A stretch of 64,000 nt of DNA from an uncultured Campylobacter sp. (GTDB lineage Bacteria > Campylobacterota > Campylobacteria > Campylobacterales > Campylobacteraceae). The stretch lies in assembly GCA_934728065.1 (NCBI GenBank), contig CAKVDW010000003.1, forward strand, positions 1 through 64,000, in the 5' to 3' direction. A model generated the notes under the pieces. The model worked only from the letters and a program-made list of their open reading frames with translations. It was not told the origin of the DNA and did not search any database. This document shows positions 1-64,000 of the stretch, piece by piece. The position numbers and the translations under genes are program-made. Each line of letters begins with the position of its first letter. Positions within the stretch are counted from its first letter, which is position 1.

Positions 1-1631
1 CCAAGCTCTTCCTCGCTGTCAAGCACATAATGCACGCTCTCAAAGTAGCCATTTGCCACTGCTTTGTGGCGAAGTGCTGTTAAGTCCTTATACTCATAAT
101 AACACTCATTTAAGCGGGTTTGCTCGGTAAGCTGCAAGGGCTTTGCGGGGATATTGTCAATGCCGATAATACGCATTATCTCTTCACTTAAGTCCGCAAA
201 ATTACTTATATCACTGCGGTAAATGGGTGCTTTTACATTAAATAAATGCTTATCTATGACATTTACGCTAAAACCTAATCTTTTGAGTATGTTTGTTACT
301 TTGTTTATCTCAATTTCTATGCCTATGTAATCTAGCAATTTAGACAAATCAAAATTTATATCACTCTTTTGTGGCGTATAAATGGATTTTTGAGAGCTTA
401 TCCATATATTTGTGTTTGGATATTTGGATATTTTGTTTAATAAATATTCAACACCTATGAAAAGTTGGGACTCAGAGCCTCTAAAACTCCTGTAAAGTAT
501 TTCATCATCGTGCTTTTTGTAGCTATTTTTTGCCTCAGCAATGACACTAGGTTCAGTCCAATGTGCCTCTATAAGCACAAATTTAGACTCATTAGTGATT
601 TTTGTGAATTTTTCTTGATAAATTCCGCTCACGCTCACGAGCTGTTCGTTGTGGTAGATTAAAGATTCTTCATTTTTGCCTTTATGAATCTTAAAGCTGA
701 TTTCTTCAAGCGGGACGAGCTTTTTGTCTTTTTTGTCTTTTTTGTCTTTTTTGTCTTTTTTGTCTTTTTTGTCTTTTATAGTGATTTCTTCATATTCGTC
801 GATTAGAGCTTGCAAATCATAAGCGTTGAAAATCACGCCCATTGAATGCGTGGCGCAGTCGAGTAAATTTTGTATATTATTAGCCTGTAATTTCCCAACA
901 GTTGCAAGTTTTAAACTCATTGTTAAATTTAAAGAAATTTCATCGCCAAATTCAATAACCCTGTATTCATAAGAGCTTTTTAGGTCTTTATCGGGGAAAA
1001 GTCTAAAGGCTCTTCCTATGGCAAGGTTGTTTTCTTGCTCTTCAAAGGGGATAAGCTTTTTTAAATCTTTATCAAAGCCAGCTGAAAGCTCTCTAGCTAT
1101 GCCATAAACGCTTAAGCAGTCTCCTCGATTTGGCGTAAGCTCTACTTCTATGCAATCATCGTTAAATATAGGATACTCATTCAAGTTTTGACCGAGTTTT
1201 AACTCGCCTATGCTTTCATCAAGCACCATAATGCCGTCATTTAGCTTTGCAAAACCAAGCTCAGTTGATGAGCAAATCATACCTTCGCTTTCAACCCCAC
1301 GAAGCTTTGCTTTGGTGATTTTAGTGCCATTTGGCAAAACCGCGCCCACAAGTGCCACAGCCACAAACTGCCCCTCATCGACATTTTTCGCCCCGCAAAC
1401 GATTTGTAGCAAATCCTTTTCGCCTATATCAACCTTGCAAAGACTGAGTTTATCAGAGTTTTCTACCTTACTTTTTTCTTTGACAAATCCTACTACAACT
1501 TTATCTGGTGCTTTTAAAGCATAAGCGTTATCTACTTCAATGCCTATTTCATTAAGCTTTTTGCTTAATTGTTGTAAGCTAATGTCCTTTAAATCAATAA
1601 ATTCACTTAACCAAGTTCGTGTAAATATCAT
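1..1631 (-). CDS. pheT: Phenylalanyl-tRNA synthetase beta subunit (3' part outside window)
   Basis: The minus strand is open from an ATG at 1631 to the window edge, giving about 543 residues that begin [14 protein letters not shown]. This is the usual PheT start, followed by a tRNA-binding (EMAP-like) stretch around residues 40-150 and a B3/B4-like editing region around 200-390. PheT pairs with PheS as an alpha2beta2 enzyme that charges tRNA-Phe in the cytoplasm. The start codon overlaps the pheS stop as ATGA, so the two are translationally coupled. The odd part is a run of six Asp-Lys-Lys repeats at about residues 287-304, coded by a perfect 9-bp tandem repeat that leaves the frame open. The C-terminal catalytic-like and anticodon-binding parts lie beyond base 1. 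Confidence 0.95.
721..774 (-). repeat. 9-bp tandem repeat (6 copies) inside pheT, coding (DKK)6
   Basis: On the plus strand the unit TTTTTGTCT is repeated six times without a mismatch. Read in the pheT frame it gives Asp-Lys-Lys six times. Because the unit is 9 bp, gain or loss of copies would lengthen or shorten a charged linker without breaking the frame. It lies in the region matching the B3/B4 editing domain. Confidence 0.95.
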
Positions 1632-2620
1632 CTAAACTGCTCCAAAAGTCTTAAATCTCCCTCAAAAAGCGAGCGCAAGTCTGGTATTTGATGATAAAGC
1701 ATTGCAAAACGCTCCACACCAAGCCCAAAGGCATAACCGCTGACATTTTTATAATCCACAAAATTATAAACATTTGGATCTACAACCCCACACCCTAGCA
1801 CTTCAAGCCAGCCCGTTTGCTTGCAAACACGACAACCCGAACCCTTGCAAAACACACAAGATATATCAACCTCTGCGGACGGCTCTGTGAAAGGAAAGAA
1901 ACTTGGGCGAAAGCGCACCTTGACATCGCCAAAAAAGTAGTGCAAAAACTCCACCAAAACGCTTTTTAAATTCGCAAAACTCACCTTTTGTCCGTTTTCT
2001 ACCACAAGCCCTTCAACCTGATGAAACATAGGCGTGTGCGTTAGGTCAAAATCCCGCCTAAACACTGCACCAGGAGCTATCATACGAATGGGCGGCTTTT
2101 GAGCGAGCATTGTGCGGATTTGCACGGGCGAAGTTTGAGTGCGTAAAAGTTTGCCATCATCAAAATAAAAAGTATCTTGCATATCGCGCGCGGGGTGAGA
2201 TTTGGGTAAATTTAGGGCTTCAAAATTATGAAAGTCATCTTCTATCAAAGGTCCCTTTTCAACGCTGAAATTTAGGCTCACAAAATAATCGATGATTTTA
2301 TCCATAGTTGAATTTACAGGGTGAAATGCGCCTGCTTTGGTGTTTTCGTCAAAATAATCAAAACTCAAAGCATTTTTACGCATATCCTCATCTAAAGAAG
2401 CTGAGCTAAGCTCTTTTTTACGAGCTTCATAAGCTTGTATAAAAGTTTCCTTTTGCTTGTTTAAATCAGCAGCAACCTCCCTTTTTTTAGCCTCATCAAG
2501 TTCTTTGAGTTTGGCAAATTCTAGGGTTAAACTACCCTTTTTTCCAAGTATAGAAACTCGTATATTCTCCAAATCCTCTAAATTTTCACAGGTTTTAAGT
2601 TTGTTAATGATTTTTTGCAA
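1628..2620 (-). CDS. pheS: Phenylalanyl-tRNA synthetase alpha subunit
   Basis: This class II synthetase subunit (330 aa, normal length) carries the catalytic centre for Phe-AMP formation. An N-terminal coiled-coil-like tRNA-binding segment covers residues 1-80. The core shows [11 protein letters not shown], a motif-2 strand [18 protein letters not shown] and motif 3 [11 protein letters not shown]. Four cysteines near residues 255-267 ([12 protein letters not shown]) form a zinc-knuckle-like insert also seen in related PheS. The start is a TTG preceded by AAAGGGA. No ATG in frame fits better. It is first in the pheS-pheT pair and divergent from the HIT gene, with both promoters packed into about 95 bp. 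Confidence 0.97.
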
Positions 2621-2681
2621 TTTTTTCCCTTTTTTAGTGTATTTTACCCAAATTTATTTAAATATAAACATAAAACTAAGA

Positions 2682-2687
2682 TATAAT
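2682..2687 (+). promoter_or_regulatory. Probable -10 box of the HIT-family gene
   Basis: TATAAT lies about 30 bp before the chosen ATG, after T/A-rich DNA and without an obvious -35, which is the usual Campylobacter sigma70 layout. Confidence 0.6.
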
Positions 2688-2716
2688 TTTAAAAATTTTT
2701 CAAAAAGGAAATGGCG

Positions 2717-3052
2717 ATGAGAGAAAAAACGATTTTCGAGCGTATCGTTGATGATGAGATACCAAGCCAAAAAGTGCTTGAAAGTGATGAATTTTTGGCT
2801 TTTAAGGATATAAACCCCAAAGCACCTGTGCATTTGCTGGTAATCCCAAAGGCTTATTATAAGGATTTTCAAGAGTTTAAGCCAGAATTAATGGCGAAAA
2901 TGACAAGTTTTATTCAAGAGCTTGCCATTTTAACAGGGGCTGATAAAACAGGCTACAAACTCATCACAAATTGTGGTGCAGGTGCTGGACAAGAAGTCTT
3001 TCACTTGCATTTTCACTTTTTAGCTGGTTTTAAGGAAAAACCTAATTTGTAG
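2717..3052 (+). CDS. HIT-family nucleotide-binding hydrolase
   Basis: This small cytoplasmic protein (111 aa) has the histidine triad HLHFH near its C-terminus (about residues 97-101), typical of HinT-like enzymes that hydrolyse AMP-linked amine adducts. The N-terminus [15 protein letters not shown] and the middle stretch [13 protein letters not shown] are standard for the family. I chose the ATG at 2717 rather than 2711: the AAGGAA ribosome site at 2705-2710 directly abuts the first ATG but is correctly spaced for the second. The 3' end overlaps the 3' end of argH by 11 bp (convergent genes). The physiological substrate is not evident from the sequence. Confidence 0.93.
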
Positions 3053-4424
3053 CCCTTAAAAATTCCTCTAAAATTTGAATTTGCTTTTTCACGCTTGCGA
3101 CAGAGCTTGAACCCTCGCTTTGCTTGGCGTTTAAAGAGTTTTCTAAATTTAAGAGTTTTTGCGCGCTTTCATCAAAAAGCGGCTCGATTTGGCTTAAATT
3201 TGGCAGCTTGCTTATATCAACGCCCATTTTTTCAGCCTCTGCGACAAGTTTGCCTACGATGAAATGCGCCTTGCGAAACGGCACACCCCTTTCGCGCACT
3301 AAAAAATCCGCTAAATCAGTAGCCAGCAAATGCCCTTTTTCACACGCTTTTCGCATAGTTTTTGCGTTTATGGTAAGCTCTTTTAGCATTTCGTTTAAGA
3401 TGATAAGGCTGTGCGTGGCGTTTTGCACGCTGTCAAAGACGCATTCTTTGTCCTCTTGCATATCTTTGTTGTAGGCAAGGGGCAAGGCTTTCATCGTGGT
3501 TAAAAGCGACACCAAATTTCCATACGCTCTACCCGTTTTACCGCGTATAAGCTCGCAAACATCGGGGTTTTTCTTTTGTGGCATTATCGAAGAGCCTGTG
3601 CTGTAAGCATCGCTGATAGTTATAAAGCTAAATTCACTGCTTGAAAAGAGTATCAGCTCCTCGCAAAGCCGCGAAGTGTGCGTGAAAATAAGGGCTATGT
3701 CATAAAGCAAATCAAGCGCAAAGTCCCTGTCGCTCACGCCGTCCATAGCATTTGGCGCGACATTTGCGAAACCTAGTAGCTTTGCGCTGAATTCTCTGTC
3801 CGTTTTGTAGCTAGTGCCAGCACAAGCGCACGAACCAAGTGGCGAAAAGTCCGCTCTCTCGAAACTTGCGCGAAGTCTTTGTATGTCGCGCACGAAAGAA
3901 AAGGCATAAGCAAGTATGTAAAAGGCAAAACTCACGGGCTGAGCGTGCTGTAAGTGCGTAAAGCTCGGCATAATAGTGCTTTGATGAACCTTTGCGTGCG
4001 CAATTATCGTAGCGATAAGCTCTTTGAGCAAGTCTTGCAAGAGTAAATTCTGCTCTTTGACATAAAGCTTAAAATCAGTCGCCACTTGGTCGTTGCGGCT
4101 GCGCGCGGTGTGGAGCTTGCCCCCTACTTCGCCCACAAGCTCGCTCAAACGGCGTTCCACAGCCATATGAATGTCCTCGTCCCTTATGTCAAAGCTAAAT
4201 TTGCCTTGCTCTATCTCGCTTTGCACCGCTTTTAAGCCCTGTGTGAGCATTTTGCATTCATCTTGGGTAATGATACCGCACTTTTCAAGCATAGTTGCGT
4301 GCGCGATAGAGCCTTGTATGTCGTGCTTGTAAAGGATTTTGTCGAAATTTAAACTCGCGTTAAATTCCTTTAAAAGCTCGCTACTTTCAGCGCTAAAACG
4401 CCCAGACCACATTTGATTTTTCAT
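3042..4424 (-). CDS. argH: Argininosuccinate lyase
   Basis: This enzyme splits argininosuccinate to arginine and fumarate, the last step of arginine synthesis. It is 460 aa, full length for the fumarase/aspartase superfamily. The N-terminus has WSGRF and the [14 protein letters not shown] substrate-binding stretch at about residues 105-120. The signature loop [12 protein letters not shown] sits near residue 276 and carries the catalytic serine. It is transcribed alone on the minus strand, convergent with the HIT gene, with about 120 bp of AT-rich leader shared with no other gene start. Confidence 0.97.
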
Positions 4425-4548
4425 TGAATTTTTGTCCTTTTTGCGTGTTTTAAAATTTTACGAATTTTCGCAAATTTTAATGAAATTTGTTTAAAATTTG
4501 CTAAATTTAAGCGAATTTTTGTGAATTTTACTTACTTTGTAGAGTTTG

Positions 4549-5655
4549 TTATGCCTTTATATCAACTTTTTTGAGCCTTTCTTTTGCAGATTCATTCATA
4601 AAATTTGTATTTTGTGCGCCTTTTTGTCTTTGCAAAGACTTGCCAAAAAGTAACTCTAAATACCTCTGTGCCTCTTTTACCGCATCATCAAGTCCTATGC
4701 TTTGACTTGAATTTTCTTGTATTTTTTTGTTTTGATAGGCTTTATACTGCATTTTAAACTCGTTTAAATCCGTGCCTTTAAGCATTTGCATAAAATCCTT
4801 TTCGCCAAAAACGACTATATTTTGAAGTTCGCTTTGATGAAACCACTTATTTAACGCATTTGCGTTCGTGTGTCTGTCCGCTCCCAGCATTTTACCCCAA
4901 ATAGTCGTCTCGCTTTCAATGAGTAAGTCATTTGCATTTAAAACCGCCACCAAAAGCCCGCCCGAGTTTATCTCGCCGTTTTGGTTTGTATATTTTTGCA
5001 TTTCATTTGAGTTGCGGATTAAGCCTATTTCGCTGTCAAAAAAGCCTTCCAAAAAGAGATTTTTGGTTTGCAAAAACTCACTTTGCTTATCTTGTGCGAG
5101 CAAATTTTCTATGTTGGCATTGCTTGATTTGCTGCGTGAAAGGGTGTTTGCAAGCTCTAATGTGCCTGTGTTATATTGATAAATAAAGGGCAAATTTTGA
5201 ATTTCATCAGTGTGAAATGTGCTTTTTGTGCTGTCATTTGTGAGTTGCGAAAAAATTTTATAGGCATTGCCAATGCTGGCGGCTATGTCGATACTTGCGT
5301 GCAAGGGAGTGTTGAAAGGCTGATAACTCATCGCTTGTTCTACCATTTGTTGCATAGAGCTTGAATGGATTTTAAAATCCTTTGGAATTCCTGCTTTTTC
5401 GTTAAATTCAGCCGTGAAAAAGCCGTCTTTATCGACTTTGTAGCCTAAAACTTCGTTTGAATTTGAGTTTTTATTTTGAGTGGAATTTGTGTTTTGGCTT
5501 GAATTTAAAATGCTTGAATTTGCTGCGCTTTGTGAATTTGCGTTTTTATTTGTGGAGTTTGCTGAATTTGCTTTTGTGTCATCAACGCCCTTAACTCGTG
5601 GCTTTAAATTTGCAAGTGGATTAAAGGTGTTTGAATTTGTGTTGAAATTTATCAT
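4549..5655 (-). CDS. Probable Cj0814-like flagellum-dependent secreted protein
   Basis: The protein has 368 aa and no classical signal peptide. Its first 70 residues are an Asn/Ser/Thr-rich, low-complexity tail, a common feature of proteins exported through the flagellar type III apparatus. The body contains GYKVDKDGFFTAEFNEKAG followed by a helical region, which I recall from the C. jejuni Cj0814 family of flagellum-dependent secreted proteins. That recollection is the only basis for the family name. An AAGGAT ribosome site precedes the ATG. Upstream, a perfect 13-bp hairpin separates it from pckA, so it likely has its own promoter. The function in host interaction is unknown. Confidence 0.55.
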   Translation of the reverse strand: MINFNTNSNTFNPLANLKPRVKGVDDTKANSANSTNKNANSQSAANSSILNSSQNTNSTQNKNSNSNEVLGYKVDKDGFFTAEFNEKAGIPKDFKIHSSSMQQMVEQAMSYQPFNTPLHASIDIAASIGNAYKIFSQLTNDSTKSTFHTDEIQNLPFIYQYNTGTLELANTLSRSKSSNANIENLLAQDKQSEFLQTKNLFLEGFFDSEIGLIRNSNEMQKYTNQNGEINSGGLLVAVLNANDLLIESETTIWGKMLGADRHTNANALNKWFHQSELQNIVVFGEKDFMQMLKGTDLNEFKMQYKAYQNKKIQENSSQSIGLDDAVKEAQRYLELLFGKSLQRQKGAQNTNFMNESAKERLKKVDIKA

Positions 5656-5688
5656 TTTAAATCCTTTATGTATAAAATGTTAAAAACT

Positions 5689-5724
5689 ATTTCGTCCTTA
5701 ATACTAAAAAATTAAGGACGAAAT
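5689..5724 (-). terminator. Rho-independent terminator after pckA
   Basis: Perfect 13-bp inverted repeat: ATTTCGTCCTTAA at 5689-5701 and TTAAGGACGAAAT at 5712-5724, with a 10-nt loop. Read on the minus strand the stem is followed by AGTTTTTA, so it should end the pycB-pckA transcript before the downstream secreted-protein gene. Confidence 0.85.
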
Positions 5725-5760
5725 GATAAATTTAACATAATGACAAATAATGACAAAAGT

Positions 5761-7335
5761 CTAAACACTCGGTCCAAATTTGCTAAATTCCACGCCCTCG
5801 CTCACATCTTCATAACGCTTGAAATTTTCGACAAACATTCGTGCAAGCTTGTCGCGCGTGGCTTTGTAGGCGTTTTTGTCCGCCCAAGTGTTGATAGGAT
5901 TAAGCAAAGTCGTCTCCACGCCTTGCAAAGCCTTTGGTATGGCTAGGTTAAACAGCTCAAAGTTCTCAAACTCGCACTGCTTAATGCTTCCGTCAAGTAT
6001 GGCATTCACGCAAGCCCTAGTTGCCTTTATGCTCATTCGCTTGCCTACGCCGTAACTCCCGCCCGTCCAGCCTGTATTGACTAGATACACGCTCACGCCG
6101 TGCTTGTCTATCTTTTTTCCTAGCAATTTCGCGTAGATTGTGGGGTGTTGCGGCATAAAAGGTTCGCCAAAGCACGCTGAAAAGGTAGCTTGCGGCTCGG
6201 TTATGCCTCGTTCAGTGCCTGCTACCTTTGCGGTGTAGCCACTTAAAAAATAATACATAGCCTGTTCTTTTGTGAGCTTGCTTACAGGCGGCAAAATGCC
6301 AAAGGCATCAGCGGTGAGAAAGATGATATTACTCGGATGCCCAGCTTGCAGGCTTTTTTCGTGGTTTTTGATATGCTCGATGGGGTAAGAAACGCGGGTG
6401 TTTTCAGTCTTGCGCGCATCAGCATAATCCACGCTTTTATCCGCGCGCAAAACGACATTTTCCAAAAGGGCGTTTCGCTTTATCGCTGCGTAAATTTCAG
6501 GCTCACTGCTTGGGTCTAAATTTATGCACTTTGCGTAGCAACCGCCCTCAAAGTTAAACACGCCCTCATCGTCCCAGCCGTGCTCATCATCGCCGATGAG
6601 TTTGCGTTTTTCATCGGTTGAAAGCGTGGTTTTGCCTGTGCCGCTTAACCCAAAGAAAAGCGCGACATCGCCCTTTTCGCCGACATTTGCCGAGCAGTGC
6701 ATAGGAAATTTGCCCTCCAAAGGCAGCCAATAGTTCATCATCGAAAAAATGCCCTTTTTCATCTCGCCGCCATACCAAGTGCCGCCTATCACGCCTATGT
6801 TTTTTTCGACATTAAAGATGACAAAAACTTCTGAGTTTAGCCCGTCTTTTTCATAATCCTCATTCACGCATTTGCACGCATTATACACCACAAATTCAGG
6901 CTCAAAACTCGCTAGCTCGCTTTGCTGTGGGCGGATAAACATATTTTTGACAAAATGCGCTTGCCAAGCCACTTGCGTTACGAAACGCACGGCTTTGCGA
7001 CTCTTTAAAGACGCCCCACAATACGCATCTTGCACATAAATGTCGCTGTTTGAAAGCTGTTTTTTAGCCTTTGCAAGCAGTTTGTCAAAAAGCTCTTCGC
7101 TGATAGGGTGATTTATCTTGCCCCAAGCGATGAACTTTTGAGATGGCTCTTGCTTTACAAAGTATTTGTCCTTTGGGCTTCGCCCCGTGAAAATGCCCGT
7201 ATCCACGCAAAAAGTGCCGTTGCTTGACACTTCGCCCTCTTTGTTTGCCACTTCGTGCTTGAAAAGCTCTTCATAGCTAATGTTGTGAAATACCTGTTTT
7301 ACGCCTGTTAAGCCGAGTTTTTCTAAATCTTTCAT
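5761..7335 (-). CDS. pckA: Phosphoenolpyruvate carboxykinase (ATP)
   Basis: This enzyme converts oxaloacetate and ATP to PEP, CO2 and ADP, the entry step of gluconeogenesis for an organism that grows on amino and organic acids. It is 524 aa, normal for the ATP-dependent family. The P-loop [11 protein letters not shown] is near residue 230, followed by the metal-binding [16 protein letters not shown] near residue 50 is a substrate-binding motif. It lies 9 bp after pycB in the same direction, so pyruvate carboxylation and PEP formation share a transcript that ends at the hairpin at 5689-5724. Confidence 0.98.
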
Positions 7336-7344
7336 CGCAAATCC

Positions 7345-9150
7345 TTACTTATAAAGGGCTAAATTCTGCCCCTCGCTCACAGTGTCAGCCGTTTGCACGC
7401 AAATTTCGCTGATAGTGCCGTCTTTTGGCGCGCTCACTTCGATTTCCATTTTCATCGCCTCTAACACGAAAACCACTTGTCCAGCCTTGACAGTGTCGCC
7501 TTTTGCGATGAGTGTTTTAAAGACATTGCCCGAAATGCTAGCCTTTATGCTATCCGCGTTTTCATCGCTTGCTGAATTTGTAGCGTTTTGTGCCGTGTCG
7601 TTTGAATTTGCAGGCTGCACCTTGCTTACGCTTTTTATATTCACACTTTTATCAAAGCCTGCTTGCACTTCTATGTGGTATTTGTTGCCATTTACAGAGA
7701 CTGTGAATTTGCTCTCATCGGCGTTTATGGCTTTTGGCATTTGTGAGATTTTACGCACAGCGACTTTTGCCTGCCCTTTCAAAAAGGCTATGCCCTTTTC
7801 TTTGCACGCTGCGGCGATGAAAATGTTTTCCTCGCTCGTTTCTATGCCCTCTTTTTCAAGCAACTTACGCGTAAATTCAAGCGACTTTGTCTCGTCCTTG
7901 TCGGCTATGTCTATGGCTTTTTCTTTTGTGGGTTTGAGTTTAAGCTGCTCGCTTGCAAGCTTTACGACTTCTTTATCTGGCGTGGCTGGGGTTTTGCCAA
8001 AATAGCCTAAAACCATTCTGCCATAGCCATCGGCGATTTTTTTCCACTTGCCAAACATTACATTGTTAAAGGCTTGTTGAAAGTAAAATTGACTTACAGG
8101 CGTTACGCTCGTGCCAAAGCCGCCTTTTTCTACAACCTCGCGCATAGCTTTGATAACTTGGGGGAATTTATCTAAAATGTTGTTGTCTCTCATCATTTGG
8201 GTGTTTGCGGTGAGTGCGCCGCCGGGCATCGGCGAAAAAGGTATGAGCGGGCTTACCATAGTGGCTTCTGGTGGCAAGAAATAGTCTTTCAAGCAGTCTT
8301 TAAGCACCTCTTCATACACAAGAATTTTTTCCTCATCAAGCCCGCCTAAATCATAGTTTTTGCCCTTTACGGCGTGGAGCATTGTGAGTATGTCAGGCTG
8401 GCTCGTGCCACCGCTTACGGGGCTTGCGGCTAAGTCTATGCCATCAGCCCCTGCTTCAAGGGCTGCTAAATAGCAAGCCACGCTCACGCCAGCCGTTTCG
8501 TGCGTATGCAGGCGAATGTGCGTGTTTTGGGGCAGATTTTTACGCGCCATTTTTATGGTGTCGTAGATTTTTTGTGGGTTTGAAGTGCCGCTAGCGTCCT
8601 TAAAACACACGCTATCAAAGGGAATTTCAGCCTTTAAAATCTCTTTTAAGCTCTTTTCGTAAAAGGCGACATCGTGCGCGCCGACACAACGCGGCGGTAA
8701 GTCCATTAGAGTAACTACTACTTCGTGCTTTAAGCCGTGTTTAGCTATGCACTCGCCGCTGAATTTAAGGTTTTCAGCGTCATTGAGTGCGTCAAAGTTG
8801 CGTATGGTAGTCGTGCCGTGCTTTTTGAAAAGTTTAGCGTGCAAGTCAATCAGCTCCCTGCTACCTGTGTCAAGGGTTACGGTATTTACTCCCCTTGCAA
8901 GTGTCTGTAAATTCGCCTCTTTGCCGACAATGGCTCTAAATTTATCCATCATCACAAAGGCATCTTCGTTAAGGTAGAAATAAAGGCTTTGAAACCTCGC
9001 CCCTCCGCCAAACTCAAAGTGCGTTATGCCAGCTTCTTTTGCCGCCTCCACAGCGGGAAAAAAGTCCTCCATAAGCACCCTAGCACCATAAACAGACTGA
9101 AAGCCGTCCCTAAAACTCGTATCCATAATGTCGATGAATTTTTTTGCCAT
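7345..9150 (-). CDS. pycB: Pyruvate carboxylase subunit B (biotin carboxyl-carrier subunit)
   Basis: This 601-aa subunit carries the carboxyltransferase domain (residues 1 to about 300; DTSFRDGFQS near the start and the metal-site stretch HTHETAG near residue 215), a PYC/OAD conserved domain, an Ala/Asn/Ser-rich linker, and a C-terminal biotinyl domain with the biotin lysine in EAMKMEI near residue 567. It transfers CO2 from carboxybiotin to pyruvate, giving oxaloacetate. Oxaloacetate decarboxylase alpha subunits look similar. The adjoining pckA and the lack of membrane decarboxylase subunits favour pyruvate carboxylase. The biotin carboxylase subunit PycA is not in the window. The AGGGCAGG ribosome site is well placed. 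Confidence 0.93.
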   Translation of the reverse strand: MAKKFIDIMDTSFRDGFQSVYGARVLMEDFFPAVEAAKEAGITHFEFGGGARFQSLYFYLNEDAFVMMDKFRAIVGKEANLQTLARGVNTVTLDTGSRELIDLHAKLFKKHGTTTIRNFDALNDAENLKFSGECIAKHGLKHEVVVTLMDLPPRCVGAHDVAFYEKSLKEILKAEIPFDSVCFKDASGTSNPQKIYDTIKMARKNLPQNTHIRLHTHETAGVSVACYLAALEAGADGIDLAASPVSGGTSQPDILTMLHAVKGKNYDLGGLDEEKILVYEEVLKDCLKDYFLPPEATMVSPLIPFSPMPGGALTANTQMMRDNNILDKFPQVIKAMREVVEKGGFGTSVTPVSQFYFQQAFNNVMFGKWKKIADGYGRMVLGYFGKTPATPDKEVVKLASEQLKLKPTKEKAIDIADKDETKSLEFTRKLLEKEGIETSEENIFIAAACKEKGIAFLKGQAKVAVRKISQMPKAINADESKFTVSVNGNKYHIEVQAGFDKSVNIKSVSKVQPANSNDTAQNATNSASDENADSIKASISGNVFKTLIAKGDTVKAGQVVFVLEAMKMEIEVSAPKDGTISEICVQTADTVSEGQNLALYK

Positions 9151-9176
9151 AAACCTGCCCTTAAAAAATTTTAATT

Positions 9177-9182
9177 ATTATA
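9177..9182 (-). promoter_or_regulatory. Probable -10 box of pycB-pckA
   Basis: TATAAT on the minus strand, about 27 bp upstream of the pycB ATG, with an AGGGCAGG ribosome site between. The rest of the 170-bp gap to ubiX is AT-rich with no other recognisable element. Confidence 0.6.
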
Positions 9183-9321
9183 CTAAAGTTCCACTTAATT
9201 TCTTTAAATTTCAAGCAAAAATTCACTTAAATTTCGATTTTGTGGAAAATAGGGAATTTTAAATGTGTCATTATGATAATACAGCATTCAATTTTTAATA
9301 TTTTTGCAAATTTAGACCCTA

Positions 9322-9894
9322 TTATTCGCCCCATTTTTTATATAAATTATGTTCGATTTCAAGCAAATTTAACCATTTTCCAACAATAAAATTTTGTAAA
9401 TCGCTTAAATTCTGCGCTTGAAAGTAGCTTGCAAAAACAGGTGGAGCGATGATAACTCCCATTTTGGAGAGTTTAAACATTTGTTTTAAAGAAAGTGTTG
9501 AAAATGGCATTTCACGCACACCCAAAATAAGCCTTTTTCGCTCTTTTAATGCAACAGCTGCGCTTCTGGTGATGAGTGTATCGGCAATGCCGTGCTTTAT
9601 CTTTGAAAGGGTGTTTAAAGAACAAGGCGCGATAATGGTTTTGTTTATGCCAAAAGAGCCACTAGAAACGCTTGCGGCTAGATTATCATCATCTAAAAAC
9701 TGCGTTTTTTTAAGTTTTGAAAGGGCTAGATTAAGAGAGTTTGAAGGCATTTCAGCCTCAAAACTCACTCTTGCGCCCTTGCTTAAAATAGCAAAAATTT
9801 CATCATCTTTAGGTGTAAATTTCTCCAAAGCATTTAAAAGGCAAAAGCCTAGTTCAACGCTACTTGCTCCACTTATGCCAACAAGAATTTTCAT
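9322..9894 (-). CDS. ubiX: Flavin prenyltransferase UbiX
   Basis: This 190-aa flavoprotein makes prenylated FMN, the cofactor of UbiD-type decarboxylases. The FMN-binding N-terminus ILVGISGASS, a central segment around IIAPCSLNTLSKIKHG and the C-terminal RRLILGVREMPFS-like segment (here RKRLILGVREMPFSTL) are typical. The start overlaps the flgA stop as ATGA, so it is coupled to the flagellar gene, an arrangement I recall from C. jejuni. Downstream the synteny ends, with pycB in place of the expected neighbours. Confidence 0.92.
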   Translation of the reverse strand: MKILVGISGASSVELGFCLLNALEKFTPKDDEIFAILSKGARVSFEAEMPSNSLNLALSKLKKTQFLDDDNLAASVSSGSFGINKTIIAPCSLNTLSKIKHGIADTLITRSAAVALKERKRLILGVREMPFSTLSLKQMFKLSKMGVIIAPPVFASYFQAQNLSDLQNFIVGKWLNLLEIEHNLYKKWGE

Positions 9895-10571
9895 TCTAAA
9901 CTCACCTGATTTTTGCTGATTATCACCGCTTGCAGCACTTTTCCGTCTTTGTTTCTTACTTTTATCGTATCGCCTTTGTTGCCAGATTCTAATGCGTTTA
10001 ACTCGACAATAATTCTTATATCTCCGTCTTTAAGAATGCCTTTGAGTGGGGTATTTTTTTTGACAAGATGATTTGTTTTAAACATATTTTGTTTTAAGAT
10101 GGCGTTTTTTTTAACATTTGTCCTTGCAATGAGGTCTAATTCATCATCTGGGCTAATAGCGCCTAAAGGCACTTTGTCAAAATCAATAAAACTTATAAAA
10201 TAATCAGAACCGTTAAGCTTATCGCCTCTTTGAAGCATTTTATTAGAACGCAAAACTTGCAATTTAGCCCTTAAAAAATAGCGAAAAAAAACATTTTTTT
10301 TAATATTTTCTGGGCTTTTAAACTCAGCCCTTAAATATCCATTTGCTCTATCAAATTTACCCTCAGCAAGCCTTATGAAAGAATGGTATTGAAAATTTCT
10401 TGGTAAGCTGTTGGCGCTTATTTCTATGTCATTAATAACAATTTTAGGGAATTTAATCTTAAATTCTTGGGCAAGAGCGAATTTAACCTGCTCTAAATTC
10501 GCATCATTAACAAAGGCAAAGGCATTTGCAAATGAAAAAAGCAAATATAAAAAAGAAATTTTTTTTATCAC
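9891..10571 (-). CDS. flgA: Flagellar P-ring assembly chaperone FlgA
   Basis: This 226-aa periplasmic protein begins with a signal peptide (KKISFLYLLFSFANAFA, cut after about residue 19) and carries a C-terminal SAF-type domain with the family's typical VLKNTPL-like and GDTIKVRN stretches near residues 175-210. FlgA helps FlgI form the P-ring around the flagellar rod. It lies 52 bp after the last metQ-like gene and overlaps ubiX, at the end of a long minus-strand series. No flagellar sigma28/sigma54 promoter was recognised immediately upstream, although 52 bp leaves room for one. Confidence 0.9.
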   Translation of the reverse strand: MIKKISFLYLLFSFANAFAFVNDANLEQVKFALAQEFKIKFPKIVINDIEISANSLPRNFQYHSFIRLAEGKFDRANGYLRAEFKSPENIKKNVFFRYFLRAKLQVLRSNKMLQRGDKLNGSDYFISFIDFDKVPLGAISPDDELDLIARTNVKKNAILKQNMFKTNHLVKKNTPLKGILKDGDIRIIVELNALESGNKGDTIKVRNKDGKVLQAVIISKNQVSLE

Positions 10572-10623
10572 CGCAAACCTCGATTTCCTTTATCTAATGA
10601 TACAAAAATTCCTATAAATTTCT

Positions 10624-11394
10624 CTAAAAAGTTGGTATAACACTACCGTCATATTTTTTGAGTATAAATTCCCTCAATTCTTTAGTGCGTAAAGCCTCAT
10701 CAATAACCTTAGTCTTAATACTGTCTTTATCTTCGCCGCGAACAACAACAAAATTTGCATAAGGGCTATCTTTTTTTTCTAAAAAAATGGCATCTTTTGT
10801 AGGATTTAAGCCATAATCAAGCGCATAGTTTGTGTTTATAATAGAAATATCCACATCATCAAGCGAACGAGGAAGTTGAGCGGCTTTAAGCTCTTTGAAT
10901 TTAAGATTTTTAGGGTTTTTAGTTATATCTTTTGGTGTTTTAAAGCCTTTGCCTTTTTTGAGTTCTATAAGTTTTGCTTGTTCTAAAATTTCTAAAGCCC
11001 TATTTTCGTTTGTTGGGTCGTTTGGAATGCTCACAGTAGCTCCATTTACTAACTCATTAATATTTTTTATCCTTTTTGAATACACGCCCATTGGAAAGAT
11101 AGCCACACTTGTAGTGGCAACCAAATTTGTTCCTTTGCTGCGATTAAACTCCTCTAAATAAGGCTTATGTTGAAATAAATTTGCATCAAGTTTGCCGTCA
11201 TTTAGGGCTACATTTGGTATAGCATAGTCCGTAAATTCGATGATTTTGAGTTTGTAACCCTTTTTTTCAATAGCAGGACGGACAAATTCCATAATCTCAT
11301 CAAAGGGTGCAGGAGATACACCAACAACAATAAGCTCTTTAGCCCAAAGACTAGAAGCTACAAGCAAACCGAGCAGTAAAATTTTCATTTTCAT
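10624..11394 (-). CDS. MetQ/NlpA-family substrate-binding protein, copy 4
   Basis: This 256-aa periplasmic binding protein for a methionine-type ABC transporter has signal peptide KMKILLLGLLVASSLWA and then KELIVVGVSPAPFDEIM, where related copies have GSTPVPYAEIL. The signal has no lipobox cysteine, so it is probably a soluble periplasmic protein. DVDISIINTNYALDYGLNP near residues 170-190 is the ligand-pocket segment. It is the last of four tandem paralogs, and an internal 95-bp DNA block is identical to that of copy 2 (12196-12969). Differences in the ligand-facing N-lobe relative to the others suggest a different ligand range, which is inference. Confidence 0.88.
   Translation of the reverse strand: MKMKILLLGLLVASSLWAKELIVVGVSPAPFDEIMEFVRPAIEKKGYKLKIIEFTDYAIPNVALNDGKLDANLFQHKPYLEEFNRSKGTNLVATTSVAIFPMGVYSKRIKNINELVNGATVSIPNDPTNENRALEILEQAKLIELKKGKGFKTPKDITKNPKNLKFKELKAAQLPRSLDDVDISIINTNYALDYGLNPTKDAIFLEKKDSPYANFVVVRGEDKDSIKTKVIDEALRTKELREFILKKYDGSVIPTF
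10853..10947 (-). repeat. 95-bp block shared by three metQ-like genes (first of three)
   Basis: The block at 10853-10947 is identical to 12425-12519 and differs at one base from 11638-11732. Flanking parts of the genes are much more diverged. Such a patchwork is expected from gene conversion among the tandem copies. Confidence 0.9.
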
Positions 11395-11408
11395 TTATTT
11401 ATCCTTTC

Positions 11409-12185
11409 TTAAAAAGTGGGAATGACATTGCCACCATATTTTTTAAGTATAAATTCCTTAACTTCTTTTGAGCGCAAGACTTCGTTTATAGCCTTTGTTT
11501 TAGCGCTTTCTTTATCATTTGGACGAACGACAAAAACCACAGCGTAAGGACTGTTTTTATCTTCAATTAAAATGGCATCTTTTGTAGGATTTAAGCCATA
11601 ATCAAGCGCATAGTTTGTGTTTATGATAGAAATATCCACATCATCAAGCGAACGAGGAAGTTGAGCGGCTTTAAGCTCTTTGAATTTAAGATTTTTAGGA
11701 TTTTTAGTTATATCTTTTGGTGTTTTAAAGCCCTTTGTTTGTTTAAATTCAAGTAAATTTGCCTTTTGTAATAGTTCAAAAGCTCTGTCTTCATTGCTTG
11801 GGTCGTTTGGAATGCTAACACTTGCGCCGTTTTTAAGCTCATCAAGGCTTTTGAGCGACTTTGAGTAAATTGCCATAGGAATGATAGCCACGCTGTTTAT
11901 CGCCACGAGTTTAGTGCCTTTGCTTTGATTAAAGGCATCAAGATAGGGTTTGTGCTGAAAGAAATTTGCATCAAGTTTGCCGTCATTTAAAGCCACATTT
12001 GGAATGGCAAAGTCGTTAAATTCAACTATTTTAAGCTCATAACCCTTTTTAGCGAACAAGGGTTTGGCAAATTCTAAAATTTCTCCAAAAGGAACATGTG
12101 TAGAACCGATGATGAGGCTTTCTTTTGCACACAAACTCGAAAAAGCCAACAAAAATACAAGTATAAAAGCTCTAAATTTCATCAC
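11409..12185 (-). CDS. MetQ/NlpA-family substrate-binding protein, copy 3
   Basis: This 258-aa paralog of the same family has a signal peptide ending around FSSLCAKES. A cysteine is present there but the context is not a good lipobox. The C-terminal third is nearly identical to that of copy 2 (both end KYGGNVIPTF), while the pocket segment DVDISIINTNYALDYGLNP matches copy 4. The gene is therefore a mosaic of its two neighbours. The short gaps (10-14 bp) and the absence of terminators indicate one transcript. Confidence 0.88.
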   Translation of the reverse strand: MMKFRAFILVFLLAFSSLCAKESLIIGSTHVPFGEILEFAKPLFAKKGYELKIVEFNDFAIPNVALNDGKLDANFFQHKPYLDAFNQSKGTKLVAINSVAIIPMAIYSKSLKSLDELKNGASVSIPNDPSNEDRAFELLQKANLLEFKQTKGFKTPKDITKNPKNLKFKELKAAQLPRSLDDVDISIINTNYALDYGLNPTKDAILIEDKNSPYAVVFVVRPNDKESAKTKAINEVLRSKEVKEFILKKYGGNVIPTF

Positions 12186-12195
12186 TTATCCTTTC

Positions 12196-12969
12196 TTAAA
12201 AAGTGGGAATGACATTGCCGCCATATTTTTTAAGTATAAATTCCTTAACTTCTTTTGAGCGCAAAACCTCATTTATAGCCTTTGTTTTAGCACTTTCTTT
12301 GTCTGCTTTTCGCACAGCAACAATAATAGCATAAGGACTATCCTTGCTTTCTATCAAAAGAGAGTCTTTAACAGGACTTAATCCATAATCTAAAGCATAA
12401 TTTGTAGGGATAACAGCCAAAGTAACATCATCAAGCGAACGAGGAAGTTGAGCGGCTTTAAGCTCTTTGAATTTAAGATTTTTAGGGTTTTTAGTTATAT
12501 CTTTTGGTGTTTTAAAGCCCTTTGTTTGTTTAAATTCAAGTAAATTTGCCTTTTGTAATAGCTCAAAAGCCCTGTCTTCATTTGTTGGGTCGTTTGGAAT
12601 GCTTACTAAAGCACTATTTTGTAGGTCTTTAATATCTTTAACATTCCTAGAATACACACCCATAGGCACCAATACTACACTTTGCATAGAAAGCAAATCT
12701 GTGCCGTTGCTTTTATTAAATTCATCTAAATACGGCTTGTGTTGAAATAAATTCGCATCTAATTTTCCCTCATTAAGAGCTTTATTTGGCACAGCATAAT
12801 CCGTAAATTCAACTATTTTAAGCTCATAGCCCTTTTTAGCAAACAAGGGTTTAGCAAATTCTAAAATTTCAGCATAAGGAACAGGTGTAGAACCGATGAT
12901 GAGGCTTTCTTTTGCCCAAGAATTAGACATTATGAGTAAAAATACAAATATCAAACTTTTAAATTTCAT
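12196..12969 (-). CDS. MetQ/NlpA-family substrate-binding protein, copy 2
   Basis: This 257-aa paralog has signal peptide KFKSLIFVFLLIMSNSWA. Its N-lobe GSTPVPYAEILEFAKPLF resembles copy 3, but its pocket segment DVTLAVIPTNYALDYGLSP differs from copies 3 and 4. The shared 95-bp block (12425-12519) extends further into copy 3 (through FELLQKANLLEFKQ). It sits 10 bp after copy 1 in the array. Confidence 0.88.
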   Translation of the reverse strand: MKFKSLIFVFLLIMSNSWAKESLIIGSTPVPYAEILEFAKPLFAKKGYELKIVEFTDYAVPNKALNEGKLDANLFQHKPYLDEFNKSNGTDLLSMQSVVLVPMGVYSRNVKDIKDLQNSALVSIPNDPTNEDRAFELLQKANLLEFKQTKGFKTPKDITKNPKNLKFKELKAAQLPRSLDDVTLAVIPTNYALDYGLSPVKDSLLIESKDSPYAIIVAVRKADKESAKTKAINEVLRSKEVKEFILKKYGGNVIPTF

Positions 12970-12979
12970 TATTTATCCT

Positions 12980-13756
12980 TTAAAATGCTGGTATCACTGC
13001 ACCTTTGTATTTATCGGCGATGAATTTTTTAACCTTTTCGCTTTGCAAAGCCTTTACAAGTGCCTTTGTTTTAGCTGTTTTTTCCTTACCAGCCTTAACT
13101 ACAAGCACATTCACATAAGGACTTGATTTGCTTTCTAAGACCAAGCCGTCTTTTGTGGGATTTAAGTTTGCTGCAAGAGCGTAATTAGCATTAATCACAG
13201 CATAATCAGCATCGCTTAATGCGCGTGGAAGTTGAGCTGGTTTAAGCTCTATAAATTTGATTTGCTTTGGATTGCTTGTTAAATCAAGCGGAGTTTTTAA
13301 GGCATTATCCTTAAAACTTACCACACCTGTGCTAGCAACAACATCAAGAGCGCGACTCTCATTTGTTGGGTCGTTTGGAACGGCAATTTTTACGCCATTT
13401 TTTAAGCTATTAGTGTCAAAACTCTTGTGTTTTTTTGAATACACCGCCATAGGCTCAAGGTGAATGCCCACTACACGCACAAGTTTAGTTCCTTTGTTTT
13501 TGTTAAACTCCTCCAAATAAGGAATATGCTGAAAGAAATTTGCATCAAGTTCGCCACTGTCAGTAGCTAAGTTAGGTTGAACATAATCATTAAATTCCTT
13601 AACAACAAGTTCAAAGCCGCGTTTTGCCAAATCATCTTTGATAAATTCCAAAATTTCAGCGTGTGGCACAGGTGTTGCGCCTACAAGTATTTTTTCAGCA
13701 CTAAAAGCCGTGCTAAAACCTAAAAAAAGTGTAAAAACCAAGAGTTTAAGTTTCAT
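12980..13756 (-). CDS. metQ: MetQ/NlpA-family methionine-type substrate-binding protein, copy 1
   Basis: This 258-aa protein is the most diverged and the first of the four, closest to metI-metN. Signal peptide KLKLLVFTLFLGFSTAFSA is followed by EKILVGATPVPHAEILEFIK, a classical MetQ/NlpA N-lobe. It is the best candidate for the general D/L-methionine binder of the MetNI transporter. A TATAAT box about 85 bp upstream suggests the array can be transcribed separately from metI, as well as by read-through. Confidence 0.88.
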   Translation of the reverse strand: MKLKLLVFTLFLGFSTAFSAEKILVGATPVPHAEILEFIKDDLAKRGFELVVKEFNDYVQPNLATDSGELDANFFQHIPYLEEFNKNKGTKLVRVVGIHLEPMAVYSKKHKSFDTNSLKNGVKIAVPNDPTNESRALDVVASTGVVSFKDNALKTPLDLTSNPKQIKFIELKPAQLPRALSDADYAVINANYALAANLNPTKDGLVLESKSSPYVNVLVVKAGKEKTAKTKALVKALQSEKVKKFIADKYKGAVIPAF

Positions 13757-13838
13757 TTTATATCCTTTTTTGTTTGAATTTTATAATATTTTTTCTAAAA
13801 ATAGAGTAAATCATTAAGAAATTTCCCTTAAAAAATTT

Positions 13839-13844
13839 ATTATA
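13839..13844 (-). promoter_or_regulatory. Probable -10 box of the metQ array
   Basis: Minus-strand TATAAT inside the 98-bp gap between metI and the first metQ-like gene, preceded by TTTGGTA. Its place suggests that binding proteins can be made in excess over the membrane complex. No SAM or S-box-type riboswitch fold was recognised in the leader. Confidence 0.5.
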
Positions 13845-13854
13845 TACCAAATAC

Positions 13855-14517
13855 CTACTTCTTTGTTAGCTTGTAAAGCGCATTTCCTGCCACTTGTATT
13901 AGCTGAACAAGTAAAAGCAAGATAATTACTGTTTGCACCATAATATCCGTTTGAAAACGCTCATAACCATATCTTATAGCCACATCGCCCAGCCCACCAC
14001 CGCCAACAGTGCCTGCCATAGCTGAAAAGCCTACAACGACTATAAGAGTGAGCGTTATGCCGTTTATCAGGCTTGGCAAACTCTCCACGAACATTACCCT
14101 AAAAATGACTTGTGTGTCGCTTGCTCCGTAGCTTTTAGCCGCTTCGACAATGCCCCCATCGACTTCTTTGAGGGCTGCTTCTATCATCTTCGCCAAATAT
14201 GGGGCTATGCCAAGCGTGAGCGGCACGATAGTAGCGGTAGTGCCGATACTTGTGCCAACGATAATGCGCGTAAGTGGCATCAGCACGATGATTAAAATGA
14301 TAAAAGGAAAGCTACGCACGATATTGACGAAAAAGTCCAAAGTGTTGTAAGCAACGGGGTTTTCGCGCAAGCCGCCCTTGTCCCAAATCGCAAGCAAAAC
14401 GCCCGGGATTATAGCGAGCAAAAAGCCCAAAAATGTCGAAACAAGGCTCATATAGAGCGTTTCAAGCAAGGCTGGATACAAAATATCTATGAAATTTTCT
14501 AAAAGTCCCTCAAACAT
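13855..14517 (-). CDS. metI: Methionine ABC transporter permease
   Basis: This 220-aa inner-membrane protein has five to six hydrophobic segments and a BPD_transp_1 EAA loop (EAAKSYGASDTQVIFRVMF at about residues 125-145) that docks on the MetN ATPase. The pattern LGIAPYLAKMIEAALKEVD before it is typical of MetI. It follows metN after 66 bp and precedes the metQ array, giving a complete MetNIQ importer. Confidence 0.93.
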   Translation of the reverse strand: MFEGLLENFIDILYPALLETLYMSLVSTFLGFLLAIIPGVLLAIWDKGGLRENPVAYNTLDFFVNIVRSFPFIILIIVLMPLTRIIVGTSIGTTATIVPLTLGIAPYLAKMIEAALKEVDGGIVEAAKSYGASDTQVIFRVMFVESLPSLINGITLTLIVVVGFSAMAGTVGGGGLGDVAIRYGYERFQTDIMVQTVIILLLLVQLIQVAGNALYKLTKK

Positions 14518-14583
14518 TATCTACTCCCTTTTGTGCGCTTTTTAAGCGTGTTTGCACTTTGAATTTGTGTGAATTTTCTCTCA

Positions 14584-15558
14584 TCAAGCCAGCTCCCACA
14601 AAACGCCGTTTTTGTCGATAAAGTCAAGCACTTTTTCTTTATCTTTTTGCGCTATATTTATGACAAGGTTGCCTAATGCAACGCCGTTTAGCTTTTCTAT
14701 ATTGCCCCAAACTATGCTAAAATCGATATTTAACTCCCTTGCCATCTGCGTGATGATATGTTTTTGCGCCACTTCTTTTGGAAAATAAAGCTTGACATTC
14801 ACGCCGTCCTTTGGCAGCACGCTTGAAAGCTCGTTTTCGCCCAGAAATTCACGCATTTTTTCATTTGGCTTTAAAAAAAGCTCGTGGATTTGCCCGCTGC
14901 CGATGATTTTGCCGCGTTCAAGCAGCACAGCCCTTTGGGCGATTTCTTTGACAACTTCCATTTCGTGCGTAACCAGCACAACGCTTATGCCAAGCTCTTT
15001 GTTGATTTGTGAGATGAGTTCAAGTATGTTTTTTGTGGTGTTTGGGTCAAGTGCGGAGGTGGCTTCATCGCTCAAAAGCACCTTTGGGCGCAGTGCTAAC
15101 GCCCTAGCTATGGCTACTCTTTGCTTTTGTCCGCCGCTAAGCTCGTTTGGATACGCCTTTGCTTTACCCGCAAGCCCTACAAGCTCTAAAAGCTCGCTCA
15201 CACGGGACTTTATCTCGTTTTTGTCAAAGCCGTGAATTTGCAAGGGCATAGCCACATTTTCAAAGGCATTTTTGCGACTCATCAGCGCAAAGTGCTGAAA
15301 AATCATACCTATGTTTTTGCGTAGCTCACGCAGTTTTTTAGCGTTTTGAGCGCTTTGCGAAATTTCCTCGCCAAAGACTTTCAAACTACCATTTTGATAG
15401 CTTTCCAAAGCATTTATGCAACGCAAAAGCGTGGATTTACCAGCTCCGCTGTGTCCTACTATGGCAAAAATCTCGCCCTTTTTGACATTTAAGCTCACAT
15501 TATCGATGACAACTTCCTTGCCGTAGTATTTCTTTAAATGCTGAATTTCTATCATCAC
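14584..15558 (-). CDS. metN: Methionine ABC transporter ATP-binding protein
   Basis: This 324-aa protein has an ABC ATPase domain at residues 1-235: Walker [14 protein letters not shown] near residue 35, signature [15 protein letters not shown] near 140, Walker [13 protein letters not shown] near 160 and the H-loop VTHEM. The C-terminal NIL/ACT-like domain (about 245-320) is the methionine-sensing module of MetN, which inhibits transport when internal methionine is high. The start overlaps the valS stop as ATGA. Confidence 0.95.
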
Positions 15559-18239
15559 TCGCCTTTTAGGTTTTTTAGCTCTTCATCTATCTTTGCAAAC
15601 TGCTCTACAAGGCTTTTTAGGGCTGTTTTGTTTTGCTCGATGACTTCTTTTGGGGCATTTTGCATAAATTTAGCGTTGCCTAGCATAGCTTCAAGTTTTG
15701 ATTTTTCTTTGTCTAGCTTGATTTTTTGACTTTCAAGGCGACTTAAAACTCCGCTTAAATCCACGCTTTCAAGCGGCACAAACACCTTTAAATTCTCGCT
15801 TATATCGGCACTTGCCTTGCTTAAATTCTCGCTAACAAAGCCTATCTCATCGCTTTTAGCAAGTTTAGCGATGAAATGCGTGTATTTTTCAAACTTTGCT
15901 TGTTTGCTTTCGTCATTGAGCTTGATGAAAGCCTTTGAAATCCTTGTATTTCCTAACTCCACAAGGGTTTTTGCGCGGCGAATGCCTACTATGGCTTCGA
16001 TGATGAGTGCAAAAAAGCTTTCAAGCTCGCTATCTTGCCCGCCAAATTCAGGGTAAGCCGACACCATAATGCTCTCGCTTGTTTCAAGTTTCGTGCCGCC
16101 AAGCTCGTGGTATAAAAACTCGCTGATAAAGGGCATAAAGGGGTTTAAGAGCTTTAAGGCTTCTTTAAAAATGCTTCCAAGTTCCTTGACAGAGCCTTTT
16201 TCAGCCTTACTCAGCTCGATACCCCAGTCGCAAAACTCGTCCCAAAAAAAGCGATAAAGCGTGTTTGCGGCGTCATTAAAGCGGTATTGTGCTAAATTTT
16301 CGCGCACGCCTTTTATGCAGGCGTTAAATCGGCTCAGCATATACTTGCCCAGCTCGCTTTTAATAGCTATTTCATCAAGGTTTGCAAAGGATTTTTCGTT
16401 TAAAAGCAAGTATTTATGGGCGTTGTAAAGTTTGTTTGTGAAATTTCGCACTTGCAAAAATTTATCATTACTCAGCCTTATGTCTCGCCCTTGCACCGCC
16501 AGCAAGCTGAGCGTAAAGCGCAGTATATCGGCGCTGTATTCGTTTATGCTTTGCAAAGGGTCGATGACATTGCCTTTTGATTTACTCATCTTTTCGCCAA
16601 ACTCATCTTTTACGAGCGCGTGCAAATACACTTCCTTAAAAGGCAAGCTGTTTAGGGCATTTGTGCTTTGAAAAAGCATTCTAGCTACCCAAAAAAAGAG
16701 TATATCAAAGCCCGTTATCAGCAAAGAATTTGGATAAAAGTCCTTTAAATCGCTCTCAAACCACACTTTGTCCTTGCCCCAGCCTTCATTTCCCCAGCCC
16801 AGCGTGCTGTGAGCGTAAAGCCCAGAGCTAAACCAAGTATCAAGCACATCTTCATCTTGCCTAAACCTTGTCCCACCGCATTTAGGGCATTTGCTAGGCT
16901 CGTTTTCGCTTGCAAATTCAGCCCCGCATTCGCAGTAATAAATAGGAATTTGATGTCCCCACCAAAGTTGGCGCGAAATGCACCAGTCCCGCAAATCCCG
17001 CATCCACGCGTTGTATGAGTTTATCCAGTGGCTTGGAAAAAACTTCATCTGCCCTGAATTTACCTTTTCTATGCTCTCGCGCGCTATGTCCTTGCTTACA
17101 AACCATTGCTTTGAGATATAAGGCTCTACGACATTGTGGCAGCGGTAGCAGTAGCCTACTTGGTTTGTGTAATCCTCGATTTTTTCGACATAGCCTTTTT
17201 CTTGTAGCCTTGCCACTATCTTTTCGCGCGCTTCAAGCCTTTCAAGCCCCTTAAATTCAAGGCAATGCTCGTTTAAAATGCCCTTTTCATCAAAGATAGT
17301 GAGAAATTCCAAATCGTGCCGCAAGCCCACTTCATAGTCGTTGCTGTCGTGTGCGGGCGTTACTTTGACAACGCCCGTGCCAAAGCTCATATCGACATAT
17401 TCATCAGCGATTATGGCTAGCTCTTTATTTACAAGGGGTAAAAGCACTTTTTTGCCTAGTAAGTGCTTGTAACGCTCATCTTGCGGGTTTATCATCACGG
17501 CTGTGTCCCCAAAATAAGTCTCTGGACGCGTTGTCGCCACAACCACAAATTCATCGCTGTCCTTTAAAAAATAGCGCAAATAATAAAGCTTGCCCGCATT
17601 TTCCTCGTGTTGCACTTCTATATCGCTCAAAGCCCCATCGTGCGTGCACCAGTTTATCATCTTATCCGCGCGAAAGATGAGTTTTTTATCATACAAATCC
17701 ACAAACGCCTTTTTTACCGCATTTGCCAAGCCCGTATCCATAGTAAAACGCAGCCTACTCCACGCTGGCGTGATACCAAGTGCGCGCATTTGCTCTGTAA
17801 TCTTGCCTCCGCTTTGCTCTTTCCACGCCCACACTTTTTTGACAAATTCAGCCCGCCCCAAGCTTTCTTTGTGAATGCCTTGCGCTAAAAGCTGCCTTTC
17901 CACGACATTTTGCGTGGCGATGCCCGCGTGGTCAAGCCCGGGCTGATAAAGCACGCGGTAGCCGTCCATTCTCTTGTATCGTGTCATAATGTCTTGCAGC
18001 GTAAATGTCAGCGCGTGTCCTATGTGCAAAACGCCCGTTACATTAGGCGGTGGCATCATTATGCAAAAGTTTTTGCCCTTTTTTTGAATGCCCTTGTTGC
18101 CATCAAGCTCGAAATACCCACGCTCTTCGCACAGCGCATAATATTTTTGTTCTATATTCTTGTCATACAGGACTTTGTCTTGTTCTATGGTGGTGTTTTT
18201 ATCGCTTTTTTCTTGCTTTGGCGATGTTTGATTCATCAT
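15555..18239 (-). CDS. valS: Valyl-tRNA synthetase
   Basis: This class I synthetase has 894 aa: HIGH motif in [10 protein letters not shown] near residue 70, editing CP1 insert around 200-400 with [18 protein letters not shown] loop [14 protein letters not shown] near residue 555, an anticodon-binding helical domain and a C-terminal coiled coil rich in Lys/Glu. A CxxC...CxxC pair (YCEC, CPKC near 425-445) likely binds zinc. Two adjacent ATG codons open the gene. It leads a minus-strand series running through metN, metI, the metQ array, flgA and ubiX. Confidence 0.97.
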
Positions 18240-18443
18240 TTTGCCTTAAAAATTAACTGAAATTAAAAAGTCAAGTGTAGCAAAAACTTGCTTAAATTTC
18301 AAAGAAATTTTAAAATTCTACTTGATTTTTGAAAAATATTTAAAAAGATAAAAATAAATATTATAATTTTAATATCGAATTTATAGGCTTTTAAGTCTTT
18401 TTGATTTGTGTTTTTGCTAGAAAAAACTTATATTGAATTATCG

Positions 18444-18472
18444 TTTTTTTTTTTTTTTTTTTTCGATATAAT
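18444..18472 (+). promoter_or_regulatory. T20 homopolymer abutting a TATAAT box, nap promoter candidate
   Basis: Twenty consecutive T (18444-18463) are flanked by TATCG and CGATA, and TATAAT occupies 18467-18472. Campylobacter sigma70 promoters use T-rich periodic DNA instead of a -35 box, so the tract lies exactly where upstream promoter contacts occur. A homopolymer this long is expected to vary in length and could tune transcription of napA, 165 bp downstream. This effect is inference. Confidence 0.6.
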
Positions 18473-18501
18473 AGGCTTTAATTTGGTGTCGTATAAATTA
18501 T

Positions 18502-18577
18502 TTATTCTTTATAAGAATAATATTTAAAATGTCCTAATAATATAACTTTAAAAATTATTCATATTTAAGAATAATTT
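18502..18577 (+). promoter_or_regulatory. Two related inverted repeats in the nap leader, probable operator pair
   Basis: Site 1 (18502-18520) is TTATTCTT-TAT-AAGAATAA, a perfect 8-bp inverted repeat. Site 2 (18552-18577) pairs AAATTATTC with GAATAATTT across 8 nt. Both share TTATTC-N7/8-GAATAA and their centres are about 53 bp apart, near five helical turns, which suits binding of two regulator dimers on one face. A third, shorter GAATA-AAC-TATTC lies at 18605-18617. The regulator is not evident. The rest of the 397-bp valS-napA gap is AT-rich without genes. Confidence 0.5.
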
Positions 18578-18636
18578 AATAAATGTTGTTGTAAAATAAA
18601 AGTCGAATAAACTATTCACAAAAGGAGAATGCAAAG

Positions 18637-21420
18637 ATGAATAGACGAGATTTCATCAAAAATACTGCTATTGCAAGTGCTGCAAGTGTAGCTGGTATGA
18701 GTGTGCCTAGTTTTGCGGCAAATCCGCAAGAGCAGTGGCGTTGGGATAAAGCAGCTTGTCGTTTTTGTGGAACAGGCTGTGGAATTATGGTGGCGACTAA
18801 GGATAATAAAATAGTTGCTGTAAAAGGCGACCCAGCTGCGCCTGTAAACCGTGGGCTTAACTGCATCAAGGGTTATTTTAATGCAAAGATTATGTATGGT
18901 GAGGACCGCCTCGTAACTCCCCTACTTCGTGTAAATAGTAAGGGTGAGTTCGATAAAAAAGGTAAATTTCAACAAGTTTCTTGGCAAAGAGCCTTTGATG
19001 AAATGGAAAAGCAGTTCAAAAAAGCTTACAATGAGCTTGGCGTAACAGGCGTTGCTGTTTTTGGTAGCGGACAATACACCATTCAAGAAGGTTATGCAGC
19101 AGCAAAGCTAATGAAAGCTGGTTTTCGTTCAAACAACATAGACCCAAATGCTAGACACTGTATGGCTAGTGCTGTTGTTGCTTTTATGCAAACCTTTGGC
19201 ATAGATGAGCCAGCAGGCTGTTATGATGATATAGAACTTACTGACACTGTGATTACTTGGGGCGCAAATATGGCTGAAATGCACCCTGTATTATGGTCTC
19301 GTGTATCTGATAGGAAGCTTAATGACGAAAAAGTGAAGATTGTAAATTTAAGCACCTATTCAAACAGAACCTCAAATATAGCTGATATTGAAATCATATT
19401 CAAGCCAAGCACGGATTTAGCCATTTTAAACTATATAGCAAGGGAAATTGTTTATAACCGTCCTGAATCTATGGATAAAAAATTTATAGAAAATCACTGT
19501 GGATTTGCCACAGGCTTTGTGGATATAGGTTATGGTATGCGTGCAAATCCAAATCACCCTAAATTCAAAGAAAGCGAAAAAGACACAGTAAGCAAACAAG
19601 TTAAAATCACCCTTGATGAAGAAGAAGCAACTGCTTTATCTTATCTTGGCTATAAGGCTGGCGACACGCTTGAAATGAAACATTCAGCTCAAGCTGCTGC
19701 TCATTGGGCTATCAGTTTTGAAGACTTTAAAAAGGCTCTTGAACCTTATACTTTAGACTATGTTGCACAAGTTTCAAAGGGTGATGATAATGAAAGCCTT
19801 GAAGATTATAAAGCAAAACTTCAACAACTTGCAAACCTTTATATAGAAAAAAATCGCAAAGTTGTGAGTTTTTGGACTATGGGCTTTAACCAACACACTC
19901 GTGGAACTTGGGTAAATGAACAAGCTTATATGGTGCATTTATTGCTTGGCAAACAGTCTCAACCGGGCAATGGAGCCTTTTCTCTTACAGGGCAACCAAG
20001 TGCTTGTGGCACAGCAAGAGAAGTTGGAACTTTTGCTCACCGCTTACCTGCTGATATGGTTGTGGGCAATCCAAAACACAGAGAAATCAGTGAAAAAATT
20101 TGGAAAGTTCCGCCCAAAACACTCAATGGTGTTATCGGCTCGCCTTATGTGAAAATAATGCGTGATTTAGAAGATGGTAACATTAAATTTGCGTGGGTTC
20201 ATGTGAATAATCCTTGGCATAACACAGCAAATGCTAACCACTGGATAGCCGCAGCAAGAGAAATGGATAATTTCATCGTAGTAAGCGATGCGTATCCGGG
20301 AATTTCAGCTAAGGTTGGAGATTTAATCTTGCCAACAGCGATGATTTATGAAAAATGGGGCGCTTATGGTAATGCAGAAAGAAGAACCCAACACTGGAAA
20401 CAACAAGTTCTGCCCATAGGACAAGCAATGAGTGATACTTGGCAAATTCTTGAATTCTCAAAACGATTTAAGCTTAAAGAAGTTTGGGGAGAAAAAAAGG
20501 TCAATGATAAGGTAACATTGCCAAGCGTTTTAGAAGAGGCTAAAAAAATGGGTTATAGCGAAGAAGATACGCTTTTTGATGTCCTTTTTGCCAACAAAGC
20601 TGCAAAAGCATTTGGCGTAAATGACCCTGTTATTAAGGATTTTGATAATAGCGAAGTCTTTGGTGATGCTCGAAAAGTTGTTGGCTCTGATGGACAAGAA
20701 TTTAAAGGCTATGGCTTTTTTGTTCAAAAATATCTTTTTGAAGAATACAGACAATTTGGCAATGGACACGGACATGATTTAGCTGAATTTGACACCTATC
20801 ACAGAGTGCGTGGGCTTCGTTGGCCTGTTGTTAATGGCAAAGAAACACAGTGGCGTTTTAATACAAAATACGATTATTACGCTAAAAAAGCTGCTCCAAA
20901 TTCAGATTATGCCTTTTATGGAAATCAAGGTGCTTTAAACAAAGGCGACCTCGCTGGTGCTTTCCCTGCAGTTGAAGGAAAAGAGCCTGAAAAAGAATCA
21001 TTTAAAAACAAGGCTAAAATTTTCTTTAGACCGTTTATGAAAGCTCCTGAAAGACCAAGCAATGAATATCCGTTTTGGCTTTGCACAGGTCGCGTTTTGG
21101 AGCATTGGCATAGTGGAACGATGACAATGCGTGTGCCTGAGCTTTACAGAGCTGTCCCTGAAGCACTTTGTTATATGCACGAACAAGACTGTGCTAAAAT
21201 GGGCTTAAATCAAGGTGATTTGATTTGGATAGAATCAAGACGCGGTAAAATTAAGGTCAAAGTTGATATGCGTGGTAGAAATAAACCGCCTGTTGGGCTT
21301 ATTTATGTGCCTTGGTTTGATGAAAATGTGTTTATCAACAAAGTTACACTTGATGCTACTTGTCCGCTTTCTGGCGAAACTGACTTTAAAAAATGTGCAG
21401 TAAAGGTTACAAAGGCGTAA
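18637..21420 (+). CDS. napA: Periplasmic nitrate reductase catalytic subunit NapA
   Basis: This 927-aa molybdoenzyme reduces nitrate to nitrite in the periplasm. The Tat signal [19 protein letters not shown] is followed by a [4Fe-4S] motif CRFCGTGC...GLNCIKGYF at about residues 46-80. The molybdenum-ligand cysteine is in [10 protein letters not shown], about residue 175. The C-terminal molybdopterin dinucleotide-binding domain carries [15 protein letters not shown]. Length agrees with epsilonproteobacterial NapA, which is longer than the E. coli enzyme. A good AAGGAG ribosome site precedes the ATG. It is the first gene of napAGHBLD. Confidence 0.98.
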
Positions 21421-21421
21421 A

Positions 21422-22171
21422 ATGTCCGATAGACGAGAATTTTTTGCTTCATCACTCAAAATGCTTTGTCTTTGTGCTGGGGGTGGCTTTTTGGCTGCCC
21501 TTGCCGTGCAACGAAAGGATAAATATTACTTAAGACCGCCTGGAGCTGAAGATGAAGAGCGGTTTTTAAGTCTTTGCATTCGTTGTGGGTTATGCGTAGA
21601 TGCCTGTCCTTACGATACCTTAAAACTTGCTAGTTTGACGGATTTGGCACAAAATGGCACACCATTTTTTGAAGCAAGAGAAATTCCTTGTTATCTTTGT
21701 GATGATATACCCTGTATAAAAGAATGCCCTACTAATGCTTTGGATAATAAATACCTCAAAAAAGAAAAGGGTATTTTTGAGGTTAAAATAGGCACGGCTG
21801 TGGTTGATACTGCAAATTGCATTGCTTATTGGGGCTTGCGTTGTGAGGCTTGTTATAGAGCCTGTCCTTTAATAGACAAGGCTTTAAAGGTAGAAACAAA
21901 GCACAATGAACGCACAGGAAAACACGCTTTAATAATCCCTGTTGTGGATAATGACTATTGCGTGGGTTGTGGAAAGTGTGAAAGAGCCTGCGTTACCGAA
22001 AAGGCTGCTATTACCATCTTGCCACAAAAATTTGTTTTGGGTGAAGGTGGTAGCAATTATGTTCGTGGTTGGGATTCAAGGGGCGAGGAGCGACTTAAAA
22101 ATGCACCAACTAAGGATTTGCCTAAGCAAAATAAAGGTGCTTTGGATTATCTTAATAGTGGGGATTTATAA
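21422..22171 (+). CDS. napG: Ferredoxin-type quinol-electron transfer protein NapG
   Basis: This 249-aa iron-sulfur protein has a twin-arginine-like start (SDRREFFASSLKMLC). Four cysteine clusters follow: CIRCGLCVDACP near residue 55, CYLCDDIPCIKECP near 93, CEACYRACP near 142 and CVGCGKCERAC near 180, consistent with four [4Fe-4S] centres. With membrane NapH it forms the quinol dehydrogenase that feeds NapB/NapA in bacteria lacking NapC. No napC is present here, which fits. It starts 1 nt after the napA stop, and its stop overlaps the napH start as TAATG. Confidence 0.95.
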   Translation: MSDRREFFASSLKMLCLCAGGGFLAALAVQRKDKYYLRPPGAEDEERFLSLCIRCGLCVDACPYDTLKLASLTDLAQNGTPFFEAREIPCYLCDDIPCIKECPTNALDNKYLKKEKGIFEVKIGTAVVDTANCIAYWGLRCEACYRACPLIDKALKVETKHNERTGKHALIIPVVDNDYCVGCGKCERACVTEKAAITILPQKFVLGEGGSNYVRGWDSRGEERLKNAPTKDLPKQNKGALDYLNSGDL

Positions 22172-22992
22172 TGAAAATTTTAACTCAAATTTCAACGCTT
22201 AAATATCTCATCTTAAGACGAATAGTCCAAGTTGGCACACTTCTTTGCTTTGCCTTTGCAGCTAAATTTATCGTGCAGGGCAATCTTAGTTCATCTTTGT
22301 GGTTTAGCCTAGTTCCTTTAAGCGACCCTTACGCTGTTTTACAACTTCTTGTTGCTGGACTTGGCGTAAGTTTTGGGGCTATAAGTGGTTCTGTTTTAGT
22401 GGGTGCGTTAATTGCTCTTTTATTTTACGCTTTATTTGCTGGCAGAGCCTTTTGTGCTTGGGTTTGCCCTGTAAATATCATCACAGATTTTGCCGCTTTT
22501 ATTAGAAGAAGGCTTGATTATCACACAAGCAAAATCAACCTGAGCAAAAATACTCGCTATTATATCCTTGCTTTAAGTCTTTTGCTTTCTTTCATCTTGG
22601 CTACACCAGCCTTTGAAAGCATATCTTATATAGGTATCATTCAAAGAGGGGTCATTTTTGGCACGATTTCGTGGATAATGGTAGCTTTCATCATCTTTGT
22701 TGTGGATACATTTTTAAGCCCTAAGGCTGTTTGCTCTCATCTTTGTCCTTTGGGGGCATTTTATTCGCTCATTGGTCGTTTTGCTTTTTTAAAAATCAAA
22801 TACGACTTCAACAAGTGCAGTAAATGCTTGCAATGTCTTAATATCTGCCCTGAAAAGCAGGTTTTATCAATGATTACTAAGGAAAGTGGAGTTGTTAAAT
22901 CAGGTGAATGTATCCGCTGTGGGCGTTGCATTGAGGTTTGCAATGATAACGCTTTAACTTTTAATATCTTTAATTTAAGGAGAAAACAATGA
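22171..22992 (+). CDS. napH: Membrane quinol dehydrogenase component NapH
   Basis: This 273-aa integral membrane protein has four hydrophobic spans. It contains the twin CxxxCP motifs typical of NapH (FCAWVCPVN near residue 92 and VCSHLCPLGAF near 190). A C-terminal cytoplasmic ferredoxin part has CSKCLQCLNICPEK and CIRCGRCIEVC. It takes electrons from menaquinol and passes them to NapG. Overlaps napG (TAATG) and napB (ATGA) indicate translational coupling. Confidence 0.95.
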   Translation: MKILTQISTLKYLILRRIVQVGTLLCFAFAAKFIVQGNLSSSLWFSLVPLSDPYAVLQLLVAGLGVSFGAISGSVLVGALIALLFYALFAGRAFCAWVCPVNIITDFAAFIRRRLDYHTSKINLSKNTRYYILALSLLLSFILATPAFESISYIGIIQRGVIFGTISWIMVAFIIFVVDTFLSPKAVCSHLCPLGAFYSLIGRFAFLKIKYDFNKCSKCLQCLNICPEKQVLSMITKESGVVKSGECIRCGRCIEVCNDNALTFNIFNLRRKQ

Positions 22993-23525
22993 AAAGGAAT
23001 CTTTTCTTAACACTAACTCTTGCGTTGAGTCTTTCTTTCATCGCTTGCGATAAAAAAACAAAAGGAGATTCGCTAAGCGATAGTGAAATAGGACTTAGAA
23101 AAACTAGCGTTGAAAATGAAAATTCAGTAGCCTTGCTTGGCGATATCAATTTCAGTTCAACCCAACCTGGCGAATCTGTCGTCTTTGACCGCTCTTTTGA
23201 GAATGCACCGCCACTCATACCGCACGATATTGAGGCTATGATTCCCATTACTAAAGACAATAATATGTGTTTGAGTTGCCACATTAAAGAAATGGCTGCT
23301 GATATGGGAACAAAACCAGCTCCAGCAAGCCATTATTTTGGCTTTCAATCAAACAAATCAACAGGTGATGTTGTCAGTAATGAAAGATTTAGTTGCGACC
23401 AATGCCATGTGCCACAAAGTAATGCCAAACCTTTAGTTGGTAACAAATTTGAAGCGGTATTTACAGATGAGTCTCTCAAAAAAAGCTCTGACCTTATGCA
23501 GACCATTCAAGAAGGCGTGAAATAG
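22989..23525 (+). CDS. napB: Periplasmic nitrate reductase cytochrome c subunit NapB
   Basis: This 178-aa protein has an N-terminal export signal ending near LSFIAC, where the cysteine suggests a possible lipoprotein form. There are two haem-binding CxxCH motifs, CLSCH near residue 96 and CDQCH near residue 137. It passes electrons from NapGH to NapA. The ATG overlaps the napH stop. Confidence 0.95.
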   Translation: MKRNLFLTLTLALSLSFIACDKKTKGDSLSDSEIGLRKTSVENENSVALLGDINFSSTQPGESVVFDRSFENAPPLIPHDIEAMIPITKDNNMCLSCHIKEMAADMGTKPAPASHYFGFQSNKSTGDVVSNERFSCDQCHVPQSNAKPLVGNKFEAVFTDESLKKSSDLMQTIQEGVK

Positions 23526-24470
23526 ATGAAAAAAAGCTTTTTCGTCTTGATATTAGCATTGTTTTCTTACGCAAATGAGCCTAAGATAAATGCTAATATC
23601 ACCGCCTTAAAATACGAGCAAAATGCATTATTCATAGGCACGGATAGCGGTGAAGTTTTAGAGTATGACTTAAAAAGCAAAAAAATTCAAAAGCTTATAA
23701 AACTTCCTGCTGTTCAAAATCATTATGAAAAAGGTCTTGGTGCAAGAATTCATAGTCTTGATGTTTATAAAAACAGCTTTCTTGTGGTAAGTGAGGGAGA
23801 TTTTGGCACTCAAAATTTAAACCTTTGCCCCAAAAACGCCTCTTGCAGCACAGTAAAAGCTCCTTTTACAAATATCAAAAAAGCCTTTTTTATCAATGAA
23901 AACACAGCTCTTTTAGCGCTTTTAAGTGCGGATATAAAGCTTATAAATTTAAAAGAATTTCTTAGCTTAAATTCAAAATCAGCCACAAAAGAGTTCAAAT
24001 TCTCACTTACAAGCTTAAATGATATAACACTTGATGAAACAAGACAAAAGCTTTTAAGCGCAACAGAAAGTGGAGAACTTAAGGTTTTTGACCTACAGTC
24101 TTGGAGGGTTTTGGCAAATTATGATAAAATCCACAAAGATTTTTTGTATCAAATTGACTTTAAAAATGGCGTCATAGTTTCTTGCGGAAATGATAAAAAA
24201 GTGGGTATAGTAAGAGATAATGAGCAAAAATTTATACCCAACCCAAATGTTATTTACTCTTGCGCCTTAAATACAAATGGGCAAATTGCTGCTTATACTA
24301 TATTTAAACAAGATGGTAAGAATAAAACAGAGCTTATTGACACTAAAAGTCTTAAGAAAATAGCAAGTTTTGAAAATGAAAATTTTTCACCTGAATTTAT
24401 CATCTTTCTTAACGAAAAAGAATTTTTGCTCTCTAATTATGAGGGCATTTTACTGAGGAGTTTAAAATGA
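23526..24470 (+). CDS. napL: Nap operon accessory protein NapL
   Basis: This 314-aa periplasmic protein has signal KKSFFVLILALFSYA and a body of repeated beta-strand units (ALFIGTDSGEVLEYDL, LLSATESGELKVFDL, VSCGNDKKVGIV) that look like WD40/YVTN propeller blades. NapL is found only in nap clusters of epsilonproteobacteria and its exact role is uncertain; deletion is reported to have mild effects on nitrate reduction. It starts immediately after napB and overlaps napD by 4 bp. Confidence 0.88.
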   Translation: MKKSFFVLILALFSYANEPKINANITALKYEQNALFIGTDSGEVLEYDLKSKKIQKLIKLPAVQNHYEKGLGARIHSLDVYKNSFLVVSEGDFGTQNLNLCPKNASCSTVKAPFTNIKKAFFINENTALLALLSADIKLINLKEFLSLNSKSATKEFKFSLTSLNDITLDETRQKLLSATESGELKVFDLQSWRVLANYDKIHKDFLYQIDFKNGVIVSCGNDKKVGIVRDNEQKFIPNPNVIYSCALNTNGQIAAYTIFKQDGKNKTELIDTKSLKKIASFENENFSPEFIIFLNEKEFLLSNYEGILLRSLK

Positions 24471-24796
24471 ATATATCTAGCGTTTTAATTGTGGCAAAAA
24501 AAGAACACCAAGAGATTTTACTACAAGACATAGCCAAAGTGCAATGTTGTTCTGTGGAGCTTGTTGAGGATGAAAAAATTATTGTTTTGATTGAAAGCGA
24601 AAATTTAAATGATGAGCTAAAAGCCTATAAAACACTTGAAAACCTAAAAAATGTCGGTGCTATAAGTATGGTATTTTCATATCAAGACCTAGATGATGAT
24701 ATAAAAAGTATCAAAAATGAAGTGCCAAAAAGCTTGCAAGATGATGTAAAGGCTGAGGATATAAGATACCACGGCAATATTTTTGAAAAATATTGA
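24467..24796 (+). CDS. napD: NapA maturation chaperone NapD
   Basis: This 109-aa cytoplasmic protein starts NISSVLIVAKKEHQEILLQDI and has the ferredoxin-like fold pattern of NapD, which binds the Tat signal of NapA and delays export until the molybdenum cofactor is inserted. Its ATG overlaps napL. The operon ends here without a clear hairpin, 31 bp before the convergent ankyrin gene. Confidence 0.93.
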   Translation: MNISSVLIVAKKEHQEILLQDIAKVQCCSVELVEDEKIIVLIESENLNDELKAYKTLENLKNVGAISMVFSYQDLDDDIKSIKNEVPKSLQDDVKAEDIRYHGNIFEKY

Positions 24797-24827
24797 CAGT
24801 TAAAATAACCTTTGTATTTTTCAATTT

Positions 24828-25319
24828 CTAAAGCCTTTGAATTCTTTTGTCTTTAATAAGGCTAAATTTAAGAAACAATCTTTGCCAAAAGTGAAGCTTT
24901 TGAGTGTTATATCTTAAAAGCAAGCTTAAAATTTCCTTTCTACGAAACATTATAGCCGTATTTATAGGACTTAAAGCCCCACCTTGCCCCTCAAAGCCAT
25001 TTGGATTTGCCCCATTTTCAAGCAAAATCTTTGCCACCTCCTCATAACCCTTAAAGCAAACTCCAGCAAGTGGCGTGTGTCCTTTATCATTTACCTTATC
25101 AACATTTGCACCAAATTCAAGCAACAATTTCACACATTCAATGCTGTTGTGATAGCTTGCAAGCATTAAAAGTGTGTCGCCCTTGTGATTTGCCAAATTT
25201 ACATTAAGTCCATTTTCTAACATAATTTTTAAAGAATGAACATCATCTTGCCTTGCAAAATCAAAAGAAAATTTAACAAATTCTTGCATTTTTTCATATT
25301 CTTCTTTAGTCAAATTCAT
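24828..25319 (-). CDS. Ankyrin-repeat protein, KatA partner
   Basis: This 163-aa protein has about three ankyrin repeats (GDTLLMLASYHNSIECVKLL, GHTPLAGVCFKGYEEVAKIL, and a third from SPINTAIMFRRKEILSLLL). No signal peptide is visible, so it should be cytoplasmic. The same gene beside katA in C. jejuni (Cj1386) has been linked to haem delivery to catalase. That role is transferred from memory of that work. It follows katA by 40 bp that contain a strong hairpin, so its level may be set by partial termination or RNA processing. Confidence 0.88.
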   Translation of the reverse strand: MNLTKEEYEKMQEFVKFSFDFARQDDVHSLKIMLENGLNVNLANHKGDTLLMLASYHNSIECVKLLLEFGANVDKVNDKGHTPLAGVCFKGYEEVAKILLENGANPNGFEGQGGALSPINTAIMFRRKEILSLLLRYNTQKLHFWQRLFLKFSLIKDKRIQRL

Positions 25320-25335
25320 TGTTTTCCTTTTATTT

Positions 25336-25357
25336 TTAAGGGCAGATTTGCCCTTAA
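25336..25357 (-). terminator. Hairpin between katA and the ankyrin gene
   Basis: Perfect 8-bp stem TTAAGGGC / GCCCTTAA with a 6-nt loop. Read with katA (minus strand) it is followed by AAAAATAAAAGG rather than a T run, so it is more likely an RNA-stabilising or attenuating stem than a simple terminator. In plus orientation it is followed by TTTATTTT. Confidence 0.55.
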
Positions 25358-25359
25358 GT

Positions 25360-26808
25360 TTATTTTAGAAGCTGGGCTATTCTTGCTGCATAGTTGCTAT
25401 CAGCCTTATTAAAATGCTCTAATTGTAACTTAATGATTTTTTCGTTTATACCTTTCATTGTCCCAGCAATAGTTTGACAAAGCCTCTCTTTTTCATCGCT
25501 GCTCATCAAACGATATAAATCTCCAGCTTGTGTATAATAATCATCATCGTCCTCTCTATAATCAAACTGCCCTATTCTTGTTTCGTTTTCAAAGCCAAGT
25601 GGGTCTAAAAGAGGTTCTTTAAGATTCCAATCATCATTGTAGCCACTCAAAATACTTGGTTGATAGTTTCTAGTGTCTGCATACTCGCCATTTGTCATAT
25701 AACCATCTCGAACAGTTGAATTTAACTTTGCATTTTTTGGCGAATTTACAGGAATTTGATGGTGATTGATGCCTAGTCGGTAGCGTTGTGTATCCCCATA
25801 AGCAAAGAGTCTGCCTTGAAGCAATCTATCTGGACTATACCCAATGCCTGGCACCACACTAGCGGGATTAAACGCGGCTTGTTCAACTTCGGCAAAGTAA
25901 TTTTCTGGGTTTTTATTAAGTGTCATAATACCAATCTCAATAAGTGGATAATCCTTATGACTCCAAATTTTAGTTACATCAAATGGGTGAAAACGGTAAG
26001 TTTTGGCATCAGATTCTGGCATTACCTGTATAGAAACTTTCCAGCTTGGATATTCTTTTTTCTCAATCGCATCAAACAAGTCTCGTTGATGAGAATCCAT
26101 ATCTACCGCACGAATCGCTGCCGCCTCTTCATTTGTGAGGTTTTTTGTCCCTTGCATTGTGTGAAAATGAAATTTTACCCAAAATCGCTGATTTTTATCA
26201 TTGATAAGACTAAAAGTATGACTTCCGTAGCCATTCATATTGCGGTAGCTCGCAGGTATGCCTCTATCTCCCATAAGATAGGTGATTTGGTGTAATGCCT
26301 CTGGGGTTTGACACCAAAAATCCCACCACCTTTCAGGGTCTTGGATATGTGTTTTTGAGTCTCGTTTTTGGCTGTGAATAAAATCCGGGAATTTGTAAGG
26401 GTCTCGGATAAAGAAAATAGGTGTATTGTTTCCCACTAAATCCCAATTTCCCTCTATTGTATAAAATTTAACCGCAAAGCCTCGAGGGTCGCGCACCGCA
26501 TCAGCTGAGCCTAGCTCTGGTGCTACTGTTGAAAAACGGACGAATACAGGCGTTTTTGTGCCTTTTTTAAAAACTGCTGCTTTGGAATACTTGCTAATAT
26601 CAGCACTAGCCTCAAATACTCCATAAGCTCCGCTACCTCTAGCGTGGACAACTCGTTCTGGGATTCTTTCCCTGTCAAATGCTGCCAACTTTTCTAAATA
26701 CCAAGTATCTTGCAAGAGTAGTGGTCCTCTAGGTCCCACGCTCATTACATTTTGATTATCGCCAACTTGGCGTCCTGTGGTTGTGGTTAATGACTTGAAA
26801 TTTGCCAT
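25360..26808 (-). CDS. katA: Catalase
   Basis: This 482-aa monofunctional haem catalase breaks down hydrogen peroxide. The distal histidine is in [12 protein letters not shown] near residue 55 and the distal asparagine in [15 protein letters not shown] near residue 128. The proximal haem tyrosine is in [13 protein letters not shown] near residue 338. It is a typical clade-3 length. GGAGACAAAATG gives a good ribosome site. The AT-rich upstream region carries a TATAAT box. PerR/Fur control is known in C. jejuni, but I could not pick out a convincing box by eye. Confidence 0.98.
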
Positions 26809-26864
26809 TTTGTCTCCTTTTGGTTAAAAATTTAAGCAGTGAATATATATATTGCTTAAAAAAT

Positions 26865-26870
26865 ATTATA
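26865..26870 (-). promoter_or_regulatory. Probable -10 box of katA
   Basis: Minus-strand TATAAT about 57 bp before the katA ATG, embedded in a strongly AT-rich run (TTTTTATTG upstream, a TATATATA stretch downstream). Confidence 0.5.
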
Positions 26871-26981
26871 CAATAAAAATTATTAATAAATAAATTTTTT
26901 AAATATTTTTTGATTTTCACATATCTTGCAATTTTTTAAATTTTAAAGACAAATTTTTGAAAATTCAAATAAAAACTTTGC

Positions 26982-26987
26982 TATAAT
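26982..26987 (+). promoter_or_regulatory. Probable -10 box of atpE
   Basis: TATAAT preceded by the T-rich phased stretch typical of Campylobacter sigma70 promoters, 80 bp upstream of the atpE ATG. Confidence 0.65.
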
Positions 26988-27066
26988 GTCAAAAGTCAAT
27001 TTGTAAAGCTTTAAGTAGGGATACGCAAGCCGAACTAGCTCAACAAAAAGACGGAAAGGACACTCA

Positions 27067-27384
27067 ATGAAAAAAATTCTTTTACTTACACTTGCCTTAG
27101 CAAGTTTTGCCTTTGCTGAAACAGGCTCTATCGACTCTGATGGCTTGGTTAAAGCATTTTCAGTCCTAGCGGCAGGATTAGGACTTGGTGTAGCTGCACT
27201 TGGTGGAGCTATCGGTATGGGACACACAGCGGCAGCGACTATTGCTGGAACAGCTCGCAACCCAGGTTTGGGCGGAAAGCTGATGACAACAATGTTTATC
27301 GCGCTTGCGATGATAGAAGCACAAGTTATTTACGCGCTTGTTATTGCTCTCATCGCTCTTTATGCAAATCCTTTTGGCGTATAA
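27067..27384 (+). CDS. atpE: ATP synthase F0 subunit c
   Basis: This 105-aa proteolipid of the proton-driven rotor ring begins with a signal-like N-terminus (KKILLLTLALASFAFAETG), as in other epsilonproteobacterial AtpE. Two transmembrane helices are joined by the polar loop RNPGLGGK. The proton-binding glutamate lies in the second helix, in ALAMIEAQVIYALV. The gene stands alone, apart from the main atp operon, as I recall for Campylobacter. AGGACACTCAATG supplies the ribosome site. Confidence 0.97.
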   Translation: MKKILLLTLALASFAFAETGSIDSDGLVKAFSVLAAGLGLGVAALGGAIGMGHTAAATIAGTARNPGLGGKLMTTMFIALAMIEAQVIYALVIALIALYANPFGV

Positions 27385-27405
27385 TTTGCATAAATTTCAA
27401 CTTCT

Positions 27406-27432
27406 CCCCTTTAAATGCAAAATTTAAAGGGG
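27406..27432 (+). terminator. Terminator hairpin after atpE
   Basis: Perfect 11-bp stem CCCCTTTAAAT / ATTTAAAGGGG with a 5-nt loop, 21 bp after the atpE stop and 13 bp before tRNA-Leu, followed by ATTCTTTC. Confidence 0.85.
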
Positions 27433-27445
27433 ATTCTTTCAACTC

Positions 27446-27531
27446 GCGGTTATGGTGGAATTGGTAGACACGCTATCTTGAGGGGGTAGTGCGCTTTGCG
27501 TGTGCGAGTTCAAATCTCGCTAACCGCACCA
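27446..27531 (+). tRNA. tRNA-Leu (GAG anticodon), CCA encoded
   Basis: The 86-nt sequence starts GCGGTTA and pairs with TAACCGC before an encoded ACCA end. The D-loop contains GGTAGA, the anticodon loop TTGAGGG gives GAG, the variable arm is long as in class II tRNAs, and the T-arm has GTTCAAAT. The last 22 nt overlap, in antisense, the 3' end of the convergent SixA-like gene. Confidence 0.95.
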
Positions 27532-28025
27532 TCTTTAAGTTTTTTGATACACTCAAAAAAGACAAGTTTTCCGCTATGCGCCTTTATATCCGCAAAGCTT
27601 TCAACCTCAAATTCAAGTGCAAAAACCGAAGAAGTAGGAAAAGAGCTAAGATAAATCGTGCTTAAAAGTTCGCATAACTCTCTTAAGGCTGGATTGTGTC
27701 CTATTATACAAAGCTCGTTATATTTGTCATCACACCGTTTTATGTATTCAAAAAGCTTGTTTTCATCAGCTTCATAAAGCTTTTTTTCAAAAACAATCTT
27801 TTTTTCATCAAAGCTAAAAGCCTTAGCCAAAAGCCTTGCCGTTCTTGCCGTCCTAAGAGCTGCAGAAGATACAAAGGCATCGGGTTTAATTTTACGGTTT
27901 TTAAGCCTTATTGACATCTCTTTAATGTCATCTTCGCCTCTTTTACACAAATCTCGTCCAAAATCTCCATTTGGATTATCTCTTTGAGCCTTTGCGTGTC
28001 GGATAATGTAGAGTTTTTTCATCAT
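27510..28025 (-). CDS. SixA-like phosphohistidine phosphatase
   Basis: This histidine-phosphatase superfamily protein (about 171 aa) starts MMKKLYIIRHAKAQRD, with the RHG-type motif RHA at residue 10 and a second histidine in CIIGHNPALRELC near residue 100. I placed the start at 28025, where ATG overlaps the rhomboid stop and AAGGAATTT precedes it; a longer frame to 28094 would run into the rhomboid gene. The last residues GAVSEI are read from the complement of the tRNA-Leu 3' end, so the natural C-terminus may have been replaced at this junction. SixA-type enzymes remove phosphate from histidine-phosphorylated proteins. The target here is unknown. Confidence 0.85.
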   Translation of the reverse strand: MMKKLYIIRHAKAQRDNPNGDFGRDLCKRGEDDIKEMSIRLKNRKIKPDAFVSSAALRTARTARLLAKAFSFDEKKIVFEKKLYEADENKLFEYIKRCDDKYNELCIIGHNPALRELCELLSTIYLSSFPTSSVFALEFEVESFADIKAHSGKLVFFECIKKLKDGAVSEI

Positions 28026-28558
28026 AAATTCCTTAAAATTTGTATTTTTGCTAGAGCATAACCACATATAAAACCAAAAATATGAGCATACCAAGCAATA
28101 TTTATTCCCATAAATATCGGCACAAAACTCATTAACAAAATAGCTACAATGAGTCCTTTCGTGCTAGATTTATCAGTATAAGCATAATAACCCATTAAAA
28201 CACATATCGCTCCGCTTGCACCAACAACATTAATAAACCGTTCAGCATAAAGTGTGTCAAAATACACATACACCGCACTTAAAAACGAACAAGCTATACC
28301 GCCGATAAAATAAAGTAAAGCAAAACGCAAAGAGCCAAGATACCGCTCTAAAATACTGCCAAACTGATATAAAACTATCATATTTAAAGCCAAATGCGTA
28401 AAACCGCCGTGCATAAACATAGTGGTTATGATTTGCCACCAAAAGCCCTCACTAAAACAAAGGATATTTAAACCAAAAAACGCATCAAAATCACTTGAAG
28501 CATCAAAAGAAAACAAAAACACAAGAACATTAACAGCAATAATAAAGCCACAAACCAA
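28022..28558 (-). CDS. Rhomboid-family intramembrane serine protease
   Basis: The protein is about 178 aa with six hydrophobic segments. The catalytic serine is in VVGASGAICVLMGYY near residue 100, the catalytic histidine in AWYAHIFGFICGYALA near residue 160, and HGGFTHLALNMIVLYQFG near residue 52 is the conserved first-helix motif. The start is uncertain: the first usable codon is a TTG with no good ribosome site, and the upstream frame IFQRQNL continues to a stop without an ATG. The 5' end borders mobile-element debris, so a few N-terminal residues or the natural start may have been lost. Confidence 0.85.
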   Translation of the reverse strand: MVCGFIIAVNVLVFLFSFDASSDFDAFFGLNILCFSEGFWWQIITTMFMHGGFTHLALNMIVLYQFGSILERYLGSLRFALLYFIGGIACSFLSAVYVYFDTLYAERFINVVGASGAICVLMGYYAYTDKSSTKGLIVAILLMSFVPIFMGINIAWYAHIFGFICGYALAKIQILRNL

Positions 28559-28723
28559 ATTCTGCCTTTGAAAAATAAAGAGTTATTGCAAAATCAAACT
28601 CTCAAGTTTAAATAACTTTGCTGGAGTCAAATTTTCATAGACGAACGCTCTATCCACAATAATTACTGATGAGATTATACCAAATTAACACTCACAAAGT
28701 CAAGCAAAACCCAAAAACCAAAA

Positions 28724-29181
28724 ATGCTCTCAAATGTCGTAAGCGATGATAAAATCAATTACACTCATTTAAAAAACATAGCCCAAGAGCTTAAAGAAGT
28801 AAAAGATGAAACCGAATTTTACGCTCTTTTTGGCTTTAAAAATGGAAAACGAGAGGCAATGTCAAAACGCCGATTAAAGAAGTGGAAATTGACTTGCAAG
28901 AAGCGTGGCAACACTTGCAAGATAACTCTAAAAATGAAAATAGGCTAAAACTTGCTGGGGGCATTTTGCCGACTTTACAAACGCCAAATGTCGTAAGTGT
29001 CGATAAAAACGGGACTTATTTTTTCTACAAAGCCTTTAAAGACGAAAAGGGAGTGCTGAATTTAGTGAGCGTTGAGTTACCAAAATCAAACAGGTTACAA
29101 TACAAAACAAGCTACATAGCAAGCAAACAAAGGCTTTTAAAGATTTTTAACGAATATGAAGTGATTTATGAGAAATTATAA
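28724..29181 (+). pseudogene. Decayed PBECR-like nuclease-domain fragment of a mobile-element protein
   Basis: Two overlapping frames form one protein if a single-base frameshift near 28850-28862 is bridged. The first ends ALFGFKNGKREA and the second continues NVKTPIKEVEIDLQEAWQHL and then KLAGGILPTLQTPNVVSVDK, TYFFYKAFKDEKG and ending NEYEVIYEKL. This pattern resembles the C-terminal PBECR (phage-Barnase-EndoU-ColicinE5/D-RelE-like) nuclease domain carried by very large Campylobacter and Helicobacter phage or conjugative proteins. The family name is from memory. The N-terminal thousands of bases expected for such a protein are absent. It is a remnant, not a working gene. Confidence 0.6.
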
Positions 29182-29182
29182 A

Positions 29183-29260
29183 AGGCAAGACCGCCAACAG
29201 CTTAGGGCGGAGTGGATACCGCACTTATAAAGCGTATCTTACGGCAACCTAGCCTTGCCT
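29183..29260 (+). ncRNA. Candidate structured RNA, three-way junction with possible pseudoknot
   Basis: Directly after the stop of the decayed gene, AGGCAAG (29183-29189) pairs with CTTGCCT (29254-29260) to close a 78-nt element. Inside are a hairpin CCGCC/GGCGG (29191-29195 with 29206-29210) and a second hairpin GATA-CGC / GCG-TATC (29215-29222 with 29232-29238, one bulged C). The first loop TTAGG can pair with CCTA(G) at 29248-29252, giving a pseudoknot. The GC content is far above its surroundings. No tRNA T-arm or known riboswitch/ribozyme core was recognised. It could also be a transposition or recombination end. Confidence 0.4.
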
Positions 29261-29471
29261 ATGCGAAATTCTACCACAAAAAGAATTTAATGTCAAATTT
29301 AAAGACAAAATAAACAAAATTTTTAATCCTTTTTTAGCTTTGTGTTTTTGTTTAAAATTAGAGCAAAAAAAGCCTTTTTTAAAAGGGCAAAACGCCATTT
29401 TAGACGATATAAAAGAGGTAAAAAGCCCTTTTTTATAAGACAAAAAGGCACAAAAACACAAAGGATAAAAG

Positions 29472-29639
29472 ATGAAAAAGGCAAAAACGCTTTTAACAAA
29501 GCTCAAATACATTCTTTTTTACAACGCCTTTAAGCCCAAAAAAAGAAAAAGCCGCCTCGCTACATTTCAAAAAGAGCTTTTAGAGTGCGCAAGGCTTAAA
29601 AGAGCCAAAAGAGCCTTAAAAAAGGCTCAAAAAGGCTAA
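29472..29639 (+). CDS. Small lysine-rich hypothetical protein (55 aa)
   Basis: The reading frame MKKAKTLLTKLKYILFYNAF continues into a very basic tail ending LKKAQKG, preceded by AAGGATAAAAG at a normal ribosome-site distance. A GTG-initiated basic frame (29342-29533) overlaps it in another phase; it has no better claim. Both come from A-rich DNA, so either could be chance. The position in mobile-element debris suggests a leftover accessory gene. The stretch 29262-29471 shows nothing else convincing. Confidence 0.3.
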   Translation: MKKAKTLLTKLKYILFYNAFKPKKRKSRLATFQKELLECARLKRAKRALKKAQKG

Positions 29640-29728
29640 AAACATTTTTTAATCCTTTTTTAAAGAGATATTTTTATAAAATAAATTAAATTTATATAAA
29701 AATTCACACTAAATTCACGCATAAAGAC

Positions 29729-29734
29729 TATAAT
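29729..29734 (+). promoter_or_regulatory. Probable -10 box of the PepSY-like gene
   Basis: TATAAT 31 bp before the TTG start, followed by a GAGGAT ribosome site. This marks the end of the accessory stretch and the return to ordinary chromosomal genes. Confidence 0.6.
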
Positions 29735-29764
29735 GTTGTCAAAAATTTTTAATGAGGATAAAAT

Positions 29765-30181
29765 TTGTTTAAAAAAACGCTTTTAAGCCTTATTTTTATG
29801 GCATTTAGCTTATACGCTGATGTAATAATATCGCCAAATTCTTTGCCAGAAAACATTAAATCATTCATTGCTACACATTTTAAAGCACAAATTGGCTTGG
29901 CTCAAATGGACACAAAATCCTATGAAATTTACCTCACAGACGGAACAGAACTAGAATTTGATATTATAGGTAATTGGAAAGAAATAGAAAGCAAAATAAA
30001 CCCTATAAGCTTTTTGATACTTCCCACAAACATAGCCTCTATAATTCAAAGTCAATATCCAAAAGCCTTATTAATGGAGGTTGAACGCAAAATTAACTAT
30101 TATAAAGTCAAGCTTTCAAACCAAATGAAAATAAAAATAGACCCAAATGGGTTGATTTTAAGTCAAGAATTTGATGATTAG
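29765..30181 (+). CDS. PepSY-like periplasmic protein
   Basis: This 138-aa protein has a signal peptide (KKTLLSLIFMAFSLYA) and two repeats of the PepSY-like fold: LPENIKSFIATHFKAQIGLAQ with YEIYLTDGTELEFD, then IASIIQSQYPKALLMEVE with YKVKLSNQMKIKID. Proteins of this type are small periplasmic binders of unknown ligand. The start is TTG, supported by GAGGAT 9 nt upstream. Its stop overlaps the psd stop by 4 bp (convergent). Confidence 0.8.
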   Translation: MFKKTLLSLIFMAFSLYADVIISPNSLPENIKSFIATHFKAQIGLAQMDTKSYEIYLTDGTELEFDIIGNWKEIESKINPISFLILPTNIASIIQSQYPKALLMEVERKINYYKVKLSNQMKIKIDPNGLILSQEFDD

Positions 30182-30978
30182 TCTGCTATTTTTTGACCAA
30201 ATTTGACCTTATCATCAGCCTTAATGCTAAATTTCACCAAGCCTTTTTGTGCGATGATGACGATGGTTGAGCCAAGCTCGAAATTCCCAAGCTCTTCGCC
30301 CTTTTTAAAGTTTAAATTTTCGTAGCTGTGCGTGAAATTTTGGGCGTTTAAAGCGTTTGTTTGTATGCGTTCATCAAAAACAAAGCGCATTTTGCCGACA
30401 TTTTGCGCTCCCACAAAGACAAGCCAAAACAAAAACCCCATACTTTCGCACTTTAAAGCCACTCGTTCGTTGCGCGTGTAAAGATTTGCCACTTTTTGCA
30501 AGCATTTTGCACTCACGCTAAAAAGCTCACCACGCGTGTAAGTCGCGCTCAACACCCTCATATCGCAAGGCGCGTGATAGCGGTGATAGTCCCTTGGCGA
30601 AAGGTATAAATTCGCGTATTCGCAGCCCTTTGCCAGCTCGTTTTTTTCGCAAGCACCGCTTAAAAGCTCGTTTATGCTGTATGTGTAGCCCTTTATAGAA
30701 AAGGCAAGCTGCTCGCTATCGGCTTTAAACGCCTTACCGCACTCAAAAACTCGCGCATCGCAGGGGCTTACAAAGCCATCATCAAGCGCCCTAGCCTTTT
30801 CAAGCGCCCTTGTAAAGAGTGCGTTTAGGCTTTCATACTCGCTAGTGTCCTTAAATTCGCTCATATCGATGTCAAAATGCTTCACATAAGCTGAATTTAC
30901 CTTGCTTTGTAGCCATTTTGGTAGTTTTAGCCCAGCTAAAAGCCCAAAAATCCTTGAAATTTCGTTACTGAAAATCAT
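30178..30978 (-). CDS. psd: Phosphatidylserine decarboxylase proenzyme
   Basis: This 266-aa inner-membrane enzyme makes phosphatidylethanolamine from phosphatidylserine. The self-cleavage site is LGST near residue 240 (ELGSTIVII), where the serine becomes the pyruvoyl group of the small alpha chain. YLSPRDYHRYHAPCD near residue 130 carries the catalytic histidine region. It starts 1 nt after the metallophosphoesterase stop, so the two are an operon. Confidence 0.95.
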   Translation of the reverse strand: MIFSNEISRIFGLLAGLKLPKWLQSKVNSAYVKHFDIDMSEFKDTSEYESLNALFTRALEKARALDDGFVSPCDARVFECGKAFKADSEQLAFSIKGYTYSINELLSGACEKNELAKGCEYANLYLSPRDYHRYHAPCDMRVLSATYTRGELFSVSAKCLQKVANLYTRNERVALKCESMGFLFWLVFVGAQNVGKMRFVFDERIQTNALNAQNFTHSYENLNFKKGEELGNFELGSTIVIIAQKGLVKFSIKADDKVKFGQKIAD

Positions 30979-32121
30979 CTACTCTCCCTTTAAATCCATA
31001 CAAACAATCTCACTTGGAGCTAAAAAGCGCATCGCAGGTCCCCAAAAGCCCGCACCACTGCTGACATAGAGTTTGTTTTTGCTTGCAAGCTCGTAAAGTC
31101 CATACAAAAAGCCTTGTTGCAAAATCACAAGAGCGCCGAAAGGAAACACCTGCCCAGCGTGCGTGTGTCCGCTCAGCACCAAGTCAAAGTCGCTTGTGTC
31201 GTATAAATTCACGCTTTTTGGCTGATGAGCAAGCAAAATGCTAGGTGCGCTTTTGTTTAATCTTGCTTTTGCGGCGTTTATATCGGGCTTTGCGCCAAGC
31301 CTGTCAAAACGCAAGCCCGCTAAATCCGCAAGCCCCGCTATGTTTAAAAAGCCTAAATTTATGCTTTCGTTGATGAGAATTTTAAGCTTTGTCTGCCTTA
31401 AAAGCCCCAAAACTCCGTCAAGTCCGCGGTAATACTCGTGATTTCCTAGCGCGTAAAACACGCCGTATTTACTTTTGATTTCGTTTAAGAGATGAATGTA
31501 GGTGATTTCAGCGGGATTTGTGTCGATTAAATCGCCTACGATGGCGACTATATCGGCATTGAGTGAGTTTATGCGCTCGATAAGTCCTTGCAGGAATTTT
31601 TCGTGCAAATTTTTGCCCAAATGCACATCGCTAATCATCACAAGACGGACATTTTGGCTTAAATTTTTAAGTTTAATGTCTAAATTTTTAACCTTTGGGA
31701 CATTCATAGCGTTGCCCCAGCCCTTTAAAACGGAGCTTATGGCAAAGATAAGTAAGGAAAGATTAAATATAAACTTGATGCTCGCACGCCTACTTTCATC
31801 AAAGGGCGTTTTGTCAGTCATTTTCTCGTAAATTTTCACGCCAAAGCGCAGTATATCCGCAAAAAGCGTGATGAAAAAGAAAAAATAAGTCGGCGCGAAA
31901 CAATGCGCCAAAAGGTTGTAAGTCGTGCTGTCAAAGCGGTTTTCCGCACGAAACAACAAAAACGCCGTTTGAGCCACAAAAAGCCCAGCAAAAAGAGCGA
32001 TGAGCCAAATTTTATGCGCCCTTAAAAAGGCTATTTGCATAAACAAACGCTTGTAAATGTAAGCATTTGCCAGCGTAAAAATCAACAAAAACACCACAGA
32101 AAAAACTAAAAACAACCACAT
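30979..32121 (-). CDS. Membrane-anchored metallophosphoesterase
   Basis: This 380-aa protein has four N-terminal transmembrane segments (residues 1-145) and a calcineurin-like phosphoesterase domain with MISDVHLGKN near 165, VGDLIDTNP near 195, LGNHEYYRG near 228 and LSGHTHAGQ near 312, the four metal-ligand motifs. Related enzymes include YaeI/LpxH-like lipid phosphodiesterases. The pairing with psd suggests a role in envelope lipid metabolism, which is inference. The -10 box ends about 6 nt before the ATG and no ribosome site is seen, so the mRNA may be leaderless. Confidence 0.88.
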   Translation of the reverse strand: MWLFLVFSVVFLLIFTLANAYIYKRLFMQIAFLRAHKIWLIALFAGLFVAQTAFLLFRAENRFDSTTYNLLAHCFAPTYFFFFITLFADILRFGVKIYEKMTDKTPFDESRRASIKFIFNLSLLIFAISSVLKGWGNAMNVPKVKNLDIKLKNLSQNVRLVMISDVHLGKNLHEKFLQGLIERINSLNADIVAIVGDLIDTNPAEITYIHLLNEIKSKYGVFYALGNHEYYRGLDGVLGLLRQTKLKILINESINLGFLNIAGLADLAGLRFDRLGAKPDINAAKARLNKSAPSILLAHQPKSVNLYDTSDFDLVLSGHTHAGQVFPFGALVILQQGFLYGLYELASKNKLYVSSGAGFWGPAMRFLAPSEIVCMDLKGE

Positions 32122-32127
32122 AAAGCC

Positions 32128-32133
32128 ATTATA
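32128..32133 (-). promoter_or_regulatory. -10 box immediately before the metallophosphoesterase ATG
   Basis: Minus-strand TATAAT followed by GGCTTT and then ATG. Transcription would start at or next to the A of the start codon, leaving no room for a Shine-Dalgarno sequence. Either the transcript is leaderless or a different promoter is used. Confidence 0.5.
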
Positions 32134-32250
32134 ACAAGTTGCGTTAAATTTTTTGTAAAAGGGCTTAAAATTTACGCGAATTTGCCTAAAATTTGTGCTT
32201 TTAAAGAAAAGTTTGTCTTAAATTTAAATTTTACACTCTTTAAATTTCGC

Positions 32251-33168
32251 TCACTCACTTGTGATATTTATGCTTTTGAGGAAAAAATCCCCATACTTGC
32301 TATTTTTGTCGATATATTTGCAAGTTTGAAGCAAGCTATAATCATTTTGCAAACAAAAAAGCAACAGTTCAAGCACGCTTACAGCATCTCGCGGATTTAT
32401 ATGTGGTGGGCATTCTTTGGCGTTGGTATAGTGTTTATAGAGCTTTTTGATAAGCTCGTCATTGCTTGTTTCGATGATGAGGGTTTCAAGCGGAGCTTTG
32501 AAAAACATTTTTTGTTCTTTGGCGTTTATGGAGGTATAAAACAAATCAAGCCCATAAATTTTTTGGCTGTATGAGTCGAAAAAATAAAGAAACTTGGAAA
32601 GATTGTCCTTAAAAGTGTCTATCATCAGTTCTAAAATTTGAATTTTTTGTTCCTTTGTGTAAAAATTACCTATGCGTGAAAAGCCAAATTCAAGCAAGGA
32701 TTTTATCGAATACCACTCGCTCACACCAAAAGAATAAGCTCGCATCTTTTCGCCCCGCTTTTTACGCCAACTATCTACAAGGCTGTTGTCGTGTTGTTGA
32801 TAAATGAGTGGAACGATGAAATCGCGGTAAGCTGGGTTTGGAAAACTTGGGTGAATGATGAGCGAACCTTCATTTTCGTTTTCGTAAATGTATTTCACGC
32901 TGGCGCAGTAGTTTTCATCGATGATTTTAAGTTCGCTTGCTTGTGTGCTTTTAAGCAGTGTGTAAAATTTACTCTCATCACAATGCCAAAGTTCTTGCGG
33001 ATAGCGAAAGACTTGAGCTATGACTGTTTTCACGCTGGAATTTAGCTCTTTTGTAGAATTTGTCCAGCTGATGATGGTGCGCCTATCCTTTTGCAAGAGT
33101 TTTGCGAATTTAGCTATACTTAAACCCGAATGAGCGATGATTTCTTTAAGTCTTTGGCTATCATTCAT
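32251..33168 (-). CDS. HTH (XRE-like) regulator, probable prp regulator
   Basis: This 305-aa cytoplasmic protein has an N-terminal helix-turn-helix (LKEIIAHSGLSIAKFAKLLQ, then KDRRTIISWTNS, residues 6-40). It is followed by about 260 residues that I do not recognise, rich in Tyr/Phe and Lys and perhaps a ligand-sensing domain. It is divergent from prpE, and a perfect palindrome lies between them. Location strongly suggests it controls propionate catabolism. It differs from the sigma54-type PrpR of enterobacteria. Whether it activates or represses cannot be told from sequence. Confidence 0.75.
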   Translation of the reverse strand: MNDSQRLKEIIAHSGLSIAKFAKLLQKDRRTIISWTNSTKELNSSVKTVIAQVFRYPQELWHCDESKFYTLLKSTQASELKIIDENYCASVKYIYENENEGSLIIHPSFPNPAYRDFIVPLIYQQHDNSLVDSWRKKRGEKMRAYSFGVSEWYSIKSLLEFGFSRIGNFYTKEQKIQILELMIDTFKDNLSKFLYFFDSYSQKIYGLDLFYTSINAKEQKMFFKAPLETLIIETSNDELIKKLYKHYTNAKECPPHINPRDAVSVLELLLFCLQNDYSLLQTCKYIDKNSKYGDFFLKSINITSE

Positions 33169-33248
33169 TACTTATCCTTAAACATTACTTTTGGTAACAT
33201 TCTTTTTCTTTAAATTTTAATCAATTTTTCAAAAAATTTGGCAAATTT

Positions 33249-33267
33249 ATGTATAAATTTTATACAT
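33249..33267. promoter_or_regulatory. Perfect 9-bp palindrome between the regulator and prpE
   Basis: ATGTATAAA-T-TTTATACAT has no mismatch and contains TATA-type -10 sequences on both strands, so a bound dimer would cover the regulator's own promoter and could affect prpE, 130 bp away. The rest of the 228-bp intergenic region is AT-rich. CATAAT boxes at about 33316 and 33364 are candidate prpE -10 elements. Confidence 0.55.
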
Positions 33268-33396
33268 TTTTTAAAAAAAAGTAACAAAAAAAAACAAAAT
33301 GAACTTTTTTTGCTCATAATGATAAAAAATTTGGCATTTTAAAAAAAGCTTTTTTTGTTTATCATAATTTCAATATTTTTATTAAAGGAGGCAAAA

Positions 33397-35301
33397 ATGG
33401 GCTTATATGATGAAACTTACAAACTCTCAATCGAAAACCCAGAAGCTTTTTGGGCAGAAGCTGCAAAAAAAGTGCATTGGTATAACGAGTGGGACAAGGT
33501 GCTTGATGATAGCGGGGAGCATTATAAGTGGTTTGTTGGTGGTTGTATGAATACTTGTTACAACGCGCTTGACTTGCATATACACAACGGCAAAGGCGAG
33601 CAATTAGCACTCATTTATGATTCACCTGTAACAGATACTAAGAAAAAATACACCTACAAGCAACTGCGCGATAGAGTAGCGAAAACGGCTGGAATTTTAG
33701 CAAACAAAGGCGTTGTCAAGGGCGATAGGGTTATCATTTATATGCCTATGATAGCAGAGGCTGTGATTGCTATGCTAGCTTGTGCGAGGCTTGGGGCTAT
33801 TCATAGCGTGGTTTTTGGAGGTTTTGCGGCACACGAACTAGCGATGAGAATCGAAGACGCAAAGCCTCGCGTGATAATGACGGCAAGTTGTGGCATAGAA
33901 ATCAGCAAAATTGTCGAGTATAAGCCTATTTTGGACGAGGCTATTAAAAAATCTCAACACAAACCAACCACTTGCCTAGTGTGGCAACGCCCACAATATA
34001 AGGCAAGTATGCTGCCTTGGCGTGATGTGGATTGGGAGGAAGAAGAAGAAAGAACAAAACCTGTTGAGCCTGTGCCTGTGTTAGCAACCGACCCACTTTA
34101 TATCCTTTACACTTCTGGCACAACAGGCACTCCAAAGGGTGTGATTCGCTCAAATGGTGGACATTCTGTGGCGATGAAATGGTCTATGGATAACATTTAC
34201 AACGCCAAACAAGGCGATGTTTTCTTTACCGCATCTGATGTGGGCTGGGTTGTGGGGCATTCTTACATAGTCTATGCGCCTTTAATGAATGGTTGCACGA
34301 CAATAGTTTATGAGGGCAAGCCTGTTCGCACGCCAAACCCTGAGGCTTTTTGGAGAATAGTTGATGAATATAAAGTAAATGTCCTTTTTTCAGCACCAAC
34401 AGCCTTTCGAGCCATACGAAAAGAAGACCCAAAGGGAAAGCTTGCTAAAAAATACACCCTTGAAAGCTTACGAACCATTTTTGTAGCAGGCGAGCGGTGT
34501 GATAGCGAAACGCTTAAATGGATACAAAAAACCACAGGAAAGCTTGTCGTTGATAATTGGTGGCAAACAGAAACAGGCTGGGCAATCGCAGCTAATCCAA
34601 CAGGCTTAGAAACCTTGCCTATAAAGGCTGGCAGTCCTACAAAGGCAATGTGCGGCTTTAATCTCAAAGTCCTTGATGAAAATGGCAAAGAATTAAAAGC
34701 AGGTAAAAAAGGTGCTTTGTGTCTAAAACTGCCCTTGCCACCTGCTTGCTTAACAGGCATTTGGGAAAATGAAGAGCGTTACCGCAAGGGATATTTGGAG
34801 CATTTTAAGGGCTATTATCTCACAGGCGACACGGGTTACATAGATAAAGACGGCTATGTCTATGTGCTTGGGCGAATGGACGGCATTATCAATGTCGCAG
34901 GACACCGACTTTCCACAGGTGAAATGGAAGAGGTTATAGCCAAACACCCAGATGTCGCAGAGTGTGCTGTTATCGGTGTAAATGACGAGTTAAAAGGCGA
35001 AATTCCCTTTGGTTTTGTGGTGCTTAAACAGGGCATTGAGCGCGACCACGGCGGTATCATCGAGGGCGTAGTTTCTTTAGTGCGACACGAAATTGGTGCT
35101 GTGGCAAGCTTTAAAATCGCAACAGTAGTGCAAGCCTTGCCAAAAACACGAAGTGGCAAGATTTTGCGCAAGACTTTAAGGGAGATTGCAGACGGAGTGG
35201 ATTACGCTGTGCCTGCTACTATCGAGGATGCAAGCGTGCTTGAAAGCTGCACGCAAGCCATAAATGCACTTGGCTATCCTAAAAAAGCCGAGCAAATTTA
35301 A
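33397..35301 (+). CDS. prpE: Propionyl-CoA synthetase
   Basis: This 634-aa AMP-forming acyl-CoA ligase has the P-loop-like YTSGTTGTPKGVIRSNGGH near residue 235, WWQTETGWA near 385, YLTGDTGY near 475 and the C-terminal catalytic lysine in TRSGKILRKTLR near 590. The context with prpBCD favours propionate over acetate. The start is the ATG at 33397 with AAAGGAGG at 33384-33391; the frame extends to 33355 but those residues (FIIISIFLLKEAK) lack a ribosome site. First gene of prpE-B-C-D. Confidence 0.9.
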   Translation: MGLYDETYKLSIENPEAFWAEAAKKVHWYNEWDKVLDDSGEHYKWFVGGCMNTCYNALDLHIHNGKGEQLALIYDSPVTDTKKKYTYKQLRDRVAKTAGILANKGVVKGDRVIIYMPMIAEAVIAMLACARLGAIHSVVFGGFAAHELAMRIEDAKPRVIMTASCGIEISKIVEYKPILDEAIKKSQHKPTTCLVWQRPQYKASMLPWRDVDWEEEEERTKPVEPVPVLATDPLYILYTSGTTGTPKGVIRSNGGHSVAMKWSMDNIYNAKQGDVFFTASDVGWVVGHSYIVYAPLMNGCTTIVYEGKPVRTPNPEAFWRIVDEYKVNVLFSAPTAFRAIRKEDPKGKLAKKYTLESLRTIFVAGERCDSETLKWIQKTTGKLVVDNWWQTETGWAIAANPTGLETLPIKAGSPTKAMCGFNLKVLDENGKELKAGKKGALCLKLPLPPACLTGIWENEERYRKGYLEHFKGYYLTGDTGYIDKDGYVYVLGRMDGIINVAGHRLSTGEMEEVIAKHPDVAECAVIGVNDELKGEIPFGFVVLKQGIERDHGGIIEGVVSLVRHEIGAVASFKIATVVQALPKTRSGKILRKTLREIADGVDYAVPATIEDASVLESCTQAINALGYPKKAEQI

Positions 35302-35319
35302 ATTTAGAAAGGACAAAAA

Positions 35320-36210
35320 ATGAGTGCAAATTCAAAAAAGCCTGTTTCAGCGGGCAAGAAATTCAAAGAAGCGGTTGAGCAAAACTCTCCGCTTTTGATT
35401 GTCGGTACGCCAAATGCTTATGCTGCTTTGCAAGCGAGTAAAATCAGACACAAAGCCATTTATATTTCAGGCTCTGGCGTGGCTAGTGTGAGCTATGGGC
35501 TGCCTGATTTAGGCATTGTTGGCTTAGAGGACTTTTGTATAGATGTAAGACGCATTACTTCACGCGTGGATACACCCTTGCTTGTTGATTGTGATACAGG
35601 CTTTGGCGGTGCATTTAACATAGCCCGAACCATAAAGGAACTCACTCGAGCAGGTGCAGCGGCAACTCACATTGAAGACCAAGTGGCGCAAAAGCGTTGC
35701 GGGCATCGTCCAAACAAAGAGCTAGTTACCACAGGCGAAATGTGCGACCGTATTAAAGCGGCTGTAGATGCGAAGATTGATAGCGACTTTGTCATAATGG
35801 CGCGCACGGACGCTCACGCCATTGAGGGACAACAAAAGGCTATTGAAAGGGCTGTGGCTTATGTGGAGGCTGGGGCAGAGATGATTTTTGCGGAGGCTGT
35901 GCATACGCTTGATGAATACGCCGCCTTTGTCAAAGCTGTGAAAGTGCCTGTGCTTGCAAACATAACTGAATTTGGCAAGACACCTTATTTTAGCGCTGAT
36001 GAACTAAAAAGCGTTGGCATAAAAATGGTGCTTTATCCACTTTCTGCAAACCGTGCGATGAGCAAGGCTGCAAATGCCGTGTATAAGTCTATTTTAGCAA
36101 ACGGACACCAAAGAGATGTGCTTGATTTAATGGAAACACGCGAAGAGCTTTACGAAATGCTTGGATATTACGAGTATGAAAAAAAGCTTGATGAGCTGTT
36201 TAAAAAATGA
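35320..36210 (+). CDS. prpB: 2-methylisocitrate lyase
   Basis: This 296-aa enzyme of the isocitrate lyase/PEP mutase family splits 2-methylisocitrate to pyruvate and succinate. It has [19 protein letters not shown] near residue 90 for metal binding, [18 protein letters not shown] near 118 with the catalytic loop KRCGH, and [11 protein letters not shown] near 190. AGGACAAAAAATG is the ribosome site. It sits 18 bp after prpE. Confidence 0.95.
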
Positions 36211-36221
36211 AAGGATAAAAG

Positions 36222-37349
36222 ATGAGTAAGAGTGAAGCGACAAATAAAATAGGCGGTTTAGCAGGAGTTGTAGCTGGGCAAAGTGCCATTTGCACTTGTG
36301 GGCTTGGAAATGGGTTAAATTATTATGGCTATGCTATTGAAGATTTAGCGCATAACTGTGAGTTTGAGGAAGTGGCTTATTTGTTGCAATTTGCCAAACT
36401 GCCAAATTCAAGTGAGCTGGCAAGCTATAAAAAGCAAATTTCAGCACAAAGAGCCTTACCAAAGGCTTTAAAAGAGATTTTAAAGCAAATTCCAAAGGGC
36501 ATTCATCCGATGAATTTAATGCAAATGGCTGTGGCTGCACTTGGAACTATCGAGGGTGAAAGGGAGAATTTTAGCGACCAAGATGAGAAAATCATTCGTT
36601 TGCTCGGTGTTTTGCCAAGCATTTTGTGTTTTTGGCATCATTATGTAAATTCAGGCAAAGAAATAGGCTTTGAAAGTGAGCAAAGCGGAATTGCTGGGTA
36701 TTTTTTAGAAAAACTTAAAGAAAAAAAGCCAAGCGATGATTTCGTGCGAGCGATGGACTGCTCTTTGATTTTATATGCAGAACACGAATTTAACGCTTCA
36801 ACCTTTACAGCAAGGATTTGCGCATCGACAAAAAGCGACATTTTCTCAGCCAACGCCGCAGCTATTGGAGCTTTAAGAGGACCCTTGCACGGCGGAGCAA
36901 ATGAGGCGGCTATGCACCTTATAGAGAGCTTTTCAAGCGTTGATGAGGCGATAAAAGGCGTGGAGCATAAACTTGCCACAAAGCAGCTTTTAATGGGTTT
37001 TGGACATAGAATTTACGGAGCTGGCGGCGACCCAAGAAACGCACTTATCAAAGAGTGGAGTAAAAAATTAGGTGGAGATACCTTGCTATATAAGGTAAGC
37101 GAGGCGATAGAAGCCTTGATGAAAGAAAAAAAGCCAAATTTACCGCCAAATGCGGACTTTTATAGTGCATCAGCGTATCATTTTATGGGTATTCCAACGG
37201 ATTATTTTACGCCGATTTTCATAATGAGTCGAGTTAGTGGGTGGTGCGCTCATATAAAAGAACAAAGAGCAAACAACAAAATAATCCGCCCAAGTAGCGA
37301 ATACATAGGTGTCGCCCCACGCGACTTTATCCCGCTTAAAAACCGCTAA
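36222..37349 (+). CDS. prpC: 2-methylcitrate synthase
   Basis: This 375-aa citrate-synthase-family protein condenses propionyl-CoA with oxaloacetate. Active-site residues are in [12 protein letters not shown] (His, near residue 225), [13 protein letters not shown] (His, near 264) and the C-terminal aspartate in the [15 protein letters not shown] region (near 325). Operon position, size and the GxGGxPR variant support PrpC rather than the housekeeping citrate synthase. Confidence 0.92.
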
Positions 37350-37392
37350 GTATGCGGAAAAAGCTATAAATTTAACCTTGAAAGGACAAAAA

Positions 37393-38847
37393 ATGAGTAA
37401 TGATATGGGAATTTTAGAGGCAAAACGCCCAGAATTTGACGAACTTTTAACTAAAATCGCAAAGTATGCTGATGAGTTTGATATAAAAAGCGATTTAGCA
37501 ATGCAAACGGCAAAATACTGCCTTATGGACACGATAGGTTGTGGAATTTTGGCGCTTAAATACCCCGCTTGCACGAAGTTGCTAGGACCTAGCGTTGAGG
37601 GAGCTGAATTTCGCCCACTTGGCGCAAAGGTTTTTGGCACGAGTTATCAATTAGAGCCGATTCGTGCGGCATTTAATGTGGGGGCGATAGTTCGGTGGCT
37701 TGATTTTAACGACACTTGGCTAGCGGCTGAATGGGGACATCCAAGTGATAATTTAGGCGCGATTTGGGCGGTGGCGGACTATGTAAGCCGCAAGAATTTA
37801 AGCGAGGGTAAAGAGCCTTTAAAGGTGGCTTGCGTGCTTAAAGCGATGATAAAAGCGCACGAAATTCAAGGCGTTTTGGCGTTAGAAAACTGCTTTAACA
37901 AAGTAGGACTTGACCATGTGCTTTTGGTTCGCATTGCAAGCACAGCAGTAGCCGCAAAGCTTTTGGGGTGCGATTTTGATGAGATTAGAAACGCTGTATC
38001 TCACGCCTTTATAGACGGCGGCGCACTTCGCACTTACCGCCACGCGCCAAATACAGGCTCACGCAAGAGCTGGGCAGCAGGTGATGCGTCAAGTCGTGGT
38101 GTGGATTTAGCCTTAAAAGCCAAAAAAGGTGAAATGGGCTATCCAAGTGCTTTGAGTGCGAGTTTTTGGGGCTTTGAAGATGTCAAAATGAAGGGGCAAA
38201 AGCTTACTATCCCACAAGAATTTGCAAGCTATGTAATGGAAAATGTGCTGTTTAAAATCAGCTTTCCAGCCGAATTTCACGCTCAAACTGCCGTTGAAGC
38301 CGCGCTTAAACTGCACGGCGAGGTGGCAAACAGGCTTGATGAGATTGACAAAATCGTCATCACCACGCAAGAATCAGGACACCGCATCATAAACAAAGTC
38401 GGCAAGCTTGACAATCCAGCCGACAGAGACCACTGCATTCAGTATATGGTAGCCGTGCCGCTTATCTTTGGGCGACTTGTGGCTGATGATTACGAAGATA
38501 GCGTGGCAAAAGATGGGCGGATAGACGCTTTGCGCGAAAAAATGGTGGTTGAAGTTGATGAACGCTACACAAAAGAGTATTTAGAGGCTGATAAACGCTC
38601 TATCGCAAATGCTGTGCAGGTTTTCTTTAAAGACGGCAGCCACACGGCAAAGGTTGAAGTGGAGTATCCAATCGGACACAAACGCCGCAGAAATGAGGGA
38701 ATCCCCGTGCTTGTGAGTAAATTTAAGGCAAATCTTGCCACTCGTTTTAGCACCAAGCAATGCGAGCAAATTTTTGCACTTTTTGAGGACGAGCAAAAGC
38801 TTTTTAACACAAATTTCAACGAATTTAGCGATTTTTTTGTGTTGTAA
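37393..38847 (+). CDS. prpD: 2-methylcitrate dehydratase
   Basis: This 484-aa MmgE/PrpD family enzyme contains [21 protein letters not shown] near residues 108-128 and [17 protein letters not shown] near 205. It dehydrates 2-methylcitrate to 2-methylaconitate. I chose the ATG at 37393 (AAAGGACAAAAAATG) over the longer frame from 37309, which would overlap the prpC 3' end. No acnD or prpF follows, so hydration to 2-methylisocitrate probably relies on AcnB (55425-57971). Confidence 0.93.
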
Positions 38848-38856
38848 TTTTTAAAT

Positions 38857-38894
38857 CAAATTCGGTTTTAGCAAATTTGTTGAAACCGAATTTG
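38857..38894. terminator. Hairpin after prpD (end of prp operon)
   Basis: Perfect 12-bp stem CAAATTCGGTTT (38857-38868) / AAACCGAATTTG (38883-38894) with a 14-nt loop, 10 bp past the prpD stop. The missing T run makes it a weak or bidirectional terminator, but its position fits the operon end. Confidence 0.65.
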
Positions 38895-38910
38895 CCACTC
38901 TGCAAATGTC

Positions 38911-38950
38911 AAAACCAAATTTGGTTTTGCAAAACCGCAAATTGTTGCGG
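38911..38950. repeat. Two further inverted repeats behind prpD
   Basis: AAAACCAAATTTGGTTTT (38911-38928) is an 18-bp perfect palindrome without a loop. CCGCAA-ATTG-TTGCGG (38935-38950) is a second small hairpin. Together with the 38857 hairpin, three unrelated dyads lie within 95 bp at the junction between prp and the RM system. There are no genes in 38848-39060. Confidence 0.6.
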
Positions 38951-39060
38951 TAAAACAACTTTATCGCGTGGGCGTAATTTGCCACAAAAGGCTAAAATTT
39001 AGCCAAATTATTAAAAAAACTTTGCTAGAATTCACACAAGTTTTCACGCAAAGGCTTAAA

Positions 39061-39126
39061 ATGGCGACAAATTCACAAAATGACTTTCAAAGTGTTATTA
39101 AAAGGCTTGTGGCTAATGAATTTTAG
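39061..39126 (+). pseudogene. 21-codon ORF, probable stub of a lost gene
   Basis: ATG to TAG gives MATNSQNDFQSVIKRLVANE plus F, preceded by AGGCTTAAA. A TAGAAT-like -10 lies about 35 bp upstream. It reads like the start of a longer cytoplasmic protein cut short where the RM genes begin. It could also be a leader peptide for the methyltransferase 18 bp downstream. Chance is possible. Confidence 0.25.
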
Positions 39127-39143
39127 TTATTTAAGGATTAAAA

Positions 39144-39920
39144 GTGAGTAAAAGCTACATTCAAACCAAAGATTTTAAGACATTTAGCAAGGATGCTCTG
39201 CAAAAGCAAAATATCATTTTAAGGCATTGTGATTACAAAGAACTTTTAAATGAAATGGCAAAGCAAAACATTCAAGTAGATTGCATACTCACAGACCCGC
39301 CTTATAATATCTCACGCACGCATCAGCTGGGCTTTTCAAATATGGGGCGTGCTGGAATGGACTACGGCAAATGGGATTATGGTTTTAATCAAACTGAATG
39401 GATAAAGCATTGTTTGCCCTTTGTTAAAGACGGCGGTTCGGTTATCATCTTTAACGATTGGAAAAATTTATCTTATCTTGTGGAGGCTTTGGAGGCAAAT
39501 TCTTGCGTGATAAAAGATTTACTTCGCTGGGAAAAGCTCAATCCTATGCCTAGAAATGTGGATGCTCGTTATGTAGTGGATTTTGAGTGCGCGATTTGGG
39601 CGGTTAAAGGCAAAAAGCGTTGGGTATTTAACAAGCCTAAAAATTTGCCCTATCTTAAAGCTGTTTTTAAAAGTGGCGTTGTGCCAGGCGGTAAAAATAG
39701 GCTACATCCTACACAAAAACATTTAGGCGTAATTGAGGAAATTTTAAATATCCACACCAACAAAAATGATTTGGTTTTTGACCCATTTAGCGGAAGTGGG
39801 ACAACTGCCCTTGCTTGTCTTAATCATTCTCGTAAGTTTATCGGCTCTGAAATTGATAAAAAATACTTTGAACTTGCATTTCAAAGGTTACAAAATGAAA
39901 TCAAGTGCGTTAAACAATGA
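39144..39920 (+). CDS. Type II DNA adenine methyltransferase (beta-class order), RM system 1
   Basis: This 258-aa SAM-dependent N6-adenine/N4-cytosine methyltransferase has catalytic motif IV TDPPYNIS near residue 50, which comes before the SAM-binding motif I DPFSGSGTTALACL near residue 213, the beta-class order. WAVKGKKRWVFNKP and the HPTQKH motif precede motif I. The start is GTG with AAGGAT 8 nt upstream. The stop overlaps the next methyltransferase start as ATGA. It probably protects one strand of an asymmetric site. Confidence 0.88.
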   Translation: MSKSYIQTKDFKTFSKDALQKQNIILRHCDYKELLNEMAKQNIQVDCILTDPPYNISRTHQLGFSNMGRAGMDYGKWDYGFNQTEWIKHCLPFVKDGGSVIIFNDWKNLSYLVEALEANSCVIKDLLRWEKLNPMPRNVDARYVVDFECAIWAVKGKKRWVFNKPKNLPYLKAVFKSGVVPGGKNRLHPTQKHLGVIEEILNIHTNKNDLVFDPFSGSGTTALACLNHSRKFIGSEIDKKYFELAFQRLQNEIKCVKQ

Positions 39921-40786
39921 TAATTTCACCTTTAAATTATCCAGGAAATAAGGCGAGAATTTTAAATTCGCTCATTACTTTGTTTGCAAAAGATATTAAG
40001 CTTTTTGTAGATGTGTTTTGTGGTAGCGGTATAGTAGGCTTAAACGCTAACGCACAAAGTTTGATTTTAAACGACAATGAGACGCGAATCATCAATTTGT
40101 TGCGCTATTTTCAGCAAAATTCGCTTGATTTTATTTTAGATGAAACCCACAAAATCATCGCTCATTACAAGCTCACTGACTCTAAAAGCAAGCCAAAAGG
40201 CTTTTATGAAATCCACAAAAACGAAGGCTTATCAAGGCATAACAAAGAAGGTTTTTTAAATTTACGCACATCTTACAATAAAAATCCTAGTGAGATTAAA
40301 TTTTTTGTGCTAATTTTGTTCGGTTTTAATCATTTTGTGCGTTTTAATTCAAAAGGGCAATACAATGTGCCTGTTGGAAAAATGGATTTTTCGCAGTCTT
40401 TATATGATAAAACGGCTGAATTTATAGCACTTTTGCAAAGCAAAAAAGTAGAATTTAGCACTTTGGATTTTAAGGACGAGGTTTTATATAAAAAAGGAGA
40501 TTTTTTTTATTTCGACCCACCTTATCTCATCACCGATGCGCCTTATAATGCAAAGTGGAACGAGCAAGATGAGAAAAATTTGTATGAAATTTGCGATTTA
40601 CTTCACTTGCAAGGGCGAAAATTCGCATTTTCTAATGTCTTAAAGTCAAATGGCAAAAGCAATGAGTTATTAAAGAAATGGAGTCAAAAATACACTATAA
40701 TACCGATGAAAAGAGAATATAAAAACGCAAATTATCAGCGTAAAAATTTAAGTCAAAGCTGTGAAGTTTTGATTGTGAATTATTAA
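39917..40786 (+). CDS. Dam-family DNA adenine methyltransferase (alpha class), RM system 1
   Basis: This 289-aa protein has motif X NYPGNKARIL at its N-terminus, SAM motif I VFCGSGIVGLN near residue 35 and catalytic motif IV FYFDPPYLI near residue 200, the alpha-class order of Dam/DpnM enzymes. It likely methylates the second strand of the asymmetric target. It is coupled to the upstream methyltransferase by a 4-bp overlap and followed after 9 bp by the nuclease gene. Confidence 0.88.
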   Translation: MIISPLNYPGNKARILNSLITLFAKDIKLFVDVFCGSGIVGLNANAQSLILNDNETRIINLLRYFQQNSLDFILDETHKIIAHYKLTDSKSKPKGFYEIHKNEGLSRHNKEGFLNLRTSYNKNPSEIKFFVLILFGFNHFVRFNSKGQYNVPVGKMDFSQSLYDKTAEFIALLQSKKVEFSTLDFKDEVLYKKGDFFYFDPPYLITDAPYNAKWNEQDEKNLYEICDLLHLQGRKFAFSNVLKSNGKSNELLKKWSQKYTIIPMKREYKNANYQRKNLSQSCEVLIVNY

Positions 40787-40795
40787 GGGACAAAG

Positions 40796-42478
40796 ATGGG
40801 AACAAGTGGCAATAGAAAAGGTTACAAGGTATTTTCAATCAACACCACTGTGAGAAATCCACAAAGAAATTTGGAATTTTTAAGGCACTTTCAAAAATTT
40901 AATGGTTTGGTTTTTGATAGCAAAATCAAAATGCTTTATTTTATCGAGCTTGTTAGAAGTGGCGTGTATCAGTTTAGCAACATTTCAAATTCTATTAAAG
41001 AAAAATTACTCAATGATATACCCTTAAACGAGCAAGAAATTAAAGAATTGTTTGAAAAAAATCCCCAAGCCACAGGCTTTGCAGGTAGAGTAATGACACA
41101 ACTTAGGGCTTTAAAAGACCAAGGCTTTTTGATTTTTAGTGGCAACAAAACAAAGCCTACTATAACAATGACGAATTTCGCCTTTGAGCTTATCAATGGA
41201 GAAAAACCCATCACTGATATTTATACTAAAATGATGATAGGTTTGCATTCACGCAATCCAGCCAGAACTTCTATGCTTAACAAGGCAAGAGTCTTTTTAA
41301 ACACCATTTTTGTGATTGACTTGCTTAAAAAAGAATGGCAAAAGCTGGGAAATGAAGCAAAGGGCATTTTAAAATATGAATTTAGCTTTGTTTTAGGAAT
41401 GAAAGATTGTGATTATAAAAAGTGTGTCAAAGACATCTTAACTTATAGAAAACTTTACGGCTTAAAGGAAAATAAAGACTACATCAAAAAATATCTCTTT
41501 GATGAAATGGGATTAGAAAATTTAAACTACCAAAGTTTAAGCGATTACACCGATGAAGTGTTTAGAAAATTTGAAATGACGGGACTTTTAATCGCTAGGG
41601 GTAAATTTGGGCATATTTATTATGATTTTTCTACCTTTAATCTCACAAAAATTCAGTCTTTATTGCGTGAATACAAAGGCTATAAATTCAAAGAATTTAA
41701 AAGTGTTACCGAATATATAGACTTTTTAAGCAACATTAAATTGCCTTGGCTTATAAATGAAAAAGTGCGAAAAGAGCTTATTGAAAATAAGGCAAAAAAC
41801 CTTGAAATAAAGCTCAAAGAAAATGATTTTAGTGATTTAAATACTCTTGAAGAAACACTTAATCAACAATTTTACAACAAGGCATTACAAAACAAGATAG
41901 TTCAAAGTGAAGTTGCTGCGTTGCTCGATGAATTGCGAATTCTAGCTTCTTTGATAAAAAAAGAATCTCAATTTGAAAGTATCCCAGAGCCTTTGCGTTT
42001 GGAGTATTTACTCGCCTTAATTTTGGGTAAAAAATACGGCATTGCCAATTTAACATCAAATCTTATATACAATGAAAACGGCACGCCTTTATCTTATGCA
42101 CCTGCTGGAAAGGCGGATTTAACTTATCAAAATTGTTTATTTGAAGCGACAATGATAAAAAATAAAAACCAGCAACTCAATAGTGAGACTACAAGCATAG
42201 CAAGACATATGAAAGAAAGCGTTGAGCAAGGACAAGGCGATTTGCGAACCTTACTTATCGCGCCTTATATTCATTGGGATGTGGCTTTGTTTTTTAAATT
42301 TTGTGCGAAAGAATTTGAAAGCAAAATCGCACCCATTACTATCGCAAATTTCATCAATTTAGTAGAAAAAAGTGAGAAATTCAGCGATTTTAAGGCAAAT
42401 TTTGATAAATTTTTTGTTGATAAGCTTACTCAAAATAAAACCGATGAATATATAGACTTTGTGAATTTTAGAGAGTAA
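40796..42478 (+). CDS. AlwI-like type IIS restriction endonuclease, RM system 1
   Basis: This 560-aa protein has an N-terminus KVFSINTTVRNPQRNLEFLR that matches my memory of the AlwI family (AlwI, PleI/MlyI, N.BstNBI), enzymes that cut outside asymmetric 5-bp sites such as GGATC or GAGTC. A probable metal site is GKADLTY...CLFEATMI at about residues 438-455. The neighbouring pair of adenine methyltransferases is just what an asymmetric site with an adenine on each strand requires. The actual specificity cannot be read from the sequence. The genes look intact. Confidence 0.75.
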   Translation: MGTSGNRKGYKVFSINTTVRNPQRNLEFLRHFQKFNGLVFDSKIKMLYFIELVRSGVYQFSNISNSIKEKLLNDIPLNEQEIKELFEKNPQATGFAGRVMTQLRALKDQGFLIFSGNKTKPTITMTNFAFELINGEKPITDIYTKMMIGLHSRNPARTSMLNKARVFLNTIFVIDLLKKEWQKLGNEAKGILKYEFSFVLGMKDCDYKKCVKDILTYRKLYGLKENKDYIKKYLFDEMGLENLNYQSLSDYTDEVFRKFEMTGLLIARGKFGHIYYDFSTFNLTKIQSLLREYKGYKFKEFKSVTEYIDFLSNIKLPWLINEKVRKELIENKAKNLEIKLKENDFSDLNTLEETLNQQFYNKALQNKIVQSEVAALLDELRILASLIKKESQFESIPEPLRLEYLLALILGKKYGIANLTSNLIYNENGTPLSYAPAGKADLTYQNCLFEATMIKNKNQQLNSETTSIARHMKESVEQGQGDLRTLLIAPYIHWDVALFFKFCAKEFESKIAPITIANFINLVEKSEKFSDFKANFDKFFVDKLTQNKTDEYIDFVNFRE

Positions 42479-42693
42479 AACAAAAGACAGAGTATAAATA
42501 ATTTAACAAGCATAGCTTGAATTTTAGGCTCAATAGCTGTGAAATGTTTAAAAAAAAATGTTACAATGGCGTGAAATTTTGCGCTAACTAAGCGAATTTA
42601 GCCCTGAAATTTAAATAAATTTGTAAATTTAAGGCTAAATTGAGCTTTGAAACGCAGTTTAAAAAGGCTTAAATTTAAAAAAGGACAAAGCAA

Positions 42694-43992
42694 ATGTATA
42701 GATTTGCGCCATCTCCAACGGGTGATATGCACATAGGCAACTTGCGTGCGGCGATTTTCAACTATCTTTGCGCTAAAAAGAGCGGGCAGGACTTTATCTT
42801 GCGTATCGAAGACACGGACACAGCGCGAAATATAGCGGGCAAGGACGAGGAAATCAAAGAAATTTTGCGAGCGTTTGGGATTTCGTGGCAGCATTTTTAT
42901 GTGCAAAGTGAGAATTTAAGGCAGCACCGACAAATGGCTTTAAAGCTAGTGGCTGATAAAAAGGCTTTTGCTTGCTTTTGCACGAGCGAAATTTTAGAGC
43001 AAAAAAAAGAAGCAGCCAAAAAAGCGGGCAAGGCTTATCGCTATGATGGGGCTTGCGAGCATTTAAAAGACAGCGAAGTGCTGGAAAATGACAAGCCCTT
43101 TGTGATTCGCCTAAAAAAACCGCAAAAAGCTATGGAATTTACGGATTTAATCAAGGGCAAACTCCACTTTGAGCCTGAAAATATCGATAGTTTTGTGATA
43201 ATGAGAGCTGATAAAACGCCTACTTATAACTTTGCTTGTGCAGTTGATGATATGTTGGAGGGCGTTAGCTGCATTATCCGCGGAGAAGATCATACTTCAA
43301 ACACGCCTAAACAAGAGCATATTAGAGCAAGTTTAGGCTATGAAATGCAGATGATTTACGCGCATTTGCCCATTATCTTAAACGATGAGGGGCAAAAGAT
43401 GAGCAAGCGAGAGGCGCATTCTAGCGTGAAATGGCTTTTAGAGCAAGGCATTTTGCCGTGTGCTGTGGCAAATTATCTCATCTTGCTTGGCAACAAAACC
43501 CCGCGTGAAATTTTTACGCTTGATGAGGCTGTGGAGTTTTTCGACATAAAAAATGTCTCAAAGTCCCCTGCCCGCTTTGATATGAAAAAACTTTTGCAGA
43601 TAAACCGCGAGCATATAAGGCTTTTAGACGATGAAAAGCTCAACGAAATTTTAGGCTTTAAGGGCAAAAATTTAGCAAATTTAGCCCGCTTTTACACGCA
43701 AGAAGCAAGCACTATAAATGAGCTTAAAGAAAAATTAAATCTTATTTTTAATAAAAAAAATATAAATGAATTTCAGCAAGAATGTGCTATTATTTCACAA
43801 AAGCTTTGTGAAATAAATTTGAGCGATGATTATGAGGAATTTAAAAACACCCTTATGCAAGAGTCTGGCTTAAAGGGCAAAAATTTCTTTATGCCTTTAA
43901 GGCTTGTTTTAACGGGTTCTTTGCACGGACCAGAACTAGCTCAGCTTTATGCTCTCATAAAGCCTTTTATCAAAGAAATAGCGAGGTTGTAA
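42694..43992 (+). CDS. gltX: Glutamyl-tRNA synthetase
   Basis: This 432-aa class I synthetase has [20 protein letters not shown] (HIGH-type motif HIGN) at the start and [11 protein letters not shown] near residue 235. A C-terminal anticodon-binding helical domain follows. Campylobacter has two GltX enzymes and this matches the shorter one beside yggT. The upstream 215 bp contain a TACAAT -10 near 42556 and no gene. AAAAAAGGACAAAGCAAATG gives the start. yggT begins at the next base after its stop. Confidence 0.95.
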
Positions 43993-44274
43993 ATGTTTGT
44001 TGTGGATTCTCTTTTGCTGTCTATCATTTCGGTAGTGTCTATACTCATCAACGCGTATATGTGGATAATCATCATCGCCGCGCTCATCTCGTGGGTGCAG
44101 CCAGACCCTTATAACCCAATAGTGCAGTTGCTTTATAAGCTCGCCGCACCAGCTTATAGGCTAATTAGCTTTATCCCTACGCGCATAGGTAGCGTGGATT
44201 TAGCTCCGCTTGTCATCATCATTATCTTGCAATTTATCAATATACTCATCACAAATTTGGCAAGGGGGTTGTAA
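43993..44274 (+). CDS. YggT-family membrane protein
   Basis: This 93-aa protein has two hydrophobic helices and the conserved WVQPDPYNPIVQLLYKLAAP loop. Members sit near cell-division or envelope genes and have no settled function. Here it is sandwiched between gltX (0 bp) and slt (TAATG overlap). Confidence 0.88.
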   Translation: MFVVDSLLLSIISVVSILINAYMWIIIIAALISWVQPDPYNPIVQLLYKLAAPAYRLISFIPTRIGSVDLAPLVIIIILQFINILITNLARGL

Positions 44275-45878
44275 TGAAAAAACTTATCCTTTTTCTTTTG
44301 CTTTGTTCTTTGGCAAATGCGGCTTTGTATGATTTAAACACCCTAAAAAAGAAAGATAATTCTTTGGCTAAGGATTATTATATCCACAGGCTTTTAGAGC
44401 AGAACAAAATTTCTAAACAAGAGGCTCAAAGCTTGAGAAAACACATTTTTAGATATGCGGGCAAAATCAAAAAAGCCCTTGATATACTTGCACCAAGAAA
44501 GGCTTATATTGACCCAAAATATGCAAAATGCTACAACTACAACAGCAAAAGCATAGTTGATGCGAATTTAACTTGTCAAATTTTTAGACTTAATTCTTTG
44601 CAGTTTATAAGCAATATGGACGCAAATACCAGAACAAAACTTGCTAATAAACTCAAAAATTCTAATGGAAATTTAAGTATATTAGTAAGTTCTTTTAACC
44701 ACACAAACCCACTCAACTTCATCATAGAAAATTCTAATACAACGCACTTTTTCAAGCTTTGGTCGTATTTTAAAAACCCTGATTTGCATTTAAGTGGAGC
44801 TTATTTGGATAAACTTGCTCTTGAAAGGGCTTTTAAAGACTTTTCAAGGAATATCATCATCAAAAACACTCACCCTAACATTAGAAAATCGTTTTTAGAA
44901 ATAAGCCCTCAATCTCCAAAGGCTGAAAGTGCATTTTATATGGGCGTTAATGCTCTTATTTTCAACAAAGAACAAAAGGCTCAAGCTTTCTTTGAAAACG
45001 CTTACAAAACCTATGAAAAAAGATACGATAAAGATAACGCCTTATTTTGGGTTTATCAAATAGGCAAAAAAGAGACTGATTTAAACACTTTAGCCACAAG
45101 CCCATCTTTAAACATTTATAGCATTTGGGCTAAAGAGATGAAAGGAATCAAGGATTTACCTAAATTTACCCTTTTAGAAGCAAAAAATAAAAACAATGCA
45201 AATTTTGATATGAAAGACCCTTTTTTATGGCAAAGCTTGTCAAAAGAAATTTCAAAGGCTGACAAAAACAAGCTTGAAAAAATGTCTAAAGAATTTAATG
45301 CCCAAAACACCTTGCCTATTTACGCTTATATACTTGAAAGAGTTTATAACTTCAACAACAACTACTTCATAATGCCTTATTATGAATACATTAAAGATTA
45401 CGATAAAAAGCGACAGGCTTTGATTTTGGCTATTGGACGGCAAGAAAGCCGTTTCATACCCACAGCCGTAAGCACTTCTTACGCACTTGGAATGATGCAA
45501 TTTATGCCCTTTGTGGCAAATCACATAGCCAAAAAGGAATTAAAGCTTGAAAAATTTGACCAAGATGATATGTTTGAGCCAAAGACGGCTTATTTTTTCG
45601 CTAATCATCATTTAAACTATTTGGAAAAAGAACTCAAATCCCCTGTTTTAATATCCTACGCTTATAATGGTGGCATAGGTTTTACCAAAAAAATGCTTGA
45701 AAGAGGCTTATTTAAAGTTGGCAAATACGAGCCTTTTTTGTCAATGGAGTTGGTTACCTTTACAGAGAGTAGAATTTATGCAAAAAGGGTTTTGGCTAAT
45801 TATATTGTGTATTTACATCTACTGAACGATAATACAAAGATTTCGAGTATTTTTGAAAGTCTAATTCAACGCAATTAG
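44274..45878 (+). CDS. slt: Soluble lytic murein transglycosylase
   Basis: This 534-aa periplasmic enzyme cleaves peptidoglycan glycan strands to 1,6-anhydro ends. Signal KKLILFLLLCSLANA; a superhelical N-terminal half; C-terminal lysozyme-like domain with catalytic glutamate in GRQESRF near residue 391 followed by SYALGMMQFMP, then YNGG near 465. It is about 100 residues shorter than E. coli Slt70, as in relatives. Its last 83 bp overlap the convergent lipoprotein gene. Confidence 0.93.
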   Translation: MKKLILFLLLCSLANAALYDLNTLKKKDNSLAKDYYIHRLLEQNKISKQEAQSLRKHIFRYAGKIKKALDILAPRKAYIDPKYAKCYNYNSKSIVDANLTCQIFRLNSLQFISNMDANTRTKLANKLKNSNGNLSILVSSFNHTNPLNFIIENSNTTHFFKLWSYFKNPDLHLSGAYLDKLALERAFKDFSRNIIIKNTHPNIRKSFLEISPQSPKAESAFYMGVNALIFNKEQKAQAFFENAYKTYEKRYDKDNALFWVYQIGKKETDLNTLATSPSLNIYSIWAKEMKGIKDLPKFTLLEAKNKNNANFDMKDPFLWQSLSKEISKADKNKLEKMSKEFNAQNTLPIYAYILERVYNFNNNYFIMPYYEYIKDYDKKRQALILAIGRQESRFIPTAVSTSYALGMMQFMPFVANHIAKKELKLEKFDQDDMFEPKTAYFFANHHLNYLEKELKSPVLISYAYNGGIGFTKKMLERGLFKVGKYEPFLSMELVTFTESRIYAKRVLANYIVYLHLLNDNTKISSIFESLIQRN

Positions 45879-46302
45879 GCTCTAAACAAAGCTTTACATT
45901 AATGAGTGGAGCTTCTTTAAAGGGAAAACTTAACTTGAAATGGCTTGAATATTCAGTATTTATGATGAATTTTTTCAGCTCATCATCTTCATTTAATGGG
46001 CTTATTTCAGCCGCATTTTCGTCCATAAAGACAGTTAAACCTTGAATTTGAGCTTGTTTTGGCGATACAGTAAGCACGAAAATATCCCTTTGGCTTTCTT
46101 TTTCTAAGATGGGATTAAGATAAGATAAAACAAAAACACTGCTTTCGCCATTGTAAATAAATTGAGCCTTTTGAGAATACATTAAAATTTGTTTTTTCAA
46201 CTCCTCAACGCTTTGTTTTTCGTTTTTATTCGCACACGCTACAAACAAAAGCGAGCAAAACGCTAAATTTAAAGCCAAAATCAAGCTAAATTTTTTTTTC
46301 AT
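45796..46302 (-). CDS. Hypothetical lipoprotein
   Basis: This 168-aa protein has a lipoprotein signal KKFSLILALNLAFCSLLFVA and lipobox cysteine in LFVAC at about residue 23. The mature part is beta-rich with two cysteines near 147-152 (CLEPNC). I recall a lipoprotein in the same place in C. jejuni. The function is unknown. The 3' end runs 83 bp into slt on the opposite strand. A TATAAT box lies about 40 bp upstream. Confidence 0.8.
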   Translation of the reverse strand: MKKKFSLILALNLAFCSLLFVACANKNEKQSVEELKKQILMYSQKAQFIYNGESSVFVLSYLNPILEKESQRDIFVLTVSPKQAQIQGLTVFMDENAAEISPLNEDDELKKFIINTEYSSHFKLSFPFKEAPLINVKLCLEPNCVELDFQKYSKSLYYRSVDVNTQYN

Positions 46303-46462
46303 AAGCTGTCCATAAAATTTTTAAGTTATTTTAACCCATTTATATTATAATTTTGTGAAAAAAGAAATGTTTTTTGGCAAAAAATGCTAAAATTTTTTAT
46401 AAGTAAAGAAAGTTGCAAGAATATTTGACCCTTAAAAACAAGTCTATAAAATGGAAAAAACA

Positions 46463-46942
46463 ATGAAAAAACTCGCAATGGCTTTTAGCGGTCCGTCAAA
46501 TTCAGGCAAAACTACGCTCATCACAAAACTTGCCAAAGCCTTTATAGAGCAAGGTTTGAAAGTGGTTGTGCTGAAACACGACCCAAAGGATAAGGCGAGT
46601 TTTGACACGGCGGGCAAAGATAGCTTTAAATTCTACCAAACAGGCGCAAGCGTCATCGTGCAAAGCCCGACAAGAACGACATTTTTTTCACACGAAAGCC
46701 TTGCAATCGATGAATGTATCGCGCTTACTGGGGACTTTGACATTTTTTTAGTGGAAGGCTTAAAGCATTTGCCGCTACCGCGCATTAGTGTGTTTTGCGA
46801 TAAGCTCGATGAGAGCTACTTTGCCTACTCACAAGCCATAGCAAGCTACGAAAAAATCAACACTCCAAACCTAAAATGGCTACATTTAGACGACATACAA
46901 GGCATTTGCGCCTACATTTTGACAAATGCTAAAAGGTGTTAA
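46463..46942 (+). CDS. mobB: Molybdopterin-guanine dinucleotide biosynthesis protein B
   Basis: This P-loop GTPase (159 aa) has MKKLAMAFSGPSNSGKTTL with Walker A near residues 9-17 and DIFLVEGLKHLPLPRISVF near residue 98. It aids MobA in making the bis-MGD cofactor used by NapA. I prefer the ATG at 46463, where GGAAAAAAC serves as ribosome site, over 46451. Its last 31 bp are the source of a diverged copy found 1.7 kb downstream, at 48620-48650. Confidence 0.92.
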   Translation: MKKLAMAFSGPSNSGKTTLITKLAKAFIEQGLKVVVLKHDPKDKASFDTAGKDSFKFYQTGASVIVQSPTRTTFFSHESLAIDECIALTGDFDIFLVEGLKHLPLPRISVFCDKLDESYFAYSQAIASYEKINTPNLKWLHLDDIQGICAYILTNAKRC

Positions 46943-46959
46943 AATGAAACTAATTTTGA

Positions 46960-46965
46960 TATAAT
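46960..46965 (+). promoter_or_regulatory. Probable -10 box of RM module A
   Basis: TATAAT 18 bp after the mobB stop and about 20 bp before the chosen start codon. It shows that the cassette has its own promoter. Confidence 0.55.
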
Positions 46966-46984
46966 GTCATTGCAAGGAAATAAA

Positions 46985-47764
46985 ATGATAAAACCAAACA
47001 AAAAACACGCTGTGCTGCTTGACTTATACGAGCATTGCAAGGGACAAGACAATTTTGTCTTTCACAATGATTTAGTTAAGGATTTTGCTAAAAAACACAA
47101 ATTTGGCAACCCATTTGACGCTACAAAGCTTGATTCTAGCGATAAATTGCCACAACTTTTTAAAGAACAAGACATTTGTTTGCTTCATTTAGGCAGCGGA
47201 AATCACAAATTTATCAAAGGTATAAACAAACTTTACCACACATTTGAACCGATACAAGAAAGGACAGAATGGGCTTATAAAAAAAGCCTGCTTAATGAAT
47301 ACAACGACAGCGAAAGCAACATTTTAAGCGTAGCAAACAATCAACGCATTTTACACGATTTTGTCTTTGGTAGAGACTTGGAATTTGAAAATCTACCCAT
47401 TCAAAAACGCCCTAAAACTTATTTTCCACATCGCACAAAAACCACACTTCGATACTCTTTTGAAAACGAGCAAATAATAGCCTTAAATCAACAAATTGAA
47501 ATCGATTTAACGCTCGAATTTAACGCAGTTGTAGCTATTTTTGAGGCAAAAAACGGCACGCTAAAAGATTTTAACATTTATCAAATTTATCACCCATTTT
47601 TGTATTATTACAGCTCAAATTTGCCTTTGCAAAATATCATTTGCTGTTATTTGTTGCGAAATGAAAATAGTTTAAAGTTTTTTGCCTACACTTTTGAAAA
47701 ACCATTACAACTTGATTCAATCAAATTTTTAAAATCAAAAGAATATATTTTAAGAAAGGATTAA
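46985..47764 (+). CDS. Putative type II restriction endonuclease, RM module A
   Basis: This 259-aa protein is of no family I recognise. It contains a PD-(D/E)xK-like active site: IDLTLEFNAVVAIFEAKNG, with Asp about residue 174 and Glu-Ala-Lys at 187-189. That and its place 1 nt before a methyltransferase gene are the grounds for calling it a nuclease. The start is the ATG at 46985 with AAGGAA at 46975; the frame also opens at 46964, inside the -10 box, which cannot be the start. Target site unknown. Confidence 0.65.
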   Translation: MIKPNKKHAVLLDLYEHCKGQDNFVFHNDLVKDFAKKHKFGNPFDATKLDSSDKLPQLFKEQDICLLHLGSGNHKFIKGINKLYHTFEPIQERTEWAYKKSLLNEYNDSESNILSVANNQRILHDFVFGRDLEFENLPIQKRPKTYFPHRTKTTLRYSFENEQIIALNQQIEIDLTLEFNAVVAIFEAKNGTLKDFNIYQIYHPFLYYYSSNLPLQNIICCYLLRNENSLKFFAYTFEKPLQLDSIKFLKSKEYILRKD

Positions 47765-47765
47765 A

Positions 47766-48584
47766 ATGCAGTTTAACAAACTCTACAACGATGACACGCT
47801 TAAAATTCTCAAATCCTTACCACAAAATTCGCTTGATATGATTTGGGGAGACCCTGATTATAATGTCGGCATAAACTATAACGGCAGTAAATACACACAA
47901 AAATGGGAGGATTATATTGCGTGGTATTGTGAGCTAGCAACGCAGTGTTTGCGAGTGCTGAAACCTAGCGGAAATTTATTTTTGATGAATTATCCAAAGC
48001 AAAATGCTTATTTGCGTGTGCGTTGCCTTGATGAGTTGGCTTATGATGTGCAAGATTATGCGTGGATATATAATACAAATGTAGGACACAGCCACAGACG
48101 CTTAACCACAGCTCACAGAAGCATTTTGCACGCCACAAAGTCAAAAAACAATCACTTTTACAAAGATAATATCGCCCTACCCTATCAAAACCCCACAGAC
48201 AAGCGGATAAAAGAGCGGATAGCAAGGGGCGAAAAGGGACGAATGCCTTACTCGTGGTTTTATTTTGATTTAGTGAAAAATGTCAGTAAAGACAAAACCT
48301 TTCATTCTTGTCAAATTCCAGCTCCACTTGTAGAAATGTTTATCAAATCCTGCACGAATGAGGGAGATAGCGTGTTTGTGCTTTTTGGTGGAAGTGGTGG
48401 AGAGATAGTTTTATGCGAAAAATTAAAACGAAAATGGATAAGTTGTGAGTTGCATAAACCTTATTTTGATATGATACAAGATAGATTAAAGAATGATGGG
48501 CAAATTAAAAATGAATTTAAACTAGAATTTGCAAAAATAAAAGACAAAGAATTAAATTTATTTGATTTAAAATCCATTTCTTAA
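47766..48584 (+). CDS. DNA methyltransferase (beta-class order, DPDY motif), RM module A
   Basis: This 272-aa methyltransferase has motif IV WGDPDYNVGINY near residue 30, with DPDY in place of the usual DPPY. The SAM motif I region VFVLFGGSGGEIVL is near residue 206. VLKPSGNLFLMNYP near 65 is motif V/VI-like. The second Pro of motif IV normally shapes the catalytic loop; the Asp replacement may be a trait of a subfamily. Its stop codon lies inside the A-run of the scar that follows. Confidence 0.85.
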   Translation: MQFNKLYNDDTLKILKSLPQNSLDMIWGDPDYNVGINYNGSKYTQKWEDYIAWYCELATQCLRVLKPSGNLFLMNYPKQNAYLRVRCLDELAYDVQDYAWIYNTNVGHSHRRLTTAHRSILHATKSKNNHFYKDNIALPYQNPTDKRIKERIARGEKGRMPYSWFYFDLVKNVSKDKTFHSCQIPAPLVEMFIKSCTNEGDSVFVLFGGSGGEIVLCEKLKRKWISCELHKPYFDMIQDRLKNDGQIKNEFKLEFAKIKDKELNLFDLKSIS

Positions 48585-48650
48585 AAAGGACAGCAAATGC
48601 AAGAGATTTTAAAACACAGCTACATTTTGGCAAATGCTACAAGGTGTTAA
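48583..48650 (+). other. Recombination scar: fbp 5' end fused to mobB 3' end
   Basis: Bases 48583-48618 match 50610-50645 (fbp ribosome site and first codons) with one mismatch in 36. Bases 48620-48650 match 46912-46942 (mobB 3' end) with two mismatches in 31. The join keeps an open frame MQEILKHSYILANATRC from 48597 to the stop at 48650. It thus has fbp-start then mobB-end order, the reverse of the native mobB-fbp order, as expected if two cassettes, each flanked by mobB and fbp, were joined head to tail. Confidence 0.9.
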
Positions 48651-49736
48651 ATGTTGCACGGCGTAATTACAAATTTTTCTTATCAAAAATGCTGGATTGA
48701 AAATTTGCCTTGCGTGAATTTTACGGACATTAACGATTTGCCGAGTAAATGCCTTGTGAATTTTAATGGCAAAAACTTCGCATTAAGCAAGTGGGTAAGC
48801 CCGAAACGCACACGAAGTTATCCTTATGCACGAGTTTATGACACTTTTTCAAGCTCAGCAAGTAAAGTCGTAACGATAATTCCGCTCATCAAAGATGAGG
48901 GTGCAAGTGGAGATATGGACTATTTGCAGTGGGATACGCTTTCTTTGATGAGTTTGCTTAATGTCTATGTGATTATCGCTTTTTACGATGAGGCACAGCC
49001 GCACCCTAGATACAAAGACAAAATCACACAACAAAAACTAAACAACAAATACATTTTAGAGCAGCTAAACAAGCTTTGTGATTATCATCAACCAGCCTTG
49101 CATTTTAATCTCAACCAACTCAGCATTCAAAACCTTTCAAATCTCACAAATTTAGCCAAAAACGCCTATATAAATCTTTCAAAATCCCTAAACATAACAC
49201 TTCATAACCCACAAAATATAGATAAATTTGCCACTAAAATTACGCAAAACAAAAATGATTTTATCTCATTTTCAAGAGACAAAGCCAAAAGAGCGCAAAA
49301 CGCAGAATCCCTTACCACGCAGCCAAAAGAGCATATCGGCGTAGGACAAAAGGGCAAAATCATCATAGAAAACTACTTGGGCGGGCAGTATTTTTTTACC
49401 ATTGATGATATATTTCTCAAAAACGACATTTTACATTTGTGTGAAAGCAAACACAGTAAAAGCGCACTTTTACCAAGTGCTGATGATATAAAAGATGGGC
49501 TTTTAAAACTTATGCTTTATAATAATCTTGCTAAAATTCAAGGTTTTAGCCATTTTAAAGTGGTTTTAAGGCTTACTTCAAGTGCATTAAAAGCTAATTT
49601 TAAGCTCCCAAACTCAAATTTAAATGCCTTTATCGCTCATCATAAATTTTCATCAGCCCAACAAGTAATGTTAAATTCTCTTAACAAAGAAGCAAGCAAC
49701 AATAACTTTGAAATTTGGATAAATGATGAAAACTAA
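48651..49736 (+). CDS. Putative type II restriction endonuclease, RM module B
   Basis: This 361-aa protein has an active-site-like segment DDIFLKNDILHLCESKHS, with Asp near 251-252 and Glu-Ser-Lys at 264-266, a PD-(D/E)xK pattern preceded by KGKIIIENYLGGQYFF. The family is not recognised. The ATG follows directly after the stop of the fused scar ORF, and AAGG within the mobB-derived part of the scar supplies its ribosome site, so it depends on the scar for translation. It overlaps the next gene by 14 bp. Confidence 0.65.
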   Translation: MLHGVITNFSYQKCWIENLPCVNFTDINDLPSKCLVNFNGKNFALSKWVSPKRTRSYPYARVYDTFSSSASKVVTIIPLIKDEGASGDMDYLQWDTLSLMSLLNVYVIIAFYDEAQPHPRYKDKITQQKLNNKYILEQLNKLCDYHQPALHFNLNQLSIQNLSNLTNLAKNAYINLSKSLNITLHNPQNIDKFATKITQNKNDFISFSRDKAKRAQNAESLTTQPKEHIGVGQKGKIIIENYLGGQYFFTIDDIFLKNDILHLCESKHSKSALLPSADDIKDGLLKLMLYNNLAKIQGFSHFKVVLRLTSSALKANFKLPNSNLNAFIAHHKFSSAQQVMLNSLNKEASNNNFEIWINDEN

Positions 49737-50571
49737 TTTTTTAAAATCCCCGCTTCGCTATCCGGGCGGCAAAAGCCGAGCGATAAAAGTTCTTATGCCA
49801 TTTTTTCCGCAAGATTTTGATGAATTGGCAGAGCCATTTTTTGGCGGTGGAAGTGTTGGACTTTATTTAGCGCAAAAATTCAGCACAAAACAAATCTTTG
49901 CAAATGACTTAAACACTGATTTATATTGCTTTTGGCAGACATTAAAAACGCAAAACAAAGCCTTGATTGACGAGATTAAGCGCACTAGGCAAACGCATAC
50001 TAATGGACGCGAACTTTACGAAAAGTTGCTTGCGAGAAGGGGTGAGAATTTAAGCGACTTTCAAAGGGCGGTGGATTTTTTCGTGCTTAATCGCATTACT
50101 TTTTCTGGCGTGGTGGATTGTGGTGGATACTCACAAAAGGCTTATGAAAGCCGTTTTACGCCAAGTAGCATTGAGAGGCTTAAAAATATGGACAGCATTT
50201 TGCGTAATTTTACATTCAGCAACCAAAGCTATGAAAGTCTTTTGCAAAACAATGGAAAAAGAGTTTTTATCTTTTTGGACCCGCCATATTTTAGTGCGAG
50301 CAAATCAAAGCTTTATGGCAAAAAGGGCGATTTACACACGAATTTTAACCACGAGCGGTTGTGCGAACATCTTAAAAACACAAAACATCGTTTTTTGCTT
50401 ACTTATGATGATAGCGAGTTTATAAGGGAGCTGTATAAGGATTTTTACAAATTGAAATACACCTTGCAATACGGTATGAATAATTTTAAACAAACAAAGG
50501 CAAATAAAGGACAAGAGTTACTCATAAGCAACTATGAATTCATCAAAGAAAATAAACTTTTTATCGCATAA
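49723..50571 (+). CDS. Dam-family DNA adenine methyltransferase, RM module B
   Basis: This 282-aa alpha-class N6-adenine methyltransferase has LRYPGGKSRAIKVL at the N-terminus, SAM motif EPFFGGGSVGLYLA near residue 38 and catalytic FLDPPYFSAS near residue 186. Unlike RM system 1, one methyltransferase stands with one nuclease here, suggesting a symmetric site with adenine. Two adjacent ATG codons open it. It ends 52 bp before fbp. Confidence 0.87.
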   Translation: MMKTNFLKSPLRYPGGKSRAIKVLMPFFPQDFDELAEPFFGGGSVGLYLAQKFSTKQIFANDLNTDLYCFWQTLKTQNKALIDEIKRTRQTHTNGRELYEKLLARRGENLSDFQRAVDFFVLNRITFSGVVDCGGYSQKAYESRFTPSSIERLKNMDSILRNFTFSNQSYESLLQNNGKRVFIFLDPPYFSASKSKLYGKKGDLHTNFNHERLCEHLKNTKHRFLLTYDDSEFIRELYKDFYKLKYTLQYGMNNFKQTKANKGQELLISNYEFIKENKLFIA

Positions 50572-50623
50572 AAGCACAAAATGAAAGCTAAATATGATAA
50601 AATAAATCAAAAAAGGACAGCAA

Positions 50624-51478
50624 ATGCAAGAGATTTTAAAGCACATAAAAAAGGCGGTTTTGGCGATTTCAAATGAGATGAAATTCCCAGACACAGGCTA
50701 TCAAAACAGCCAAAACGCCACAGGCGACACGCAGTTAGGCTTTGACATAAAAAGCGATGAGCTTATCACTCGCATTTTAGGGCAGTGCGGCGAGATAAAA
50801 GCACTTATTAGCGAGGAAAAAAGCGACATTTACGAGCTAAATTCGGGCGCAAAATATGTCGTAGCTTACGACCCGCTTGATGGTTCGTCTTTGTTTGATG
50901 TGAATTTCGCCGTTGGCTCGATATTTGGCATTTATGAAAACGAGGCAAGCGCACGAAATTTAAAAGCTGCCGTTTATAGCATTTACTCAGCGCGCTTAGA
51001 ACTCATCATTTGCGAGCAAAAAAGTGCGCCAAAACTTTACAGGCTAAATCAAAACGGCGAATTTGTCCTTGTCAAAGAGCTGAAAATAGGCGAAAAAGGT
51101 AAGATAAACGCCTGCGGAGGCACGCAAAAAGAGTGGTCGCCCACTCACGCAAACTTCATCAAAAGCCTATTTAATGAGGGTTACAGGCTGCGTTATAGTG
51201 GGGCTATGGTGAGTGATATTCATCAAATTTTATGCAAGGGCGGCGGGCTTTTCAGCTATCCAGCCACGACAAAAGCCCCACAAGGCAAGCTCCGCGCCTT
51301 TTTTGAGGTGCTGCCTATGGCGTTTATCGTGGAAAATGCAGGTGGCAAGACGACTGACGGCACGCACGACACGCTTTTTGAGCTTGAATTTAACGCCTTG
51401 CACGCTACTACGCCTTGCTTTTTTGGCTCAGCCTACGAGATAAACAAGCTCTTATCAGCATATAAAGGCGACAAATGA
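50624..51478 (+). CDS. fbp: Fructose-1,6-bisphosphatase class I
   Basis: This 284-aa enzyme removes the 1-phosphate of fructose-1,6-bisphosphate in gluconeogenesis. The metal-binding YDPLDGSSLFDVN is near residue 87 and GKLRAFFEVLPMAFIVENAGG near residue 222. AAAAAAGGACAGCAAATG is the start region, a copy of which lies at 48583. In relatives mobB lies directly upstream; here 3.7 kb of RM genes intervene. Confidence 0.95.
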   Translation: MQEILKHIKKAVLAISNEMKFPDTGYQNSQNATGDTQLGFDIKSDELITRILGQCGEIKALISEEKSDIYELNSGAKYVVAYDPLDGSSLFDVNFAVGSIFGIYENEASARNLKAAVYSIYSARLELIICEQKSAPKLYRLNQNGEFVLVKELKIGEKGKINACGGTQKEWSPTHANFIKSLFNEGYRLRYSGAMVSDIHQILCKGGGLFSYPATTKAPQGKLRAFFEVLPMAFIVENAGGKTTDGTHDTLFELEFNALHATTPCFFGSAYEINKLLSAYKGDK

Positions 51479-51624
51479 TGAAAAATTCACGCTTTTTACG
51501 CCAAATTTCACTCTTTTTTGCGAAAAATTCAGCTGTTTTGGCTAAAAATTTAAATTCTTGCAAGCACAATTCGCATTTTGTGGCTTTAAATTCGCTCAAT
51601 TTAAATTCAAAGGACAAAAAATGA
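51478..51624 (+). CDS. Possible 48-aa peptide between fbp and the next gene
   Basis: The ATG overlaps the fbp stop (TGATG) and the stop overlaps the next ATG (ATGA), so the frame exactly bridges the two genes. AAAGGCGACA in the fbp end could be its ribosome site. The peptide MKNSRFLRQISLFFAKNSAV and onwards is basic and Asn/Ser-rich, with no known motif. It could be real or a coupling device, or simply an open stretch of AT-rich spacer. Confidence 0.3.
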   Translation: MKNSRFLRQISLFFAKNSAVLAKNLNSCKHNSHFVALNSLNLNSKDKK

Positions 51625-51824
51625 GCCAAACTCCCCAAAAAGACAGCTTTGAACTTGCCCTTGATGAAAAAAAGCGCATTTTGCAAGAATGCCAAAGCAC
51701 AAAAAACACAAATTCGTGCTATAATTGCGAAAAAATTTTTGATTGCCCTACGCGAAACGAGTATGTCAAAGCCGTGTATGCGAGTATGTCAAAGGGCGCA
51801 AATGACGGCGGCTTCGAGTTTTAG
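51621..51824 (+). CDS. Small hypothetical protein with cysteine motif
   Basis: This 67-aa cytoplasmic protein contains SCYNCEKIFDCPTRNEYV near residue 35, three cysteines spaced CxxC and CxxxxxC, perhaps a small metal site. The start is at 51621 with AAAGGACAAAAAATG. A gene of the same size lies between fbp and metG in C. jejuni as I recall. Function unknown. Confidence 0.8.
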   Translation: MSQTPQKDSFELALDEKKRILQECQSTKNTNSCYNCEKIFDCPTRNEYVKAVYASMSKGANDGGFEF

Positions 51825-51839
51825 GCATTAAGGAAAAAG

Positions 51840-53792
51840 ATGAGATACTTAACCACGCCGATTTATTATGTCAATGATGAGGCGCATTTAGGACACGCTT
51901 ACACCACGGTTATAGCCGACACTATGGCGCGTTTTTACCGCTTGCAAGGCGAGGAAACGCTGTTTTTAACAGGCACGGACGAACACGGACAAAAAATCGA
52001 ACAAGCCGCCAAAGCCCGCGGCTACACGCCAAAAGAGTATGCTGATGAAATCAGTGCTAAATTCAAAGCCCTTTGGGACGAGTTTAGCATTAGTTATGAC
52101 ATTTATGCGCGCACCACAGATGAACGGCATATCAAAGCCGTGCAGATGATTTTTCGCAAAATGTTTGAAAAGGGCGACATTTACAAGGGTGAGTATGAGG
52201 GGCATTACTGCATTTCTTGCGAGAGTTTTTTTACCAAAACTCAACTTGTGGGCGAAAATGCCTGCCCTGATTGTGGCAAAGCCACGAATTTACTCAAAGA
52301 AGAAAGTTATTTTTTTAGATTAAGCCGTTATGAAAAGCAAATTTTGCGCTGGTATGATGAGTGTGAGCCGATTTTGCCTAAAAACAAAACCGCCGAGCTT
52401 AAAAATTTCATCAACGCTGGGCTGAAAGATTTGTCCATCACTCGCACGGGCTTTGACTGGGGCATAGCCTTGCCAAAAGAGATGAACGATGACAAGCATA
52501 TCATTTATGTGTGGCTTGATGCCCTTTTTATCTACCTTTCATCGCTTGACTTTGCAAGCGGAGGCGAAAATGTGCGCTTTTTTCCCGCTCACTTGCACCT
52601 TGTCGGCAAGGACATACTGAAATTTCACGCGATTTATTTTCCTGCCTTTTTGATGAGCGTGGATTTACCTCTGCCCCGCTTCATCGCCGCTCACGGCTGG
52701 TGGACAAGGGATGGAGAAAAGATGAGCAAAAGCAAGGGCAATGTCATCAAACCGCGCGAAGTGGCAAATGCTTACGGGCTAGAAGCCTTTCGCTACTTTA
52801 TCCTGCGCGAAGTGCCTTTTGGAAATGACGGAGATTTTAGCGAAAATGCTCTCATCAACCGCATAAATAGCGAGCTTTGCAACGAGCTTGGCAACCTGCA
52901 AAGTCGCCTTGTAGGAATGAGCGCGAAATTTGGCTACTCGCATTTAGAGTGTGAGCGCGTAAGTGAGCTTTTTGCTAGCGAGCTAAATGAGTGCAAACTC
53001 TACCTTGACAATGCGCGAAATTTCATAGAAAGTGTGGCGATAAATCGGTATTTAGAAGAGCTTTTTAAGGCTTTGAGCCTTGCGAATTTAAGCATTAGCA
53101 AATACGAGCCTTGGGCTTTGGTGAAAAAGGGCGAAAATGAAAAGGCAAAAGCCCTTGTGGCTTTGTGTGCAAACATTTTAGCCCGCGTGGCTGTGCTTTT
53201 AAGCCCTGCTTTGCCAAAATCTTGCGAGAAAATCGCCGAAAATTTAGGCTTTAAGATAAGCGTAGATAGCTACAAAACGCTTATTTTGGGCGATGAGCTT
53301 GTGGATTTTACGCCAAAAAGCGCGTGCGAGCCTTTGTTTTGCAAGGTAGAAAAGCCTTTGTTAGAACCTACTCAAAATTCAGCAAACGGCGCAAATTTAA
53401 GCACAAACAGCGCAACAAACGCAAAAATAAACGCAAATTCAGCCACGACAAAGGACGCGCAAGGTGCTAAAATCAAAATCGATGATTTTCACAAAATCCA
53501 AATCCAAGTCGCCGAAGTAAAGGCGTGCGAGCGCGTGGAGGGCAGTGAGAAGTTGCTGAAATTTCAGCTTGAACTTGAAAATGGCGAGTTAAGGCAGGTG
53601 CTTTCGGGCATTGCTAAATTTTACGAGCCGCAAAGCCTTGTGGGAAAGCAAGTTTGCGTGATTAGCAATCTTAAAAAAGCCAAAATTTTTGGGCTTGAAA
53701 GCGATGGTATGATACTTTCGGCAAAAAGTGGCGATAAACTCGTGCTGATAAGCCCTAGCGAGCTTGTGGAAAATGGCTCGCTTATAGGATAG
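51840..53792 (+). CDS. metG: Methionyl-tRNA synthetase
   Basis: This 650-aa class I synthetase has HLGHAYTTV near residue 16, a zinc knuckle CISCESFF...CPDCGKA near 125-148, a KMSKS loop [14 protein letters not shown] near 300 and a C-terminal EMAP-type tRNA-binding domain (about 545-650). A low-complexity Ala/Asn/Thr linker separates the body from that domain. The start is 15 bp after the preceding small gene. Confidence 0.97.
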   Translation: MRYLTTPIYYVNDEAHLGHAYTTVIADTMARFYRLQGEETLFLTGTDEHGQKIEQAAKARGYTPKEYADEISAKFKALWDEFSISYDIYARTTDERHIKAVQMIFRKMFEKGDIYKGEYEGHYCISCESFFTKTQLVGENACPDCGKATNLLKEESYFFRLSRYEKQILRWYDECEPILPKNKTAELKNFINAGLKDLSITRTGFDWGIALPKEMNDDKHIIYVWLDALFIYLSSLDFASGGENVRFFPAHLHLVGKDILKFHAIYFPAFLMSVDLPLPRFIAAHGWWTRDGEKMSKSKGNVIKPREVANAYGLEAFRYFILREVPFGNDGDFSENALINRINSELCNELGNLQSRLVGMSAKFGYSHLECERVSELFASELNECKLYLDNARNFIESVAINRYLEELFKALSLANLSISKYEPWALVKKGENEKAKALVALCANILARVAVLLSPALPKSCEKIAENLGFKISVDSYKTLILGDELVDFTPKSACEPLFCKVEKPLLEPTQNSANGANLSTNSATNAKINANSATTKDAQGAKIKIDDFHKIQIQVAEVKACERVEGSEKLLKFQLELENGELRQVLSGIAKFYEPQSLVGKQVCVISNLKKAKIFGLESDGMILSAKSGDKLVLISPSELVENGSLIG

Positions 53793-53822
53793 GGCTTTAA
53801 AGCGTGCAAGGACAAGCAAGTT

Positions 53823-54797
53823 ATGAATATATCAAGCCTTAACGAGCTTTTACAAACACAAATCATCAACGAAGGCTCGCCGTCCAGCGTGCTAGGCTTT
53901 GCGCGCAAACTCTCACAGCTTAAAAACGGCTACGCCTTTTTTTCAAACGATGATGAGGAAATCAAAGAGGCTGTAAAGCTCGGCGCTTTCGTCATCGTGA
54001 GCGAAAAAGACTGCGAAATCATCGACAAAGAAGTGTTTTACTTGCAAGCAAAGAGCCTGAAAAAATCCATTGCTAAACTTTTGCGCTTTTTGAGCGAGGA
54101 AAAAAAGATAGAATTCTTGCTTTGCAAGGGCTTGGAGCTTGATTTTTGTGAGGCTTTTGGCGTGAAAGTTTTAAGTGGCGAGCTTTTAGAGGACTTTGAT
54201 ACGCTCATAAGTGCTAAAAATTCAGCCTTTTTTGCCTTTGATGATGAGGATTATTTGTTGCAATTTTGCGCTTTGTGCGATAAAATCGCTGAATTTAAAG
54301 AGGCAAAAATCACTTATAATTCTTTGTTTTATTCTCAAATACAACTAGAAAATGATAAAATCTTTAAACTTAAACTTTGCTTTGCCTACGCTCAAATTTT
54401 TGCAAACTTTGCGAATTTTATGGCTTTAAAGGGCAAGAAATTTAGCGTAAATGAAAAAAAGCTGAATTTTTATCAAGTTTTTTTCGTAGATAATGCGAAT
54501 TTTATCCGCGAATTTGGCAAAACACAAAGAGCCTTTATTGTGGTGCAAGATGAGCGGCATTTTGCCTTTTTAGGCGAGGCTTTATCGGGCGTAAAGGGCT
54601 TTAAAATAGCAAGCTGCGAGAGCCTTTTTTGCGACTTTGCTTACAGAGAACTTGCCGAGCTTAAAGGCGTTTGCGCCTTTCGCTACTGCCTTGTAAAAGC
54701 CGATGAAAACGAGTTTAAAGCCACTTTCAGCGAAGAAAAAAACGAAAAAAGCTTATTTGATATAGCAAGCGGACTTGATGAATTAAATTTAAGCTAA
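53823..54797 (+). CDS. Mur-ligase-like hypothetical protein
   Basis: This 324-aa protein has an N-terminal segment (LKNGYAFFSNDDEEIKEAVK then LGAFVIVSEK) that resembles the first domain of MurF/MurE, which reads GDLFVAL...AIKKGAAAVLV. No ATP-binding GTNGKT motif of Mur ligases is seen, so it is unlikely to be a working ligase. It is unknown but conserved in place next to metG in Campylobacter as I remember. TTATG start with AAGGAC 13 nt upstream. Confidence 0.6.
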   Translation: MNISSLNELLQTQIINEGSPSSVLGFARKLSQLKNGYAFFSNDDEEIKEAVKLGAFVIVSEKDCEIIDKEVFYLQAKSLKKSIAKLLRFLSEEKKIEFLLCKGLELDFCEAFGVKVLSGELLEDFDTLISAKNSAFFAFDDEDYLLQFCALCDKIAEFKEAKITYNSLFYSQIQLENDKIFKLKLCFAYAQIFANFANFMALKGKKFSVNEKKLNFYQVFFVDNANFIREFGKTQRAFIVVQDERHFAFLGEALSGVKGFKIASCESLFCDFAYRELAELKGVCAFRYCLVKADENEFKATFSEEKNEKSLFDIASGLDELNLS

Positions 54798-54824
54798 AAA
54801 TAATTTACCAACCAAATCTTAAAT

Positions 54825-55364
54825 TTATTTTTCAATTCTACTTAAATCCACACCTTCAAGCTTGAGTAAATAGCGTTTTATGTCAAGCGGCGAAGTAAAT
54901 TTTCCCTTTGAATTCTCATTTTGAGTTAAATTTGCACCTTGCAAACTCTCAAAAAGCCCTACTCCGCCGCTATATCCGCCAAGTCCATTAGCTGAGATGA
55001 CCCTGTGGCAAGGCACAAAAATAGGCAAAGGATTTTTCGCATTCGCATTTCCTACTGCACGAGCCGCGTTTAAAGAGCCGATTTTGTGCGCAACTTGCGC
55101 ATAGCTCATCACTTGCCCGTAGGGAATTTCGCTCAAAGCCTGATATACCTTGCGTTCAAAGGCTGTGCCACACCTTGCCAAAGGCAGCTGAAATTTACGC
55201 AAACGCCCCGCAAAGTATAAATCAAGTTCCTCACACGCTTTTAATAGCAACTCACAAGGTTTATCATCTTCTCTAAATGCTGTAAAATCGACACTTAAAA
55301 GTTTTTTATTATCACTTTGTAACAAAAGGTAAGAAAAATCACAAGGATAATAAAATTTAAACAT
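54825..55364 (-). CDS. ogt: Methylated-DNA--protein-cysteine methyltransferase
   Basis: This 179-aa DNA repair protein takes the methyl group from O6-methylguanine onto its own cysteine, in the active-site motif [11 protein letters not shown] near residue 130. The helix-turn-helix part [23 protein letters not shown] precedes it. It is divergent from acnB and shares a very short promoter region with it. Confidence 0.93.
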
Positions 55365-55382
55365 TTTTTTGCCTTTTTATTG

Positions 55383-55404
55383 TTACAATTATATTACAAT
55401 TATA
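55383..55404 (+). promoter_or_regulatory. 11-bp tandem duplication in the acnB promoter
   Basis: TTACAATTATA occurs twice in direct tandem, each with a TACAAT -10-like hexamer, so two -10 boxes are spaced exactly one helical turn apart. The AAGGAG ribosome site follows at 55412. The arrangement may give two transcription starts or a regulator half-site pair. Confidence 0.6.
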
Positions 55405-55424
55405 GCAAAAATAAGGAGAAAAAA

Positions 55425-57971
55425 ATGTCTTTCTTGGAGGAATACAAAAAAAACAAAGAGGATAGAGCTAAGCTTGGTATCCCGCCACTTCCACTTGATG
55501 CTAAAGCTACTGCTGAGCTTTGCAAACTCTTACAAAGTGGTAGCAATGAGGAGCTTGCTTTATTGCTTGAAGAACGAGTAAGCCCAGGTGTTGATGATGC
55601 GGCTTTGGTGAAGTGTGAATTTTTAGACAAAATTCTTAAAAATCAACTCACCTGTGCAAACATAGACAAAAAACGAGCCTTAAGCATGCTTGAAACTATG
55701 CTTGGTGGTTATAATGTTAAGGTATTAATAGATGCTTTAAAACAAAATGACACCGCCAAAGATGCGGCAAATGTGCTTAAAAACATTATCTTTATCCACG
55801 ATAATTTTGACACCATAGCCGAGCTAGCAAAAAGCAATGAACACGCTAAAGCCGTGCTTCAAAGCTGGGCTGATGCTGAATGGTTTTTGCAAAAAGCAAA
55901 ATTGCCTGAGGTTATTAAATGTATAGTTTTTAAGGTCCCAGGTGAAACAAATACTGATGATTTGAGTCCAGCAGGCGATGCCTTTACAAGAAGTGATATA
56001 CCTTTGCACGCTAATGCTATGCTTAAAAACCGCCAAGCAGGCAGCCTTGAAAAGATAGCTGAACTCAAAAAAAGTGGGCGTGAGCTTGCTTATGTGGGCG
56101 ATGTTGTTGGCACAGGTTCAAGCCGTAAATCTGGTATAAACTCTATACAGTGGCATATGGGCAAGGATATTAAAGGTGTGCCAAACAAACGCACAGGGGG
56201 CATAGTTATGGGTTCGACCATCGCTCCTATATTCTTTAATACAGCTCAAGATAGCGGTGCTTTACCCATAGTTTGCGATGTAAGCAAACTTGAAATGGGC
56301 GATGAGTTTGAAATTCGCCCTTACGAAGGCAAAATAGTCAAAAAAGGCGAAACCATCGCCACCTTTGAACTTAGTCCAAATACCTTATTTGATGAAGTTC
56401 GTGCTGGAGGAAGAATTCCTCTAATCATCGGTCGTGGGCTTTGCGCTAAAGCAAGAGAAGCTTTAAATTTAGAGCCTGAAACTATATTTACAAAGGCAAA
56501 ACAACCAGAAAGCGGAAGTGGTGGCTATACTCTAGCTCAAAAAATGCTTGCAAGGGCGTGTAACCTTGACGGAGTGCGTGCAGGTATGTATATAGAGCCG
56601 ATGACACTTACAGTTGGCTCACAAGACACCACAGGACCTATGACAAGAGATGAGATAAAAGAACTAGCCTCACTTGGCTTTAATGCTGACTTTGTTATGC
56701 AAAGCTTTTGCCACACCGCAGCTTATCCAAAGGTAAGTGATTCAAATTTACATAAAACTTTACCAAATTTCATCACAAGTCGTGGGGGTGTGAGCTTAAA
56801 ACCAGGCGATGGGGTCATTCACTCTTGGCTTAACCGCTTTGTTTTGCCAGATACTGTTGGCACGGGCGGAGACTCACACACTCGCTTTCCTATCGGCATT
56901 TCATTTCCTGCTGGTAGTGGGCTTGTTGCCTTTGCTGCAGTAACAGGCGCTATGCCTTTGAATGTGCCTGAAAGTGTGCTTGTTCGCTTTAGCGGAAAGT
57001 TACAACCCGGTATAACTCTTAGAGACTTGGTTAATGCTATACCTTATTATGCGATAAAAGATGGCAAACTTACCGTTGAAAAGAAAAACAAAAAGAACAT
57101 CTTTGCAGGTAAAATTTTGGAGATAGAAGGCTTGCCAAATTTAAAGGTAGAACAAGCCTTTGAATTAAGCGATGCGAGTGCTGAGCGAAGTGCAGCAGCG
57201 TGTAGCGTGGATTTAAGCGAAGAAAGCGTTAGCGAATACATTAAATCAAACATTTCTCTCATTGAAGCTATGGTTAAAGCTGGTTATGAAAACAAAAAGA
57301 CTCTTGAAAGAAGAGCTGAAAAAATGCGAAAATGGCTTGCTAAACCCGAGCTTTTGCGAGCTGATAAGGATGCTAAATACGCTTATGTTATAGATATTAA
57401 CCTCAATGACATTAAAGAGCCGATTTTAGCTTGTCCAAATGACCCTGACGATGTGGCGACATTGAGCGAAATTTTAAACGATAGCAAACGCCCTAAAAAC
57501 ATAGATGAAGTTTTTGTCGGCTCTTGTATGACAAATATAGGACATTATAGAGCTTTGGGTGAAATTTTAAAGGGCAAGGGTATGCTTAAAACTCGCCTTT
57601 GGGTAGTGCCACCTACTAAAATGGATAAGGCTCAACTCACAACTGAGGGGTATTACAGCGTATTTGGTGCAGCTGGAGCGCGTATAGAAGTGCCAGGTTG
57701 TTCTTTGTGTATGGGAAATCAAGCTCGTGTAGCTGATAATGCCGTAGTTTTCTCCACTTCAACGCGAAATTTCGACAACAGAATGGGAATGGGCGCAAAG
57801 GTTTATCTTGGAAGTGCTGAACTTGCTGCAGTTTGTGCTATTTTAGGGCGTTTGCCAAGTGTTAAAGAATACCTTGAAATAGTAAGCGATAAGCTTGATG
57901 ATGCACATAAGGCGAATATCTACAAGTATCTTAATTTTAACGAAATTGAAAATTTTGAACTTGAAGATTAA
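55425..57971 (+). CDS. acnB: Aconitate hydratase B
   Basis: This 848-aa iron-sulfur enzyme interconverts citrate and isocitrate. The N-terminal HEAT-like domain covers about residues 15-155, the swivel domain with [15 protein letters not shown] is at about 170-190, and the core has [14 protein letters not shown] near 480. The [4Fe-4S] cysteines are in [12 protein letters not shown] near 700 and [11 protein letters not shown] near 760. The start is at 55425 with AAGGAGAAAAAAATG; the frame extends upstream to 55380 through the promoter repeat. It is the likely 2-methylaconitate hydratase for the prp pathway. Confidence 0.97.
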
Positions 57972-58025
57972 AGATTTTGACACAATGGTCGATATTAAAA
58001 ATATAAACTTTTAAAAAGGTTTGTT

Positions 58026-59261
58026 TTGAAGATTATACCTTGTGTCTTTTTCTCCTTTGTTGTAGCCTTTGCTGCGACAAAGGACTGTGAAATTTTGCAA
58101 AAAAACAAAGAGTTGCTCTTTACTCAAAATTTTGAGTATTCAGCACTAAAAAAAGAAGAAGTAGAAAGCATAACTTCTTGCGAATTATCTTTGCAAAATC
58201 AAAATTTTACCAAAAATCTCTACAAAATTGCTAATGAAATTCGTGGAAATAATGGAGCTTGTGGCGGAATTCATTATTTTGATAATTTGCACAATTTCAA
58301 TGTCTTACTCGCAAAAATAGCCTTTAATCCAAAAGCTTACGAGGAAGCTAGGGATAAAAATAAAGATTATAAAGTTTTAGAGGCTTATTTTAGGTATTGG
58401 GCTTATCAAAGTATAGGAAATTTTAGGCTTTATAGAGCCTTTTGGCAAGAATATGAAAAAGCTAAAATGCCTTTGAGTGAATTTTTTGCTAAAAATTATC
58501 AATTAGATAGAAAAAGTGCTGATTTATACGCTCAAAATGCGCTGAATGAATTTTTAAACAGAGCCGTTGGCGAAACTAAAATCTTTAAAGATATATCTGA
58601 ATTTTCTAATCTCATCATCAACCAAAACAACAATTTATCGCAAATTCAAGCCTATATTTACACCAAAAATCCAAGCGAACTTGAGCTTAACATAGCCTTG
58701 CAAGTTGCCCTACTTGCCCAAAGAGATAAAGGGATTATAGAAGAGCTTATAAAATTTGGTGCGAGGATTAATGAAGGCTATGAAAATGCACTATTTTTCG
58801 CGCTGGAAAATTATGACAATGCTCAGTTTTTACTCAAACAAAATGTTAATATAAACCAAGCTAATTCCTTTGGTAAAACAGCTTTATTTTACGCTGTGGA
58901 ATTTAACCGCAAAGATATAGCCAAACTTTTGCTTGATAATAAAGCAAATGTCAATGCAAGCTATATCAGCAACAACGAAAAATTAGCCCTCATAGGCAAA
59001 CTCAATGCTCCATATTACATAACCCTTTGTGCTTTAGAACACACTTCAAAAAATGTTTTTATGCACGCTGCTGGTTATGCTGATGTGCAAATGCTGCAAC
59101 TGCTTGTTGCAAACAACGCAAACATTAATGCCGTTGATGATTTGGGTTTTAACGCTCTTGATTTTGCCATAGCAGCCAAAAAAGAAGAAAATATAAAGTA
59201 TTTACGCTCACTTGGACTTAAAGAAAGTGAAAATTTATTCTATGATGGAGCATTAGAATAA
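58026..59261 (+). CDS. Periplasmic ankyrin-repeat protein
   Basis: This 411-aa protein starts at TTG with AAAAAGG 8 nt upstream and has an export signal (KIIPCVFFSFVVAFAA). The first 200 residues are helical and unrecognised. About four ankyrin repeats follow from residue 230 (RDKGIIEELIKFGARINEG, NSFGKTALFYAVEFNRKD, DDLGFNALDFAIAAKKEEN). It follows acnB by 54 bp and may be co-transcribed. Role unknown. Confidence 0.8.
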   Translation: MKIIPCVFFSFVVAFAATKDCEILQKNKELLFTQNFEYSALKKEEVESITSCELSLQNQNFTKNLYKIANEIRGNNGACGGIHYFDNLHNFNVLLAKIAFNPKAYEEARDKNKDYKVLEAYFRYWAYQSIGNFRLYRAFWQEYEKAKMPLSEFFAKNYQLDRKSADLYAQNALNEFLNRAVGETKIFKDISEFSNLIINQNNNLSQIQAYIYTKNPSELELNIALQVALLAQRDKGIIEELIKFGARINEGYENALFFALENYDNAQFLLKQNVNINQANSFGKTALFYAVEFNRKDIAKLLLDNKANVNASYISNNEKLALIGKLNAPYYITLCALEHTSKNVFMHAAGYADVQMLQLLVANNANINAVDDLGFNALDFAIAAKKEENIKYLRSLGLKESENLFYDGALE

Positions 59262-59412
59262 ATTTTCAACAAAACCCTAAAATTTCATCATTTTAAATAA
59301 AAAATATTTTCATTCTTTAAATTTTTACACTAAAATACAAAAAATTTGCACAAATTTACAAACCAGCGCTTAAATTTGAAGACAAAAAGGCTTATTTTAT
59401 AATACTTGTTTA

Positions 59413-59418
59413 TATAAT
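59413..59418 (+). promoter_or_regulatory. Probable -10 box of the 63-aa gene
   Basis: TATAAT about 93 bp before the ATG at 59511, in a 249-bp AT-rich gap that shows no other feature. Confidence 0.45.
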
Positions 59419-59510
59419 GTAAAATGGTATTTTGCTTGCAATTTAAGTATAAAATTTAATTTTTCTTTGCCGATTTATATTAGCTAAAGTAAATTTTTTA
59501 AGGATAAATA

Positions 59511-59702
59511 ATGTTTGGCAAGAAAAAGGAAAATGTCATCAAACCAACTGTTTCAAAAATTAATCCAAATGATTATATACTCGATGATAGACTGTATAAT
59601 TTTACCAAAAAGTTAAGAGATATAGCCAAAGATAAAGACAAATCCGCCCTACTTGCAAGACAACTCACAAGGCTCATTAAGGCTGATAAGAATTTTAACT
59701 AA
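59511..59702 (+). CDS. Small hypothetical protein (63 aa)
   Basis: A lysine-rich, likely cytoplasmic helical protein starts FGKKKENVIKPTVSKINPND and ends LLARQLTRLIKADKNFN. TTTAAGGATAAATAATG gives an excellent ribosome site and a promoter is visible upstream, so I regard it as a real gene. No family recognised. Confidence 0.7.
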   Translation: MFGKKKENVIKPTVSKINPNDYILDDRLYNFTKKLRDIAKDKDKSALLARQLTRLIKADKNFN

Positions 59703-59852
59703 ATTACTATAATCCTCACAATTTAAAAGAAAAAATTTATAAAATTAATTTATTTTTAAGATAAAACTCAATAAAATCATACCTTATAAGAATAATTTTG
59801 CTAAAAAATAAACGCTTTAAAAGCATTTTAAAAACTCTTTAAAGGAAAAAAG

Positions 59853-60899
59853 ATGAAAAAACTTTTTTATTTAGCCTTTGTTGCCATATTCATCTCTTGC
59901 GGAGGACAAAAGAAAGAAAGCGACCAAAACTCAACAGCCCTTGAGCTTGGTGCACAAAATCAAATTTTAGCACAAAATGAGTATGCTAAAAACAAAGAGG
60001 GTGTTTTGCGTGTCTTTGGCACAAATCCTCGCTTAACTCTTTTGCTTGAGCTTTTATATCCTCAAGGTATGATAGGGCTTAATTATCCTCCTTATGATGA
60101 GGATAAGGAATTTATGCCAGAAAATATATCAAGCTTGCCTGTGCTTGGCGGTATGCAAAGGCTTAATTTTGAAACCTTAGTCAATTTAAAGCCAAATTTG
60201 GTTATTTTTATGAAAGAAGTTGATGATGCAATAATAGAACCTTATGAAAAGATAGGCATTAAGACATTAAGAGTTAGTGCTGAATTTAACGATATTGAAG
60301 AAAGCTTGCCAATACTTGGCAAAGCCTTAGGTGTAGAGGAAAAAGCAGACAGGCTTTTGAAATTTCATCAAAAATACAAGGCTTATTTGGCTGAACTTCG
60401 TGCAAAGGTGCAAAAAAAACCACGAATTTATTTTGCTTATGGCTTTGAGGGCAAACTTACTGAATGCGTAAGCGAGGGACAAACAGATGACCCTGCTTCG
60501 TTAATGGGTGCTGAAAATGTCATTAAATGCCCGCAAAATAGAACAAACCCAAGAGATGGCTTTCCAACAAATTTTGAGACAGTAATGGCGCAAAATCCTG
60601 AGGTGATTTTTGTGCGTGAAATTGGACTTTACAAAGAGTTAATGAATAATCCAAGCGATGAATGGGCAAGGCTTGAAGCTGTTAAAAATAAAAAACTTAT
60701 TTACGCTCCAAGCAGTCCCAGCAACTGGGTAACTCGTCCGCCAACAGCAATGAGAATCATCGGTTATCCTTGGGCTTTTGCCAAACTTCACCCTGATTTG
60801 TTGAGCGAAGATGAGGCAAAACAAATCACGCAAGAATTTTTTGCCGAATTTTTACGCCCCTTAAGTGATGAGGCATATCAAAGATTGGAGGCAAGATGA
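59853..60899 (+). CDS. FecB/BtuF-type substrate-binding lipoprotein (orphan)
   Basis: This 348-aa protein has a lipoprotein signal KKLFYLAFVAIFISC with the lipidated Cys at about residue 16. It has the two-lobe helical-backbone fold of class III binding proteins: VLRVFGTNPRLTLLLELLYP in lobe 1, NFETLVNLKPNLVIFMKE near 110, and FETVMAQNPEVIFVREIG in lobe 2. Such proteins bind siderophores, haem, cobalamin or metal chelates. No permease or ATPase gene adjoins, so its transporter is elsewhere. The upstream AAGAATAATTT at 59788-59798 also occurs in the nap leader. It overlaps the SDR gene by ATGA. Confidence 0.8.
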   Translation: MKKLFYLAFVAIFISCGGQKKESDQNSTALELGAQNQILAQNEYAKNKEGVLRVFGTNPRLTLLLELLYPQGMIGLNYPPYDEDKEFMPENISSLPVLGGMQRLNFETLVNLKPNLVIFMKEVDDAIIEPYEKIGIKTLRVSAEFNDIEESLPILGKALGVEEKADRLLKFHQKYKAYLAELRAKVQKKPRIYFAYGFEGKLTECVSEGQTDDPASLMGAENVIKCPQNRTNPRDGFPTNFETVMAQNPEVIFVREIGLYKELMNNPSDEWARLEAVKNKKLIYAPSSPSNWVTRPPTAMRIIGYPWAFAKLHPDLLSEDEAKQITQEFFAEFLRPLSDEAYQRLEAR

Positions 60900-61660
60900 G
60901 TTTGAAAACAAAAACAGCATTTATTACAGGAGCAAGCTCTGGTTTTGGTTTTGAGTGTGCAAGAGCCTTGGCAAAACTTGATTATAAAATCATCGCTCTG
61001 GCAAGACGAAAAGAAAGGCTTGAGGAGCTTAAAAAAGAATTTGGCGAGCAAATTTATGTTATTCAAGCTGATGTGAGGGATAAAGATGCCATCTTTAAAG
61101 CGGTAGAGCAAATTCCAGCCGAATTTAGGGACATTTGCGTGCTTATTAACAACGCTGGACTTTCTCTTGGCTTGGATAAATTTGACGAGCTTGACATTGA
61201 TGACATTGAAACTATGGTGGATACAAACATAAAAGGCTTTTTATATGTCGCAAGAGCTGTGATACCACTTTTAAGAGTGCAAAAATCCGCTCACATTTTT
61301 AATCTTGGCTCAGTAGCGGCTAAAACTCCTTATTTTGGGGGCAATGTGTATTGTGGCACAAAAGCCTTTGTAGGACAGTTTTCTCTTGCCTTGCGAAATG
61401 ATTTGCGTGGCAGTAACATAAAAGTAACAAATATCGCACCAGGTCTTTGCAAAACCGAATTCAGCGAAGTTCGCTTTAAGGGCGATAAAACAAGAGCGGA
61501 TGCTGTTTATAGAGATACAAAATACCTAAGTGCTGATGATATAGCTAAGGTAATATGCGCTATCATAGCCTTACCAGAGCATATCAACATAAACGAGTTG
61601 GAGTTAATGCCCATAACGCAAACTTGGGCGGGCTTTTATGCTGAAAGAGCTGAATCTTAA
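60896..61660 (+). CDS. Short-chain dehydrogenase/reductase
   Basis: This 254-aa NADP-type SDR has the cofactor motif TGASSGFG near residue 11, NNAGLSLG near 86, catalytic Ser in LGSVAAKTP near 142 and YCGTK (Tyr, Lys) near 155. It is of the YdfG-like kind that acts on 3-hydroxy acids such as serine or 3-hydroxypropionate. The substrate here is not determined by the sequence. It is coupled to the binding-protein gene and to trmA (TAATG). Confidence 0.88.
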   Translation: MSLKTKTAFITGASSGFGFECARALAKLDYKIIALARRKERLEELKKEFGEQIYVIQADVRDKDAIFKAVEQIPAEFRDICVLINNAGLSLGLDKFDELDIDDIETMVDTNIKGFLYVARAVIPLLRVQKSAHIFNLGSVAAKTPYFGGNVYCGTKAFVGQFSLALRNDLRGSNIKVTNIAPGLCKTEFSEVRFKGDKTRADAVYRDTKYLSADDIAKVICAIIALPEHININELELMPITQTWAGFYAERAES

Positions 61661-62709
61661 TGCTTTTTGATGAAAAAATCAAACTTGCCAAAGCCCTTTT
61701 TAGCGACTTCAAAGTCGAGTTTGAGTGCTTTTCATCGCCGCTTAAATGCTACCGCACGCGGGCTGAATTTAGCTTTTTTAGGGACGAGCAAGGCTTGCAT
61801 TATGCTATGTTTGACGCAAAAAGCAAGCATAAATTCATCGTAAAACGCTTTGAAATCGCCGTTTTGCCTATACAAAACGCGATGAGTGTTTTGTTAGATG
61901 AGTTAAATTCGCACCCTACTCTTGCTTTTAAACTTTTTGGGGCTGAATTTTTAGCCACAAAGGATGATTTAAGCATTACTTTGCTTTATCACACCGACAT
62001 AAATGCCCTAAAAAATGAGTTTTGCGCCTTGCAAAAACGGCTAAAATTTCATCTCATCGCAAGAAGCAAGGGCAAAAAACTTGTTTTTGGGGACGAAAAC
62101 TTGCTCCAACGCCTAAATATCAACGAACAAGAGTTTTTGTATGAATTTAATAACGATTGCTTCGTCCAACCAAACACCGCCATAAATGAAAAGATGATAA
62201 AATGGGTTTTTGATAAGATTGCCACACAAGAAAGAGCCGATTTATGCGAGCTTTATTGTGGTTATGGTAACTTTACCTTGCCTTTATCACGGCTTTTTAG
62301 GCGTATTTTAGCGACTGAAATTTCCAAAACAAACATACACTTTGCCCGCCTTAACGCCGCAGCCAACAAAGCGCACAACACAAGCTTTGTCCGCCTTTCA
62401 AGCAGCGAGCTAACAGAAGCTTTAAGCGGTGTGCGTGAGTTTTACCGCTTAAAAGAACTTGACATAAATTTGAGCGAATTTGACTTTTCGCACATTTTCA
62501 TCGACCCGCCAAGGGCTGGGCTTGATGATGGTGTGCGTGAATTTGTGGCTGAGTTTGGGCATATCATTTACATTTCGTGCAACCCACAAAGTTTAAAGCG
62601 TGATTTGAGCGCACTTTTAAAGACACACGAAATCTTGCATTTTGCGCTTTTTGACCAATTTGCCACAACAGCGCATTTAGAATGTGGCGTGATTTTAGGC
62701 AAAATTTAG
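61660..62709 (+). CDS. trmA: tRNA (uracil-5-)-methyltransferase
   Basis: This 349-aa SAM enzyme makes m5U54 in the T-loop of tRNAs. QPNTAINEKMIKWVF near 165 precedes the SAM motif LYCGYGNFTLPLS near 190. IDPPRAGLDDGV near 282 and the nucleophilic cysteine in YISCNPQSLKRDL near 305 complete the active site. It lacks the N-terminal TRAM domain, as does E. coli TrmA. Confidence 0.93.
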   Translation: MLFDEKIKLAKALFSDFKVEFECFSSPLKCYRTRAEFSFFRDEQGLHYAMFDAKSKHKFIVKRFEIAVLPIQNAMSVLLDELNSHPTLAFKLFGAEFLATKDDLSITLLYHTDINALKNEFCALQKRLKFHLIARSKGKKLVFGDENLLQRLNINEQEFLYEFNNDCFVQPNTAINEKMIKWVFDKIATQERADLCELYCGYGNFTLPLSRLFRRILATEISKTNIHFARLNAAANKAHNTSFVRLSSSELTEALSGVREFYRLKELDINLSEFDFSHIFIDPPRAGLDDGVREFVAEFGHIIYISCNPQSLKRDLSALLKTHEILHFALFDQFATTAHLECGVILGKI

Positions 62710-62731
62710 TTCGCAAGGGTTAAATTTTGTG

Positions 62732-62737
62732 TATAAT
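62732..62737 (+). promoter_or_regulatory. Probable -10 box of ilvA
   Basis: TATAAT preceded by TTTTGTG, 68 bp before the ilvA ATG, in the 96-bp gap after trmA. Confidence 0.6.
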
Positions 62738-62805
62738 AGCGTTTTGTTTTTGAGTAAAATTTAGCCAAAAAAGGCAAGTTGCGATAAATTTAATAAGGGC
62801 AAACG

Positions 62806-64000
62806 ATGAAAGATAAGATGATAGAGCTTAACAAAATCTACCAAGCCAAACAAAAAATCAGCGATTTTGTGCTTAAAACCCCGCTCACGCACTCGCATTT
62901 TTTAAGCGAGTTGTGCGGAAAGCAGGTTTTTTTGAAAAACGAAAATTTGCAAATCACGGGCGCGTATAAAATTCGCGGAGCTTACAACAAGATAGCAAGC
63001 CTAAGCAAAGATGAGCAAAAGCGCGGTGTCATCGCAGCTAGTGCGGGAAATCACGCGCAAGGCGTGGCTATATCGGCAAAGAATTTTGGCATAAACGCTA
63101 CTATCGTAATGCCAGAATCCACGCCCCTTTTAAAAGTCAGCGCGACAAGGGCTTTGGGCGCAGAAGTCATCTTAAATGGCGACAATTTCGATGAAGCCTA
63201 CACCTTTGCCACTGAATTTGCCAAAGAAAAGGGGCTTGTCTTTATACACCCCTTTGAAGATGAGTTTGTAATGGCTGGACAAGGCACGCTAATGCTTGAA
63301 ATGCTCGATGAAGTGGCGGATTTGGATATGATTTTAGTGCCTGTTGGCGGCGGCGGGCTAATCAGCGGCGTGTCAAGTGCGGCAAAGCAAATAAACCCCG
63401 ACATAAAAGTCGTAGGCATTAGTGCAAAGGGCGCACCAGCAATGTTTGAGAGCTTTCACGCGAAAAAGGTGCAAAACTCAAAGTCCGTCCGCACCATAGC
63501 CGATGGTATCGCCGTGCGAGACGCTGACCCGATAAATTTAAACATTATCTTGCAAAATGTCGATGAATTCGTCCAAGTTGATGATGAAGAAATCGCAAAT
63601 GCCGTGCTTTTCTTGCTCGAAAAGCACAAAATCATAGTAGAAGGTGCAGGCGCAGCACCTGTGGCGGCTTTGTTGCACAAAAAGATTGATTTTAAGGGCG
63701 TTAAAAAGATAGGCATTATATTAAGCGGTGGAAATATCGATGTCCAAATGCTTAATATCATCATCGAAAAAGGCTTATACAAGTCTCACCGCAAGATGCA
63801 CATCAATGTAACGCTCATAGATAAGCCTGGCGCCCTACTTTCGCTCACCAACAGCCTAAAAGCCGCGAACGCAAATATCATCAAAATCGACTACGACAGG
63901 TTTTCCACCGCTTTGGATTATGGGGACGCGATGATTTCTATCACGCTTGAAACCAAAGGCAAAGAGCATCAAGAGCAAGTGCGTAAAATCTTGCATTCAA
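62806..64000 (+). CDS. ilvA: Threonine dehydratase (3' end outside window)
   Basis: This PLP enzyme deaminates threonine to 2-oxobutanoate for isoleucine synthesis. The PLP lysine is in ITGAYKIRGAYNK near residue 55, SAGNHAQGVA near 80, the phosphate-binding VPVGGGGLISGVS near 183 and an ACT-like regulatory segment from about residue 325 (HINVTLIDKPGALLSLTNSL). Only the last few residues are missing at base 64000. The single ACT domain and about 400-aa size resemble the shorter IlvA/TdcB-like group. The start ATG at 62806 follows AAGGGCAAACG. Confidence 0.95.
   Translation, partial: MKDKMIELNKIYQAKQKISDFVLKTPLTHSHFLSELCGKQVFLKNENLQITGAYKIRGAYNKIASLSKDEQKRGVIAASAGNHAQGVAISAKNFGINATIVMPESTPLLKVSATRALGAEVILNGDNFDEAYTFATEFAKEKGLVFIHPFEDEFVMAGQGTLMLEMLDEVADLDMILVPVGGGGLISGVSSAAKQINPDIKVVGISAKGAPAMFESFHAKKVQNSKSVRTIADGIAVRDADPINLNIILQNVDEFVQVDDEEIANAVLFLLEKHKIIVEGAGAAPVAALLHKKIDFKGVKKIGIILSGGNIDVQMLNIIIEKGLYKSHRKMHINVTLIDKPGALLSLTNSLKAANANIIKIDYDRFSTALDYGDAMISITLETKGKEHQEQVRKILHS

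Follow-up and report, generated by a model that had tools for sequence, protein, structure and literature searches.

The region between mobB and fbp in a 64,000-nt stretch of DNA from an uncultured Campylobacter sp. (hereafter, the window) raises the question of how two restriction-modification (RM) modules came to be stacked between two core genes, with pieces of both core genes lodged between them. Read directly from the sequence, the gene order is mobB, module A, a fused fragment made of the fbp start and the mobB end (the scar), module B, and fbp, with all features given here on the + strand. Both the upstream core gene mobB (46451..46942; PF03205, TIGR00176) and the downstream core gene fbp (50624..51478; PF00316, PF18913, NF006782) are complete. 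The four genes between them all matched PADLOC models of Type II restriction enzymes or methyltransferases, and each module consists of neighbouring Type II endonuclease and methyltransferase genes (REase_II and MTase_II matches in both pairs, supplemented by Pfam methyltransferase domains). Modules A and B share a common start point, right after the TGTTAA of mobB. No recombinase gene that would mark an integrase- or transposase-borne island was found from mobB to fbp among the genes, small ORFs apart, that were scanned with the ORF list, Pfam, NCBIfam and PADLOC, in agreement with the sequence-only reading, which had noted no visible integrase. The GC3 of the modules (0.31-0.39) was lower than that of mobB, fbp and metG (0.46-0.50); an argument for foreign origin from these values was dropped, as other genes of the window are equally low (e.g., a transglycosylase-like gene at 0.33).

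Module A opens with R_A (46985..47764, in an ORF that opens at 46964), a predicted Type II restriction endonuclease with DUF6996 and DUF6997 domains and a PADLOC REase_II match of 2.1e-13. Residues E172, D174, E187 and K189 of R_A were unchanged across 40 aligned sequences, and we take them to form a PD-(D/E)XK-like motif. Its structure model (pLDDT 90) yielded weak PDB matches that include Cas4-like, AddAB and McrBC nucleases, none of them at E<=0.001. The partner gene M_A (47766..48584; PF01555; PADLOC MTase_II 9.9e-110) is a predicted N6/N4 DNA methyltransferase whose stop adjoins the fbp ribosome-binding site of the scar. Module B comprises R_B (48651..49736), a predicted Type II restriction endonuclease by its PADLOC REase_II match (6.2e-76) that had no Pfam match, and M_B (49723..50571; PF02086, TIGR00571; PADLOC MTase_II 2.4e-112), a predicted Dam-type D12 N6-adenine methyltransferase. 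D252, E265 and K267 of R_B were unchanged across 48 aligned sequences, and the R_B structure model (pLDDT 92) had no PDB match at E<=0.001. A 38-nt tail (50572..50609) runs from the M_B stop to the repeated fbp leader, and was assigned by direct reading to module B because it has no counterpart after M_A. Searches of viral contigs, plasmids and phages found no carrier of the modules: pattern-based scans of viral contigs contained no relative of R_A or fbp, neither plasmids nor phages gave a match to R_B at E 1e-5, and the 14 plasmid records matched by R_A were all below 60% identity, with rows at 27-29%.

The scar itself is composed of two copies. Its left half (48583..48618) repeats the fbp leader and the first 22 coding bases of fbp, matching the parent segment at 50610..50645 in 35 of 36 positions, and its right half (48620..48650) repeats the mobB end including the stop, with 30 of 32 matches when 48620-48651 is compared with the parent segment at 46912..46943. 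In ungapped comparisons (+1/-3) the two repeats scored 32 (fbp start) and 24 (mobB end), while the third best match within 46400-51500 scored 12 and the top score in 60 dinucleotide shuffles was 16. The two pieces form a fused fbp/mobB reading frame of 17 codons (48597..48650, by direct reading and translation), which starts at ATG 48597, reads MQEILKHSYILANATRC-stop, and ends directly 5' of R_B, with its TAA (48648-48650) touching the R_B ATG at 48651. An in-frame join would occur by luck one time in three. The repeats, their in-frame fusion and its position between two nuclease and methyltransferase pairs had all been described in the sequence-only reading, and all held on direct reading and PADLOC annotation. 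Judged against the window's own copies, the join between 48618 and 48620 has zero overlap and includes one base, the G at 48619, that belongs to neither parent at that position (T in fbp, C in mobB), so that on these copies it reads as a non-homologous junction. The 36-nt fbp start is present on either side of a segment made of the mobB end and module B, and this insert carries the mobB end out of order.

The mobB end in the scar differs in sequence from that of the resident gene and is no copy of it. It reads ILANATRC, as compared with ILTNAKRC in the resident gene, so that two codons differ. The mobB cluster representative P0241, which is 98% identical, ends in TLANAKRCE and has the LANA of the scar without its T and I; at one of the two differing codons, the scar residue (A) is thus that of P0241. 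The scar mobB end was identical neither to the resident end nor to the P0241 end, nor to the end of any of 23 near-relative mobB representatives. As these 23 include sequences with A and sequences with T, the notion that the A of the scar is ancestral and the T of the resident gene derived was dropped. The sequence-only reading had taken the mismatches to imply a diverged strain or species as donor. This was not supported: a total of 3 differences over 68 nt is compatible with a second strain of one species, and across the 36 nt of the fbp start C. troglodytis reaches an identity of only 86%.

In relatives, the site is empty. We detected mobB in 46 of 49 genomes of the genus, and in all 46 it stood directly before fbp with nothing between, at 5-22 nt from the last aligned mobB codon to fbp. 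A survey of cassettes in this interval, which the sequence-only reading had proposed, was answered in part: besides the empty alleles, a relative of M_A precedes fbp in C. troglodytis, one of the three genomes with no mobB match, but no allele with module B only was seen at mobB-fbp in the genomes searched, and within the species itself neither an A-only nor a B-only allele could be recovered together with its surrounding DNA. Since no differing cassettes occupy mobB-fbp across the genus, the idea of a dedicated exchange slot at this site was not borne out. Shared sites at which the RM module varies from species to species do exist elsewhere in the genus, and module B is located away from mobB-fbp in 4 of 153 genomes of the family. 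Five sites holding a single module were tested and had no exact direct repeat longer than 9 nt between their 150-nt flanks, as compared with 31 nt across module B in the window, and the duplication therefore goes with stacking. Cluster sizes, which fell from 306 member sequences for mobB to 158 for R_B and 87 for R_A, are a weak hint in keeping with modules that are absent from some strains.

The comparison with C. troglodytis bears on the age of the modules. The gene before fbp in that species is 79% identical to M_A in amino acid sequence, and from this relative module A looks old at fbp; mobB was not found in the draft genome. Nucleotide identity between the window and C. troglodytis was 79-80% for M_A, R_B and M_B, while the comparison of two core genes gave 76% and 82%. 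As the module and core-gene identities are similar, modules A and B seem to date from around the time of the species split, which argues against a recent jump of the modules from a remote donor. At another locus, C. troglodytis has two stacked modules, both damaged, consisting of an EcoRI-type methylase/GmrSD-HNH module and module B. The left flank of the first module is repeated before the second in 47 of 49 columns, the other two being a gap and a mismatch, and the matches scored in genome G001 included no further location of this repeat. A candidate copy of the right flank was dropped as evidence, as that part of the intergenic stretch is a dispersed repeat (at least 54 matches listed; best 40 of 258 candidates scored). 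With only the left flank copy clean, this stack is a partial parallel to the window.

We consider it probable, with moderate confidence, that the locus arose when two alleles of one slot, mobB-A-fbp and mobB-B-fbp, recombined with one side joined by homology and the other by end-joining of an fbp start to a mobB end. In two strains of one species, the mobB-fbp interval would have held different Type II RM pairs, each directly flanked by the two core genes, and probably through natural transformation DNA of one allele would have entered a cell holding the other. Homology within a core gene would then have served to join one side, and the other would have been joined without homology, linking the 36 nt of fbp leader and start of one allele to the last 31 nt of mobB of the other. 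The outcome would be mobB-A-[fbp start|mobB end]-B-fbp, with the second module added rather than exchanged and the core genes intact. The sequence-only reading had likewise proposed recombination between two alleles of one slot, and the gene order, together with a scar mobB end that differs from the resident one, agrees with it. What its model lacked is an illegitimate join: homologous exchange alone would swap A for B, and stacking therefore needs one such join. Transformation as the route of entry, the choice of the homologous side and the order of events are what we infer from this arrangement. As the fused 17-codon frame has the fbp ribosome-binding site and a stop that touches the R_B start, R_B may also be translated by coupling.

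The same order could be produced in other ways. If module B had been excised or copied as a circle joining its mobB-end and fbp-start flanks, a single crossover of this circle by homology at fbp (or mobB) would, judging from the repeats and their order, yield exactly the order of the window. We know of no source of module B circles with joined flanks, and the lack of a recombinase or integrase gene among the genes between mobB and fbp and of flank repeats at the five single-module sites makes this very unlikely. It is unlikely, too, that a tandem duplication came first, by a template switch from fbp +22 to 31 nt before the mobB stop, with one copy later exchanged for the other module. This would result in the same final order, and there are precedents for its parts: where direct repeats adjoin an RM system, copies can be gained by unequal crossing-over (PMC3031569), and tandem duplications made by transformation are known in pneumococcus (PMC3784515). 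However, it requires two events, with the second exchange limited to 68 bp on one of its sides, and the mobB end of the scar is not a resident copy, unless either changed later.

An artefact must also be weighed, in the form of an assembly or library chimera of two strain alleles from a mixed sample. The window may be a metagenome contig, and two alleles in one sample are the precondition of such a chimera. Against this, the fbp start and the mobB end have no common sequence for an assembler to collapse at the join, which is clean and keeps the frame, none of the four genes is interrupted, and a similar left-flank duplication is present in another genome, that of C. troglodytis; we therefore judge a chimera quite improbable. 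The proposal that the 68 bp form a conserved leader with a function of its own and no relation to mobB or fbp, which the sequence-only reading had named as a refuting case, draws on the ribosome-binding site, the 17-codon frame and the stop touching the R_B start. A DNA search for scar-like leaders gave partial matches in 7 of 153 family genomes, none of them on a stretch with mobB, fbp, R_B or M_A, at a sensitivity limited by scoring at most 6 candidates per genome. As the halves of the scar match the neighbouring genes at 94-97%, this proposal is hardly credible.

Recombination between two slot alleles with one illegitimate join has close precedents, so that the arrangement is less novel than the sequence-only reading had supposed, although the available sections of PMC4615327 describe no two complete RM modules split by fused flank fragments. 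Homology-facilitated illegitimate recombination has been described in E. coli conjugation (PMC3240628) and as a model for Vibrio T6SS immunity arrays (PMC5361080), and on the favoured reading the window would resemble it in having one homologous side, one non-homologous join, a module added beside the old gene and no integrase. In contrast to those cases, the two modules of the window are complete RM pairs and the join keeps short pieces of both core genes, which serve as a record of the event. For PabI-family loci of Helicobacter and Campylobacter, PMC4615327 describes replacement of an RM gene by another RM system at one site, a TAAA noted at an insertion boundary, and, at an H. pylori locus, one homologous and one non-homologous junction with a 1577-bp duplication. 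The window is similar in that an RM pair is inserted right after a core gene, but the duplication in H. pylori lies around an ICE within a single RM locus. RM insertion with long target duplication in related bacterial genomes (Nobusato et al. 2000, as cited in PMC3031569) likewise leaves an RM gene pair next to directly repeated target sequence. In contrast to such insertions, the window joins two separate pieces in reversed order, fbp start then mobB end, and where these modules are inserted singly, none of the five sites tested had an exact flank repeat longer than 9 nt. Like hotspots over-represented in transformable bacteria, the locus has variable genes between core genes and no recognisable mobile element; unlike them, mobB-fbp holds inserted genes in no other lineage of the genomes searched, and it is therefore not a hotspot at genus scale.

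Similar events have thus already been published and the parts are of familiar kinds; what the window adds is a clear seam between stacked modules that shows adding over swapping. Clusters of defence genes often form with no integrase in view, and how genes are added to them, as opposed to exchanged, is rarely seen. Because the seam retains pieces of both core genes, the event is readable from one sequence, and its signature, the start of a downstream gene fused to the end of an upstream gene between two modules, is automatically searchable in any genome set, so that the rate of adding versus swapping at defence loci becomes testable. It is possible, although we advance this only tentatively, that defence modules recurrently accumulate in this Campylobacter lineage by being stacked through imperfect recombination between slot alleles, with each event leaving a seam of copied flank, and with the window and C. 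troglodytis as two independent cases. If this is true, a genome-wide search for seams of fused core-gene ends could count the modules gained without an integrase.

Two gene pairs, both ordered endonuclease then methyltransferase, lie between mobB (46451-46942) and fbp (50624-51478), and PADLOC models called all four genes as Type II restriction enzymes or methyltransferases. Module A combines R_A (DUF6996/DUF6997) with M_A, an N6/N4 methylase, and module B combines R_B, which has no Pfam domain, with M_B, a Dam-type D12 methylase. The residues invariant in R_A (E172/D174...E187-x-K189; 40 sequences) and in R_B (D252...E265-x-K267; 48 sequences) fit nucleases of the PD-(D/E)XK type; a PDB fold search with both proteins gave no significant match.

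The sequence-only reading had claimed that the fbp start and the mobB end are repeated between the modules, and both repeats were present: the fbp leader and start at 48583-48618 (35/36) and the mobB end at 48620-48651 (30/32), with match scores of 32 and 24, compared with at most 16 across 60 dinucleotide shuffles. The single base between them matches neither parent. This scar forms an open frame of 17 codons whose stop lies immediately 5' of the R_B start; its fbp ribosome-binding site, open codons and TAA-ATG contact with R_B would permit translational coupling to R_B, replacing an earlier contact with mobB. As the chance of an in-frame join is 1 in 3, the frame alone is no proof of selection. 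The possibility that the scar is a conserved leader unrelated to mobB and fbp was not borne out: a 68-base scar query of 153 family genomes, with up to six candidates scored per genome, gave partial matches in seven (E<=0.001), and no such match shared its stretch with mobB, fbp, R_B or M_A.

Modules A and B share a start point, 3' of the mobB TGTTAA; the end of module A directly abuts the fbp leader AAAGGA, and a 38-nt tail separates the end of module B from the fbp leader. The scar joins one module's right-hand flank to the other module's left-hand flank, an order that points to a meeting of mobB-A-fbp with mobB-B-fbp and agrees with the earlier proposal of recombination between two alleles. 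Its mobB end (ILANATRC) is no copy of the resident one (ILTNAKRC). P0241, representing a 306-member mobB cluster and 98% identical to the window mobB, reads TLANAKRC followed by E, having the scar's A and lacking its T, and the exact end in the scar was absent from all 23 near-relative mobB representatives. The extra E suggests that other sequence occupies the insertion point in some strains. Cluster sizes (mobB 306, R_B 158 and R_A 87 member sequences), whose meaning for strain numbers is uncertain, give a weak hint that not every strain carries both modules. Because the R_A cluster P0122 (87%) and the mobB cluster P0245 (85%) list a longest contig of the same length (35,295 bases), a further species may also have module A linked to mobB.

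Crossovers in mobB and fbp would swap module A for module B, and retaining both would require the fbp start to be joined to the mobB end. Since these have no common sequence, one junction must be illegitimate. Campylobacter is naturally competent. We favor a reading in which one junction was homologous and the other an end-join, the scar having the architecture expected of homology-facilitated illegitimate recombination. Kirchberger et al. proposed this same mechanism for Vibrio immunity arrays (PMC5361080), an H. pylori PabI RM locus combines a homologous with a non-homologous junction (PMC4615327), and hotspots poor in integrases, with recombination in the core genes on either side, have been described (PMC5635113). 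These hotspots, the illegitimate-recombination mechanism and RM replacement at shared sites are thus already known; our literature search found no account of such a seam.

The proposal that mobB-fbp is a dedicated exchange slot was not supported. fbp was found in all 49 genus genomes and a mobB match in 46, and in each of these 46 mobB ends 5-22 nt 5' of fbp (counted from the last aligned codon). The interval is therefore empty in relatives with mobB, showing no variety of cassettes across genomes, and is no cassette slot in the genus. No mobB was found in the draft genomes of C. troglodytis, G041 and G043. In C. troglodytis, the closest relative among the genomes searched (fbp 81% aa), an M_A relative (79% aa) lies directly 5' of fbp without R_A alongside, so module A probably reached this site before the window species and C. 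troglodytis split; we infer that C. troglodytis subsequently lost mobB and R_A. DNA identity to C. troglodytis is 79-80% for M_A, R_B and M_B, 76% for a transglycosylase-like gene and 82% for fbp, and by this measure both modules look about as old as the lineage. No relative of R_A or fbp was found on viral contigs, and no R_B carrier among phages and plasmids. Elsewhere in the window, four genes stand in tandem on the minus strand at 10624-13756, spaced by about 785 nt, and Pfam identifies the first as an NlpA-type lipoprotein; over a 300-nt stretch, identity to the reference copy is 62-83%.

A partial second case was seen on C. troglodytis contig C12, where an EcoRI-methylase/GmrSD-HNH module precedes module B; both are damaged, the methylase being in pieces and M_B interrupted (its two pieces were searched separately). 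The stretch 5' of the first module is repeated 5' of R_B (identical in 47/49 aligned columns, the other two being a gap and a mismatch), with no third genomic place among 40 of 258 candidates scored. As the stretches inspected 5' of module B (G046, G059 and G148) and of the methylase module (G013, G049) lack it, it reads as flank, not module. The rest of the sequence between the stacked modules, which includes L126:1440-1611, belongs to a short dispersed repeat with many genomic copies and takes in the candidate right-flank copy, so that only the left-flank copy counts as evidence. The interrupted M_B ends at the starts of C12 (L126) and C106 (L127) in matching inverted ends adjoining the same 8 bases, a pattern as left by an insertion sequence. 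At five single-module sites, which exclude the C. troglodytis M_A site, exact direct repeats between the 150-nt flanks did not exceed 9 nt, compared with a repeat of 31 identical bases on the two sides of the window's module B.

M_A relatives were found in 3 (E<=1e-30), M_B relatives in 4 (E<=1e-50) and R_B relatives in 4 of 153 family genomes, the R_B relative of G148 matching in pieces, and R_A relatives in 5 of 49 genus genomes, close in one only. In module A of G049, R_A (L129:7904-8795) consists of two frames that overlap, so it is probably broken, and M_A is open. With gene names read from translation, module B closely follows an unrelated gene in three genomes: in a TAATG overlap with a pilus-assembly-like gene (G046), about 20 nt 3' of prfA (G059) and 37 nt 3' of uvrC (G148). 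The pilus-like gene is followed in G049 by an EcoRI-type methylase and GmrSD/HNH pair (Pfam), and by eye likewise in G013, with the methylase fragmented. Upstream of a ppx-like gene lie module A in G049 and, read by eye in G046, the apparent end of another methyltransferase joined to the same leader, 5' of which a 255-aa frame had no Pfam match; G013 has neither of the two. These two sites hold different RM modules within the same boundaries in related species (L180-L183, L186, L128, L129); RM modules alternating at one site therefore occur in the genus, though not at mobB-fbp.
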